Assembly: GCA_950295325.1 (NCBI GenBank)
Contig: OX485808.1
Coordinates: 17,132,527 to 17,196,526, forward strand
DNA length: 64,000 nucleotides
Source: Polytrichum commune
Lineage: Eukaryota; Streptophyta; Polytrichopsida; Polytrichales; Polytrichaceae
Reading direction: 5' to 3'
Shown: positions 1 to 64,000 of the stretch, piece after piece
Layout: every line of letters starts with the position of its first letter
Numbering within the stretch: the first letter of the stretch is position 1
Translations under genes and position numbers: made by a program
The notes under the pieces: model-generated
The model's input: the letters and a program-made list of their open reading frames with translations, nothing else
Told to the model about the DNA's origin: nothing
Databases searched by the model: none

Positions 1-170
1 ATTATGTCCCAGAATTTCCCCAGACATTGAATTATGCCACAACCAGGGACATAGAGGAGGGGATCCTTATTATTTCTATATTTCTCATTTAGTGGTGTCC
101 GCCAACTTGGCCGCCACATGGAAGTGTTTCATTAGCACCCTTGAGGCAATACATTGCCGGAGAATGACTA

Positions 171-479
171 AGGTAGGAGCACCTTAAACCAGGACAATGC
201 CCAAAACCAACAAGCTTGAAATCTTGCATACTAAATACATGTCCATTTTTTAGAGTGTTCACCATGTGAACATCATACCTCCCCCCCCCCCAAACGGTTT
301 TTGATGCCAACACAGTTTTCACTTTGAAACATTGTATTTATTTCAATATTGCAGAAAAAAAAACTTGCAATACACATGGTCTCTCTTCTTTTACACATCA
401 GAGTCTTTGTTTTTTGGTTCATACAACAACCACATGTATGTCACATACCTTAACTTCTCGGTTTAAGGAACTCCTACCT
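171..479. mobile_element. MITE, TA target duplication, family 1 copy A
   Basis: This 309-bp non-autonomous element has terminal inverted repeats: AGGTAGGAGCACCTTAAACC on the left and the complement of AGGTAGGAGTTCCTTAAACC on the right. It is flanked by TA at 169-170 and 480-481. A second copy with the same ends and TA flanks lies at 29510-29813. A TA duplication suggests a Tc1/mariner-type or similar transposase, which is inference. No coding capacity is visible. Confidence 0.75.
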
Positions 480-975
480 TAACACGACTATGACGGTACT
501 TCACGTTCTTTTGGTTTTGTTATTTTTTATTTTAAATATGGGTCTAGAAGACTCCGCTTTACCTTTCAATTTTGCTCTTATCTTGAGGAATATCATTATT
601 TCGTACTTTGGGATTCACACTGACCTTTGCGTGCGACTGCCACTGTCGATTTGGAAATTCGACTTTTGTGTGAACGGCAACAACTTCTTCAAAATTTTAA
701 ATGAAACACGAGTTCAACGAAATAGTACACACACACACACACTCGTGTATGCTATATAAAATGATATTGATGGGGTCAAAGTTGAATCGCCATCATAGCT
801 CACAAAGTCGACATGAATAATCATCTCGACTATGGCTCCGACTTCGTAACTTGTTGAAACGGACCCCTGCTGGCGGCCATTTCGTGCCAAGTCGATGTGA
901 ATGGCCTCCATGTGTAACAGGCAGAAGTGAGATGTGGAGTGTTGCCAGTGTCCGGGGGAGATTTTTGGGCATAAT
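480..975. other. No gene seen; (CA)n microsatellite at about 726-742
   Basis: The stretch between the MITE and the SINE holds a short CA dinucleotide run and open frames under 110 codons with no recognisable protein family. I see no gene here. Confidence 0.5.
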
Positions 976-988
976 AAGGTAGAAATAC

Positions 989-1177
989 CATTGGTCCGAG
1001 ATGACCTTAAACTACCAGATGATGGTGGAGAGATACCCAAATCTCAAGGAAGAGGTTGGCGGAACTTCGAATCCCAACTGTGAAATCTCCTCTCTACTTA
1101 ACGGAAATCTTGCCAGGTGGTCAACTGCCTCATGTGCTTTGGCGTTGGCCTGTCGGCCTTTTGTCTCAAAAAAAAAA
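989..1177 (+). mobile_element. tRNA-derived-type SINE, copy 1, with target-site duplication
   Basis: This 189-bp element ends in an A-run and is flanked by the 11-bp direct repeat GGTAGAAATAC at 978-988 and 1178-1188, as expected for target-primed reverse transcription. An internal ACTTCGAATCCC near 1064 resembles a polymerase III B box (GGTTCGANTCC). The 3' end (GGCGTTGGCC, a GGCCTT block, then GTCTC before the A-run) resembles the LINE 3' end at about 22720-22756. A second copy lies at 29878-30047. The tRNA origin is inferred from the B-box-like motif only. Confidence 0.82.
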
Positions 1178-1178
1178 G

Positions 1179-1584
1179 GTAGAAATACTATAACCCATGA
1201 AAATGAGGTGATTGGCATCGAAGATTTGGTCTGACAATCATGACATAATTTTCCAAGATAGACAAGAAGAATTCATGAAGAATGCAAGTTGTTTCATATT
1301 TTTTTGCCTTGTACACAAAATTTCACAATTTTTCAAAGTGGAAAGTTTGTCCAACCCCCTACTCGTTCACTAGATTCTCCCTACACCGAACATGGTACTC
1401 CGCATTTTCATAGAGAGAATCGCCTATATCGGTTACCTCATGAGTACATCAACACTTGACTCCCATTGGTTGCACTGAGTGTGCACGCATTGAAGTTGCC
1501 GCCGAGCGATGATCTGTTTCAGAACTGGCACTTCACCATTATGACGGCGGTCTAGTGCACGGCTAGAGGGTAGTTAACTGCTTA
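1179..1584. other. No gene seen
   Basis: Unassigned DNA between the SINE and a dispersed repeat. No coding, RNA or mobile feature is recognisable. Confidence 0.4.
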
Positions 1585-1785
1585 TGGTATTTCTACCTTA
1601 ATCGGTCAAGGTCCTGGTGTTTCCAACTCCAACCGCTTCCATGTTGACGTCTTTCGGATTTTCTTTATTATTTTTGAGGTGTATTCTCTAGATTCCCCCA
1701 ACATGATCGGTAATATTCTTGAAGTCTTGAACTCCAACCAGTTTTTTCTCAAACTCAACTGGTTCCTCTGTAATGAATGCTCAGT
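1585..1785 (+). repeat. Dispersed repeat family R1, copy 1
   Basis: About 200 bp matching other copies in the window. Shared blocks include TAATCGGTCAA, GTTTCCAA(C/G)TCCAACC, TTTCTTTATTA, GAGGT(G/A)TATTCTC, ATGATCGGTAAT and CAACTGGTT. Further copies are near 2345, 3190 (minus strand), 26690 and 41130. No protein is encoded in any copy, so the element class is unknown. Confidence 0.7.
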
Positions 1786-1801
1786 TCTCCCCACTCACTG
1801 A

Positions 1802-2302
1802 GGGCCACTTCACACATGAGCCAAGAGCCGTGACCATGAAGTTGTGAGAGCCCAAAAGAAAGTGTCCCAAGGCTGTCCCAACACACCTCCAAAATCATGT
1901 AGTGTGGTCACGGACCCTCAAGTGGAGTGTGAAGTCATATGTGACCGGGCCCTCAACCAAATGCTATTTCAATGAATTGTTGTTCATGCGGGTCCTCGCG
2001 CTTGATAAGATAGAATATAACCAACGGTTGTGAGCGTTTGGAGTGCCATGGTCTCCCGGTTTTGTGTTAGGCCTACCTCCAAGAGATGGTTTTTGAGAAT
2101 GGTCCAAGTGACCATGAAACATGATCCATTCGATGTCATGTAGGAATCCAAGTAGACTTGACATCCATCTTGCATTCATATACTCCATTGGTCCCTCAAG
2201 CATAGTGTGAAGCGAACTTGGACTGGCTCCGCCTTTTCCACCATTGAGAGTGCTTGAAGTGTTAATGGTCAAAGGCTCTCAGTCTCATGTGTGAAGTGGC
2301 CC
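1802..2302. mobile_element. PIF/Harbinger-type MITE, copy A
   Basis: This 501-bp element starts GGGCCACTTCACACATGAG and ends with the exact inverse, CTCATGTGTGAAGTGGCCC. The flanks are TGA on the left and CGA on the right, which would be a decayed 3-bp duplication. Sister copies at 30086-30584 and 37421-38005 have intact TAA duplications, which places the family in PIF/Harbinger (3-bp TWA targets). Internal open frames are not conserved and look spurious. Confidence 0.85.
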
Positions 2303-2344
2303 CGAGTGTTACCCGCATAAACTTGGTGAATTTAAGCTTTGGAA

Positions 2345-2480
2345 AGCAGAGTTTGGGGAGATTTTTGGACACAATCGGCTGGGATTCTAGTGTTCCAATA
2401 TCAACCGGTTACATGTCATAACATTATTCAAATCCGTAGCAAGTGTTTTGTGGGACTCACGGTATTCTACAAAATGTTCT
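2345..2480 (+). repeat. R1 copy 2 joined to a CATAACATTATTC foldback half
   Basis: Positions 2345-2415 match the left part of R1 (GTTTGGGGAGATTTTTGGAC, then AACCGGTTACATGT). From 2416 the sequence switches to CATAACATTATTCAAATCC and GTGTTTTGTGGGACT, which matches one arm of the foldback at 7119-7294. At 41130 R1 also switches to a TATAACATT block close to the same internal point. Confidence 0.6.
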
Positions 2481-3185
2481 TCACATGCAGTATGTAACTA
2501 GCTGCAAGATCTCCATGTTCATCATTGGGAAAGGTCTACCATCTCGTGGATTCAACTAGTGTCTCGTTTTGAGAGTTGAGGCTTCCAATCTCTTCAGACA
2601 TTGTTGGTGATACTTTTCTAAGGTTTTATACTAGTTCAACATATTATTAAGTATTACATCTTGAACAAGGGTATGGTTACACTAGTGACCAATGACCATC
2701 ACCATCACTTTTCAAAATCTCTCATTTGTTTAGAAATAAGTGGGAGTTCCCCTACATTTGACACAAGGTCACCTAATATGAGAAGTGACCATGGGTGAGC
2801 ATGTCAAAAAATGGTTGTGAAAGTGACATGAAATTTATATGTCTAGAGATGGATAATATTTGGTGATCACCTAGATTTTATGACAAGAGAACCCAAATAG
2901 CCAGTAAATTTTAGCCATTTTTATTTACATATATGTCTATTTTCAGTTTGGGTTGTTTTTTAATTCTCAAAGACACTATGTCATAGTCTTAGTCCTCTTT
3001 ACAGTATGTCATGTGACCAAGACTTTTAGAAAGTGATGTGGATTTCTTGTGGTCATAGTCATGATCGTGGTCATGAAAACAATTCCTTTCCTAGATTCGA
3101 AAGATCCTTAGATGTAAGGAAGTTGTGATTGCTCAATATTGAAATCTATGAGCAGGGAGGTCCGACTATTAGGTACAGAAGGGCC
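2481..3185. other. No gene seen
   Basis: AT-rich DNA with short direct repeats such as ACCATCACCATCACTTTT and GGTCATAGTCATGATC. No coding or structural RNA feature is recognisable. Confidence 0.4.
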
Positions 3186-3189
3186 GCTC

Positions 3190-3375
3190 GAGTTTGAGAA
3201 ATAATTGGTTCAAAGTCAATACTTTATGCAAATCGTCAATATTTTTAGAGATTTTTTATAGAATATACTTTATTCAATTGAGAAAGACAATCCAAAAGAT
3301 ATCAACATGTAACCGGTTGGACTTGGAAACACTTGAATCTCGACTCATTTCATCCAAAATCTTTCCGGACACTAG
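3190..3375 (-). repeat. Dispersed repeat family R1, copy 3 (minus strand)
   Basis: The reverse complement reads GTGTTTCCAAGTCCAACCGG, then TTACATGTTGATATCTTTTGG and a TATATTCTA block, the same order as the plus-strand copies at 1585 and 41130. It abuts the large foldback that starts at about 3386. Confidence 0.65.
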
Positions 3376-3385
3376 AGTTATTCTT

Positions 3386-3712
3386 TAACTCAATTTCAGT
3401 TTTTGTTGGGAGTTGGTTGTTTTGCATACACATCTCTTCATATTTAGTAAGTTTTGGTGCATGCTTGGAGGTGGTGTGGAGGTTCGTACAAGGAACTTTT
3501 TATATCGGTTCATTGAGGGTCAAACTCATTTTAGCATTTTGGCATGCCAAGAGGTGCTAAAATGAGTTTGGTCCCTAATGAACCAATATAGAATGTTCAT
3601 TGTTCAAACCGCCACACTGATTCCCAGCATGCATGCACCAAAACTTTAGCAAACATGGAATGTATTGTATGCAAAACCACCAACGCCTAACCAAATCTTG
3701 GGTTGAGTTGAA
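3386..3712. repeat. Large foldback (arms about 150-160 nt)
   Basis: The two halves are inverted copies meeting at a palindromic centre, TTGGCATGCCAA (about 3538-3549). Paired blocks include GGTTGTTTTGCATAC with GTATGCAAAACCACC, AGTTTTGGTGCATGC with GCATGCACCAAAACT, and AAACTCATTTTAGCA with TGCTAAAATGAGTTT. A transcript would form one long imperfect hairpin. It could be a foldback transposon, an inverted gene-fragment duplication or a young small-RNA locus. I recognise no conserved plant microRNA in the stem. Confidence 0.8.
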
Positions 3713-4360
3713 GGATAACTCTACTGACTTATATACTTACATGAGAATATTTTGGGTTTTTAAGTTTGAAAATCAAATGTCTATTCTATGCTTATCGATT
3801 GTGTGGTGGGTGTCTCACATACTATACTTGAAGTGCTATGTTCTTTGTTGAAAAATATTTTATTTAGGTGTTGAGGCCTTAAAGGGTCACTTTGAGAATT
3901 TTTTCTATCTCAAGAAGGTTATTGGATTGAAATTTAGTTTTTAATTCCATAGATTATAAAATCTACAAAGTCTAGAGAAAAAAATTCAAAAAAATTATGA
4001 ATTTATGTGAAACCTACAAAAATTCGCAAAGTTGTCTTAAGGAAAGAGCCTTTTAGTGTCCACTAGGGGGGGATTTATTGATGTTGGATTGCTAAGTGAT
4101 AATCACTCCAAAATCAACCCTAGTACGGGTGAGGATCTTTTATTTAATGAAAGTGTTGTCCCCTTTTGGGGATCACTTCTTACACCGCCTCGTTAAGCGG
4201 ATAGAGCACTGATTAGCCATTGTGATTGGCCAAAGTTGGTGCTCTTCTAAAAGTGCTTTTGCCTCCTTACACCGCTAACATGATTGGCCGAAGTGGTGTT
4301 ATTTTATACTTAATGCCGCATTAGATTAAACGCTTTTAACAACAACGTGCTCGAGTGGGT
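3713..4360. other. No gene seen
   Basis: AT-rich spacer between two foldbacks. A short duplicated block (TTACACCGC, GATTGGCC, AAGT(T/G)GTG) occurs twice at 4180-4300. No coding sequence is recognised. Confidence 0.4.
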
Positions 4361-4366
4361 CGGGTT

Positions 4367-4753
4367 GGTGACCATATGAGACTCAAAGGGGAGGCCCCAT
4401 TCGTTTGAAAACGCCGGTTTGAAACGAAATTTGGTAAGCCATGGAGTATTTTGTCCTTGACATGTGCCTAACTTCAAGGAGTTTGGTTGCAAGGTTGATC
4501 CTTCTTTTCTTGAGGAGAATTGTCCATTTTCAACTTTGATCCAAGGCAATATTTTTGGATGTTTTTGCAAGGCTTAAAGCTTCCATTTTCGATCAAAGTT
4601 GGAAATGGATGGTTTAAGCCAAAATAAGGACAAACCTTGAAACCAAGCTCCTTGAAGTTAGGCACATGTGAATGCCAACATACTTTACCTTGGCCTACCA
4701 AACTCCATTTCAAAACCAACATTTTCAAATGCATGTGGCCTCCCCTTCATAAG
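4367..4753. repeat. Large foldback (arms about 170 nt)
   Basis: The left arm (about 4367-4545) and right arm (about 4596-4753) are inverted copies. Paired blocks are AAGGGGAGGCC with GGCCTCCCCTT, ACATGTGCCTAACTTCAAGG with CCTTGAAGTTAGGCACATGT (20 of 20), and CAACTTTGATC with GATCAAAGTTG. The loop is about 50 nt. Open frames of 86 codons on the minus strand span it but look like by-products of the repeat. The class is unknown. Confidence 0.85.
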
Positions 4754-4809
4754 TGACCAAGAACAAGTAACACAAATCATCTTCATAATGTAGTTCCGGA
4801 AAGCAAGTA

Positions 4810-6637
4810 TTGTTCTCCATTTTTAATATGACACGTTTGGTTGCTCAATAAAGTGTCGTATTATGTGAATGTCATATTTTTGTTAATATGATAGTTTGGC
4901 CTCAAATGCCATACCATCAAGAATTTCAAGAGAATGGCCTTTTCAATGTAATAAGTAATTTTGTATATACAATGAAGATACATAAGTATGAAAGAATTTG
5001 TTATTGAAAAAAATGCTCACAATGTTATGCAATATGCAGTTTAAAAAATAAAATAGACCCATGACAATGTCTTCACCATATCACACACTACGAAAGTATG
5101 GATCTAATGTCTTCTAATGATGTTTGTTCATGTTGGAAATTGACATCTTGTTCAATATATTCATAAAAGACTGCATGCTCATCACATCTACAACTAGAAA
5201 CCTTGAAAAATGCTCCACTACAAAATTTGATAATAATTGGGCATACTCATGGGCTCGAAGAATCTTGACTATTGATGTTGGTTGGTCATCCACATCATTC
5301 TCCTCCATTGGCTCCTATTTCAAATCCAAACCCAAATGGACTTCTCTACCCCATGCCAAGTCCACCAACTTAGACATATTGTACACTGCATAAACAATTT
5401 CCTCCAACTGCACAAATTCTTCAATAGGCGTTTGTAAACTTCCAAGATTCAAAAGATGAAATGATACTTGCCATTTCATTTGTTGTTTCTTTCATTTTGA
5501 ATTTCTCACATTCATCATCCATGGCAAATTCAGCACTCCACTATGTACGTAAAATTTTGGATGTCCTTTAGTTGTTTTGTATGAGTTGGGGATTCATCTC
5601 TCTCCATATTTAAATGCTCCACTTGATAGCATGCCTTACGTTAGGCACTATCATCCTCAAGTCTTGGTGAGTAGCGAAAGAATCAAAATGAGAGAGAACC
5701 CATTCCAAAAGCTTCTTCTTACACTGAATTTTGAATGAAGCAAATATTCCATGATCCAAAGGTTGTATCACCCTTGTAAAATTAGGTGGTAAGAAAGCAT
5801 TAGTAATACTTCTTAAATGTTGAAAAACCAATTGACTCACCACTACCAACATGCTTAAAGGAACAAATTGTAGAGTTGTCCATAATGTACATTAAGGCTC
5901 ATCAACCAACTCTCAAAGCATTCACTCATTTACAACGTTGCCAAGTTAAACATACAATTCACAGGTGATGCATTATTGCTAACTCTCTTGTGCCATCCAT
6001 GGAATATCTTCATTGTGTGACCTAGTCCTTCCCCAGACCCTTAAAAAATCTCTTTAAAAAGTTGTCAGCTTTGCATTTACCGGTTGCACCACAAGCGCAA
6101 CATTGAACCTCCAAAAATATTGAGGAGGCAAGGATGGCAACAATGCTCATGAGCAACCTACATCTCTCGCACCTCAAATTGATTCATTCAATTACAGTGC
6201 TCGCCGCATCCCCAATCCAAAGACCAATCTCAACAACTATAGTCCCTAAACCCTTCAACCTCCACCCAAATCCAAAGATTCAAAAGTGCAACATCTATTT
6301 TGAAACCATAGTTCAAAATAAGTAACTTGAGTTAAGTTAAGTTCAGTCAACCCACTGATGAATCCATTATGTACTTGGAACAACTCCCTAATCCCAAGAT
6401 GAAATGGATCCCACCACTTATGCACATTAATTACCTCCATTCTTTAACGAATTGGGCCTTAAAGAGTCGTATAATGAGCGTCGTAGTTGTAATATAGAGG
6501 TACATTAACACCAAAAAGTTTGGTCAACGGAAAATGCCTCATGTAATTGAGGCGTCGTATTGTTGAGTGTTGTACTATCAAGTGTCATATTATCTAGTGT
6601 TTGTACTAGCAAGTGTCATACTATTGAGGTGAGACTG
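4810..6637 (-). mobile_element. Decayed pogo/Tigger-type DNA transposon
   Basis: A transposase relic (next entry) sits between AT-rich ends that share ATATGACAC-type subterminal motifs. The right end (complement) reads CAGTCTCACCTCAATAG followed by TATGACAC; the left end, after a TA at 4808-4809, reads TTGTTCTCCATTTTTAATAT then GACAC. The right outer boundary (6637) and the left end are approximate because the left TIR is poorly matched and no right TA is present. Confidence 0.55.
5114..5900 (-). pseudogene. pogo/Tigger (CENP-B/Jerky-like) transposase C-terminal relic
   Basis: Read on the minus strand, 5852-5610 encodes FLPPNFTRVIQPLDHGI followed by ASFK and KKLLEWVLSHFD. This is the signature of the DDE_1 superfamily endonuclease of pogo/Tigger, Jerky and CENP-B-like proteins (usual form: LPPNTTSxxQPLDQGI). 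Just upstream, in another frame, is IMDN, which resembles the catalytic-Asp segment of these enzymes. After a frameshifted spacer, 5308-5114 encodes a C-terminal tail with LRAHEYAQLLSNFVVEHFS. Several stops and frame changes show it is dead. The N-terminal HTH and first catalytic region are not recognisable. A related C-terminal tail lies at 36395-36799. Confidence 0.8.
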
Positions 6638-6717
6638 TGTTGTCAATTAGCCTCCGGATCCAGCCCAAAAGAAATGTCACTAAGATGAGAATAATCTACA
6701 AGTAGGAAACATATATA

Positions 6718-6868
6718 ATGTGCTGACAAGAGAAAATAGGGTTTTGGCCAATGGATGAACTCATCCATCATCCATGACAATATTTGTTCACTTATTTATA
6801 AGAAGTTGCATCCGAAAAGTTACCGAAGTGGCACAAAATACCATATGACACTAAATATCATATGATAT
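6718..6868 (-). repeat. Dispersed repeat R2, copy 1 (inverse of 23458-23612)
   Basis: The run from GGGTTTTGGCCAATGGATGA to ACCATATGACACTAAATATC is the reverse complement of 23458-23612. Part of it (AAAGTTACC, ACCATATGACACTAAA) recurs at about 31523-31562. No coding capacity is visible; an old MITE is the likeliest explanation. Confidence 0.65.
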
Positions 6869-7118
6869 TTGGTGTAGTGATGTGCCAATCCCCAAGTCTT
6901 ATCAAACCACTCAAAGAGTGACATGTTGTCATTAGATGGGGTCAGCTCAATCTTCCTAAGCTTTCTGACCATATTTGTTACAGTGTCACCAGGCGATGTT
7001 GCCTATATGTTTGACTCAACTCCATTGACAAGATTAAATGTCAATATCTTAGGCTCGTGAATAGGAAATTCAATTTAAATTTATAGTAAATTACTTTCAT
7101 AGCTTCAATCTTGTCACA

Positions 7119-7294
7119 TAACATTATTCTAATCCATAAGAGTGTTCTATGGGACTAACATTATTCCACATAGTATTCCCGGATATTCCCCACATTCAAA
7201 TTGAACGTGGGAAATATCTGAGAATACTACATGGAATACTGTCAGTCCCACAAAACATTGTTATGGCACTGAATAATATTATGCAATGGAGTCG
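7119..7294. repeat. Foldback MITE-like hairpin with arms of about 77 nt
   Basis: The left arm begins CATAACATTATTCTAATCC and runs to ATATTCCCCAC. After a 13-nt loop, the right arm (GTGGGAAATAT to AATAATATTATG) is its inverse with scattered mismatches. Related arm sequence is at 2416-2480, and similar ends (CATAACATTAYTC) occur near 29473, 40958, 41100, 41373 and 56233. No transposase is visible. Confidence 0.8.
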
Positions 7295-10190
7295 AGTTGA
7301 ACATATCATATTGTGATGGTTTGATAGGTTCTAGCTAATGGGCTGAGGAAGGGGTGAAGTTTCATTACACCCCATCATGAGAAGTGCTCATAGACTCCTT
7401 AGAGTTTTGCTCGTTGTATTGTTGCTAAGTTATTGTGCTCTTCCCTTTCTTTACTTTTATGCAATTTTTGACTTACATGCTATGGATAAAAACATGTTTC
7501 ATGACTTTCTCATTGGAAAATGAAAGTGGAATTTATATTTAATAAAGGTCTATTTGATTCATGATTTAGATTTTGTATGATATGTGGTGGAGGCATTTAT
7601 CACGCTAAATTGAGAAGCTTCGTATTCGTACATCACTTAGCTCAAGTAGAATGCCATTGAATGCATTCACGATACCCTCCTCCAACTGCAAAGTTGAAAT
7701 CCATATGTAAAACTTATTGTCAACTCACGATTCGAACAATAATCAAGTCCAAATAATATTAATCACATACGATTATGAATATGTAAAATTCATGAAATTA
7801 CTTGCGCCTACATAGATTCTTCTAGCAACCAAGTGTCAAGGTGATTAAATCTCAAGTTAGATGATGGAAACACACCGACATAAGTGATAGATGATTTCCA
7901 CTACCTTAACCATTTCAATTTGTAATTGCCGTCCATAGGAGTTGTTGCAATCTTTTGGAATTTCTCCAATGTCACTTTTGGTTTAGGTTTGGAGCTCCAA
8001 CATGTATTTATTTGAGGAACAATTAATTCAACCAATGAACATGAAAAAATCAATGTAAATCATGAAATTAAACGTGGGTTGCAATGGCTCACCTCTTTGA
8101 CAAAATCATCACCATTTGGTGGATCCACCACCGCAAGGAGAGTATCAAACTCCTTAGACCTACAAGCTCTATGTTTTCCTCACGGCAAGTTGCATAGCCT
8201 CTAATTCAAGCTTAAGAGGTATTTTGTCCACCGGTCCTTTGTCTATGTAATCATGACATGCCTCCATCAATGATTGTGGTTAGGTTTTTTGTTTGGGCTC
8301 AATTGAACAAAACACACAAGGAAGGCTAAATAAGCGTCAGATTGTGGCTCTAAATGTCATTGATAGGTTGATTAATAGAGCACAATGAATTATAAGTAAG
8401 ACTTGGGTGCCAAAAGCTATATTGGACTTTGTCTGGTGTGATCTTTACAAGGAAAGGTGGGATTAAAAGGTGGATTACAAGGGTCCACTTGTGAGTTTCC
8501 AAAACTTTTGTCCACAACATGTTAGGGAAGTGCCAAAAAAAATTGTCCGTTCCTTGACTTTTAGATAATTTTAATTATAAATCACAATGGTCCCGAATTA
8601 TTTAAATGGTATTTAGTTGTGGCAATAATCCAAACCATGGTCTTGGACAAGAGTCCATAATTGTCACATTAGTAACCAAAGTTCATTGATTAATTAATTA
8701 AAGTTTGCTTCACATTAAAGTAAACTTTCTTGTTCACCTTTGGTAACTCTGCCATTGGTATAGATGCCTTGTCCTTTCACATGTACATGGTCTTGCTACA
8801 CTTCCTATTCCTCACCTCTTCATCTTCAAAAGGCAATGGACTTATTGTTGGCTATGGCTTCCCTTCCTTGGTCAAAACCTCTTGGATTATGGTCATTCTC
8901 AAGCTCACACTAACTGTAAATGTCAGGTAATGAATCTCTTGACCATGGTTCTTAATAAAATCTGAATTAGTTGGTACATGTTTCACAATAGATTTCTCAC
9001 CTGAAAATAACACATAGCACAGAGCTTCACACCATGACTCTTCCCTTTGCTCAAACTATTGCGTTCACATTTAATTCTTTAATGATTTGACTACTCTCTT
9101 TGCAAGAATCAATAATTTAAATAATCCAATTTGTTCAAAACAAATTGTCACCCACAATCACAACTCAAAGGTTGTTCTGGTTCAAATGCAATCTTCACAT
9201 CCATTCACCTCAAATGATTGTTTCAATCAATTCGACTTATAATCATTCGATTACTCTCTCATAGAAATAAGATGTATAAGCATTTCACTCACAAGACAAT
9301 TTGTCATAATCATACTTGGTTCCACACATGACAAGTGGACACACAATCACAATGCAAAAAATTATTCACTCATCGTCATGGACTTTACAACTCACTGATT
9401 TATTTCATACTATGGCCCATATGATATTCATAGTACAAATCATCCATTCCTTTACACAAATGGTTAGTCAATTCATATGAGACAATTTACCCATCATAGA
9501 CACAACGTGGAATTGCTAAATGGCCATACACAATCTCCACTCATAACTAGTCTCATTAGTTTCAAGGTTTCACTCCCAAATCTCTCGATCATAGTCTATG
9601 GTAATAATCCAATTTCCAATACAAGATATCCTCTTGTTTCCCAAGGACAAAAAAACCTTCAAGATTTAGAAGGTAGAGCATTATATTGCTCGTACTTAAT
9701 AAAAATGTAATGGAAGAGGCATAAGAAACAATAAGGTTAGAATAAGGCTACAACGCTAGTCCAAGGAGAGATAAGAGTTATCCCATATTGTTTGTATGGA
9801 CCAAAGAAAAGAAGAAAAGCAACAAAAGGCAATGCAAAGAGAGTATGAGACCATCTCACTCCAAGCATTGTTCATATAACTTTGTGCATGTGTATATGCT
9901 TGTCCAATCTCATCTCTAGTCCTATCGACTTCCAATACAAGACTATTTGTCAGCCGAATCATAATTCAAAAGACCATTCTTCATCAACCACTAGCTTCAC
10001 ACCTTAATATTCACTTAGACAATAATAGGACTCAAACTTTCAACTCAATTCCTCTGCTCTTTTCCCAAGAGTCAACACAATTGCCTAGGCAAACATATCA
10101 AGCAAATGGTCACAACCAAATGAAAATCACAAGGGACCAATTCACCGAGAACATGGCTTCACACCCAATCAATCCAATTAGACTGTAGGG
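7295..10190. other. No gene seen in about 2.9 kb
   Basis: AT-rich DNA with only short open frames (77 codons or fewer), none with a recognisable family. I see no clear inverted repeat, tandem array or RNA gene. Confidence 0.45.
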
Positions 10191-10199
10191 AGCAATCAC

Positions 10200-10830
10200 G
10201 GTCAAGTATGCGGAAAAAATGCTTTTTTATACTTAAAACCATATTTTTTGGGGTCAAAAGCCTACAAACAATAGCAAAGTGTTTTTTAAAAGGAGTTCTT
10301 TCATGTTGCCTTCTATTGTTGTGTTAGGTACTTAGGTATAGAGTATTAAGATGAGATCTTTTAAACTTATTATTAAAAGTACTACTTAAAAGGTAATGGC
10401 TAATTCTAGTTTTGGACGTAGATTTTATGACCTTAAATATTTTGAAGTTGGATTTTTTTTCATGTTCCTTGAATTCATTACAAACTTGAGGGTCCCGTTA
10501 CAAAAAATTGTAGGAAAACATCAATTTTAAAGTAATTTTATCGTGTTTTAAACATTTTTTAGACATTTACGTGTTCAATATATCTACTTGCACACCACTT
10601 GCATTGTCTTTTAAAATATGTAAAATTTTCTTGATTATTTGTCTGTCAACATAAATTGCTTGGCTCACTACATCAACATGTTTTCCAGATATTTATGAAT
10701 TTGTCCTTCACAAAATTCAAAGTTAGCAGATAGTTTTGAATCACTTTCACTTAAACCTATGCAAGGTAATGGGGTTGTGTACTTGACCATGCTTGCGCTC
10801 TGTAGTGTTTGAGTAATTTAAGCAAATGAA
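10200..10830 (+). repeat. Dispersed repeat R3, copy 1 (about 600 bp; copy 2 at 38395)
   Basis: This stretch aligns in the same orientation with about 38395-39030. Shared blocks include TGTTGTGTTGG/AGTACT, TCTAGTTTTGGA, TTCCTTGAATTCATTA, TTGCACACCACTTG, AAAATATGTA, TTCACAAAATTCAAAGT and AGTTTTGAATCACTTTCACT. Neither strand carries a sustained reading frame. It is probably an untranslated or badly decayed part of a retroelement or a large non-autonomous element; the class is unknown. Confidence 0.75.
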
Positions 10831-11555
10831 AAAGTCCACTCTCTTCCCGAGAGGGATTTCTAGCTCCTATCAATTCTCGAGTTGATTCCACTAACCTATA
10901 AAGGGAGGGGAGGCAAGGAATTCTTTTATCTTGAAAGGTACATTTGCTCATAGCTAGATGCAAAAGTTATTTTCTTCATTTCTCACAAGTCTATTGCCTC
11001 TATAGTGTAACTCCCGTAATCCTTGATAATGGTCAAATAGTTCAACTTCAACACCACTAATTCCTTTCCAATTTAGTAATAACTAAATTTCAACATTCCT
11101 TCTAAGTATGGCTCTTGCAAGAAGTTCACAACCAAAAAAATTGAATGATAATATGCTACCACATCACACTAACAACGACATGCAATTTGAAGGTCAATAA
11201 GAATCAAAGTGTCAAATATCAAAATAAGAGTTGAAATAACAGGTGAGAGGTTTAATACTTACCTTATAGATTAAAGCTACATAAACGTGTAAGGTAAAAG
11301 GGTACCATGTGGTCATTTCTTCTCACACCTAGTATAATCATCCAATGCCACATGGAATTTGAATTCATGAAAATTAAAAATTCTTACATTCCAAATGCAG
11401 TGGATCTTATGGACCAAGTTGGTCTTCACATGGTCACTCTTTGTAGATCTACATCCCAAGCAACCAATCAATGCTAAAAACCAAATTCAATTGAAACCAC
11501 TGAGAACTCAAATTGAGCGGATTTGAAACCTCATCTATTGACATTAGCCAAGAAT
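10831..11555. other. No gene seen
   Basis: Unassigned AT-rich DNA between repeat R3 and the degenerate tandem block. No recognisable coding or RNA feature. Confidence 0.4.
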
Positions 11556-11559
11556 CAAG

Positions 11560-12450
11560 CCTCTAGCATTTAGGTTGGAGATTTTGCCCTCTGGGTTCAA
11601 GCCACAAGCATTAAGGTCGAACATTCAAGTGCAAAGGACTTTGAACCTCAAGGTTCAAATCCAAGCATCAAGCACCGAGCTTCAAGTATCGAGGTTGTAG
11701 ATTGTGGCCTCAAGGTTCAATTTCAAGCATGAAGCATCAAGCTCTTAAACCCTACCAAGGGCAAGTAGGGGTAAAACAAAGAAAGAAAGAAAGTCTTTGG
11801 AATTAGGGTTTTATTGCCGCAACCCTTATTTCAAAGATTGTGGTTGATTTTTTTTTTTAATTTTCTTTTTCGTCTTTAAAGCACCAAGGCAATAAAGCAC
11901 CAATGTTCTTGGATCTAGCTTTAGTGTTGAAGATTCAAGCACCAAAGGTTGGTGCTTTAGAAGGTTCCAAGGTTCATAATGCAAGCATCAAGGCGGAGGA
12001 ATGTGTCTTCTAGGCTCCATGTTCAAGCATCAAGCCTATAGCACGTAGGTTGAAGATTAAAATCACAAGGTTGAATATTCAAGTACCAAGCTTGAAGATT
12101 TTGGTCCTCAATGTTCCATATTCAAGCATCAAGCATCGAGCCACTTGCACTTGGTTGAAAACTATGTTCATTGGATTAAAGCATCAATCATCAATGTTGA
12201 AGATTCAAGTACCCTAAAAGTGAAAGTAGATCAAAATCTTTGAAAGACGGGTTTCGTTGCCAAAACCCTTATTCTTGAGATTTTGATCCTTTATACTTTC
12301 TTTTTTTTTTCTTTTTTTTCCCCCCATTCAAAGCACCGAGGTTCCTTATTCAAGTAACAGGTGAAGATTGAAGTGCCAACATGAAGATTCTGGCCTAAAA
12401 GTTCCAGATTCAAGCATCAAGCATCAAGCCTCTGTCACTTGGGTTGGACT
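11560..12450. repeat. Degenerate tandem repeat block, two-level organisation
   Basis: Short units built from CAAGCATCAAGC, GAAGATTCAAG, AAGGTTCAA and TAGGTTGAAG recur throughout. On a larger scale a block with GGGTTT...TTGCC...AACCCTTATT followed by a T-rich run occurs at about 11788-11860 and again at about 12232-12310, about 445 bp apart. The phrase ATCAAGCCT followed by GCAC and GGTTG starts near 11565, 12029 and 12417. It does not encode a stable repeat protein in any frame I can follow. Confidence 0.7.
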
Positions 12451-14340
12451 AAATTTTGATTATTCCCACAATGTTGAAGATTTGGATTTTGTGAAAGAAT
12501 ATCATTTCTATCCTGTTAGTTCAACTTCTGTATCTTAATATTACTCGATATTCACACCAATTTCCACCATTGTAAATAGTGTTGTTTGAAAGAATTTGGT
12601 GTATCACTGTTAGTCATCTGTGTGTTGAAATGCAGTGGGGGCTTGAAATTAGTGTGGAGTTCGTAGAAATTGTTAGTATGTGCATCCCTCTTCTTAAGCG
12701 TGTGCATTGATTATGGCTATTTATGATTTTTGAAATTTTTTTTCCTTTGGAATCAATTGGTGACAAGGGTGTAGATTACCGTAGGCTGATAGCATGTTGG
12801 GTGGAAGATAATTTTAAAGAGCAAGCGTGATTTATTGGGAAATTAATGAGTCAAATATCTCTCATCCTTGTCAATGGGATGCAACATATGATTGAATTGC
12901 CTCTGCCTCTTAGCCATGCTTGTAAATTCTCAAACAACCTTTAATGAACATGAGCACAAACAACAAAAAAGATTGTTCACAATCCTAATTAGCACACTAA
13001 GAAGGCTTAACCTAAGCTCTAAAAATTAACATTTGTATATTTAGTTGCCTTGAATGGATGAAAATAAAGTTACAATACATGGATTTACATGTAGGATGTG
13101 TTATGTGCCTAGCCTAATCAAATATATCTTTACATATTTGCCATATTTTTTCTAAACATTTTTACGAGCTACCTATGCCCACTTTTGATATTTATTGGAC
13201 ATTTTTTGCCCAACCTACTATCAACTTATGGTAGTGCTAAATATGGATTAATATCAAGCACATGAATGTCATTTAAAAATTAGGTCAGGTATGAGGGCCT
13301 TTTATGTTCACTTTTCTTCTTCTCTCGGACAAGTATATTCTAGTGATTTGTGGTTAGCTACATGGATTTAAGAACAAACACCAAAAAAAACATGTGTTTA
13401 AAAGAGATTGGACTAATTGCTCAAAACTGTCAATCAATTTAGGCTCAACAATTAACATATTGATTGGGGTGGAGGGAGACTTAGATGACCATTTAATGAG
13501 CTTGAGAATCTTCACTTTGATTATGAATAAGTTATCCACATGAGCTATAAAAATGAGCTCTATATGAGGCGAATGACTACGGACTTGAATAGACAATCAT
13601 CATGCACTAATTGTGTTGTTTCACATCTTAGGAGAAGTGGGTGCATAGCTAAAAGTGTCCATTTAAAGTTTACTCAGGGCATGCTCACCTTAGATAAGCT
13701 ATTAGAGAGTTCGACCAAATTTTCCTATTGATCTATGCATTCGGAGTTAGTTTGTGCTAATATAACTTACGATACTATGAAATTCAAAACTTTCCTAGAT
13801 AAATTAAACAATTAGAAAGTACATTCAATTTAGTGTGGACCACATTATTGTTCCAGTACCAACTTACAATGGACCATATGATTTCTCATGAACTTACATT
13901 AACGTGGATCAATACTATCATAACATGAAAGCTAGTTTCTATTATGACAAGAAGCTTCAGTGACTTGTGACAAGACAACACGTCAATATTGAAGAGTTTG
14001 AATATTAATGTGGTCCACAATAAATATGTGACATAAATGCCACACTAAATGATGTATTTAATGTAGTCATGTACATCAAGAACTGGGTAGTAACTCTCTT
14101 GGTAAAGAATGGTGTTCTCAATACAAAGTGATGATAACTCATAACTCTAACTAGTGAGTTCCCCACACCAATCGGACAAATTGATATACATCCCAATCCC
14201 GCATTAGAGTTGCCCATACTAAATAAATACCATACTTAGTATAAGCAAATGAGCCCGGCCATTCCCATCCCATCTAAACAACAAAGTTTTGGACATTGTT
14301 TTAATCCAATTGTGTTATTGAAGCTTTTATTTATTGGTGA
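12451..14340. other. No gene seen
   Basis: About 1.9 kb of AT-rich DNA with short open frames (80 codons or fewer) and no recognisable family, repeat structure or RNA gene. Confidence 0.4.
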
Positions 14341-14380
14341 GAGAGAAGGCCAACAAGCCAACGCCAATGAATCAAGGGCC
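14341..14380 (-). repeat. SINE/LINE 3'-tail fragment (minus strand)
   Basis: The reverse complement reads CATTGGCGTTGGCTTGTTGGC, then CTTCTCTCTCACC, which resembles the tails of the SINE at 989 and the LINE at 22756. It is a short remnant immediately left of a Harbinger-type MITE. Confidence 0.5.
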
Positions 14381-14385
14381 GCTTC

Positions 14386-14958
14386 ACACTACGGTTGAAG
14401 GTCGAGAGGCCGTTGATTTCCACCAATCAGATTGCGAGAAACCCAAAATTCGGCCTCTCGGCCCTTCACACTAGAGGCTAAAGTCCAAAGGATGTTTCTC
14501 TTCAAGATGTCTACATGGCAGTGCTTTTTGACCAAGGCGACAAATTCTCAAAGAAAGTTTGGGTCGGACAGGAATGGAAACCCAAACTATGGTCAACAGG
14601 CTGTTGATTATTTTCCATGAAAAAAACCAAAAACTGACAAGATCTTGGCCGCTAGATTGGAGGGATGGTTTTGGGCAGGGAATAAAGTGGGATGCTCCTT
14701 CTTTCTTTAAACTTTGGGCTTGGCCTTTGGAGGCTTCACACTATGGCCGTCCAAGTCGAGAGGCCGTGGGAGTTCATGGCGAACGATTTGGACTTTGGGC
14801 TTGACCTTTGGAGGGTTCACACTGTGCGTGGCCGAAGGCTCCAGTTCCTATATTTTATTGGCTATGTATTTTCAGCCCATTTCTTTGGACTCTCAACAAA
14901 GTTTGGCCATTCAATCCCACGGCCTATCGACTTGGATGACCATAGTGTGAAGCGGCCC
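14386..14958. mobile_element. PIF/Harbinger-type MITE, variant copy D
   Basis: This 573-bp element begins GGGCCGCTTCACACTA and ends TAGTGTGAAGCGGCCC, a perfect 16-bp inverted repeat. Ends resemble copies A-C (GGGCCACTTCACAC) and the Harbinger relic at 56902 (GGGGCGGTTTACACTA). The immediate 3-bp flanks (CAA and TAT) do not match, so the duplication is lost or the boundary altered. Internal partial repeats (CTTCACACTA, GGCCTCTCGGCC) occur. A 136-codon open frame at 14692-15102 starts inside it and runs out past its end, and is not a real gene. Confidence 0.8.
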
Positions 14959-16318
14959 TATGGACCAAGGAAAACATGCCCACTCCGAGGGGAGGCGGAG
15001 CCAATGTTCAATATTGAAGTCTTCAAAGCCCTTCAAACGCGATTTGGCCCTTCAAAATATACCTCTCTCAAAACAACCCTTCAAAATGCAACCCCGAATT
15101 GAAAATGAAGACGTCACTTGAAGTCCTCAATATAATCTACCCGCCACAACAACCAACAAGCGTAGGGCATTGTCACTACAAGAAGTGGAGTTAGATGGTT
15201 GATTCTTAATTCTTCACATTGTACTGGAAACATGTACCATGTAATACGTGCACAAGTTCAATATGAATTTTGTATTTCATTTCTATATTCTTAGATTAAC
15301 GTCTTGGATTTGAACCAGCCCTTCAACCGAAAAGCCGAAATTTGAGAACCCTTCAAAATAAAACTCATATGAGGGCTTCAATCTTGAACGCTAAGCAGAG
15401 CCCCTCGAGCGCAAAACCTCAATCACCACATAACTTAAAGAGTAGCAATTAACATTTCACTAGAGCTTTTGTTTCTATGTGGTTTCTGGATTGAAGAGGG
15501 AAGAAAAATCTACTGCTTAATTATGCGGGATCGGGCCTATAATAATACGACCCGAATCCACTGGCCACTTCCAGGAACTCAATGTTATAATAATACATGG
15601 GATTAGGACAAAAGTCACGATCCTCCAAATAGAGGCATCAATCCAAAAACTTCCATCATGGGGGCCCTGCCAGCTGATTGGCTGCTATATGTAGCCATGC
15701 GTAGGCGCGTGTTCGGACCAATTATTTGTACCAAAATAAGTTAACCTTCGACGGCGAGCGAGGTGTGTATACAATGTGACCGTGAATTTTGCGGCCAAAT
15801 TCCGACTCCGGAAACGCTTTCGGCCGTTGGATCGAATCGGGAACCTATCTCATCCGGTGAGCAATTGCAAATCGTGTAGATCGTTCTTGTTTGTTTGAAC
15901 AAGTTTGAGAAAGCGGGCAACTACCGTCAACACCGTAAAAGGATCGAGGCTAGTATCATAAGACTTTGGTAAAACATACTGTCATTTCAAATTTCATTTT
16001 TTTAGTGAAAATGTGAAATCCTTAAGAGGTCAAAGTGAAAATTCTCTTTCTCTGTAACTCAGCACATCATGACATTACTAGTAGCATGTCCACACTTACT
16101 AGTGTGGGCGACCAGGAATGGCTCCTACCAGCAAAGGCCACTTTTGACTCCAATTTGGTTAGTGATGGCCACTAGGTGTAACTTATGTTTGTAGGAACCA
16201 TTCATTGGCGAACGGCATGCCGTAAACTTATAAGGGAAGCTCCCGTTCTAGGTGGGGAAGGGCTTGCTTAGCTAGTCTACCTCGTTGGCCTGAAAGGGGA
16301 AGGGCCTAGCTAACTATG
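14959..16318. other. No gene seen; includes a GC-richer patch at about 15740-15960
   Basis: No coding region is recognised. The patch at 15740-15960 includes GGCCGTTGGATCGAATCGGG, whose weaker counterpart (CCATTGGATTGAATCAAGG) is at about 31600; this may be an old repeat. Confidence 0.4.
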
Positions 16319-16321
16319 CTA

Positions 16322-16545
16322 CATCGTTTATGGTATTTAGTGTCACTTACTATTCAGAGTTGTGCATTGCTATACCATTTTATTGTTCATGTAACTAACT
16401 ACTAAGTAAAAAACATTAATGTTCTATAGTGTCCAAACGACCAATTACACATTTTTTGGTTAAAAAAAAATGAGATCTTTAGTAATAACATCTATAGCAT
16501 GATGTTACTCCGAATAGTAATCGACACTAAATACCATAAACAATG
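16322..16545. mobile_element. pogo/mariner-like MITE, family 2 copy A (TA duplication)
   Basis: This 224-bp element has about 45-bp inverted ends: left CATCGTTTATGGTATTTAGT, right the inverse of CATTGTTTATGGTATTTAGT. It is flanked by TA at 16320-16321 and 16546-16547. The end sequence continues as TACTATTCAGAGTTGTGC and TTGCTATA, which is homologous to the MITE at 41520-41737 (218 bp, also flanked by TA). Confidence 0.8.
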
Positions 16546-17044
16546 TAGCATGATATGCAAACTAGGATTTTTTGGCCCTACAACTCACATGTTGGTGGCG
16601 CCATAGCAACTTGGTTCACGCCCCCTATGTCAATCCCACAAAATAAACCAAGATGCAAAGAAATACAATAATTCCAAAATATACCATGTCATTGCAAGCC
16701 ATAAGTTCCCACTTGCCAATTTAGTGTGGTAGAGTGAACAATACTCAAGCTAATTATTGTTCATTTTGTAAGGGAACCCCATAATAAAAGGGCATTATGC
16801 CCTAGGAAATTCCCAATGTCACAATGCAAGAGCCTACTACTACGTAATGTTATAATAGGCCTTCTCAACTATGTTAACTAGCACCCCAAGAGAGAACTTT
16901 AGTGGGGATAGGTGAGGCCTAGTAGCATCTCTTGGGGCCATTCCCCGGAGGCCACTTTGTGAAGGCAATATATAAGTAGCCAATTGGAATTTATGGGAAG
17001 GTCTTCCCTGAGATGCCACTAATCCTTTACCTCCTAATATGCAG

Positions 17045-20000
17045 TTGACATTCTTAAAGCACAACATTAGGGGTTTGAAAGACTTGGAAAGCATTAATAA
17101 AGAGAGAAAGATGCTTAAGTGTGCTATCTCCAAGGCTGGACATTGTGTTAATCCAAGGACACAAACTTAGAGATCAAAACTTGGAGAACTTAGGAGGAAA
17201 ACTCATGCCTAGATATGCTAGTTGGGTATTCCTTGCTACACCAAGAGAGATAAGTTGGCTTAATCCCAATGTTGCAAGGAAGAGGGATAGGCATTTTTCT
17301 TTCTAGTAAATATGCTATACTAGTTAAAGCATATGGGGCACTCTATGCAAATAGGGTAATATGGATTAAGCTGGAAAGCATTGCATGGGGTAATGTAGGG
17401 ATGACATGTGTATACGTCTTAACATTCCATTAGGTAGAAGACATTTATTGCATATTATGCAAGATTCGCTCCCTAAAGATTGCACTTGGATTGTTGGGGG
17501 GAAACTTTATTATGATAGATTGGCCAAACGATAAGTATAATAACTATGGGAGGGCTATGAGTGATTTAGAAAGATTTAGCTCGAATGGATTAATGAATGG
17601 CCTCCAAATTCAAGACATTTTTGTATTTCAAAGGGGTGTAGTTTTTCTTAGACCAACATGCCACATGATGGGCAAGGAGGTTAGCAAGACTATATATGTT
17701 CTACATGGTTAAAAACAATGAATACAATCACAACGCATATTTCATACATGGACATTATGTGCTGTCGGATCATTATCCGATTCAATTAGAAATATGTTTA
17801 AGAAGTGAGACAAGTAGGAAGTCCTTCTTTAAATGGAATGTATCCCACCTCAAAGAGGACTTTGCAAATGAATGAGGATTAGGTGGGACCGTATGATGAA
17901 GGATGTTTCTATCTTTTTCAAGATACTCTAGTAAGCAAAAGGCAAGGGAGTACAAAATAATGGAATTAGATACAAAGGCTAACCTTGAGGTGGCCATTGC
18001 CATTTTACATGAGGATATTTATGATGTTGAAAAACAAGGTGAGGGGTCCATGCTCAAAGGGATGGTAGAAGAAATAGAAACAAGACATGAAAACGTGGTT
18101 GTTATTTTATCCAGAGTTAAGTGGTAGCAAGTAGGGGATAGTTGTTTAAATTTATTTTCTTAAGACAATTAGGCAAAAGAATGCCAGGTTGATAATATCT
18201 AAATTGAAGGATAACAATGAAAGGGTGTTTACAAAGAAGGGAGACTTGGAGAGAATTTGCCTTGACTTGTACCAAGAGCCTTATCAACACAATAATATTT
18301 TTTGAGAGGGCATTAAAGGAGGTTTTTGATGGATTGAAACCCACATTTACTAGGGCCATGAACACTATTTTTACAAAGGATGTTACACCACAAGAGCTCT
18401 CATCCGCCATCACATCAACAACAACCAAGAAGGCACCTAGACACAATGGGCTCCCAATAGAAATTTTCCAAGAACTTTGTCCCACTTTAGGCTATGATTC
18501 CATTGAATGATACGTCAAAGGTATTGAACATGCCAGTTTTCATGAAGGAGTAACTAAAGGCTTAATTAGCCTTATACCCAAAGAGGGGGATAGTAAAGAT
18601 CTTAGTTACTAGAGGCCCATTACACTTCTCATTATAATCTATACGATCTTTGCTAAAACCCTTTAATTACACATTCAACCTATGTTAAGCGAGGTAATTA
18701 TTCCAAAGCAATTCGTTTTCCTCCCACTCTAGTTTATCTTGGACAATATAGTATTCACACAAGAAACGGTGCATTGGGAAAGGCCTCCAGACAACCAAGT
18801 ATTTTTCTTAGACTTAACTTTTTGAAGGTGTATAACAAGGTATCATGGCAATTCGTTTTCCAAGTCATGAAAGGAATGGGCATTTATGGGTAGTTCATGA
18901 GATGGGTTAAATTACATTTCAACAACACAAAGGTAATGGGCAATCTCAATGGGAGTCCTGGGAAAGTTTTAAAATTGACAAAGGAGTACAACAAGGTTGC
19001 CCACTTGGCCCCTACTTGTTATAAGCAAGGTCATGATTCATAATATTAAAAAAATAGAGGGCTGACTACATGGGTCCATACTTCTAGGGGGAAGAAAGCA
19101 ACAATGTAGTTCTCAATACATTGATGACTTGTTAATCACGGTTAGAGGTGATAGAAGATACATGGATGATCTTGTAAGAATTTCAAAGGTCTTCAATTAG
19201 GCCTCCAAAATGGAAATATACTAAGGATAAGTCTTGCGCATATTGGTTCAATAAGTACATACATTAACCAATTTGGCTAGCCACTTATGGATGGAAGTGG
19301 GTAGAGGAGGGACACGGGTAGGTCACTTAGTGCATTTTAAAAACGACGTGCGGCATAATATAGAGAGGATTAAAATCATTTGAAATAAAAATTATAAAGG
19401 AATTCCAAATAATGAAGGGGCCATTAAATGTAGACAATCCCATTATAAGTAAGTTAGATGGACATAAAATGTGGGCCATTATTTTTTTGTAAAATTAATA
19501 TAGGGGCTGAAGATTAGGATCCTAGAAGGTATGTTTAGTATGTTTGCTATGGTCTCCTATGTGTTTTCTTCATAACTTTGTTTGTAATGATATTATTGTT
19601 TGCACCCTTCTTTGTTTCCATCCCGGGGAGGGCACTCGCAAAAATTTATTAAACCATGTGCAAAAGAATGTAGGGTACTTTTTATTCATTTGTGATAAAA
19701 TTTATACAATTCTTCGATATAATGAAGCACCTCTACAAATACAAAGTTGTGTGTATAAATAAATAAGGGTACCATATAATGCATCAATTTATCTAATTCT
19801 TTCAATCTAAAATAGGGTTGGGAATAGTAGGTAGAAAAAAAAATGTTGAGGCAGAGGTATACAATGCATTTTATGGTGGTCAATGGATGAAAAACTATCC
19901 ATTTTCAATCCAAATTCCCGAATGAAAAATTTGGATGACGAGGGTTTTGGTGTTCTTTGCTTTGTGCGTTGCCTAGGGTTGCTTACACCAATGCAACGCT

Positions 20001-22756
20001 GCTTGTGAGGCAGGATTTGGTGTTGAAGTTCTTGATTTGGTGTAGAATCATTTGATTGTTTCTCTATGGGCAACCGACGCCGAAGTTTCTCACGATATTG
20101 TACCAGACGAGAGACACTCTGCACAAGAGTCCTATGCGTTGTCATTCATGGGGTCAAATATAAAAATTATAAGGAACATAGGGTACTAGAAACTAGTTGA
20201 GTTGCGACTTTATAAATACAAATAGGGTCATTTAAAATGACAAAATTTAGATTTATCTGTACTAATAGGGTGTAAAGAATTCCAATTTCTTAGATAAATA
20301 GCCCCATGATAAATACCCTTCCGTCGCAGATGGGTTATTAAATACATGTATGAGTGCCCTCCCCGGGGTTTCCATGGTTTCCCTTAACACTCGTCAATGC
20401 GTTAGGAAGTAGATTAGCTTTTATTACTTAAAAGGAATATAGAGTACAAAAAATTGCAGTGACTTGGACAATATAAGTAATGGAAGGGTGCAAACAAATG
20501 GACCATTTTTGAAATTTAAGTAATTATAGGGAGGCTTTAATTCAACCCTTGAAGGTAAACAACCCCAAAACAAAAAACCCCCAGCCGCACGTGGTGCACA
20601 AAAATGCCTTAGAGTGACCTACCCGTGAGGAGGGAGACCTCTCTAAAATCCTAGATACCCCCTTGAGGAATTATCTCAACACACAAGATGGTGATCGAAT
20701 CCTTTATGGAAAAGTTTCTAAAAAGGTGCACTATTACAGTACAAAGAAACGTTCTTCGCGGGGAAGGTAGTGATTTGTAATTATGAGTCCTTCTTTCTAC
20801 ACTTTGGTTCTTTATCATGGTTTGGGGAGGCTCCAACAAGATTCTTAGGAGAATTAGATGCGCCATTCGTAACTATCTATGATCCTATAAAGACCAACTT
20901 ACACGTAACAAGGTTAGTTGGAAGGAATGCTGCCAGAAGAAGAAAAAAATACGGTGGGTTAGAATTAGTTGATCCAAAAGCCGCCAAGACCAACCTCCTT
21001 TGTAAGTGGATTATTAAGGCTATGAAGCTAGGTGAATCCAACTTATAACTTATGTTCATGTACAAATTGGCTAAATTCAACTCTCAAAGAGGAAGAGGTT
21101 GGGGGGTCAGCTTGGATTGGTTTACAAGTAAGCAACATTAAGGATACTCTAGGTCTAGAGTGTGGGGTCATATAAGCAAAAAATAGAAGATTATGGGGTG
21201 TATGATCTCCCCCCTCACTCAATTATGGAACTATTTCACTCTAACTTTTAGTGGTCAACAAACCTTGAGTTCATCAATAATGTTTTCCCATATGCTAGGG
21301 CCCACAAATTATATCACAAAGGAATCCAACGTGTTGGTGACATGTGGGATGTTGAGAATTATACATTCATCTTGTGGGATGAGGCCTAGATTAAGTTCAA
21401 CCTCGTAGTGCCAGATACAAATGATTGGATCATGCTTACCTCCAAAATAATGGGCCTATGAAGGCATTTGCTTGAGGATGACCCTCTTCTTACCCACCCC
21501 GGACAATGGGTTGGTTTTCTCATTGAGGGTGCATACGAACCGGCTATTGTTCTCTAGTGCACGATTGAGTTCACCCCGTGAGGTGAACACCAACATCAAC
21601 TTTTTTTTTGCCTCTATTGGTCAAGTGCTATACAATGGACACCTACTCTAGGTGCCTTAATGAATGGGAGAAACCTATAGGTGACATGGTTGACTTGTTT
21701 TATCATGTCAAAATCATTTATACCACTAGAGGTCAATAGAAAGAGGTTGGGTGAGAATCTTCCAAGGCAAAGAAACCACGCTTGGGTGGGATTCTGATCA
21801 TTGGAGGTGGGTGGGTGGTTTTCTTCTTTTTGAACTATACCACGGTGATGGGCCGCGATGAAATCGTTAATAGGTTCTCCAACATGTCTAGGGCAACATA
21901 CAAGCGGCAAGGCTACCTCCCTCACATTTACTAGTTTAAGTGGTCACATGTGTGGGACTTTGCTCGCTATGGCAAAGAGTTTGCATTCATGTGGTCTATT
22001 TGGCATAAGGCGGTTGCAATCAATGAATGATGAGCCTACATCGCCCCATCGTCCATCTCCAAGCAATATGTTTTTTTGCCTTCCTAACACTAGTGAATTG
22101 GTTAAGCATAAGTTTTGGTACTGCATCCAAGCCCAAAGGGCATGGTGGTGGATGACTTTCATTTTGACAAAACTTTGTGGGGTTAGGACATGCAACTACG
22201 ATAACTTCTACTAGAAACAAACCATGTTTGGGGAAAGGACCCCTAAAGACTTTGTTAAGAAAATCAAGATATGGCACTTGCTTCACGGCATCACGCTTGG
22301 GACGATATGGATTTGGCGTAATGATAGGGTGTTCAATCAAGAATAATGGCATGAATCCAAGGTTAAACACCTTATTTGGGATGAGCTTATTTTGTATGCC
22401 AAGATCACTTGGGCTAGGGTGGATAATTATGTTGAGATTAGTGTCTACTTGGCCAAAGCACTGCTCGAAGGGTTTGGCCAAACATGAGGGGGGGGGGGGG
22501 CAAGAACATCATGTGTAAAAGGGATAGAATGAGGGTCACTTGGAACTGGAAGTGTCAACGTAGGTAGGTTGTGTGACTCTTTGGTTTATCGACTGGGGTG
22601 GGGTGATCCTTGGTGAGAAGGCTTGGCGAGTTTTTGTTAACTAATTCTTTTGTTACTCTTTACGTGGTGGTGTGACACGTCCAAGGGACCCTGCGTGTCT
22701 TTCTTGGTCGTCTTTTTGCATTGGCGTTGGCTTTTGACCTTCCGTCTAAAAAAAAC
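17045..22756 (+). pseudogene. L1-like non-LTR retrotransposon (LINE), ORF2 relic: endonuclease, RT, zf-RVT and 3' end
   Basis: Order and motifs match a plant L1-type ORF2. The endonuclease begins near 17057 with NIRGLKDLE; LDIVLIQGHKLRD follows, with Gly where the family's catalytic Glu stands; GGNFIMIDW is at about 17500; and LSDHYPI, the catalytic SDH box, is at 17763-17783. RT follows: KAPRHNGLPIE at 18429, GVQQGCPLGPY at 18983, and QYIDDL at 19114, corresponding to the polymerase (F/Y)xDD box. From 20770 comes the RT-to-zf-RVT connection (KKYGGLELVDPKAAKTNLLC) and at 22065 a zf-RVT CLPNTSELVKHKFWYC segment. The element ends at about 22756 in an A-rich run. Many stops and frameshifts make it non-functional. 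Positions 19320-20700 show little recognisable homology and may include an insertion. No ORF1 or 5' UTR was found. Confidence 0.92.
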
Positions 22757-22759
22757 CAA

Positions 22760-23457
22760 AAGAAAACAATGTTAACTATTGAATCGACAACATTGTTTGT
22801 AATTTTAGCATACACTCCAATCTCATGGTGACAAATGTCTAGTTTTAACTACAAACCTTTCCACATACCACTCATATACAGGTGGCAACTTCAAAAGAGT
22901 GCCGACCACATTAGGCCCACATGGACTTAATAGAAGGCAAATACACGGGATGCACCATGCAGCTACAGACCAAGATGGAGATACAAGTTCTATCATGAGC
23001 ACGAACAAGAGTAGAATATTCGGAACATGGCATCTCTTCGGAAGTCCCGTCTCCAATCGTTCCATTTTAAGGTCGCAAGCCCTAAATTTGGATGAATTGG
23101 GCTCTATAGCCATCCCCGAATAAAGCCATATGCATTGTATTTACCTGCTCTAGCAACCTCGAATTCCAAAGGTGCCAACGTGGAGCCCGTTCCCAAGCCA
23201 CAACCATGTGGCCAAATAACAACATGTGCCCACACGGGCCACACTTTTTCAAATTTAAAATCTTATTTATTCTATTCTCCTCTCCAAGTGGCCATGTCTC
23301 CTCGGTTCTTGATTTACTTCACGGTGTTGGAGGGAAGGCAAAGTCCTCATGTAATAGCAAATTGGAAACAAGAAAACCACACAACAAAGCATATCCACAA
23401 AGGCCGGCCCAACCAACCCACAAGCCATCCTTAACCCCCTTAACTTCTTGAGATGCT
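22760..23457. other. No gene seen
   Basis: Short open frames on both strands (up to 99 codons) without recognisable domains, immediately downstream of the LINE end. Confidence 0.4.
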
Positions 23458-23612
23458 ACACTTAATAGGATATTTAAGTGTCATATGGTATTTTATGTCA
23501 CTATGGTAACTTTTCGGATGACACTTCTTATGAATAAGTGAGCAAATATTGTCATGGATGATGGATGAGTTCATCCATTGGCCAAAACCCTACATTCTAT
23601 TGTCAGCAACTT
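23458..23612 (+). repeat. Dispersed repeat R2, copy 2
   Basis: Inverse of 6718-6868: AAGTGTCATATGGTATTTTA, GGTAACTTTTCGGATG, GTCATGGATGATGGATGAG, then TTCATCCATTGGCCAAAACC. A further partial copy is near 31505-31575. Confidence 0.65.
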
Positions 23613-24240
23613 GTGATGAAATGTTGTCATGGATGATTGTGATTTGGATGAAAATCCACTTAGTAATTGCCACACTGTAAATTTGTAATCCCCCCCAAAA
23701 ATTACAAGGAATGACAAATTATATTGGGTTAACATTCAGTGTTGGTGACACTACACCCCAATTTACTATTAGTATTGAGCAAGACAATTAGAATTGGTGG
23801 CACTAAATGTCATGATTAGTGTAGTTTCGGCTTATGAACGACTCTTGAAGGCAAATTTGTCCAAATGGAAGGTGTTAGGAAGGTCACAATACTAGGTATC
23901 ATTTGTGTTCTTCACGAAATTTTATTGGCAATGGCAATGATCCCATTCCAACATGAAAGATGGATGTTCACAAGAAATTTTTAAAGTCAAGAATGAACGA
24001 AGTTTCCCCTTTGTTGATACATTACTATATATATCAATGTTTGTTTTTTTTATTGAAAATTGTCAAATTTTTATGGACTCTTTTCTTACCTCAAAGTTGT
24101 ATATCTATTCTCAATATAATCTTAAAATTTTGGACTATAATTTTATTGCATATATTTATCACAATTTCTTGAAGTTTGATGATTCTAAATAAATTATAAA
24201 CAATTTATGAAAAATATTAAATATTGCTAATGTAATGGTG
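23613..24240. other. No gene seen
   Basis: Very AT-rich, with open frames rich in Phe, Ile, Tyr and Leu that reflect base composition rather than coding. Confidence 0.4.
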
Positions 24241-24276
24241 TGATCATAACATTAAGTAACAAGCCCGGAATGACCT

Positions 24277-24339
24277 TCTCAAAAGAGCATCAAACCCGTG
24301 CGTGTTGGTTTGACGCACGGGTTTGATGCTCTTTTGAGA
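24277..24339. repeat. Perfect 27-bp inverted repeat, 9-nt loop
   Basis: Positions 24277-24303 and 24313-24339 are exact reverse complements. The arm starts TCTCAAAAGAGCATCAAACC and ends CGTGCGT; the loop is GTTGGTTTG. No stem position is mismatched, unlike the decayed foldbacks elsewhere in the window. It has no T-run typical of a polymerase III terminator and no recognised microRNA. Origin is unknown. Confidence 0.9.
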
Positions 24340-24340
24340 G

Positions 24341-25885
24341 CAAAGGTGGCGCTACCTTTGAGTTTTTCTTTGTTTATTATAAATGTATTTGGATAAACAC
24401 TTCCACTACTTATAATTAATTTTGTCGGTTTCTAGGACAAAATCAATGCCAAGTGACAATAAACATTCTAATGTAGGTTCAATTAGAATCTAAAAAATAG
24501 TAATAGCTTTAAGCAACGGGAAAGGTTGGTGGGGTCAAAAAGGTAGTTGTACTTTTTGGAAAAGTCTTCCGCAACCTGCATTGGAAATCTTTTCGACACC
24601 GCTTTGAAGCTACTATTTTGGATTAGTTCTCCATTCATTCACCATTGCTTTGCTTGCAATGGGTTTCTTCTTCTTTTTGGGTAGTGCTCAAAGTTTACTC
24701 CACAATAATGCTGTTAATGGGTTATTATTTTTTTAGACCCTTTTAATTCATTGCCATCCGTCATTGTTAGCACTAGGTTTTTGACCATTTACGTCTGCAA
24801 GGCGGGCTCCAAACTCCAGAATGGTCTATCCAATGGAATCACTTTATTCATGAAAATAGACATTAACAATCCTCAAATGTGGGTTTTTAAAGAGAAGCAC
24901 AATTAAGAATAACTTCTTAAACTCATTCATAGATTTTCAATGCAATAAAGAACAAAGACTCTTCGGTTTAGATTTTGAAACAAATGAGCTTAGATTACTG
25001 TCAAAGCAATATTATTATGTCAAAATTTGTTTCAAATTGGCCGTGTCCGTAAATGTTGCAAATCTTAATTTGAAGGCAAATCCGGTGCAAGGATGGTGTA
25101 CATTGGACAACTAAAGTACCATATGAAGGTGAAGAGTAGAAAGGTTCAAATTGCAATTTGATTTTGGATTTTATGATTTAAAATAAAATAAAATAAAATA
25201 GGGCACATTGTGAAATTTGACATCTAAAGAATGTCTTCAGAAGAATCATGTGTATTTGTTTGGAGGTGGTAGCAGTAGCTAAAATTGATACCTTAGTAAT
25301 TGTTTGTGTTACGACAAGAAATTTGTACAAAATTGGCTCATTTTTCCATGCATTTTCTTTGTGTTGGAGCACTCAAGTTCATCATGAACTCAAAGTATAT
25401 TGCATAGAAAAAAAATTAAACTTTAAAGCAGTTAAAGTGACCATGAATTCGAGGTGACCACATTCTTGACCCACACATTCTACAGACAACTCCATCTTAA
25501 ACACTCTATCAAGAACCCCATTATATGATAAATAAACCTTCATCAATCCAACTCTGATAAATAAAGTGTGTCGGTGTAGATCATAGAGTCCACCATCGGT
25601 AGGTATAAGTAGCCTTCGGGTGAAGAGACTCTTCATGTATGTTTGCTTGTAGGGGACCAACAATTTCATTTGTTTATTTATTTAGTTCATGTAAGCATGC
25701 TAAAAGTGAGAACTTTGGAGAGGACACTACATACGGTCTATAAAGACATTCACCAACTCTATCGTACATTAGAAAGAAAAGAAAACTTTGAACTTCAAAA
25801 ATTGTATGAAATGGTTCATTCCATATAATTGGAATCAAGCAATTGCTTGACGCTTTATTAATTTAAAATTTAAGCATAGTATTTA
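24341..25885. other. No gene seen; (AAAAT)n microsatellite at about 25178-25200
   Basis: AT-rich DNA with a short AAAAT/AAATA repeat. Open frames under 100 codons on either strand show no recognised domains. Confidence 0.4.
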
Positions 25886-26170
25886 TTAATTCATGTATTT
25901 TAGGGAATTTCTCAAGTGACGTCCCCGGGAGATGTTCCAATACTTATCCTCACCATCCATTACGTAGAGCTCACAATTTGTACGATCCACTAGGCTCTGA
26001 ATAGAAGAGACATGAACCTTAAAATTAAAAAAACAGTTTACTGCCTCGATATAGTGATTGTCATCTAATGAAAGATAAGTATGACCTTCTAATTTGTACT
26101 TGACCACCTTTTTGTACGATGCTTTGCCTTTAAAGGTTCCCTAAGTCCATTGTGGGTCTCAAGATGCCAT
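25886..26170 (-). pseudogene. Protein-like fragment of unknown origin
   Basis: The minus strand carries an open stretch with KVVKYKLEGHTYLSLDDNHY and a downstream part containing SLVDRTNCELYVMDGEDKYW. The composition is mixed and hydrophilic, unlike the low-complexity spurious frames around it, so it may be a relic of a gene or mobile element. I do not recognise the family and see no promoter, start context or partner exon. Confidence 0.25.
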
Positions 26171-26429
26171 ACGGAGACCTGTTTGAGGTTATTCGAATTG
26201 TTATTTTTCAATTGGTGATGTCAAAAGTGACCTCATTCAAAATCTACTAATTTGTCATTACATATACTTCCAATTAGACCAATGCAATTGAGAAGGAAAT
26301 ATGATGAAATTTGGGGGTCATACTACTGACTAGAATTGAGATACATAAGTTGTGTAAGTTCGATCCGATCATTGTCGCATATAATTGCATTTCACTTCTT
26401 CTTTAAACTAAGTTGTGTCGAATATTACT

Positions 26430-26600
26430 TTGAAGATCGCGCGGTGTTACCACTGGTACTCAACCACTACAAATGAATCTGTAGTCTATGAAAGTTGTAA
26501 CTCTAAATCCACATTCATAGAATTTGTGGCCATCTCGAGGTTAGAAACCAGTAATAAGACCGTACATGGCACAATCCCCAAAGTGAATCTCACAGACCAA
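26430..26600 (+). repeat. Direct repeat R4, copy 1 (copy 2 at about 27610-27780)
   Basis: Both copies share GATCGC, CTGTAGTCTATGAA or TTGTAGTCTATGAA, CATTCATAGA(A/T)TTTG or GTTCATAGATTTTG, then GAAACCAGTAATAA or GAACACGTAGTAAT and GGCACA. They lie in the same orientation about 1.2 kb apart and flank GC-richer, microsatellite-bearing DNA. Confidence 0.55.
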
Positions 26601-26689
26601 GTGAAAGCAAACTTTAAATTAACTTGTGATTAAAACGACTTGTCAAGGCTTGTAAACAGCGTCACACAGACCATGCAACGGTAGCTTGA

Positions 26690-26850
26690 CACCTTTTGGG
26701 TATAATCGGTCAAAATCCTATTGTTTCCGAGTTCCAACCAGTTTACATGTCGTGATCTTCCGGGCTTTCTTTACGAATCCGAGGTATATTTCAAAGATTC
26801 CTCTAACCAATGGGTAGATTTCCCAAAGTCTCGAACCTCACCCGGTCCCT
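26690..26850 (+). repeat. Dispersed repeat family R1, copy 4
   Basis: TAATCGGTCAAAATCCTA, GAGTTCCAACCAGTTTACAT, GATCTTCCGGGCTTTCTTTA and GAGGTATATTTC follow the R1 order seen at 1585-1785. Confidence 0.65.
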
Positions 26851-27069
26851 TGCCTTGAAACCTTGGAGAGTTCAGATGATTCACAAGCTGCCACTCACGA
26901 CGTTCGACTGACGTCGTCGTTTTCCTTTTTCCTTAGATCTAAGCTTATAATAATACATTGTAAGGCCCGCCTGCCGTTCCAAGTTTGTGTGAGCAAGGCA
27001 AGTTACCTACCCGCGCACAATCTTGTCTTGGTGCTTCAAAAATCAGTTGGGGAGCCTGCAGTAGCAGTA

Positions 27070-27100
<31 letters not shown>

Positions 27101-27311
27101 GTAGTAGTAGCTAGTACCAGGCTTTTCTTGTTTCACATTTTGTCTGCCCCGCCCTGCCTGCAGTCTGCTGGACCCTCAAAACTTTTCTCGCCATGTCAAC
27201 TGCTAAATGTCAAGATGGCAGTCTCTTACAAACTAAAATTCTCCCACAATCTACACGAGTGGTGGCTGTCACGTTGTTGTAAGCATTCTCAGTTTCTAGC
27301 ATCATGCTGGC

Positions 27312-27342
<31 letters not shown>

Positions 27343-27600
27343 CACACAGCTCCCATCAGCACTTGACACGGAGCCCGATGTAAGGATCTCCCCAAAAGCC
27401 CACTCCGCCCATGATAGCATGTACACAGGCCAAGAATTTTGCGTGATTTGGGTGGGTGGGTGAGTGGGTGAGTGAGTGAGTTCGTATGTATGGGGGAGCA
27501 GGTGAATGGCTTGGGCAGAAGTGTAGGAGAGGCACATGATCACTTCCTGGAGGTAACTTACATTACAGCTGAACGATCTGATACATTCCTTACGCCAACT
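26850..27600. other. GC-richer patch with trinucleotide and dinucleotide runs
   Basis: This patch has a CAG/CAA run at about 27070-27110 and a CT run at about 27315-27341, followed by TGGGTGGGTGAGTGAG runs. Such sequence is common in plant 5' UTRs and promoters, but no downstream coding exon is recognised on either strand. Open frames here merely translate the microsatellites. Direct repeat R4 flanks the patch. Confidence 0.4.
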
Positions 27601-27609
27601 TCAAACCCT

Positions 27610-27780
27610 ACGGAGAGAGATCGCATGCTCTTCCCAAGCGCGAGATGGACTTGTAGTCTATGAAGAATGTAGACACGGAATTCACGTTCATAGATTTTGC
27701 GAGCATCCGGTGGCTGAGAACACGTAGTAATGGCACACGATCCTTGGGAGATCAATAGTACGTGAAAAGCGCCTAGACCA
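27610..27780 (+). repeat. Direct repeat R4, copy 2
   Basis: See the copy at 26430-26600. Identity is moderate, with small gaps. Confidence 0.55.
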
Positions 27781-28079
27781 ATGCCATGAATCATTTTTTT
27801 TTACTAATGAGGTCATTGAAGTATGACACGGGAGATGATGAGTACTTCTTCGTGGATGAAAACATGTGAACGATTAAGAGTACAAGGTAATGGTAGAAGT
27901 AAGCTCCTCTTGTGAGAAATCTTAGGGGGGCTTTATGATACACTGACCTCTACTGCAAGTGAACATGATGCAGACCCTGGCCATCACATCACAAATGACC
28001 TGATGCCATCACGTTGCATTATGCAGGGGGATGTGTTGCCACCTCACATGGTAAATTTTCCTAGTGCAACAATGTTTTT

Positions 28080-28555
28080 TTTTGGGTGTAGATTTTTAAC
28101 ACTTTCGGTTGATTATTCTAGTCGATTACTAGCAATCAACTTCTGTAAAAATTAAAAAATTACAAAACGTCCAATAATTTTGGACCGTTAGATCTTGTTA
28201 AATATTTTTGGAATCTTTTAATTTTTTAAGAGGTGGACTACTAATAGTAGTTGATTAGCTAGCCAATTGCTCAAAGTTGACTACCCCTTGTTGACTATAG
28301 CAATCAATTTGGAGCAATCAACTACTTGGTCGACTCAACCAAACATATTCCAAACAAATTATGGATTGTTAGATCTTGTAGCCAACAAGATCTATTGGTC
28401 CAATTTTTTTTTTGGGTACGTTTGATTTTTTCTTTTCTTTTGTAGTTGATTGTTCTTTTGCAATCAACCATCATGTCAACTACAAAGTAGCAGTGAACTT
28501 AGTAGTCAACTAGTGGGTTGACTATGTCAATTTACCCCTGGGTAAAATGTCGGAT
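28080..28555. repeat. AT-rich block with many TTGAC/GTCAA and GTTGATT motifs
   Basis: TAGTTGATT, GCAATCAAC, GTTGACTA, TTGACTATAG and GTCAACTA recur on both strands over about 480 bp, so the block can fold on itself in several ways. TTGAC is the W-box core bound by WRKY factors, but no gene is in reach, so a MITE-like origin is at least as likely. Confidence 0.45.
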
Positions 28556-29505
28556 TTTACCCCGTGCCAATGTGATGTTTTTTTGATTGGCGTCACATCA
28601 CTGTCACAAGATGTGACGCGACATGACAAACGTTGGTGTGAAAATCATGTCCACAGTGCATAGCTTGTGGAAAAGACCTCATGCGGCTATGGGCTCCCTA
28701 CTAACTACTGAATATTGCAACTTTTTCTTTTCTTGGGCTCCCCATTTTGAATATGGCTTAGGGTGTGGGAGCAAGAGCAAATTGGTGCATACCAACTTAC
28801 CTCTCATCCATCCATGTTGTTATCTAGGAACATGATGTGTTAGCCAAGAACTCTTAGATTACTCCACATATAGGTAGGCTAGGCCCACCAACCTCATGGC
28901 TCCTAAGAAGTTTCCAAACTCAACTTACATGATCCCATGAGAAAATGACCACATGCGGCACCAAACTCCAATGAGACAGAGAATATATAGGAGAGACAAA
29001 CTCTTTGGCCATGTGTTTTTTTGTAAATCCTAATCCAAGAGAGACAAGCTATACAAAAATAAGTTGCCTTTGAAATTTACCCATACATAACATAACTAAG
29101 CCTATAGTTTAGGCTCCCTTCTCAAAAGGGAACAACATGCCCTAGGTGCTACTAGCTAGCAATCATTATGGGTTAAAGCCAAATAAATGCCCACCCCGAT
29201 TCTTGCCTAGTGAGGTTGGCTCTACTAATGACATGTTGGGTAGGTGTGCTTGCCCATTTGGGCCCCGGCCAACAACGCTAAGACAATAAAATAACATAGA
29301 ACCCTGAAAATTACTAGTATGACTGAAACAAAAGCACTTGAGTGTTGTTTCATTGTGTCAAGATGCACATGGCACTCAACTTCGAAAGTGCTCATTTTGT
29401 AAGGCATTCCCAACATAGAAGATACTATGCATGTATTACTCCCGGCCCCACGGTGCAAGAGCTTATTGTTGAGTAATGTTATGAGTGTTTGCTTGTGTTT
29501 CATCC
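28556..29505. other. No gene seen; diffuse similarity to 16750-16855
   Basis: About 29395-29480 (TTTTGTAAGG, CATAGAAG, GTGCAAGAGC, TAATGTTAT) resembles about 16765-16850 in the same order, pointing to another old dispersed repeat. No coding sequence is recognised. Confidence 0.4.
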
Positions 29506-29509
29506 TCTA

Positions 29510-29813
29510 AGATAGGAGCACCTTACACTGAGAAGTTAAGGTATTTGGCATAAATGTGGCTACAACTATAAGAACCGAAAAAGATTACTCCTAAGTAGTA
29601 AAAAATAAAACCACTAGTATCATTTTTCTCTCCCTAGCATTGAGTTGAATATAGAATCTTGAAGCAAAATATGTGTGTTCACCCAAAAATGTTGGGGGGA
29701 GGGGGGGCTTGATGTTCACGTTCAAACATTCTTATAACCAATATGTACTTATTATGCAAGATTTCGAGGGTGTTAGTTTTGAGGGATGTCTTGGTTAAAA
29801 GGTGCTCCTACCT
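29510..29813. mobile_element. MITE, TA target duplication, family 1 copy B
   Basis: This 304-bp element begins AGATAGGAGCACCTT and ends with the inverse of AGGTAGGAGCACCTT. It is flanked by TA at 29508-29509 and 29814-29815. The subterminal CTGAGAAGTTAAGGTAT matches the inverse of the right part of copy A (171-479). Confidence 0.75.
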
Positions 29814-29877
29814 TATGTGGCCTTTCAAGGAAATTTAAGTAATCATTTTAGTATGACCATAATGACAAGAATAACAT

Positions 29878-30047
29878 CTAAGATGACCCTAAACTACCGG
29901 ATGATAGTGGAGGGGTACCCAAGCCGAACGGAGTGGTTGGTGGTTTGATTCCCGGTTGTGAAATCATCTCTCTATTTGACGGAAAAACCAACCAAGTGGT
30001 CAAGCGCCTCCTGTGTTCCAAAAATGAAAAAAGAAAAAAGAAAAAGT
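29878..30047 (+). mobile_element. SINE, copy 2, with target-site duplication
   Basis: This 170-bp element is collinear with 989-1177: AGATGACC(T/C)TAAACTACC, GATGATGGTGG or GATGATAGTGG, a B-box-like GGTTTGATTCCC, and CTGTGAAATC or TTGTGAAATC. It is flanked by AATAACAT at 29870-29877 and 30048-30055. Its 3' end has diverged to an A/G-rich run. Confidence 0.82.
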
Positions 30048-30085
30048 AATAACATGACTAACTTACCAAATGACCTTTTAGCTAA

Positions 30086-30584
30086 GGGTCACTTCACACA
30101 CGAGACTGCGAGCCTGTGACCATCACACTTCAAGCACTCTCATTAGTGGAAAAGGCAGAGCTGGTCCAAGTTCGCTTCACACTACACTTAAGGGACCAAC
30201 GGAGAATGTGAATCCAAGATGGATGTAAAGTCTACATGGATTCCTACATGGCATCGAAAGGATCATGTTTCATGGTCACTTGGATTATTTTCAAAAACCA
30301 CCTCTTGGAGGTAGGCCTAACACTAAACCGGAAGACCATGGCACTCTGAACACTCACAACCGTTGGTTTATTATGTCCTATCATGTGTGAGGACCTGCAT
30401 GAACAAAAACTCATTGAAATAGCATTTGGTTGAGGGTCCGGTCACTTATGACTTCACACTACACTTGAGGGTCCATGACCACACTTCATGATGTTGGAGG
30501 TGTGTTGGGAGGGCCTTTGGACACTTTCTTTTGGGCTCTCACAATTTCATGGTCACGGCTCTTGGCTTGTGTGTGAAGTGGCCC
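30086..30584. mobile_element. PIF/Harbinger-type MITE, copy B
   Basis: This 499-bp element is bounded by GGGTCACTTCACACACGAG and the inverse of GGGCCACTTCACACACAAG. Both sides carry TAA (30083-30085 and 30585-30587), a 3-bp duplication typical of PIF/Harbinger. The interior is the inverse of copy A (1802-2302): for example, copy A's CATGATCCATTCGATG occurs here inverted as CATCGAAAGGATCATG. Confidence 0.9.
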
Positions 30585-30612
30585 TAATAAGTAACCCCTC
30601 TAACATTCATCA

Positions 30613-30613
30613 G

Positions 30614-30641
<28 letters not shown>
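30613..30641. repeat. (CT)n microsatellite
   Basis: An uninterrupted CT run of about 14 units lies just outside Harbinger MITE copy B. Confidence 0.9.
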
Positions 30642-30644
<3 letters not shown>

Positions 30645-31737
30645 TACATTTGAAGAGCATGTCTCTTGAGTGTCGGTAGTGGCCCTTCAACTTGGCCCAA
30701 CAAGGAGCCTGAAAATAGTGCATTTCCGTGCAGCCTGCAATTAGGCTCCCTAGCATGCAAGGTAGGAGCCTGTATATTTGGACACGTGTCCTAAGTCCGG
30801 ATTAGAATAGTGTTATAATAATAATACTACTACATATGCTATGGTGCTGTATTCCAGATTCTTCACTCATCAAGGTAGACCCTCGTGAGCAGAGCACACA
30901 CCAGCCGGCCAATCTCTTGGCTCAAGCGGAGAAATAGATTGGTGCTCCACACTAATATTAGCCCACCTTGTCTGCCACTGTGGAAAACGTTAAAATGTGT
31001 CCAAAAAGGAAGAAAGAGTGTGCCAAAAATCATGACCCGCAAGCACTTGCAGCCCAGCCTCATCAGCCTGCTGCTGAATCACCTCCACCCAGCTGCAAAC
31101 ATGTGTGCATCAAATTAGCTGATCTCATCAACAACAATGAATCAATGAATCAATCAATATCAATGCAGCACTCAGCTGCTAAACCTCAGGATCTTTGACC
31201 CCATTGTGCCTCCTCACTACGCTAAATAGTGTACTTATAAGGAGTGCCACCGATTCGATTTGTTGTGATCAACGCTACTTGTTAGTGTCACCAACGCTGA
31301 ATGTAAACATATTAACATTATTTGTCATTCTTTGTTTTTAAAGAAACATTGGGTATTGTAGAATTACAATGGTGCAATTGATGTCACATTCATATCTCAA
31401 GAATCCATGACAATGTTTCAGTGTAGAAATGTAAGTATGCAAAATATACCAGAAGTGGATGAACTGACAGTAAGTTAGGGTGACAAGATTTGTAAACTTG
31501 TTCAGAAGAAGTGTCATCAGGAAAGTTACCACAGTGACATGTAATACCATATGACACTAAACACAGTATTTAGTGTACCAACCCCTGCAAGCAATTTTGA
31601 CCATTGGATTGAATCAAGGATTGACTCATCTGGTTAGCGTTTGTGAATCGTGCACATATCTTGTTATCATGTGCAATTAGGTCAAACATAAGTCAAAGTA
31701 CATATTCTCTTTGTCTTTAGACTATCATATATAGACC
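30642..31737. other. No gene seen; partial R2 repeat at about 31505-31575
   Basis: Short open frames without recognisable domains. The segment with AGTGTCATCAGGAAAGTTACC and ACCATATGACACTAAACAC matches repeat R2 (6718 and 23458). Confidence 0.4.
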
Positions 31738-31998
31738 CTTCCAAGGGTGAGAGGGAATTATCGCATACAAGCATATCTCTTATTCATACAAGCCTTGAAA
31801 ATAGTGTGCATTATGGAGGTTACTTTAAAGGGTTGATTTGACATTGGAATGAGCTTCAAAACCCTCAAGTTAGTTCGGTCTAAGTCATTTGAGATGAATA
31901 CGCCATAAACATATAGGGAAGTCCAATATTTATGTTGGATGGATGAGAGATACGCTCGTATCAAATCATATCCGACAATTTCCTCTCACTCTTCCAAG
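31738..31998. mobile_element. Inverted-repeat MITE, family 3 copy A
   Basis: The left end (GGGTGAGAGGGAATTATCG, ATACAAGCATATCTCTTAT) and right end (inverse of GAGTGAGAGGAAATTGTCGG and ATACGAGCGTATCTCTCAT) form a TIR of about 60 bp. The interior (TTGATTTGACATTGGAAT, AAGTCATTTGAGATG) is shared with copies near 40045-40240 (inverted) and 44885-45150. No clear target duplication was identified. Confidence 0.7.
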
Positions 31999-32880
31999 TG
32001 AGTTCATTATTGAACTTGAATTGGGGCCTCTATATTGAGTACATAGGCCAATCTTGTTGTGACATGTGTTGATTTGTTGATTTACATGCCTTGCCATATT
32101 CTACTCAAATATATATTGAAAAGTGACCACATAAGGCCCACATACCTTAGTTATATCCCACCTCTATTGTTACAACATACAACTTTACAAGTCCCACCAA
32201 GCCCCAATCGGAATGAGTTAGAATTTTGCAACAATATTTATATACAACTTCATATAAGAGGCAAGGTCACTTGGTTTAACATAGTTGAAACTATTTTTGT
32301 AAGAATAGCATCTTGTATAATAAAGTTATCCTCAAAGTTATAGGGTTCAAGACCTTGGTTTGAGCAATACCATGAAATAATCAAGGTTCGAGGCCCCCGT
32401 AACTTGGTCCTATATCAAACCGCCCTGACATAATCAGCTTGCCACCTTGGTAATCTCAGTAATGCTATGTAGAAGCAACCAACCTACCATGTAACTCACT
32501 ACCAATTTTTACCGCCACTTCAACGTTGGTTCTCATTGTCATTTCCACATGTTCATGCCGGTTCATAGAGTTCCCGGCATACTCCATTTCTTAGAGTTTA
32601 GGGCCAAAGCATTTTTTCGAGTTTGGAAGGGCTCTAGGTTGAACTCTCTTCAAGATTTAGGGTTTAGAGTTTTAGTGTGGGAACTCGTACACTTTTTTAA
32701 GCCTTTCCATATCTTTCTATGTGGGATATGTACTTATGTGGGCTCTGATGAGAGTCCTGGAATGGAAATGGATGATGAAATTTTGCAAGAATTAGAAGGA
32801 GAAATTTTGATAGTCTGCATTGTGATGATAGCTACTTACAACACCCATAAGTTGTTCAATCCAAACAAATTGGAAGAAGG
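31999..32880. other. No certain gene; possible 5' part of the Harbinger relic
   Basis: An open frame at 32549-32929 shares its end with the region just before the transposase relic, but shows no recognisable domain. The rest is unassigned. Confidence 0.3.
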
Positions 32881-32899
32881 TGGCCAAAACACCATCAAC

Positions 32900-33872
32900 C
32901 CACAATCTGAGAGTTATGGACGTTCTTAGTTGGATGCGAGACATGCCAACATTGTTCATGGTCTTGACTAATGTATATGGATTTGATGAGCTTGTTTCCC
33001 TTGTGTGTCCCACAATTCCTAACAATGCCCCTAGCACAAATATTGGAAGGGTTATGGGTGGCAAACCCATGAAGTTGACACCTGAGCAACATTTGCTCAA
33101 CTTCATCATGTATTTGAAGCATGATAATGTGCTTAGTTTTGAATGTTTCTAATGGAATGTTGTCATCCATCATTGTGCAATGATGTGATTTTCATTGCTT
33201 CATGCATCACTAATGCACTTGCCCAAGAAATATCATGATCCAATGAGGTGGAGCAGAAGCATTTGTTTGCATTGAATCTTCATTTTCTTGGTGCATTAAA
33301 ATGATTGTCAAAATTTGGGAGTCTTAGATTTATTCCAACCACACAAAGTGGTTAATGACTTGAAGAAGATGTATTGTATGAATAATACGGTTGTGGTGTC
33401 CCACGAAGGATTTTTCATTCACTTGGACTTGAATTTTCCCAGTTATTTCCATAATATGATAAGCCCCTGCTACCCTAACTTCTAGAGGCATCGGTGTGCA
33501 CACTTTACTCATGATGACAAATGCTTTGAATATTTGTTTGGAGATCCCGGCTACATAAACGAAAATATGTTCATAATTCGGAGACTTGATAATGTGGAAA
33601 GGCCACCAGATATGGACGAGGGGACACTCACCATATACAACAAGATGCATGCCGACTACTGTGTGTGTAGAATGGGACATTTGTGGGTTGAGGTGCAAAT
33701 TTTGGAGGCTCATGAAGCACTTTGATGCCACCAAACCTGACTCTAGCCATTTGTTTAGGGGCATGGCCATACTGACAAATTTCATATACCGGTGTAAAAT
33801 GAATTTCATCCATGATATTGTGGATGAACAACTTGATTCCCCACAACCTTGTGGCTGGGATGGAGACTATTG
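32900..33872 (+). pseudogene. PIF/Harbinger (DDE_Tnp_4) transposase relic
   Basis: Fragments in several frames follow the order of plant Harbinger/HARBI1-like nucleases. An N-terminal part has MPTLFMVLTN and GKPMKLTPEQHLLNFIMYL. The core has NTVVVSHEGFF with LDLNFPSYFHNM, then FGDPGYINENMFIIRR (the Gly-Asp-x-Gly-Tyr segment carrying the second catalytic Asp) and YNKMHADY. After a frameshift it continues as CVEWDICGLRCKFWRLMKHF, with the expected catalytic Glu in VEW, and ends DSSHLFRGMAILTNFIYRCK. Stops and frame changes prevent expression. An antisense ORF with a possible DNA-binding domain follows at 34751-35161, the arrangement usual for this superfamily. Confidence 0.85.
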
Positions 33873-33899
33873 AGCAATTGCCCATGAATGTTGTACTTA

Positions 33900-34330
33900 A
33901 AATGATACTAAATGTATGTTGTATCTAAAATAAAAACCCTCAAGTTTCAAATGATCTTGATATGTGGTGTTGCTTGTGAGTTCTCCTAGTTCTTCTTTAT
34001 TGTACACACACACACTCAATCACTCATAGTCACACATACATATACTCATTCACACACACATTCACTAATTCATAGATATGCATATTCACTTGTACACACA
34101 CACACTCAAAACCAATGGATATGATACTCAAATTGCTAAGACACTTAAAGCAAATTGATAACACATTCAAAGTGAGAAGACAATCAAAACATAGTGGTAG
34201 GCTTGGATGTAGTTTTTTTTCCCCTCATATTTTAAGATAAATGTCATATATGATCAACCACCCTACACATTGCTACACCAATTGCCTCCACTTGGTTCCC
34301 AAAAACTTCATCATCTTCATCTTGCCCTCT
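33900..34330. repeat. CA-rich microsatellite region
   Basis: ACACACACACTC-type runs occur at about 34005-34110, between the transposase relic and the antisense ORF. No gene is seen. Confidence 0.6.
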
Positions 34331-34750
34331 TCTTGTGACATCACTCCCATCTCTATTGTTTGCTTGATGTTGGATATCTCAACAATTGTTGCTTTTGCAT
34401 GGGCAATCCTATGTCTAGCTACTCATAGGTTGTCTCTAGCTTCACTAGATCCTTCCAAGATACTCATCATAACCACCATGTTCTTTGCTTGTGTTGTCAA
34501 GCACTGTCATTTTGTTAAAATTTAGTACCACCTCCCACACTCTCCCAATTAGCACTTGAAACTTTGCCTTTGTTGGTTTGTGTTGTCGTGGCTATTACAA
34601 GTGCGAAAGCTGTAGTGTTTGTTGAAATGGGAGAAGCTATATTGTTGGAGGCTTCCATAGGCCTTTGTCTAGAATGCCTTGCTTCCTCTTCAACATGTTC
34701 CTACTTGCATGTCCATCCGTTTGCTTCAACTGCTCCACAACTTCATTGCT

Positions 34751-35161
34751 TCACATGCATGCACTTAACCCTCCATTTGGGTTAGACCTTCTAGTCTTAA
34801 CTTCCTTCAAGTAGTCTTGTAGACATTCTTTCAATGTATCCTCTTGCAAGACATTATCGAGATTAGCAAGTATATAGATGTCATACATTTTCTTCCACAT
34901 ACCATTTGGTGTGATTTGTATGGCCTTGTTCTTTCTTCTATTTGAATTTTGCTTAAAGTGTAAGTCATAAGTGTTAACTAACATTACAAGATGTTGGAGA
35001 TCCATGATTGCCCTCAAACTCTTGGTTGTGGATGCCGAAACAGATGATGTGGTATCAAATTGTATGGTGTTGAAGTGGATGCTCTCACTTTGGTGGGCCT
35101 CAAAGGTGCAATGACACTTGAATATGGAGTAGCGGTTGGTGGCTAGTGCATGATAACCCAA
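34751..35161 (-). pseudogene. Possible SANT/Myb-like DNA-binding partner ORF of a Harbinger element
   Basis: This 136-codon minus-strand frame is convergent with the transposase relic at 32900-33872. It contains GMWKKMYDIYILANLDNV, then LKECLQDYLKEVKTRRSNPN. A Trp followed by a helix-rich, charged segment ending in LK..L is reminiscent of the SANT/trihelix domains of Harbinger ORF1-type proteins. Further antisense fragments (APISTNTTALALVIATTTQT-like, about 34560-34640) may be its C-terminal part. Assignment rests mainly on position and weak similarity. Confidence 0.4.
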
Positions 35162-36230
35162 TCATCCTCAAATTGCTTAGAGTACGGGCTTTCCATCCCC
35201 CTAGTCACTTGCACATTCTCTTGTTCCAACATCAAGTTATCCAAGATAGCCATGCCCTATTCAGGAAACTCTATGTTGGAGCATAGAGTAAAACCATGCA
35301 TCAAGTTCTCAAAAGAAATGCTAGCACAAGATAGTTGTGACAATCCCCTCCATTTCATTTGCAAGACACAATATTTAAAACAAGACGAAAGGAACACACC
35401 ATCACCCACATCACCATACATTCACACAAACAAGTCCGCTATTCACCATTACAATTTTTATAGGTCCGATTGGACCGTGTCCATTCCACATGTTTCACAT
35501 GGATTGAGCTTGTAAGCTAGTTCATCTTCTAGTGTTATATAAAAATCATACATCTCCTCATACTTTCTCATGAACTAGTCTCTTGTATCCTCATGAGCAA
35601 TTATCAAATTGAGGGCTTTAAAGCATCCCCATATAATAGGCTCCTTGCAAGAAAGCTCCTTCCCATCTAGTTTGCAACAAGGAAATCAAATTATTAATGC
35701 TTAAGCTCTCTCTCTCTCTCATGCGCATATTTCAATCCTTCACCTCCCAATCTTGCCTCCCACATGTGTGCAGTTTCTATCCTAATGGTCCAGTAAAAAA
35801 CATCATATGTCAACAACTTTTACGGCACTATCCACAACTACTTTTGTGTGTTGTGAGTACACACATGTGTACCAATCGATGGGGAGCACCACGCACATAC
35901 CATGCAATTCCTCAAAGGTGGCACCAATGTGACCAATTCATATGTTATATTCATTCTCCAACAAATGGTGCCCGTGGAAAGGGCAGACCAAGGGTGAGGT
36001 TCCAAACTTGGGGTTCCTAGAGATCGACCCTAGGTTTGTTTTTAGGCCTCTGACACCTACATGCCGGGCAGGTAAAAATAATACAGGTGCCTCATCTCAA
36101 GCCTGCACCCTGTGTATGACCCGGCATCCACTTAGTTTAAGGATAACTAATGCAACTAATGCAATTCCTCCTGAGGAGCATAAAATAATGAGTTCCAAGA
36201 GGCTCTGTCACATGTTCTTCACTCAACATA
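35162..36230. other. No certain gene; short CT run at about 35707-35720
   Basis: Open frames up to 121 codons (35150-35515 on plus, opposite the Harbinger partner ORF's upstream region) show no recognisable domain. Antisense sequence at 35260-35160 could be the N-terminal end of the partner ORF. Confidence 0.3.
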
Positions 36231-36232
36231 TA

Positions 36233-37006
36233 CAGTCCACCCTCTATAAATGTTACACCTATAAGTGTTAACCCTCTCTAAATGTTAACTTTCTTCTACT
36301 CCCCACATATTGCACACTATAAATGTTAAACGTGTTAACTGTTAACAAAATGGTACTCCCTTCTTTGTAAATTTGACTCTATAAATGTTAACGAATGAAA
36401 TACAACCATAATATAATTAGTTTGGCTACTAATAGTTCTAGTGATGGAAGTTCAAGAATGGAGGCACAAGAGTATGTGCAATACGAATTAAACTTTGATT
36501 TGAACAATCCATATGAGGTCACCGAAGAGGATGTATGGGATGTTTTAGGCTCTATTGGTGGGACTTCTAATGTCTCAGATGATGATTGTGAGGGAGAGGA
36601 GTGTGAGGTGGAACCCATTCCATCTTATAGTGACTTGCAATCTAGTTTTGGTACCATTAGAAGGTACATGGAATCACGTTAATGTGATGTGTCCAAGTAT
36701 GTGGGTTTGTTGGTGCAGATTGAGAAATATTTGCAAGTTGTGCATGCAGATGAATCTCACCAAAGAACCATTGATTCATACTTCACCCGTGATTTGTAAA
36801 CTTGATATTGAATAAAGTTTTGATTGGGTTTGCAATTTTATGAATGGTATTCTCTCACAAGGACTCTTCACAATTGCTTATATTTATAAATGTTAAGATT
36901 TGTATATTGCTCAAAAAAGTAATTTTATAATTGTTAACTGTTAACACCTCTATAAATGTTAACTTTGATCCACTCCCGAGGGTTAACATTTATAGAGGGT
37001 AGAATG
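36233..37006 (+). mobile_element. Tigger/pogo-derived element, TIRs and TA duplication
   Basis: This 774-bp element begins CAGTCCACCCTCTATAAATG and ends with the inverse of CATTCTACCCTCTATAAATG; the inverted repeat runs about 23 bp with three mismatches. TA flanks it at 36231-36232 and 37007-37008, the pogo/Tc1-mariner target duplication. CTATAAATGTTAAC-like motifs recur in both subterminal regions, possible transposase sites. Inside lies a transposase C-terminal fragment only, so it is an internally deleted derivative. Confidence 0.88.
36395..36799 (+). pseudogene. Tigger/pogo transposase C-terminal tail with one in-frame stop
   Basis: One frame runs from 36395 to a TAA at 36680 and then stays open to another TAA at 36797. 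Before the first stop it encodes an acidic region (VSDDDCEGEECEVEP) and SYSDLQSSFGTIRRYMESR; after it come LLVQIEKYLQ and QRTIDSYF. An acidic linker, a two-helix segment and a final Q-x-(S/T)-I-x-(D/S)-(Y/F)-F motif are usual for Tigger/Jerky-type transposase C-termini. The DDE core is missing. It sits inside the TIR-bounded element 36233-37006. Confidence 0.75.
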
Positions 37007-37008
37007 TA

Positions 37009-37417
37009 GATCAAAATTAATAAAGTTTGTGCCATCATCACATGGAGGATAAAGGAACCCTTTTATGATTATGGCCTTGACCACCCTCAATGGTTGGACA
37101 TGAGAAGACTTGATTAGTCATGTTTGTGATATCTGAAATTTTGTAATTCATGCATTTTTACACTTGCATGATGGAGCTAGTGCCTACAAAAGCTAAGTAT
37201 CTTACAATAGCAAACAGAAGAGTAGTGATCATCATTCCAATCTTGGAATTCCTAGTCTTTCTCTTTGGTGACAATCGTACTTTAGCACTAAGTTCAGAAA
37301 TCAAATCTAGCATAAGCCCAGAGGAGTTTTTCAAATACATGTTGTATGCTAAACTAAGGCAATTGTATATAGTTGTGACATCAAGTTAGCCCAAGTTTTC
37401 CTCAATCTTCTCCTCAC
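37009..37417. other. No gene seen
   Basis: Short spacer between the Tigger-derived element and Harbinger MITE copy C. Open frames of 79 codons or fewer have no recognised family. Confidence 0.4.
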
Positions 37418-37420
37418 TAA

Positions 37421-38005
37421 GGGCCACTTCACACGTGAGCCAAGAGCCGTGACCTTGTAATGATGAGGACCCTTGACTCTCATCCAAAGGCCGTACCATG
37501 GGTGTTGGGAAAGCCGTTTTATGTAGTCATGGGTCTTCAAGCATAGTGTGAAGTGATCATGTTGTAGGATCATTGTTTATTTTGTTGGTAGAAAAAGAGG
37601 GGAGGATTTGGTTTAATATAATATGTCTCAAACCCTACCAATTTAAGAGAGTTATTTGATGGTGTTTGTCTATCCTTGAATCTATCTTGGAATTTGTTCT
37701 GGAATTTGCCCTGCAATCTGTCTTGCTGGAAAAAATATTAAAAAAAAGTCATGGTCTCTCGGAATTTGTCTCAGGCCCACCTTCAAGAGGTGGGCCTGAC
37801 GCAAATTCTGTGAGACCATGGAACGTTATCCATAGTCCGCCATGTAGGACTCCATGTAGACTTTTCAATCATGAAGTCTTTTTTGGGCCTTTAGGCCTTC
37901 ACCTTCGTGTGTGAAGTGAATTTGGACGGTTTCCGCCCTTTCAACCAATGAGAGCTCTTAGATTGCAATGGTCACGGGCCTTGAGTCTTGTGTGTAAAGT
38001 GGCCC
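37421..38005. mobile_element. PIF/Harbinger-type MITE, copy C
   Basis: This 585-bp element runs from GGGCCACTTCACACGTGAG to the inverse of GGGCCACTTTACACACAAG. TAA is present at 37418-37420 and 38006-38008. The interior contains a local palindrome with CAGGCCCACCTTCAAGAGG and GGTGGGCCTG near 37770-37800. Confidence 0.9.
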
Positions 38006-38394
38006 TAAGGGCACACTTCCATGTGCTGGCCATTCCAGCGAAGCAAAATCGATTGTTGACATTGGCAAAGCTTCCACTAGTTTCTTCAAGCATCTTGATG
38101 ACAAAGAACCTCCATGTGGACTATGGACGCCAACATATGAGAAAGTAGATTTGCTTTGTTGTGGACAATGTGCAAGTTGGAAATGACTATTTTGACACTT
38201 ACCATTTTGAATGGTACATATTGACTAGATTTAATGAACTCTATATCCTAAGATTCCAAAATATGAAAATAGATCCCCACAAATATGAAAGCTTCAAACA
38301 AAGTTTGAATATTATGAATATGTCATCATGAAAAAATCTAGTACAAAAATCTCAAGTGCACACTAATGTTAGTGTGCAAGCATGGTAAAGTGGA

Positions 38395-39030
38395 CCAAAA
38401 AAGTTCTCTAGTATATTTTAAACCATAATTTATTTGGTCAAAGGCCTAAAAGTAGTAGCAAATCATTATTTAAATCATATTTCTTTTCATGATGACCTTT
38501 GTTGTTGTGTTGGATACTCAAATGTAGAAAATTAGGTTGAGATCTTCAATACTTATCATTAAAAGTGATGCTCAAAAGTAAATGGTTGAGTCTAGTTTTG
38601 GATTTAGATTTCATGACCTTAATTATTTTGAAGCTGGAATTGTCTTTCATATTCCTTGAATTCATTATCTACTTGAGGGCATCATCACAAAACTTTGTAG
38701 AAAACCATCAACTTAATGTAATTTTATTGTACTTTAAACAAATTTGAGACAATTACTTGTTCAATATCACCTATTTGCACACCACTTGTACCATCTTCTA
38801 AAATATGTAGACTTTTCTTGGAATTTTTTCAGTCATCATAATTTGCTTAGCTTTGTAGATCAATATGTATTTAAAATGTCTATGATATTTTTCTTCACAA
38901 AATTCAAAGTCAATGTATAGTTTTGAATCACTTTCACTGAACACTAGGCATGGATTAGGAGTTGTCCACTTAACCGTGCTCGCACCCATTAGCTGTATGA
39001 AAACCAAATGAAACTGCTAAAATGAAAGTT
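38395..39030 (+). repeat. Dispersed repeat R3, copy 2
   Basis: Direct repeat of about 10200-10830. Similarity continues to the right end: TTGTCCACTTAACCGTGCTCGC here against TTGTGTACTTGACCATGCTTGC there. No coding frame is conserved between the copies. Confidence 0.75.
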
Positions 39031-39351
39031 AATATTTAGGTTTAGGTCCCCCTCCCCAAACTTCAACATCCCCCTAGAATTGTGTTGACTGTTGACTTTT
39101 GTTTTCCAAGGAAAATTAACACACATCTTAATGTGGAGGGAGAACAAATTTTTGTAATCTAGTGATTTTTGTGGACTTCACCAGAACATGAAAGTATGCC
39201 CAAACTAACCTTGCGCCTAGTATTAGCAACCGGTGATAATATGTAGAAAATATTCAAATTGTTGTGATTTATGTAACCTTCCTGCAATAAAATTGGGTTT
39301 CACTGCAAAGTACCAGTAGTAGTATTTCAATTTAATTAATCAATAATTTTT

Positions 39352-39470
39352 TTGAGATTAAAACAACCAACAAGCCAACACCAAGATTTTTCTTTTGTTA
39401 TGGTTTTTAATTTAAATCTTATTGGTTTGAGACAGAGGGCCAATTGGTCGATGCCAAGAACGAATTAAAG
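39352..39470 (-). repeat. Two SINE/LINE 3'-tail fragments (minus strand)
   Basis: The complement of 39352-39392 reads GGTGTTGGCTTGTTGG then AATCTCAAAAA; the complement of 39427-39470 reads TTGGCATCGACC, TTGGCCC, then TCTGTCTCAAA. Both match the tail shared by the SINE (989) and LINE (22756). Confidence 0.5.
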
Positions 39471-40040
39471 CACAGAACAACGCAAAATCCAGGTCTCTCC
39501 TCACATGCATATCTTTGTGACTTTAGTGTACTCTGTACTTTGCACACTTATTGTACAATGCACTTTGCTTAATTTATCAACTAATCAAAGAGTTATCCTC
39601 GAGCATGCTCAACCCAATATTTTGCATCATTCAGACCATGTTCGTGCACAAGTTACGCTATACTGATACAAGCACTTGTATTTTGGGTACATCTGCAGGA
39701 GAGTACAGTGATTGGAGCATGTTCAAGTTTTACTGCATCTCCTCCAATGTAATCAAACAGACACGACACTACCAAACACATGCGTCCCAAATCAGTCTCC
39801 CACTTGTAGAAGAGTGGTAGCTAAACAACACATTCTGAACGACTGCTTTGTTAATTTGATCCTTTGCAAATATATTGCGTCCATTTTATAAGCATATTGT
39901 TTGGAGCTTGTTGTTTAGCTGCTGATTTTCTACCATGGTAGTGATTGCATGCCATGGGCAACTAAAGAGAGTGAAAATCTTCCACTCTGGTAGACTTGTA
40001 TGCTCGCGATGCAATGACCAAAATTGTGTGTGGAGTTGGA
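39471..40040. other. No gene seen
   Basis: An 89-codon open frame at 39551-39820 has no recognisable domain. No repeat structure was identified. Confidence 0.35.
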
Positions 40041-40044
40041 AGTG

Positions 40045-40240
40045 CACACACTAGGAATTGTCGTATACGAGCTTGCCGATGCATCTCAAATGACCTCGAG
40101 TACAATAATTCAGGGTCCTTAAAGCTAATTCCGATGTCAAATCAACTTTAAAAAGTAGCCTCTGGGCTGCATTCTATTTCAGGGTTTTTACAATGGATGA
40201 ATAAGAGGTACGCTCGTACACGATGCTTCCCTCTCTCCTA
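40045..40240. mobile_element. Inverted-repeat MITE, family 3 copy B (inverted)
   Basis: The outer blocks GTCGTATACGAGCTTGCCGA and the inverse pair GAGGTACGCTCGTACACGATG form the TIR. The interior (GCATCTCAAATGACCTCGAG, CCGATGTCAAATCAACTTTA, TGCATTCTATTTCAGG) is the inverse of copy C at 44885-45150. Confidence 0.65.
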
Positions 40241-40339
40241 CCTTGAGATTGTTGTGAATGACCGATGGATTCATCACTCTGCCAAGCTCAACAATCTGGG
40301 ATTATGAAAGTCCCCACTTGAACATGCACCTTCTTATTA

Positions 40340-40920
40340 TAGTAGTCTGGTAATATAGTAATAACCTACCGCACAACAAGCCACTGTTTATCTGTCTGGA
40401 AACGAGTGTTTGATTTGACAGGGGGGCCGATATCTTGGGGCACAGTGGCAACCGACAGGGAGACTTACTTACTACCCAGTAACTTCTAACTTCGAGCTGG
40501 GTGCAGGCCGGACTCAAGAGTAGAAGTAGAGTATATAATAAGAAGTGAAGAGGGACAATTTGAAGCGGAGAGTGAGAGAAAGGAGGAGATCATGCCCAAA
40601 TTGCAGTGTGTGATCAGCTGTCTCTGCGCCCATAGTAGGTGGGTTATCTGCTCCCTCTTTCCCAACAGGGAAAGTCCTAGTAGAGACAAATTTGAAGGAA
40701 TAGAACAAGCTGCGGCACCGACCAAAATGCACCACCCTCACGCCCCCCAAGAGCCACTGTTGAAATCTAGGAAAAGTTGCAGCCTGGGTACCTTCCTTTG
40801 CATGTATAAATGCCACTGCCCAATTACGAAGCACAACGCATTTGGTAGAGTAGTATAAGTATTAGCTGGTGGGCGAAACGTTCTTGAAGTGACTGCTCAC
40901 ATGGTGCACAAATTAGGGTA
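40340..40920. other. Unassigned, GC-richer single-copy DNA
   Basis: This stretch has no detected repeat partner in the window and carries overlapping short open frames on both strands (88 codons on plus at 40592-40858, 106 codons on minus at 40514-40834). TATATAATA at about 40532 precedes the plus frame by about 60 bp. I recognise no domain, and the TATA-like string may be chance. Confidence 0.3.
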
Positions 40921-40957
40921 GCTAGCTGCAGTACTTTAACCCCTCTTTTACCGCCTA

Positions 40958-41112
40958 ACGTAGCATTACTCAGCGTTTAGCTCTCGTTATGTGGGCCCTT
41001 AGAATATAACAATGAGATGCTCGAAATGTTGCGCCATGAGACTCCGATTTAGACTGAATTCGCAACATCTCACTGTTATATTCTGAGGGCCCACATCGCT
41101 GAGTAATGTTAT
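40958..41112. repeat. Foldback with arms of about 50-60 nt
   Basis: CATTACTCAGCG, GTGGGCCCTTAGAATATAAC and GAGATG on the left pair with CATCTCACTGTTATATTCTG, AGGGCCCAC and CGCTGAGTAATG on the right. The outer end GAGTAATGTTATG matches the CATAACATTAYTC terminal motif found at several other sites. Confidence 0.75.
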
Positions 41113-41129
41113 GAAGAAGTCAACACAAT

Positions 41130-41515
41130 GTTTGGGGAGGTTTTTGGGCATAGTTGGTTGAAATCTTAGTGTTTCCAAGTCCAACTTGTCACATGTTGTA
41201 TAACATTTTTCAATTGCTAACAACCGTTTCATTCTATTAACATCAAATGATAGTACTTCACCCGAATCTCATTCGTTTTTCACGCTGAACCTACTTACTG
41301 ACATGCATCCGTAAAGTATAATTCTAGCACCTTACATGACATATTCCCAGCCCCACCTAACGTAGTCAATCAACTAAATAATGTTATGTGACATCTTTTG
41401 GGTTTCCTTTATTAATTTGAGGTATATTCTCGACATTCCTCTAGAATGATCGGTAATTTTCTTGAAGTATAGAACTTCAATTGGATTTTTCTCATACTCA
41501 ATTGGTTCATCTGTA
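41130..41515 (+). repeat. Dispersed repeat R1, copy 5, interrupted at about 41204-41378
   Basis: The left part (GTTTGGGGAGGTTTTTGGGC, GTGTTTCCAAGTCCAAC) and right part (GACATCTTTTGGGTTTCC, GAGGTATATTCTC, ATGATCGGTAAT) are R1. Between them about 175 bp starts TATAACATT and ends AATAATGTTATG, the ends of the foldback family, so it is best read as a nested insertion. Confidence 0.6.
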
Positions 41516-41519
41516 ACTA

Positions 41520-41737
41520 CATTGTTGTGTCTAATTAGTGTGGGTTACCATTTGGAGTTATGTGTTGCTATAAATTTTATACTAAGAGTATCCTTTTTAC
41601 CCAAATAACATAAGTAGTTAGTATGCACACTGAGAATATGATAGGATTGAGTTGGTAAAAAAATGATCATGTCGATAAATAGTTGTAGCAACACACAACT
41701 CTGAATCCATAACCCACACTAATTAGACACAACAGTG
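41520..41737. mobile_element. pogo/mariner-like MITE, family 2 copy B (TA duplication)
   Basis: This 218-bp element has left end CATTGTTGTGTCTAATTAGT and a right end that is the inverse of CACTGTTGTGTCTAATTAGT, with about 50 bp of TIR in all. TA flanks it at 41518-41519 and 41738-41739. It is homologous in ends and length to the MITE at 16322-16545. Confidence 0.8.
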
Positions 41738-41739
41738 TA

Positions 41740-43570
41740 ACGGTCAGTTGTCCCTGTTCATTGAATCAAAAAGTGGTTGCAAGCGTTTTTCAGAGACATC
41801 TAAATTCTCAAAGCAAAATCTTCTCTCTCTTAATTTAGTATGTTGCACTTTGAACTAATAAAGTTCTACACCATTTGGACCAAACTGATCTAGAATATTT
41901 CTAAATCAAACTGTAAAATATCCCATACCTTAAAGTGGTGTGGAACCCTTAATTTTTCTTGGTTACAAAATCCATTATTTGAGAAAAGCACCAAGGTTTA
42001 CAACATAAGTTTTAAAACTTTTCCCATCAAGTTATGAAACTCATATTTTTGCCAATCATATAAAATATAAAAAGATTTTGATATATCTTGAAGATTTTGA
42101 ATACTTTTAAAAGTAACAATGTGCTTCTAAAATTAATTGGTGAAGATTGAAGATACTGATCTTTGTTGCAATTGAATGAAGGTCTAAAATTCATATTTAC
42201 AACTTTGGTTTGTATCCCAAAACCAAAAATAGGTCTAATTCATATGTTACAATACATCTTTGAATCAAGCCAAAATCCCCATGCTTTGAAGGGTTGATTA
42301 ACTTTACTAGTACACATGCCAGGTATAATGCTTAATCAACCCTTAAAGCATGATCCCCCATCCATTGGAGCCACAAATGGACCTCAACCATCAAATTTTT
42401 TGGTCTTTAAAGGCAAGATCATATGCTCCGTCTTTCCCCAAAACCCACATACTAAGGGAAACCAATATTTGGGGCCTTGGTTCCTCTTGGTTTCCATGCC
42501 CACATCCAGCATAAGATTTTTCTTTGGTCACTGACTTCAACTTTTGTTGCGTAGAGCCTTTTATATCATAAGTAAATTTTGTTTTTTGTCATTGGACCTA
42601 CAACTTGAAATACCCATATAGAGTGAAGGTGCACCAGAGTATATGGAGGAGCTACGTACTCTCATGTAAAACAACGTCATGTCACATCTGATTTACATCA
42701 TTTGCAGTGATGTTAGTGCTTGCCCCCTTTCTTGGCCTTTCGTCTCAAAAAAATAAGTGCTTGGTAAACAATGTGTGGTCAACCTTTTCGCTTGCACTCA
42801 GTAGAATGTCTGAACGCACAGTTATCTGCATTGCCATTGGCCTGGACTTCTGTACATGTACTCTCAGATTGATTTTTTCAAAATTTTGGACCCTAGGTTA
42901 GTGGATATATTTAGTTTTCCTGATGAGACAACCTAATCATCAAAAGCTGCTGGATATAAGGCAGAAGAGGGGTGACTAAGGTCGAAAAGAGTAGAGAAGA
43001 TGCAAGAAAATCTGGATACAGCTATTTTAAGGTGCAAGATATATTGGCAAGCTCTGCGATACATCACACTGCCATTCAATAACTGCTGGAGTTTATAAAA
43101 CCTAATTACACGCTTGAGAACATCACACATTACATAACATGCCAAAGAACCCAAAGACCTTACTAAAATGGAAAGCCATTTGTCTTTCATTTGCATTTCC
43201 AAAATCCAATTCCCAAGACTTTGATGGGATGAAAGCAAAGTTAGCCCACAGTACTACATGAACAGGCATCCTATGGAGTACTGATAATATGCCTCTTATG
43301 TCTCTAGAGTTGGTACATCCAAAACACCCTCTGTAAAAAAACTTAACCCTAAACGACAACTGGGTGGTCAAAATTCACTTAGTAGGAAACATGGACCTCC
43401 ACTTCAACACGGTCGTCTTATACAGGTTTGTCAAATTGATATGAAAGGACATGTTAAACGGTCAAAGAGGAACATATTTTCTAGTGGTGATTTGATCTAT
43501 GCTAAAAATCGTTGTATAGAAGAGTTAACACAGAATTTGTTAAGTGGATTTCGCCACATAAAGTAAGAAT
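41740..43570. other. No gene seen; one tiny retro-insertion inside
   Basis: AT-rich DNA without a recognised gene. A small inverted pair (TTTGAAGGGTTGATTAA with TTAATCAACCCTTAAA) lies at about 42285-42350. The 33-bp insertion at 42723 is listed separately. Confidence 0.4.
42723..42755 (+). mobile_element. Extremely 5'-truncated LINE/SINE insertion (about 33 bp)
   Basis: The insert has CTTGGCCTTTCGTCTC followed by an A-run, which is the SINE/LINE tail seen at 1150-1177 and 22720-22756. AGTGCTTG occurs on both sides (42715-42722 and 42756-42763), a plausible target-site duplication. Confidence 0.6.
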
Positions 43571-43573
43571 CAC

Positions 43574-43684
43574 AAAACTGGGTCCTGAGTTCATTACCTC
43601 TCTCCAATATTGACCAGATGGTAAAGATAATGCATTTATCACCGTCCTAGGTATTGGACAGAGGTGATGAAATTCAGGGCCCTA
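43574..43684. repeat. Inverted-repeat unit R5, copy 1
   Basis: GGTCCTGAGTTCATTACCTC and TCCAATATTG on the left pair with CCTAGGTATTGGACAGAGG and TGATGAAATTCAGGGCCC on the right. R5 units share the outer phrase GGGCCCTGAAnTnCATCACCTC and an inner TCCAATATCTAGG. Confidence 0.65.
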
Positions 43685-44385
43685 TGCTAGTGGCTTGATG
43701 CAAACTAATCAGAGGAACCTTGAACGCAAGTTTGCAATACCTAGGTAGGACCATTCAACACTCTCCTAAGGTATGAAGTTCAATTTGGAGAGTACTACAA
43801 AAAGCATAGCAGTTGTCTGGACTTTGTGGAAGCAGTTTCGCTTTTGAAAGAAGCAATAGCCATAACGGAAGAGGGCTGACTAGTGTATTTATGTGACAAA
43901 TTTGTATAGATATACAGTGACTGGTCTTGCAAAAAGATGCCTACCTACCTCAGTGGAGTAGGCTGTTGAAAGGAGGTTATTAAGTTCATGGGCATTGTCG
44001 ACCCCCATTGAAAACGGATCGCTCATCAATGAATAGGGCATCTTCTAGCCAGATCATTGCTAGCTTTTGGTTTGCCTGGGTTCCCCGATGAATCTTTTTC
44101 CCTCACTCCTCATGCAGACATCCGCTCTCACGAATCTTGAGCTGCCGGACCGATGCGCGGATATATGTCCGTCTACACAGTGAGACCATCTTAGTAAAAC
44201 CCGGCAGATAAATTCACTCAGATTATTCAGTGGCAGTTATCCTCGGGTTCATTTTGTTGAGTTGCTTTAGGGAATCATCAACCAAAGCTGCTAATTCTAA
44301 AATGATTATTTAACTTAGTATCCGGGCAGTTTAGCACCTCCTTGGATCAGGTGAGTAAGTGAGATGGTGCAGGATCTATCACGGG

Positions 44386-44505
44386 GGCTGCGAAGTTCAT
44401 CACCTCTCTTCCAATATCTAGCAATAGTAAATGTGCCACTTTTACCAGTATCACCATCTACCTATTTTCTAGATGTTGGACGGAGGTAATGCACTTCAGG
44501 GCCCT
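44386..44505. repeat. Inverted-repeat unit R5, copy 2
   Basis: GAAGTTCATCACCTCTCTTC and CAATATCTAG on the left pair with TTCTAGATGTTGGACGGAGG and TGCACTTCAGGGCCC on the right. It lies about 1.1 kb upstream of the IDD start codon. Confidence 0.65.
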
Positions 44506-44884
44506 TGTGTAGCGGTGCAGGCCCGTTGCAGGTGGAAGCCGAAGATCTAGATTTGCATGCTGTAGACAGCCAGATATGATACACGTCATGGGTTTTAGAC
44601 GGCAAGCAGTAGTAGGGGTGCACTTTGTGCCAGAATGTCGACAAAAGGTGATTATAGAATCACAAGGGCCCTGAAGTCCCATCACCTCTGTCTATTATCT
44701 AGGACATGTGTAGATGGCATCACTGGTGAAAGTGGTACATCTAATAACATTCTACATACACACTGGGATAGAGCTTCAATGAGCTTTAGGGCCCCTGTGA
44801 GTACCCGAAACCACGAGAAGGAGAAATCGGCCTGGGTTTCACTGGTGGGTGTCTATGGATGGGTAGTGAAATGAGAGTCCCATT

Positions 44885-45150
44885 CGGCCAACATAAAAGT
44901 CCTGAAATAGAATGCAGCTTGTGGGTCATTATTTTCTAGTTGATTGACACCGGAATTGATTTTGTAGGCCTTGGATTAGTACAAGTCCTAATTTTCTAGT
45001 CGATTTGACACTGGAATCAGCTTTAAAGATCTGAATTAGTGTAGTCCAAGTCATTTGAAATGACTCGTCCACAAACATATAGAGTCAAGTTTTTATGTTG
45101 GAAGGATGAGAGGTACGCTCGTATGCTATTATTCCCTCTCTCCTGGGGGA
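44885..45150. mobile_element. Inverted-repeat MITE, family 3 copy C
   Basis: It shares CCTGAAATAGAATGCAGC, TTTGACACTGGAATCAGCTT, AAGTCATTTGAAATGA and ATGAGAGGTACGCTCGTATG with the copies at 31738-31998 and 40045-40240. The left end is eroded. It lies about 0.5 kb upstream of the IDD start codon. Confidence 0.6.
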
Positions 45151-45354
45151 TCACGGGCGTTGAAGTCCCAGCACCTCTGTCCAATATCTAGGACAAATGT
45201 AGATGGCCTCAATGGTGAAAGTGGGACATCTATTTAAGCCCTAGATACCTAGACACGGGTGTTGAGCTTTATAAGGGCCCTTCTGAGTACCCGAATCATC
45301 GGGAAGGCAGAAATCAGACTGGGTTTTCATTGGTGGGTGTCAGGGCTAGCGAAA

Positions 45355-45389
45355 TGAAAGAGAAAGAGAGCGAGAGAGGGAGGGAGGGA
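45355..45389. promoter_or_regulatory. GA-rich tract upstream of the IDD gene
   Basis: A purine run (AGAGAAAGAGAGCGAGAGAG followed by GGAGGGAGGG) lies about 240-270 bp before the IDD start codon. GA-rich tracts are common in plant core promoters and 5' UTRs. No unambiguous TATA box is visible nearby, so the transcription start is not assigned. Confidence 0.35.
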
Positions 45390-45627
45390 CAACACAGTGG
45401 TACCATCTACACTAAGCGTAGATACTGGCCACAGGTGGTGAGCTTGAGGGCCCTTGTGAGGGGGGAGGGACAGTGCAGGCACTGGATAGAAAACTGGAGG
45501 AAAAGGAGAGGAACGTGAGGAGATGAGCTTAGATGCCCATGGACCCCAAGGGCGTGGGCATTATTCGAGGGTCTAGAGAAAAGAGGCCAGGGCTGAAGCT
45601 GGGAGTTGTACTAACAAGTGTGACTCG

Positions 45628-48600
45628 ATGCAAACAAAAGAAGAAGAGGTTGAGGGGGCAGCAAGCCTCTTGCTGCGGAGGGGGGGTTCCATGACTGCCT
45701 TACCACCTTCTTCAGCTCATGCTCATGCTGCTCATGTGCAGGGTGGGGTTGGGGGTGGTGGCCATGGCGCTGGTAGCCTCCTGCTCTTGCAACAACAACA
45801 ACAACAAGACGTCGACGCTGCTGGGTTATCCAGCAATGCAGCCGTGGATCATACAACAGGTTTGGACTACCCCAGTGTCCCAACAAGCTCATCAGGGGGC
45901 AGCAACAAGCGCAAGCGACGTCCTGCGGGAACGCCTGGTATCTCTTTTGCACGACCCAATCACTAGACTAGTTTTCTCTTCGAGATCCTGCTCCACTTCC
46001 CTACTCTAGATTTCTCTTTTTATGGCATAACCCTGCGTCCTCCATGTGGATGACTACAAGTTACAGACAGACAGACAGACAGACATTAATGTCGCCAACA
46101 TCATCACGAATAGCGTGCAAACTACGCGCCGGACTAGGTTATCTCCGAAACACCATCCAAACACCGAGTCTCTCAATCTTATCTCTTTTGAAGCCTTTAG
46201 CAATACATAGTTCTCTACGGTGCGTTTCATGATCCCGCACGATGATCCCTACTACTTTTAATCTTAATGATCATGCAGCCGCCAGGCTTGATGATCTGTT
46301 AGCCCATTGAGTCGCCTTCACCGGCTCTCGAAGTGTGGCTCCAGACTTGCTGCTCGTTGTGTGTGGAGGAAGCTCCAGGAGGGGTTAGCTTTCTGTGGTG
46401 GACTATACCGAACAATTACTACCAGCCTCTTGCTGCAGTCCACATAAACGAGGTCACCTAGCCAGTGTCACTTGCAGTTCAATGACGCCACTGCTGCTTG
46501 GCAGGTGGAAAATCAAGGTCCAAGAGTATCTATGTGGCCTGGCTAGCTCCCCTTCGGTAGGAGTTGTAACCTAAGCAGTGGCTGAGGGCTGCCAATTCTC
46601 TTTCCCACCCGACCTGCAATTCACTCAAACTGTAACTTTGACACATGATGAGGAGCCGAGTCAGGTGTTGAGGAAGAGGCCAGCTTTGAAACACCACAAG
46701 GTTGACAAGGACTCCCTCCAAGCAGTCCTCTCTCTAGGCCCACTGTTACTAGTCTTTCAGGTTCTCCAAAAGATAGACTTAGTACACACGATGGTGCCTC
46801 CCACTCAGCCTTACCCAGCGGTGTGGATCAGCTTCTAGCGCCACTGAAGACCGTGGATCTTGTAGGACGGGGCTAGACTTGCTGCAGACAGCAACAGAAA
46901 CCTATTGAGTTAGCCAGGCTTTCTTGACAGTTTAAACATGGAAGTTGCCTACATAAAGTGTCAAGAAACAATTAAGGATTTGTGAAGAGAACTAGACATT
47001 TGAGGGTAAGTAGTTCGGCCAAGGAGCGAGGACAGGATAACACCCACGTGCTTGGCTTGAGAGCAGCTGCTGCTTCCAACAACGTACTTGACTATTTGGA
47101 GCATTTTGCTTCTAGTCAGTCTATTGTCGATGACCATGTCTCTAGGTACGCACATTTGAGAAGTATCTTTATCAGAGACCAAGAAACTTTGGATGAGAAC
47201 TGCGAACACTGAAGATTTAGCTCCTTCACTATTAGCCCTATCTCCTTGCCCGTCAACAATTGGAGAAGACAGTCTTCTTCTAGTTCTTGCCAGAATGAGT
47301 CTATGATTACTCAATGATCGGAGGTTCTCGAGTATAGTACCCTCGAATGCGATGTTGGCATCCGCGGAACGGAGGATTTCTATGAGCTATACTGCTTAAC
47401 ACTGGGTACTAAGAGACGTGGATATTAAACTGTCATGTACAAGATAACAAAGTTGTGTGCTTATAAGTAACGACCTCTACTTTCTTCCTCAATGATGTTT
47501 GCAGACCCAGGTGCAGAGGTTGTTGCACTGTCCCCCAAAACGTTGATGGAATCGGACAGATATGTGTGCGAAATCTGCAATCAGGGTTTCCAACGTGATC
47601 AAAACCTTCAAATGCACAGACGCCGCCACAAGGTTTGCACTGCAGGCTTCACCACATTCTTCCGTCATTCCTCAGACCCCAGGTTGCTGCTAATTAATAG
47701 TCTAGGCACGTTACTAAAACGTGGATCTTGGGAACGACAACGTCTGGCATGCCAGCAGACTTGCTTGACATCTACATATGTTCCTATTCAAATGGCAGAG
47801 CCGCCTTAAATGTGTTGGACAAACACCACCTTTTTCCCTTCTGCAGGGTCATGGCAGAGTGCTAATAAGTCTGCTTGTTGCATCTGAGGCTAGGCTTCTG
47901 ATCACATTAATCTTTGGGGTTGCTGCCAGGTTCCTTGGAAGCTGCTGAAACGGCCGAGCTTGGGGACTCACAAACGTGTGTATGTATGTCCTGAGCGGTC
48001 GTGCCTTCATCACGACCCGGCGCATGCACTCGGCGACCTGGTGGGGATTAAGAAACACTACAGAAGGAAACATTGCAGCGAAAAGCAATGGAAATGTGAC
48101 AAATGCTCCAAGGGGTATGCTGTGCAATCCGATTACAAAGCGCACTTGAAAACTTGTGGCACCCGAGGCCACTGCTGTGATTGTGGCCGAGTGTTCTCTA
48201 GGTAAGAAGAAGCCTGGCAGATTATGACCAGCCAGGTGATCAATCATAATCTCTACTCAGCGTAAACCTGCACGATTCCAATTGCAGCACTCCTCCTTAT
48301 CCTAACCCCTTCAAGTCCAGAGTGTCAGGGTTACACTTGTGAATGTTGCAGATCATTTAACTCACTTCAGTACTTTCTTTGCTGATGGGTTATGCCGGCG
48401 AAGGTAAGACTGATCTTGGTTTCCATTTTTATACTTCTAGATTCAAGGTGTTGTTAGAGAAAATTCTTCTGTCGATGATGATTCAAACTTTGCTTCTTGC
48501 TAACCGTGACTCCTGTGCACAACTATGGAATTTACACAGGGTCGAGAGCTTCATCGAGCACCAGGACACCTGCAGCGACGTGAAACATAAGAACATGCAA

Positions 48601-51600
48601 TCCGAAGGCGGGGGTGACAGGAAGACTTCCCGGTTCGGCGGCCACCCGCAGCACACCCACGGGAAATCTGATGAAAGCCCTAGCCAATCCAGCGACACAA
48701 CCCAAGCCATCCCCTTCGCACACTCAGGAATGTCGGAGACAACAGCGAGTCGATCTGTTGACTCCACCCGGTTCGTCATCAATGAGCCGAGCGCTCTCCG
48801 AAGGCTGGAACAATCCAGCCCTGCAATGCATGCTGTGAACATGCCTGCTTGGCTCACGGATCAACGACGAAGCCACAACGAACTGGAGCTCCTTCCATCA
48901 ACTCATCATCATCAACACCACCAACACCATCAACACCACCATCTCCAACCACACCATCATCAGCAGTCAACCCCTGCTGATCATTCTTTCTCGGCGATGA
49001 AGGATTTTCGAAGAGAAAATTCTTCCTCTCAAGCTGTCAGTGGGTCAAGGTCATCAACCCATGTCCTCCGTTGCAGCTCTTTGAATTCCCGGTGCCCGGA
49101 TATTGCCTCTTGCACCGATCCAACCCCAGATACCCCACAAACTCAGCCGGTTGCAGATGATGCCCACACAGCTCCTCCTTCCTTGCACCTCTCTATAGGC
49201 CCTTCGAGTGGCGAGATAGGAACAAGTGGGAGCCCATTCCTAATAGAATCTTCATCGTGTATGCCGGACACCAAACCTCGCCTGAGCTCCCGAGAAAGGG
49301 ATCTAATGGTGCTCACGCACCAACAAGCGCAGCTGCAAGCTAGAGGGAGTAATTCTAACGTTACATCATTAGGCAAGGATCTGGCTCTGTCGTTTCCGGG
49401 AATTGTAGGATCACATCAGCCGGGCCAGGGAAACAGTTTGAAGCCGGAAGATCATCGTGGGAGGTCAGCCATACCTTTGACTGACTTTCTTATCCAGGCC
49501 GCCAAGCGGCTGGGGCCTCCTCTCTCTGATGACTTGCCAGACTCTCCCAGCCGAGATAACCCACCGAAGAAACAGATGAAATACCACACCGAACTGGGCA
49601 GGTCCCCTAATTACGGTGCAGGCATTGGTTCGACATTTCATGGGGATCAACGTGGGGTGATCCAGGAATCAGGTATAACTGTGAAGATGTACATTCTTAC
49701 AACTTCTCCATGACAAATTATAAGTAATGCTTCCAATGTTGCCGAGTTTTAAGTTTGGGTATCTATATAGTTGCAGTGTTCGTTGGTCTTCAAGTTGAAG
49801 TGCAAGTGCAGAAATTCAGGTTCTAACATGTTGGTGTTCATACACCCAATTTTTCGTTTGAACTGAAGATTCATCCGAACTGAGGACCTCCAGAAGAGGC
49901 AGTACTTTTAACTTCCAGCACTCTCCAGGCGCCGGACCACAGTTGGAGCCGGCCACTTCCACTTTCACACGCAGTCATGCAGCTATGGATCAGTCTAGGG
50001 ATGCTGCCACTCAAGCTTCGGAGCTCTTCGGTGGTTCCAGAGGCAGTGTAGGACCTGAAGCAGCTCATAGACAGAAAGAGATGGGCTGTCCTGAAGCAGC
50101 AGCAAGCCAGCCCACTGACCAGGTATATGTCATTTATTTCGTAGGATCAGTTAACTCTCTTTAAGATAAGAATGTACGCTGTTTCACCGACTCCCCAATG
50201 TCAGCAGCTCACATTCTGGACCATCATGTGACGATCATTTTCTCATGTACTACATGTCAGTCATAAATTAGTACAGGTTCAACCCAGATTGACCCCTCAT
50301 GACAAGAACATCATCTTCGTTAGGACAGTGATTCGGTGGCATACAAAAATCTCATCACTACGGATTTAAAGGGTTGCCACACACAACTTGAGCTGAAGCT
50401 CAGGGTTACAAGTTTCGTGGACCAAAGGGAAAGAATCTGAGCTCTTGCATGTGCCCAAGATGGTGGAGCTGGTTGTCTCCAGGTTGTCCCCCGCAATTTT
50501 TAGATTGATTTTCAAGTTCGAGCCCAAACACGAACTTGAAGAATGTTCGATGACTACAAGTTCAAGTTCGGATTTGAACGTGTAAATCAATCCAAGAAAA
50601 GGAGCAAAACTAAAGCTCCTGCATCATTTTAGGCACTTGTAACGTAGGGTCCAAATTCTTTTACCTTGGCCCATGAAGCTTGCAACTTGAGCTTCAGCTC
50701 AGGCTGCGTGTGGCTGGAGCATTCAGTGACCATCATAGCTTAGATTCATCGGCTTGTTAACTTTCTGGTAGCGCAGAGGGTGGAGACGAAGGTGTTGTAT
50801 ACCTGCAAAGGCTTAGAGTCATCGGCTTGACAATTGGACTACACTAGTCTCCCTTTGTAGATGGTGCCACACAAGACCTAGCCTAAGTTGTTAAATTGCT
50901 GGTTGCAGGTTCGAACAGATATGATGAGCACAGGTTGGTGTGATCTCGCTGCTGCCAGGCGAACAAGAGAGCAAGCTCGGCAAGAGAGCCACGAAGCCCA
51001 GAAGGAGATTGCAAGAGCTGACCATCTGAAACGAGAAGCACGAGAGCAGCTGCAACTAGCTTCACAAGACCGAGCCTACGCCGAGCACGCCAGGGAGATC
51101 GCCAAGCGGGAAATGGACTTGGCCCAAGTGGAGCTTGCCAATGCCAAACGGCTACGTGAGCATGCGCAAGCCGAATTGGACAGGGCTCAGTCGTTGAAAT
51201 CGGAGCGAGCTGCAGATCGCTCCCTCTGCCAATCGTGCAGCAAGATGTTTACCAACGATCAATATAATTCCAATCGCATGCAGCAGTCATCGACTCCTGC
51301 AGTTTTACACATGAGGACACCGCACACCTTGCAGATCACCGAGTTGCAGCAAAGTACAGGTGATAGGAACTCTCACAGTGCAAGTGACTGGCAGAGTTTA
51401 ATGCTGAGTCTCTGTTAATGCATTCTTTTCCTTCAGGATTTTGATATTTGTGTAATGCTACCTCTGAAACATTTAGCAAATTATGAGTCATTCAACATTG
51501 ATTCAGGCTGCTCGTAATTCAACCTTTCAGATGTTGCAACCATAAAGTATAGAGAAATAGAAGATCAAAATGCAATCGCAACCCTGTGTTTGGTAGTCAT

Positions 51601-52425
51601 TGATTCAATGTTGTACATTAATGTGATGGAATCAATGTGGTTAACTAAATGTTGATATGTGAAATTAGAAATTTTGTGGTTGAACAGTTGTTTCTGAGTC
51701 GCTAATTCTAATGCTTTAGCTAATGTATTTGATGCTTTGTTATTTCACAAAGAAATGTACCTAACATGCTTGAAAAGAAAGTTGAAGGCATTGAGTGGAC
51801 ATTCTCCATTGATCTTTCAAATGTCAATGACTTTAGAACCAAGTAGAAGCAATTTTTCTACAGCAGGGGTGGGTCATCATCCAGATTCACCTCCTAGGTG
51901 ATTATTTTCAGTTCGCAGAAAATCTATGAAGTTTCTTAGAATCTGTTAAAGATGATGTTATAACAGGAAAGCAGCTCCAAATAGTGATACTTCTTCTTTA
52001 AAATGATGATGATTTAGGAGCTCTAAACTAAGTTTTTATAAAGACGCTGACCCCTGCTGGTGCTTGCTGCTACAGATAGTTGCCACGCAGGACCTGGCCA
52101 CCATTCATGTGAAGCAAGGAACGATGAGGAGCAGGATGCAAGAGATCAGCCCTCAAGCAGATTCTTCTTCGCTCATCAACAACAACATCAACATTCAAGC
52201 AGCAGTAACTTGAAAGGTTGGTCATCTGATCATGTCAGTCGTTGGCCAGGAACAACAAGCTCCGGCATGCCAGTTGCTACGACCCAAGATAGAGCAATTA
52301 GTCCTGATGGTGACCAATATGGTCAAAGTATAGGTAATCAGTCCTCTACTCGTGTAGCACCCACTGTAACTTCTGAGGCACAGCTTAGAAATAGTACTAC
52401 TCCCCAGCAGCTCGATCTCAATTAG
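45628..52425 (+). CDS. IDD: IDD-family C2H2 zinc-finger transcription factor, SGR5/IDD14-16-like, seven coding exons
   Basis: Exons: 45628-45937, 47505-47632, 47930-48201, 48540-49672, 49869-50122, 50909-51359 and 52076-52425. All introns are GT-AG, phases agree, and the joined CDS is 2898 nt (965 residues plus TAG). Order: a Gln/His/Gly-rich N-terminus; a KRKRR nuclear signal near residue 95; ZF1 at 125-145 (CEIC, HRRRH); ZF2 at 166-194; ZF3 at 202-222 (C2HC); ZF4 at 229-248 (C2HC). HRRRHKVPWKLLKR and CSKGYAVQSDYKAH mark the SGR5/IDD14-16 group. A Ser/His-rich exon 4 has a poly-His stretch. Exon 6 gives a charged coiled coil at about 712-800 and a CQSC pair, as in that group. The C-terminus is LDLN, EAR-like. 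A nuclear DNA-binding regulator is expected; Arabidopsis relatives act in gravitropism and organ growth. The alternative exon-5 acceptor at 49928 also keeps frame (20 residues shorter). Confidence 0.93.
46064..46084. repeat. (ACAG)n microsatellite in IDD intron 1
   Basis: Five ACAG units lie in the 1567-bp first intron. The intron otherwise holds only short open frames that I regard as spurious. Confidence 0.85.
50370..50722. repeat. Intronic foldback in IDD intron 5
   Basis: TTGCCACACACAACTTGAGC and TGAAGCTCAGGGTTACAAG on the left pair with CTTGCAACTTGAGCTTCAGC and TCAGGCTGCGTGTGGCTGG on the right (about 80-nt arms). TTTGGTCC/GGACC-like inner blocks extend the pairing imperfectly. It lies wholly in intron 5 (50123-50908), so it would be transcribed with the gene. 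Confidence 0.8.
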
Positions 52426-53260
52426 GTTAATCCAAAGGATATTGGTGCAGTATGAGAACTAGTTGTGATGATTGGCTGTACAATATGAACTGTTTTGTAG
52501 GAGAATAGATTTAGTGAGCATTTTGTAGAGTGGAGTCACTTGATTGACGTTAATAAGCTAGCTGCCTGCAGACCGATTGATATCTGAATCAACCCACAAG
52601 CTGATCATTATTACTGACCGACTCAGTTAATTTCCTGACTGTCCATCCAAGTGAGTTAGGTAGCGAGATAGAGAGATAGCCCTGCGTCTGATCATACAGG
52701 ACCTTACCATTTTGGTCACTTGTAATTTTAGTAGAATCATCACGCCCATTTTTTGTGATGTTCGTCAATAAATGGTCAAAGTATGACACCATTCTTTATA
52801 TCCTGAGACAGGTTGTTGCTTCGGCTCATCTTGCAGTGGGAATGAGGCCAGCAGCTTGAATCAGCAGTATGTCTAATTACTGGAACTTGAAATGCCATGA
52901 TTCCAAATCTCCTCGTGCAAATTGAATCTTCTTATCTTCTTTCTTTAGAGTAAATCATGAGGATGGCCGGATATGTTCAACCTGATTATGTCCAAGATGA
53001 GTATACTCACATCATTATCCCACTGATATCGGTGTCTGTTTGAAATTGGGTTTTAGAATGGATTTGAATGGGATCATGTGCACCCATATGAAGCCCCAGT
53101 GTTTTTCATCCCGGGTTAAAGCTGCAAACTGGTCCTTCGAGAGTAGATTTCGGAATTCAAGTCCTAAACTAAAGCGTATCGCTTGGCTGTCACATCTACC
53201 GATTCACAAATTTTCACTTCTGCGAGCTTCCTTGGGGAGATGAACAGGTATGCAGCTGAA
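52426..53260 (+). other. IDD 3' flank, probable 3' UTR followed by unassigned DNA
   Basis: Sequence after the TAG is AT-richer. AATAAA-like strings (CAATAAATGG at about 52768) could serve in polyadenylation, but the cleavage site cannot be fixed. A 67-codon frame at 53040-53243 has no recognised domain. Confidence 0.35.
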
Positions 53261-56200
53261 TATATCCATATCTAATTGATAGAACTGCCTGCAGTTACAT
53301 CATAACTGCTCAAACATGATTTTGCATCTGAATAGGTTTCTGGTTGAACCTGGTTCTCAATATCTTCCAGAGGGGCCGGATTAGCATGACAGGATTCATA
53401 GTAAGTCGCTCCAACATGATTAATTTGGCAGGTCTGTGACTCTTTTGAGGTGGACCTCATAGACCTGCCTGCACTGGACTTAATTATACACCTCATTTCA
53501 TTAAGTACAAAAATACATACATTCATTCACGCACACATACTGCAGGCAGGACCTGGTGAGGAGATGAGTACTAGGTCGGTGTCGACTGTCCAGTGGGCCC
53601 AGAAGCCTCGCTCTTTTCACAACTTGGCGCCATGATTCTTTGCACTTCGAGGCTATGATTGTAGAGAGTTTTAACCCATATGGACGGACGCAGGAGAGAT
53701 GAGGAATCTAGCCAACTCTAGCAGCTATGTAGCCTCCCTGCTAGTTCTTTTCCAATATAAACCAAATTATTCACAAAGTTTAGAATTTTACCCTCTTCTG
53801 CACATGGAAGAGATCATAGCTACCAGTGTGACACCTTTGTGGAAGGAATATCAGCTAGGGTATGTCACCCTGTTGTAGGCACTTCCAGCTCCACAGACAA
53901 TTTTGACCTTGGATCTCATTGGAACTAGTCTCATTCGGCTAGCACTTGTGGGGCACTTGAAAATCACACAGATTGTCATTTCGAGGTCCAAAGTCGGAGT
54001 TGAGATGCAAAAGTTGTAGGAGATTGGAGTTATCCGTAAAGTCCCTCAAAGAAGGACGAAACCGTGGGTTTGATCCTTCTTTGAGCAAACTTTCTATTAA
54101 TATCTTGCTAGTACGTTATGTTTCGGAGCCTATTTTGAAAGTTGGGTGCAAATTTTGAGACTTCCTCTTCCCACTTCTCAAACTTTGAAAATTTTAGGAC
54201 TTAAAAAAGGGTATGCACATGGGACATGTTGTCCTAATTCCCAGATAGGCCTATACAAGGCTAGCTTGGTCCACCCATACTAGTAGGACAAGCTAGAAAG
54301 TTAGTTTGTAATAGCTTGACACCACTCCTTGTGGATGATATTTTAAGCATTAAGAAAACTTGGGTGACTTTGTGTCAATTCTCATAAACTCATGGTTAGC
54401 ATCTTAACCCATGGTTTCATCCTCTTTACTTTACGAATAACTCTATTGGAGTGTGAAGATTAATCTCTTTATTTCTAAGTGATCACATAGGCTCTCCCCA
54501 TTATGTTTGCTATTGTACCTAGAATGTTTAATATAATTTGAGTACATATGTAGTCCAATCTCATCGTGACATGTGTCTTTTGGTGTCTATTTTTAAGTAC
54601 AGACTTTGCCATACCTTATAGAGCACTTAAAGCGCAATCAACATCAAAGGAGCAAGCCATGTGAATTAGTTGACCAAGTTGCCAAAGTGACATGTAGATA
54701 TTCTCTCTGAGTAGGGGCCATCAACTACCATAAATTTCTTCCCCGGCAATTTTAAAAACAACACTAGAGCCTGCCTTGTGTGGGATCTTCCATTTTAATA
54801 CTTGGAGGACTGAAGATCAATGAATTCTTTCATGATGTAAGGTAGATGGGTCTTAAGTGGCTCATTTTCGTAATCAAACCCCTAGATTTGATTGGTATGT
54901 GGTTCGGTGAGGATCAAAAAGCAAACATCATAAAAACATGTATTTAAAAAAGATTGGATTATCTCTTTAAATATTAATAACTCCTCTACACTCAATAGTG
55001 AATACAATTGAAAAGACCTATGTATTTAGTTAAGAAATCAACAATTAGGGGAGGTCCAAATTTCAATCCGTTTTTGAATATATTTCATCGTAGATTTGCT
55101 AATGCAACATGAATTTTATTGTATAAATCCAATCGGTAGAAGTTGGAGAACATGAAAAACGAACCAAATAACACCCACATACATTAAGTATGTCTAGTAA
55201 TTTTGAAAGCCCTGACTTTTGTTGTGCATCAATCACTTGGTGCAACAAGTTGCTGAAATGAAAGGCTTGACATTTCAAGTTAAGATTATATAATGACATC
55301 TTCCAAATGAAAACCAACTTAGTTGCATCTCATTAACTTTTTGTTCAGCTGTGTTTTTTGTTGTTTGCTGATTAGAAAATGACATCCTAGACTGTGCAAA
55401 AGCTGCCATTGACGTGAGATGTTGCAGTAACCCAGAAGATCTACGTAGTCAATGGTCACTCATGAAAAGCATCCTGTGGAAAAGAGCACGTAAGACCTAA
55501 GTGAAACCTGAAGGACACTTTGGGATGCACTTGATGAGAATTGGTTGGTAAGATAAGCGGACCTTGTTCTATTTGGGGTCTTCAGTTTGGGCCTTAGGAA
55601 GCCCCACGAACTACTAGTAATCAAATAGCAGCAACCAATAAAAACAAGGGGCAATTAGTTAGTGTGGCAGAGTATGGAAGTGAGGATGGAGTTAGGGTGA
55701 GTTTTCATGTAGGCCACTCGTCCACTAGATTCTACAAAATAGTGGGTCATAGTCATTCTCATATATTTAATCACAAGTTGTCATCTAATCACATTCTAGC
55801 GGTCCGCTAGAATGTGGAAGGTTGTGGACTCAGGCCGCTAGACTTTCACACGTCTACTAAAGGATTTTTAACTTACAAGTGCCAATCACCGAAGGTTTTG
55901 AAGATCAGTTTTAGGAGGAGGAGGTTAGAGGTTGGTTCGGATTTCAGAAGATGAGAGTAGCTAGTTGGCACATACAAACCCTACCCCATCAAATTCCATC
56001 TACATTTGGGCGGATTTGTCCTTATTCACACTAGAATCCGGTGGCCGAGTGGCCTGCATGGAAAGCACTAGGGTAGGTGTTCTTTGTTTTTGTTAGACTA
56101 TATGCAATCCATGACATAATCGAGCTGAGCATGGAAGTTAGGTGAGGCAGTATTCAAGATCTATCCCAAGTTTATTCTCATAATGTGAAGCACTCTCATT

Positions 56201-56900
56201 GATATTATTAGAATGAAACGGCTGATAGCAGTTGAATAATGTTATGCCATCTTTCAAAGGATGTAAAATTTTATTCAATTTGCCTCCTCTAAATATATGT
56301 GCGAATATTGTGAACTTTTAACCTATGAGAAGCAGATCTAGGTGACATAAGTAGAGGTGTACCAACAACCATGGATGTTGATTTCCAGATTGTGTCAGCT
56401 GGCTAAGTAAGAAACGTCAATCATTAACCTCTACCTACTTTGACTTAACTTACTTTGATCAGTGCTTACACATGTAGCAGTACCTTGCAGACTGGGTGTG
56501 TACATAGAGTACAGTGAAGGTCCAAGGACTTCAAGTTCATTTGATATTAAGCACAATTATAACCAGCTTATGACGTCATAAATTGCAGTTTAGAGTAAAC
56601 TTTTCCATGTTCCTTTTGGATAACAAAGACATTCATTGGGCGAATACAAGCTAATTTGAAGCACTTATTATAGGTAGAACCGTACAGTGCTGAGGTCATC
56701 TTGCTTTATCAGGAGATGAGTAAGCTACAATAAATGGGGCTAATCTGCTACAGGCTATAATATTAGCCATTTGCAAAGTTAACAAAAAGGTCCTGATTCA
56801 AGCTCTACATCTAAAAGCAGTTACAGAACATAACATTTATTCAGCTAATGGGGAAGGGTGGGTGGGGCAGGGAATATGTCAAGATAGATTCGGGCATCTT
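53261..56900. other. No gene seen; 27-bp palindrome at 55790-55816
   Basis: Open frames of 84 codons or fewer show no recognisable family. CACATTCTAGCGG and CCGCTAGAATGTG form a perfect 13-bp inverted repeat around a single T at 55803. Confidence 0.45.
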
Positions 56901-56901
56901 A

Positions 56902-59110
56902 GGGGCGGTTTACACTATGGACCATGAAGTCGGACCATGGAAGATGGCCTTTATAAAAAATTAGTTTTGAGAGCCTTGGGTCCCACACTAGGTGTAAACT
57001 GAATGTGAACCAAGAAGAAAGACCATGGACCAAAAAGTGAAGGTGTTGATTTTTTTTAATTCATTCACAAAAAAGGGCAATTTTAAAAAAAAAATCAACT
57101 TTGACCATTCTCTTGGCTTCAATCATCTTGTCTTGACCTAACTTCTTGTTTTTGCTTGTTTTCACTTTGAATTTCAGCAAGCATGATTGCAATGAAGGAG
57201 AGGAGGAGCCTTGCGTTGCTTTTAGGATTATACATGTTTTTGTACATGCTTGTGAACCATGTTGTGGACATTCAAGCATTGCTTTTGCAAAGAGAGTGGA
57301 AGAAGGTTGCAATTTTGAGCTTGGTTTATGAGAATATGAGGCATAGAAAGAAAAACATATGGAGTCAAGAACGGATGTCCGGATTTGTAGAACAATTGTT
57401 ATTGGGATCGTGGATAGAGAGAGAATTTAGAAAGTGAACTCGATTGAAATATAATATTTTAGATTTTTGTGTAAGAGGTTGGGCTCGTATTTGAAAAAAG
57501 AAGAACCTCGTTTTAGATTTACCATACTGGTGTAAGAAATAGTAGCAATGTCATTGCATAGGTAAAGTAGTAGCGATAGATTGCAAAGTATAGGAAACTT
57601 GTATGGAGTTCATTAGAGCACATTATCAAAAATAATGAGAAAATTTTGTAAGGTTGTTAGAAAGCATTTGCAGCCAATTTTTGTACCAACTCCGGATGAA
57701 TTCCAGTTTAGAATTCTAGCTACAAAGTTCGAACAACTACATGGTATACCGTACGTTATAAGGGCAATAAACAGTTCGCATATTCATGTTTTAGTTCTAA
57801 TAGTCATCGGAAAGTACTATAATTGTAGGAAATCATTTCACTCAGCAATTTTACAAGGGATTGTTGGATTGGATTGTATATTCTAGGATTATGAATTTGG
57901 TTGGATAAGAAGTCTACACAATTAGGTTGTATTCCAGGTGACAAAAATTGGACGAGTATGTATAGAAGGAAAATTCCAGCCATACAAACTTGTCGGAGAC
58001 GTTGCATATCTGGCGAGGCCGTAGATTTACTATCTATTTAAGGATATGAGTATTGCATTATCCGGGAAAGAAAGAAACAAGAATTTTATCCAATCTTCAA
58101 CTAGAATGTGTGTAGATTGGGCATTTGATATACTGAAGGGTAAATAGAGGTTAATAATGAAGCGATCGGAGGTATCATTGAGAAATGTACCAGATATTGT
58201 AGCTATATGTATAGTGTTGTACAATTTATGTATTATAAACAATGAAGGGATCAAAGAAAATTGGATTGTAGAGGCAGAAAAAAAACTAGTTACAAGAGTT
58301 ACTGAAGGAGAATTATGAGAAGGAAGTGAACTACGGAAACAAAAACTTGGGCTTGTTAAAGTAAAAAAAACAATTTTGGCAAGAAATGATACTCTAATTT
58401 CATATGATATAAATGATGTAATAAAAAAATTTATAGAAGAAAAATGAGAAGACAAATGACCTTCTAAGAAAAACCACAGTTATGCATGCATAATTTACTT
58501 GCAGAAAGTCTGTGACATTACAAAATATGAAATAAATCCGGTATACCTGATACAGATAGCGATAGTGATAGTGATATAGTAGAATAGTACCTAAATTTTA
58601 TTTAAGAAAACAACAAATTTTCTATCCATGTTCTTGAGGAAATTAATAGATTCTAAGAATAACGCCAAAAAACTTAGAAATTGCCAAAAACCTGTTCCAA
58701 TAAACTTTCAATCTTTCCTTGAATTTTTTTTTGGCTTGTGATCCATCTGTTGTTGATGTAGTAACTAATATTTTTTTATATTTTTTATATTTTTTATTTT
58801 TTATTTTTTATTTTTAATGACAACCGGGACCAATTAGAACCTTTGATTGTAGCTACCAAGCGAATCTACAATTTAATCCAAGTGTTTACACCTGCAGATG
58901 AGAACAACTAAATGTAAATACATACATGAAACATAGCAGTAATTTTGATCTTCAAAAATGACGTGCATTGTAAAAAAAAAATCTATGCATACAATATTCT
59001 TTTGTGCATTTTAATAAAAAATATTTTATTTTCTAGTTAAATCTAAAATTCACTGTAAATGTGATTTAAATGAACCAGAATATTGGATTTAAGCTAGTGT
59101 GAATAAGCCA
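56902..59110 (+). mobile_element. PIF/Harbinger transposon relic (about 2.2 kb)
   Basis: The left end is GGGGCGGTTTACACTA, preceded by TTA at 56899-56901. The right end is roughly the inverse (TAGTGTGAATAAGCCA at 59095-59110). The ends resemble Harbinger MITE D (GGGCCGCTTCACACTA). The right boundary is uncertain because no matching TTA follows. A decayed transposase lies inside. Confidence 0.65.
57183..58500 (+). pseudogene. PIF/Harbinger (DDE_Tnp_4) transposase relic
   Basis: The N-terminal part contains RHRKKNIWSQERMSGFVEQL (57331-57390). The core at 57635-57886 contains VRKHLQPIF, LHGIPYVIRAINSSHIHVL and YNCRKSFHSAILQGIVGLDC; AINSSHI stands where the family has a G-A-I-D-G-(S/T)-H segment, so the first catalytic Asp appears to be Asn. 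In another frame at about 57990 is LVGDVAYLAR, which keeps the second Asp. Near 58107 is MCVDWAFDILKGK, with Asp where a Glu is usual, then a stop, then RNVPDIVAICIVLYNLCIIN, the C-terminal helix of the family. Several stops and frameshifts show it is inactive. Confidence 0.88.
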
Positions 59111-59690
59111 TAGTGTCGCGAAACTAGAAAGTAGGGGTAGGTAGGGCCATAGCCTGATAGCAAAGAGCACATTGTTTGATAACCACAATTTTATTAGACA
59201 TGCTATATAAGGCAAGGCCTTTAGAGGTTGAAGAAAAGAGGTGATTTCTTAATTTTGACTCACGTCGAAATTTTGTCAGATTTTATAACTTCTTTAATTT
59301 TATATTCATTATCATTTTGTGAATTGCAGCAATTGTGTGAGTTTGTGTATTGCTCATCAATTGTCTGTGGCAATTATGTGTTGGAATTGGAATCTAAGGG
59401 AATTTGGACTAGATATTGTAGTAAGTTTTTGCTATGACTTAAAAACAACAAACCCAGGGAACAAGGTCTCCAGGAAGACTGAGCTAGTGTCTATAAGGGT
59501 TAATGTCACATTGGATCAAGGTTCACAATAACATTATAGGGTAATTCTCATTCTTGACTCTCTTTCCTCTTAATTTATCCCATCCTTTCTCTTCTTTATT
59601 GGTTCTTCTGTGATGGTTCGGTAGTGAGTGTTGTCTGTCCTATCTTTCAGGTAGGTCCTATCACTCTAAGGTTCAACCTATTTCCGTCGT
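59111..59690. other. No gene seen
   Basis: AT-rich flank to the right of the Harbinger relic, with open frames of about 70 codons and no recognised domain. Confidence 0.4.
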
Positions 59691-59694
59691 GATT

Positions 59695-62130
59695 AATTTG
59701 GTCTATAGTCTCATGAATTTTGTAACATCGGACTATTGTCTTTGAGTATCCGGTCCATAGTCATCCAATGGATTTTCATCCTACTGGGGTTAGTATCATT
59801 CGATTTCCATAAACCAACATCACAAGATTTTCAATTCAAACTCAAATTATCTTATTCAATACAATGGATTCGTTAATTATTTTATTTGCATTAATCTTTA
59901 TTTAATAACTTATCTCAATCATGAACCATTTTCCATTCCAATCTGGCCTGCAATCTCTGCACATTCCAAGATAAGGTAATCACACTGGACTATATTCCAT
60001 ATTGGCTTATGCCTTGATTAATCACGTATTGTTCATGCCAATAACCTAAGTAATCTCAATCATTCCGCTTCCACTCATAGTCTCAACCTCACGTAGTCAT
60101 CTCACATGCTGAATAATGATGGCTAATACATCTCTCAGCCCGCATTTCCCTCTCATCAGGAACTAGCCTATCCAGGTTTTCATCATTAAATTGCACTCTT
60201 CTAATTCCTAACAAATCCCATCATCGTCTCTCTCTCTCCCTCTCTCTCTTTTCTTACATGCTGTTCAATTTCCCCTCAGACTATAGTCTTTCTTGGCTCC
60301 TTGCGGTAACGCTACTCCTCAATCCTCTGACCTATCTCACTGGTCTCTCTCTTTTCTCTTTCTCTTTGATCAGGTTTTCTTATCCTTACCGGCTCCCTGT
60401 AACTCTAATTAGGTGATTTCTCCTATATTGCGCTCCACTCTTATCCCTCTCATAAAGCTCCGATAGACTATAGTCCTTTTATCGCTGTCTCGTTCCGTCT
60501 CTCTCTCTCTGTTACCATTCGCTCAGGGTTGAGGTTCACGGCTTGACTGACGCTCAAGGATATGTCGTACATAAGCCTCTGTAATCTCACTCTTCGGATG
60601 CCTCTCAACAAATTGTTCTGCCCGGACCTTCAGGCAACTTACTCGGTTTCTTTCTCAATTTCCTCTCATCCAGTTTATCTCAAGTCTCTCTTTAATTTTG
60701 ATTATTATATTTCCCATTTCTCCGGTCGGTATCTCTATTCTCTGATGCGCATTCACTCACTCTCTTTTCCACATACTTTCTTCCTTCAAAATGCTTTCGA
60801 TCCTATCAGTTCCGTTAGATGGTTCGTTTCGCATACAATCACATTCTTACATTCTCCCTCTCATTACAACCTCAATTTCTCACTTACATTCTTACTCACT
60901 CCAATCATTATTTGCACATACTGACATTGCTCATATACACTTGCATACTCCGCAAAAACACTTAATTACTTTCAAATTGATTCCAGTATCAAAAACTTCG
61001 CTCTATCACAGAGTAGAAGTTAAGTCCTTTCAATCGGCATTTGGCCGATCCTACTTGTTCTTCGCTTATCAGCGACTACACTGGACTATAGCCTGAAAAC
61101 ACTCGTTGAAAATGGCCCCGCTCCTTCCTCGGACTATAGTCCTTTATCAGCCTCTTCTCTCAGGCGGTTACAACTCCTTCCTGGGGTCCTTTGGTTTCTA
61201 AAACTACTGTAAAAGTCCTTTCATCTGACTATAGTCTGATTTTTCCATCCATTTATCCAAAAGCTTGGTTCAAAAAACCTACATTCAGACTATAGCCTAA
61301 AAATCTGCTCTACAGATATGCATTAAAATTTAAATTGAATCTATTGAATTTATAATTGTCATGATATTGTAGCATTTACAAGGATAGATTCCTTGTTGTT
61401 TGCCCGAGAATTAGTCTGAGCATTATTGTTTGAATAAATATTGATTGATTATAGTCTAGAAAAACTAAGACTTATAAAATTTATAGTGTGATGTAAATTG
61501 ATATTAAGTTCTAATTCAAAGAGTTTGAGTGATAATAGTCTTTTGAATAATGAAATCAGTGCAGGTGAAATAGTCTATTGTCTGGGGCCTGCATTGAATT
61601 CTCTTACCATATACAAACAATTCAGGCTGAGTCCATCTGGAATAATTAAACTGGATTTCCTGAGCATGATTGATTTTATAATCTGTAGGGATAATGCCAC
61701 AATGTACAAGGTGCAGAGCTTAGTGAAATTTAGGCTTCTGTTTGAATAAATTATGTCTTTAAATTATTACTACGAATCAAAAGGAGAGTAGTGACTATGG
61801 TCTGAGAGAGATATGATTGGTAAATCGAGACTTTGATTAATATATTTTATATATTATACTCTAATGATTACTCGGTTGTGAGTGACCTGGAATTCAAACT
61901 AGCCAATACAATTTACATAAGGTGCAAATAAGTGAAATATTCATGTACGGACAATTGGCTACTATTTGCCCATAATCAATAGTAATGTCGTTGAATTATA
62001 AGTTGTAGTGTGTAATTTCCAAGATGGAAATTAAACTGCAAATTAAGATATAAAAACAGCGAGGAGAGATTCCTCAGAGATTATGTTGAAATTGAATGTC
62101 AGAGTGTTGATGTTGAAGGCTATAGTCTTA
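59695..62130. repeat. Region with many copies of a GACTATAGTC-like palindrome; pyrimidine-rich in its first half
   Basis: Exact GACTATAGTC occurs at 60279, 60466, 61132 and 61227. One- or two-base variants occur at 59701, 59731, 61084, 61288, 61447, 61531, 61793 and 62118. The plus strand at about 60140-61110 is strongly C/T-rich with CT runs near 60226-60250 and 60498-60510, which explains the Ser/Leu/His-rich 120-codon frame at 60562-60924. From about 61320 the sequence turns AT-rich. No known element family is recognised. Confidence 0.7.
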
Positions 62131-62172
62131 ATGTTGATGAACAGTTGCATTTCAACTGTACTAACCTTTCAG

Positions 62173-62275
62173 GGAATGTAAAAGGGTAATTGAGCAAGAC
62201 AATCGTCTGGAGAGGATGGGAAGCAAGTTGGTGGTAGCCGAAAAGACTCGACTGACCATATCCTGGTAAGTAGTG
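62173..62275 (+). other. Candidate orphan internal exon
   Basis: A 103-nt stretch lies between ACTAACCTTTCAG, with a branch-point-like CTAAC, and a strong donor TCCTG|GTAAGTAG. Exactly one frame is open through it, encoding KRVIEQDNRLERMGSKL and VVAEKTRLTI. No partner exon is recognised within the window, so it could be part of a gene extending outside, a relic or chance. Confidence 0.3.
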
Positions 62276-63390
62276 ATTTTATATTAAAGGATCCAAAAGG
62301 GAAGAGTTACTTAAAATGGAGAAACCATAATTCGATAATAATCCAAAAACTTGTTAGCACTCATTCCGGTGGATAACATTGAGAAATTAAGTCCAGTTAA
62401 ATTGAAATAAGAGGAAGCCACAAGATATTAATATGAATGCAAGCAATTCAAAATTAATAAAACAAAAAATCATGCAAGACTAGATTGAATGTTTATGTGG
62501 CATGGTCTATGGTCGTAATTGACATAATTGTGATTACCTTGGCCAAGACCAAGTAAGAGACTATTTTCGGATAGCATAACCAAAATCCTATTTAATTGAA
62601 AAAGATTGAAAATCCTGAAAGGATAGCTGCACAAACTTTTTAAATTATACTAAAGAGGATAATTAATACAAGATTATTGACAACACCAAAGTACCCTTGG
62701 CTTTGGTAACGAGATAAAAATGAATTACACATGCAGGATCATTGACTATGGTTGTGCCTATGTTTATGCACCACACTTGGTCCAATTAAAATGAACTCAC
62801 TGCCAAACCATTATTTGGATAATTAGAGTAAGGTGAAACATTGTCACAACAAGAAGAAGAAAAAGAATAAGATATATCGTCTCATTACCATTCGAGACGA
62901 GCTAGACGAAGAATTTGCCAAAACTGCAAACAAACAAGGTAATGTTTTTAACACAAGCTATTGTTTAAAAAAAATAGTAATTAAACATTGGCAAGTGTCA
63001 AAAGACACTAGAAGATAAGGAGAGCATATTAAGATCATGCAACATTTTGGAAATGGACGATTGGTTACTTCTAAAAAAATGGTATCCATTGTGAACTCTG
63101 TGACCACTCTCCTTGCGACTCTATACATGACTCTCAATCTGCATTATATCCTTCCATTGTTACCAAAAAAAATCTCTGACTACTATACAATCCCACAACA
63201 TGTTCACTAGACAAATGAGAGCCTACTGAACACAACAACCTTATATATAGATTTTACTTCATTTCACATTTTATTTTTTTATTGGTTACTATAATTTGTA
63301 TTTTTATTGTCTTCATTTTATTGGGGGTTTACCTAGATGAAAATTTGCAAAGAATACAATATTCACACAAGTCACACCCATGGCGTGAAT
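62276..63390. other. No gene seen
   Basis: AT-rich DNA. A 61-codon Lys-rich frame at 62833-63018 has no recognised family. Confidence 0.4.
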
Positions 63391-63398
63391 GAATGAAG

Positions 63399-63808
63399 CA
63401 CGGGTAGATCACTCCTTGTCAAATTGAACACCACGTGCGGACAAAGTTTGCTACCCCTATATTACATGCCATATATAATTTTAAAATTTATGATTTTTTT
63501 TCTACATATACATAACCATTGATAGTAACTTTTGAATAGTTTTCTGAAATTTTTAGTCATCTTTATTTTTTTTAGTAATTTTTTTAGTTCAATTCTGTGT
63601 CATTCTAGTTAGAAACGGTATGTTTTATGAAAAAAACAAATCATCAAATTTCGTTACCATTTTTAAGTATGTCATAGGTACTGTGTATATCTACTCATGA
63701 AAAAATTTTGATAAAATTTTGACCCATTTTGGTGGTGCAACTTACCAAAAGAAGATTTTTTTTGGTCGCACGTGATGTTCAACTTGACAATGGAGTGATC
63801 TACCCGTG
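63399..63808. mobile_element. hAT-type MITE with perfect 8-bp target duplication
   Basis: This 410-bp element starts CACGGGTAGATCACTCC and ends GGAGTGATCTACCCGTG. The TIR continues for about 44 bp through TTGTCAA, TTGAACA and CACGTGCG with few mismatches. GAATGAAG is present at both flanks (63391-63398 and 63809-63816). An 8-bp duplication and CA...TG ends fit the hAT superfamily. The interior is very AT-rich and non-coding. The well-kept ends suggest relatively recent insertion. Confidence 0.92.
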
Positions 63809-64000
63809 GAATGAAGAATGTCATGAATGAAGAATGCAATCATGGCAAGGACCATGAAAAACTCAACCACCGTAAACCCGAAAGCTACGGAGCAACTAGG
63901 CACAAATGCACACAAGAACGGAGAAATAACCCATAGTAATCAAAGATTCCTAAACCCATTGGAGCTAGATAGAAACGAATATCCATGACAACAACAACAA

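What the first reader, a model, noticed from the sequence alone, without database searches (positions are those of the whole stretch)
59695..62130. About a dozen GACTATAGTC-like palindromes in 2.4 kb
Seen: four exact decamers and about eight close variants, irregularly spaced, not part of an evident tandem unit. A given 10-mer is expected far less than once in 2.4 kb by chance. Inference: a protein-binding array, the subterminal region of an unknown large element, or relics of a short palindromic insertion.
Basis: partly seen in the sequence, partly recalled or inferred. Interest (0 to 1): 0.72.

Follow-up and report, generated by a model that had tools for sequence, protein, structure and literature searches.

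The report
Retrotransposon control palindromes, clade-specific
The cluster of short mirror-image DNA words lies in the regulatory end of a plant jumping gene nested inside an older one, and related jumping genes in the same genome appear to have changed the word at most of their sites together, as if each kind had its own matching control protein.

Summary
In detail: 4 exact and 8 one-mismatch GACTATAGTC copies in 59695-62130, against 0.04 exact expected in 64 kb. The cluster is two nested LTRs of Ty3/gypsy retrotransposons in a plant-like genome. A solo LTR on the minus strand (59417-61314, TGTAG...CTACA, duplication GATAT) sits in an older, decayed LTR on the plus strand (about 59098-62932). 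A complete relative (C1:2695078-2709420) encodes gag-pol plus a sense third ORF. Palindromes lie in its LTRs and around the third ORF; its leader and gag-pol have none. Sites are conserved in 8 aligned LTRs (0.975 against 0.675) and recur in LTR families without blastn similarity. Many third-ORF relatives carry palindromes of one class, GRCNATNGYC. The half-site differs between clades: GTC in 60 of 60 sites of ten family-A LTRs, GCC in 15 of 17 sites of three LTRs of related elements in the same genome. Most likely these are boxes for an element-specific dimeric regulator, best guess the third-ORF protein. Binding is inferred, not shown. Closest parallels: Sirevirus repeated-motif boxes, VANC motifs, foamy-virus Tas.

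The parts
59417..61314 (-). Solo LTR, family A (1898 bp, TGTAG...CTACA), sense on the minus strand
   Evidence: 86% identical in its alignable parts to the copy in L006/L019, which has its own duplication ACTTG; 83-87% identical in alignable parts to the two LTRs of the complete element in L007+L008
59412..59416 (.). Target-site duplication GATAT, left copy
61315..61319 (.). Target-site duplication GATAT, right copy
60279..60288 (.). Exact GACTATAGTC (LTR sense position 1027)
   Evidence: GACTATAGTC in 7 of 8 aligned LTRs and GGCTATAGTC in the eighth
60466..60475 (.). Exact GACTATAGTC (LTR sense position 840)
   Evidence: same in 8 of 8 LTRs; lost in L031
61132..61141 (.). Exact GACTATAGTC (LTR sense position 174)
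   Evidence: exact in 5 of 8 LTRs
61227..61236 (.). Exact GACTATAGTC (LTR sense position 79)
   Evidence: exact in 7 of 8 LTRs
61084..61093 (.). GACTATAGCC, in LTR sense GGCTATAGTC (position 222)
61288..61297 (.). GACTATAGCC, in LTR sense GGCTATAGTC (position 18); same variant in 8 of 8 LTRs
59701..59762 (.). Three variants at 59701, 59731 and 59753 (LTR sense positions 1605, 1575, 1553)
59988..59997 (.). GACTATATTC, in LTR sense GAATATAGTC (position 1318); same in 8 of 8 LTRs, altered in 2 of 3 added ones (L037, L038)
59098..59416 (+). Left part of an older, decayed LTR (family E) split by the solo LTR; left end approximate; GGCCATAGCC at 59145
   Evidence: homology of the joined flanks to L011 near its proposed LTR start (68.8% over 80 bp, E 1.3e-5; alignment)
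61320..62932 (+). Right part of the older family-E LTR; right end approximate; sites at 61793, 62118, 62198, weaker ones at 61447, 61531, 61573
   Evidence: 70% over 435 bp to L011 (E 3e-54), where CTACA is followed by a PBS-like TTTTGGTACCGTTG; left plus right parts hold 4 GRCNATNGYC sites in 1.9 kb against control mean 0.07, maximum 2

Best explanation
The cluster is two nested LTRs of Ty3/gypsy retrotransposons. SHOWN by sequence: a solo LTR (59417-61314, minus strand, duplication GATAT) inserted in an older plus-strand LTR. A complete relative has LTR, PBS, gag-pol, a linker, a sense third ORF (about 970 aa in open copies elsewhere) and LTR. Palindromes of class GRCNATNGYC are enriched in the LTRs and around the third ORF and not found in leader plus gag-pol of that element. 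INFERRED: each palindrome is the DNA box of a dimeric sequence-specific protein that contacts the two GRC/GYC half-sites and reads the inner N positions loosely. Boxes in the LTR would set transcription or silencing of the genomic RNA, and boxes at the third ORF would set that ORF's own expression, giving a feedback circuit. The third-ORF protein, with its basic N-terminus, is the best candidate. My estimates: anatomy 0.95; boxes for a DNA-binding factor 0.75; factor encoded by the third ORF about 0.45.
For: LTR ends and exact 5-bp duplications: window GATAT; 10 of 11 assessable insertions exact, L038 being the miss. Complete element: duplication ATTGG, PBS TTTTGGCGCCGCTGCCGGGG, 2 of 1737 LTR bases differ; gag, RVT_1, RNase H and rve in Ty3/gypsy order. 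Site conservation 0.975 against 0.675 +/- 0.084, 0 of 20,000 draws as high. GRCNATNGYC against 119 column-permuted control patterns: 49 in 8 A LTRs (control mean 0.39, maximum 34, some permutations probably overlapping the same sites); 5 in linker+ORF3 (mean 0.17, maximum 3); 0 in 7 kb leader+gag-pol (mean 0.15); 38 in 18 loci picked by ORF3 protein (mean 1.08, maximum 17). CTATAGTC/GACTATAG is the best 8-mer shared by one LTR each of A, D and E. Clade shift: A LTRs 60 of 60 GTC, L061+L062 10 of 11 GCC, L063, fetched afterwards, 5 of 6 GCC. Sites at the third ORF: 5 of 5 GTC in L040+L042 (before the ORF), 14 of 16 GCC in L043-L047, 6 of 8 counting only sites before the ORF. Outside family A, positions 4/7 show no pairing coupling (21 WC, 19.6 expected, of 61).
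Against: No binding, expression or methylation data. The third ORF matches no Pfam family (its pieces gave at most two sub-threshold hits), and its first 260 aa match no solved structure (best E 0.99), so no DNA-binding fold is shown. Its highest hydropathy (1.59-1.68) is borderline, so an Env-like membrane protein is not excluded. 5 of 18 ORF3-anchored loci have no strict site in 1 kb. Family D's internal region was not seen. GRCNATNGYC was written down after seeing the loci, and several are near-duplicates; 8 of the 16 L043-L047 sites lie inside the ORF, mostly at homologous coding positions. Distant ORF3 loci mix half-site types (9, 15, 6, 2; three of these loci were preselected by the pattern). 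A looser count in L061-L063 gives 14 GCC and 5 GTC; L061 keeps GTC at position 840; L042 has one GCC site inside its ORF. Family-A LTRs were collected through a GTC-containing pattern, which biases one site per copy. 9 of 25 C1 loci have no further copy, LTR match or nearby ORF3. Four C1 loci without a main LTR match (L021, L022, L024, L026) hold 5 strict sites in 40 kb against mean 0.90, though four are the seeds they were chosen by.
Confidence: 0.55

Rival explanations
1. The boxes are sites for a host transcription factor (stress, light or cell-cycle type) that several retrotransposon families have kept or acquired, as with heat-shock elements in ONSEN (recalled).
For: The same palindrome recurs in LTR families A, D and E, with no blastn match between A and D; 9 of 25 C1 loci are isolated copies, two of them (L001, L002) copies of one other repeat; distant third-ORF loci mix half-site types.
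Against: Related clades in the same genome use GCC instead of GTC at most sites, in LTR and third-ORF positions alike; one host factor would not require that. The 60 kb of window outside the two LTRs hold only 1 GRCNATNGYC, as chance gives.
Confidence: 0.27
2. Another element-encoded protein reads the boxes, for example one of the two short leader ORFs (170 and 169 aa) before gag, or integrase.
For: Leader ORFs lie between the 5' LTR and gag in L008, and a frame that looks related by eye is in L010. The clade shift needs an element-encoded reader, not specifically ORF3.
Against: Boxes are concentrated at ORF3 and not found in the leader, which fits self-regulation of ORF3 better.
Confidence: 0.12
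3. The palindromes act in RNA: pairing between copies builds hairpins or dimers in the genomic RNA, or triggers small RNAs, as discussed for Sirevirus palindromes (recalled).
For: The first 260 nt of the LTR fold more stably than shuffles, z -1.2 to -4.2 over 8 LTRs.
Against: Any two copies of a palindrome pair trivially. Outside family A, positions 4 and 7 pair no more than independence predicts (21 against 19.6 of 61), and 18 of 61 sites mismatch at 2/9.
Confidence: 0.07
4. Subterminal repeats of a DNA transposon, or relics of a short palindromic insertion.
Against: 5-bp duplications, TGTAG...CTACA ends, PBS and gag-pol of relatives; sites are conserved while flanks diverge.
Confidence: 0.02

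Closest known systems
Sirevirus repeated-motif (RM) boxes, Ty1/copia (PMC2829016; passages and section 9 read)
   Same: Palindromic, high-copy boxes in LTRs, and further copies in the linker before (in two elements also at the start of) the extra ORF in the env position; similar boxes in elements with little other homology
   Different: Here Ty3/gypsy; class GRCNATNGYC, AT-centred, instead of a CGG-CCG core in CpG islands; boxes also inside the third ORF (3 in the part of L040 held, 6 in L042); half-site shifts between clades within one genome
VANC anti-silencing proteins and their motifs in VANDAL DNA transposons, Arabidopsis (PMC5735166, passages read)
   Same: High-density short motifs in non-coding parts of the element, with sets that differ between related families and are read by each family's own protein
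   Different: VANDAL is a Mutator-like DNA transposon (recalled); the VANC21 motif YAGTATTAY is not palindromic, is arrayed in one orientation and spread by tandem repeats; here irregular palindromes and no protein shown
Foamy virus Tas with LTR and internal promoter (PMC4929722, passages read)
   Same: Candidate logic: an element-encoded DNA-binding regulator acting on LTR sites and on an internal site before its own gene, upstream of the 3' LTR
   Different: Animal retrovirus; no homology tested or claimed; the internal promoter is only inferred here
Retand-type Ty3/gypsy elements with additional ORFs (PMC11963269, passages read; PMC7264820, passages read)
   Same: Non-chromovirus gypsy with a long pol-to-3'LTR region encoding an extra protein, proposed there to bind DNA or regulate
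   Different: Their extra ORFs are described as antisense; here it is sense, about 970 aa, no Pfam match; palindromic LTR boxes are not described in the passages I saw

Membership tests
Ty3/gypsy LTR retrotransposon | TG...CA LTR ends with short target-site duplication | tested here: met
   Window GATAT; 10 of 11 assessable insertions exact
Ty3/gypsy LTR retrotransposon | gag, then PR-RT-RNaseH before integrase, PBS after 5' LTR | tested here: met
   Complete relative L007+L008; protease match is weak (E 0.0055, below cut-off); the window copy itself is a solo LTR, so filed through its relatives
Ty3/gypsy LTR retrotransposon | Chromodomain (defines only the chromovirus branch) | tested here: not met
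   No chromodomain among Pfam matches of the 2004-aa ORF at E <= 0.5; hence probably a non-chromovirus branch
Sirevirus (Ty1/copia) RM boxes | Ty1/copia gene order | tested here: not met
   RT precedes integrase
Sirevirus (Ty1/copia) RM boxes | CGG-CCG core | tested here: not met
   Class is GRCNATNGYC
Sirevirus (Ty1/copia) RM boxes | Multiple palindromes in LTR and before the extra ORF | tested here: met
VANC-type sequence-specific anti-silencing | Protein homologous to VANC, shown to bind motif and reduce methylation | not tested
   No VANC sequence compared; the third ORF has no Pfam match; methylation cannot be tested here
Foamy-virus-like Tas circuit | Element protein binds LTR and internal promoter | not testable with these tools
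   Only the placement of boxes is shown
Athila/Tat (Retand) lineage of plant gypsy | RT phylogeny within Tat/Athila; tRNA-Asp-type PBS (recalled) | tested here: inconclusive
   PBS TTTTGGCGCCGCTGCCGGGG resembles the tRNA-Asp type (tRNA recalled); no RT tree made

The most novel reading that the evidence does not exclude
The third ORF of this gypsy lineage is a self-encoded, dimeric DNA-binding regulator that reads palindromic boxes in its own LTR and at its own gene. Related families diverged by switching protein and boxes together (GAC..GTC to GGC..GCC), so several private retrotransposon control circuits coexist in one plant nucleus: a Tas/VANC-like system in plant Ty3/gypsy elements.
Probability: 0.42. 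Interest if true: 0.78.

Novelty: new variant of a known kind. Interest (0 to 1): 0.62.

Why it matters
The papers consulted call the function of extra ORFs between pol and the 3' LTR of plant elements unclear or unknown (PMC7264820, PMC11963269; passages). A palindrome present in LTR and third-ORF DNA, and changing largely as a set between clades, gives a direct, testable handle: which protein reads it, and whether retrotransposons insulate themselves from each other by private DNA codes. It would extend element-encoded sequence-specific regulation, shown for VANDAL DNA transposons and foamy viruses, to plant Ty3/gypsy retrotransposons. If a host factor reads the boxes instead, the clade shift still needs explaining.

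Tried and rejected
Element ends by TG..CA scanning alone gave several chance pairs; homology to L006 picked the true one. A subterminal-repeat/DNA-transposon reading was dropped after the duplications and gag-pol were seen. RNA-structure reading: folding z-scores are moderate but pair coupling is absent. An over-represented-palindrome scan per ORF3 locus was noisy, because 1 kb is short and shuffles often reach 2; it only suggested the wider class. Clean ends for the older outer LTR were not found. One search read loci L039 and L041 on the wrong strand and mixed preselected with unselected loci, so its totals are not used; only its positions for L029, L030 and L036 (all preselected by the pattern) are. 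A scan for TATA[AT]A[AT] in five LTR sequences found none. A Harbinger reading of ORF 57635-57886 found no Pfam support. Coiled-coil content of the third ORF was judged by eye only. Text searches for the decamer (4 papers, by title and abstract start unrelated) and for palindromic LTR motifs or retrotransposon transactivators (top rows of the listings only) showed me no description of this system; most subscription papers are not in that library. Genome-wide copy counts of the LTR and of GGGCAATTGCCY could not be obtained.

Full report
WHAT IS THERE. The decamer cluster is real. GACTATAGTC occurs 4 times in 64 kb, all within 60279-61236, against 0.04 expected. 59695-62130 holds 4 exact, 8 one-mismatch and 3 two-mismatch copies. 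No tandem array is reported there. The window lies on contig C6 of a 408-Mb, 64-contig genome. Genome-wide GGACTATAGTCY gives 184 strand-hits against 42 for the reversed control.

THE INNER ELEMENT. Locus L006 is 86% identical to window 59417-60198 and 60869-61314. Both copies begin TGTAG, end CTACA and are flanked by 5-bp duplications: GATAT in the window, ACTTG in L006. The window copy is a solo LTR, 1898 bp. The orientation comes from a complete relative at C1:2695078-2709420 (L007+L008). Its two 1737-bp LTRs differ at 2 positions, its duplication is ATTGG, and its PBS begins TTTTGGCGCCGCTGCCGGGG. A 2004-aa frame holds gag, reverse transcriptase, RNase H and integrase in Ty3/gypsy order, with no chromodomain match. 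Of 11 insertions whose two flanks could be read (window, L019, L009, L015, L025, L007+L008, L012, L013, L014, L018, L038), 10 have an exact 5-bp duplication and L038 does not. Downstream of gag-pol, in sense, is a third ORF. It is in two open pieces here (260 and 709 aa); open copies elsewhere reach about 970 aa. It has a KKRKRG-type basic start and a central part that looks coiled-coil by eye. Its highest 19-residue hydropathy is 1.59-1.68, borderline, so a membrane segment is neither evident nor excluded. No Pfam family matched it above cut-off, and its first 260 residues matched no solved structure.

THE OUTER ELEMENT. With the solo LTR and one duplication removed in a script, the joined flanks match L011 (70% over 435 bp, E 3e-54; also 69% over 80 bp at the other end). 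In L011 the match runs towards a CTACA end followed by a PBS-like TTTTGGTACCGTTG. The outer stretch, about 59098-62932 on the plus strand, is therefore most likely an older LTR of another family (E). It accounts for the decayed copies right of 61319. Its exact ends were not proven, and no duplication was found for it.

THE MOTIF IS A CONSERVED FEATURE OF THE ELEMENTS. In 8 aligned LTRs, counting both LTRs of the complete element, eight sites average 0.975 conservation against 0.675 +/- 0.084 for windows within 100 columns; 0 of 20,000 draws reached it. Two cautions: aligners can anchor on the motif, and the sites were chosen because they recur. Some variants are shared by 8 of 8: GGCTATAGTC at LTR position 18 and GAATATAGTC at 1318. 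In three further LTRs (L031, L037, L038) position 18 is unchanged, but some other sites are altered or missing: 79 and 1027 in L038, 840 in L031, 1318 in L037 and L038. Four solo LTRs of family D (L012, L013, L014, L018; exact duplications in 4 of 4) gave no blastn match to family A at the settings used, yet carry the same palindrome. Among 8-mers, GACTATAG/CTATAGTC is the best one shared by one LTR each of A, D and E. On contig C1, the 28 listed positions fall in 25 loci. Within 1.5 kb of them are 46 further copies with at most 1 mismatch, against mean 2.2 and maximum 11 for 59 control palindromes. 13 of 25 loci have at least one further copy. Of the other 12, one (L024) has a short match to the A LTR and two (L029, L030) lie about 160 bp before a third-ORF start, so 9 of 25 stay isolated; two of these, L001 and L002, are copies of one other repeat.

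WHERE THE BOXES LIE. I compared GRCNATNGYC with 119 column-permuted palindromic patterns. Complete element: 0 in the 7.0-kb leader plus gag-pol (control mean 0.15, so zero is what chance gives) and 5 in linker plus third ORF (mean 0.17, maximum 3). LTRs: 7 in the window solo LTR (mean 0.06, maximum 5), 4 in the outer LTR (0.07, 2), 49 in the 8 A LTRs (0.39, 34; some permutations probably overlap the same sites), 5 in D (0.03, 4), 3 in E (0.06, 1). In the window 11 of 12 sites lie inside the two LTRs; the other 60 kb hold 1 (mean 1.73). Four C1 loci without a main LTR match (L021, L022, L024, L026) hold 5 in 40 kb (mean 0.90, maximum 5), four of them the seeds they were chosen by. A search with the first 260 residues of the third ORF gave 91 matches. 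Nine of the 81 distinct listed positions of the pattern lie within 300 bp of such a match. In L029 and L030 an exact box sits 161-163 bp before the ATG; both were picked by the pattern. Eighteen 1-kb loci, chosen by me from the 91 protein matches for long frames and variety, hold 38 sites, 25 before and 13 inside the ORF (13 of 18 loci have at least one), against mean 1.08 and maximum 17 for controls. This class was defined after looking at those loci, and several are near-duplicates.

THE CLADE SHIFT. In ten family-A LTRs (two of them cut by the locus end), 60 of 60 strict sites end GTC and 0 end GCC. I then read the stretch after the third ORF, starting TGT..., of two elements whose third ORFs are 64% and 50% identical to A's over the first 260 residues (L061, L062): 10 of 11 sites end GCC. 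A third, L063, fetched afterwards as a check, gave 5 of 6 GCC. None of the three has a GACTATAGTC within 1 mismatch. A looser count gives 14 GCC and 5 GTC in L061-L063, and GTC only in the 11 A LTRs. Sites at the third ORF follow: 5 of 5 GTC before it in L040 and L042; 14 of 16 GCC in L043-L047, of which 6 of 8 before the ORF and 8 of 8 inside it, the latter mostly at homologous coding positions. One GCC site lies inside the ORF of L042. Homologous LTR sites show GTC to GCC in place in L061 at positions 18, 174 and 1575; at 79 it becomes GGC and at 840 GTC is kept. Background T-to-C between the window LTR and L061 is 51 of 342 outside sites, at 52% identity. Family-A LTRs were collected with a GTC-containing pattern, which biases one site each; L040 and L042 came by protein. 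More distant third-ORF loci mix types (9 GAC..GTC, 15 GAC..GCC, 6 GGC..GTC, 2 GGC..GCC; three of the nine loci preselected), so the split is not universal.

HOW IT MOST LIKELY WORKS. A dimeric protein contacting two GRC half-sites around a loosely read centre explains the palindrome, the free positions 4 and 7 (no pairing coupling, 21 against 19.6 of 61) and the shared site variants. Boxes in the LTR and at the third ORF suggest one regulator acting on genomic transcription and on its own gene. Different half-sites in coexisting clades point to an element-encoded reader; the third ORF is the candidate. Binding, transcription effect and direction (activation, anti-silencing or repression) are not shown.

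COMPARISON. Sirevirus RM boxes (PMC2829016) are the nearest anatomical match: palindromes in the LTR and before the extra ORF. Those are Ty1/copia with a CGG-CCG core, so this is not a member. VANC motifs (PMC5735166) give the nearest case of family-specific motif and protein; foamy-virus Tas (PMC4929722) gives the nearest circuit. Retand elements (PMC11963269) have extra ORFs, described as antisense, that are predicted to bind DNA. Novelty: new variant of a known kind.

Noticed in passing
63391-63816: MITE-like element: inverted arms 63399-63415 and 63792-63808 (17 of 17 complementary, similarity continues inward), flanked by an 8-bp duplication GAATGAAG, hAT-like.
   Followed up: partly
56021-59107: 14-nt perfect inverted repeat CTTATTCACACTAG 3.1 kb apart around an ORF (57635-57886) that by eye resembles a Harbinger-type transposase; no Pfam match and no clear duplication; the right arm overlaps the proposed start of the older LTR, so it may be chance.
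   Followed up: partly
45577-51418: Exons of an IDD/SGR5-like C2H2 zinc-finger gene (zf-C2H2_6 E 3.9e-5, just below cut-off; IDD label recalled).
   Followed up: no
L017 4563-5200 (C4:24191642-24192079): Three tandem copies of a 213-bp unit (about 93% alike), each with GGACTATAGTCC: a satellite-like array carrying the box; a stretch of L026 is 79% similar to the neighbouring part.
   Followed up: no
L001 and L002 (C1:1009120, C1:2621818): Two loci with GGACTATAGTCC share a 630-bp stretch (72%) around it: another repeat family with a single copy of the box.
   Followed up: no
L036 (C1:71147988-71150987): 15 copies with at most 2 mismatches in 3 kb around a distant third-ORF relative, many GACWATRGCC-like: another family with its own box flavour.
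   Followed up: partly
L008 6618-7636, minus strand: Two short leader ORFs (170 and 169 aa) between 5' LTR and gag, no Pfam match; a frame that looks related by eye is in L010.
   Followed up: no
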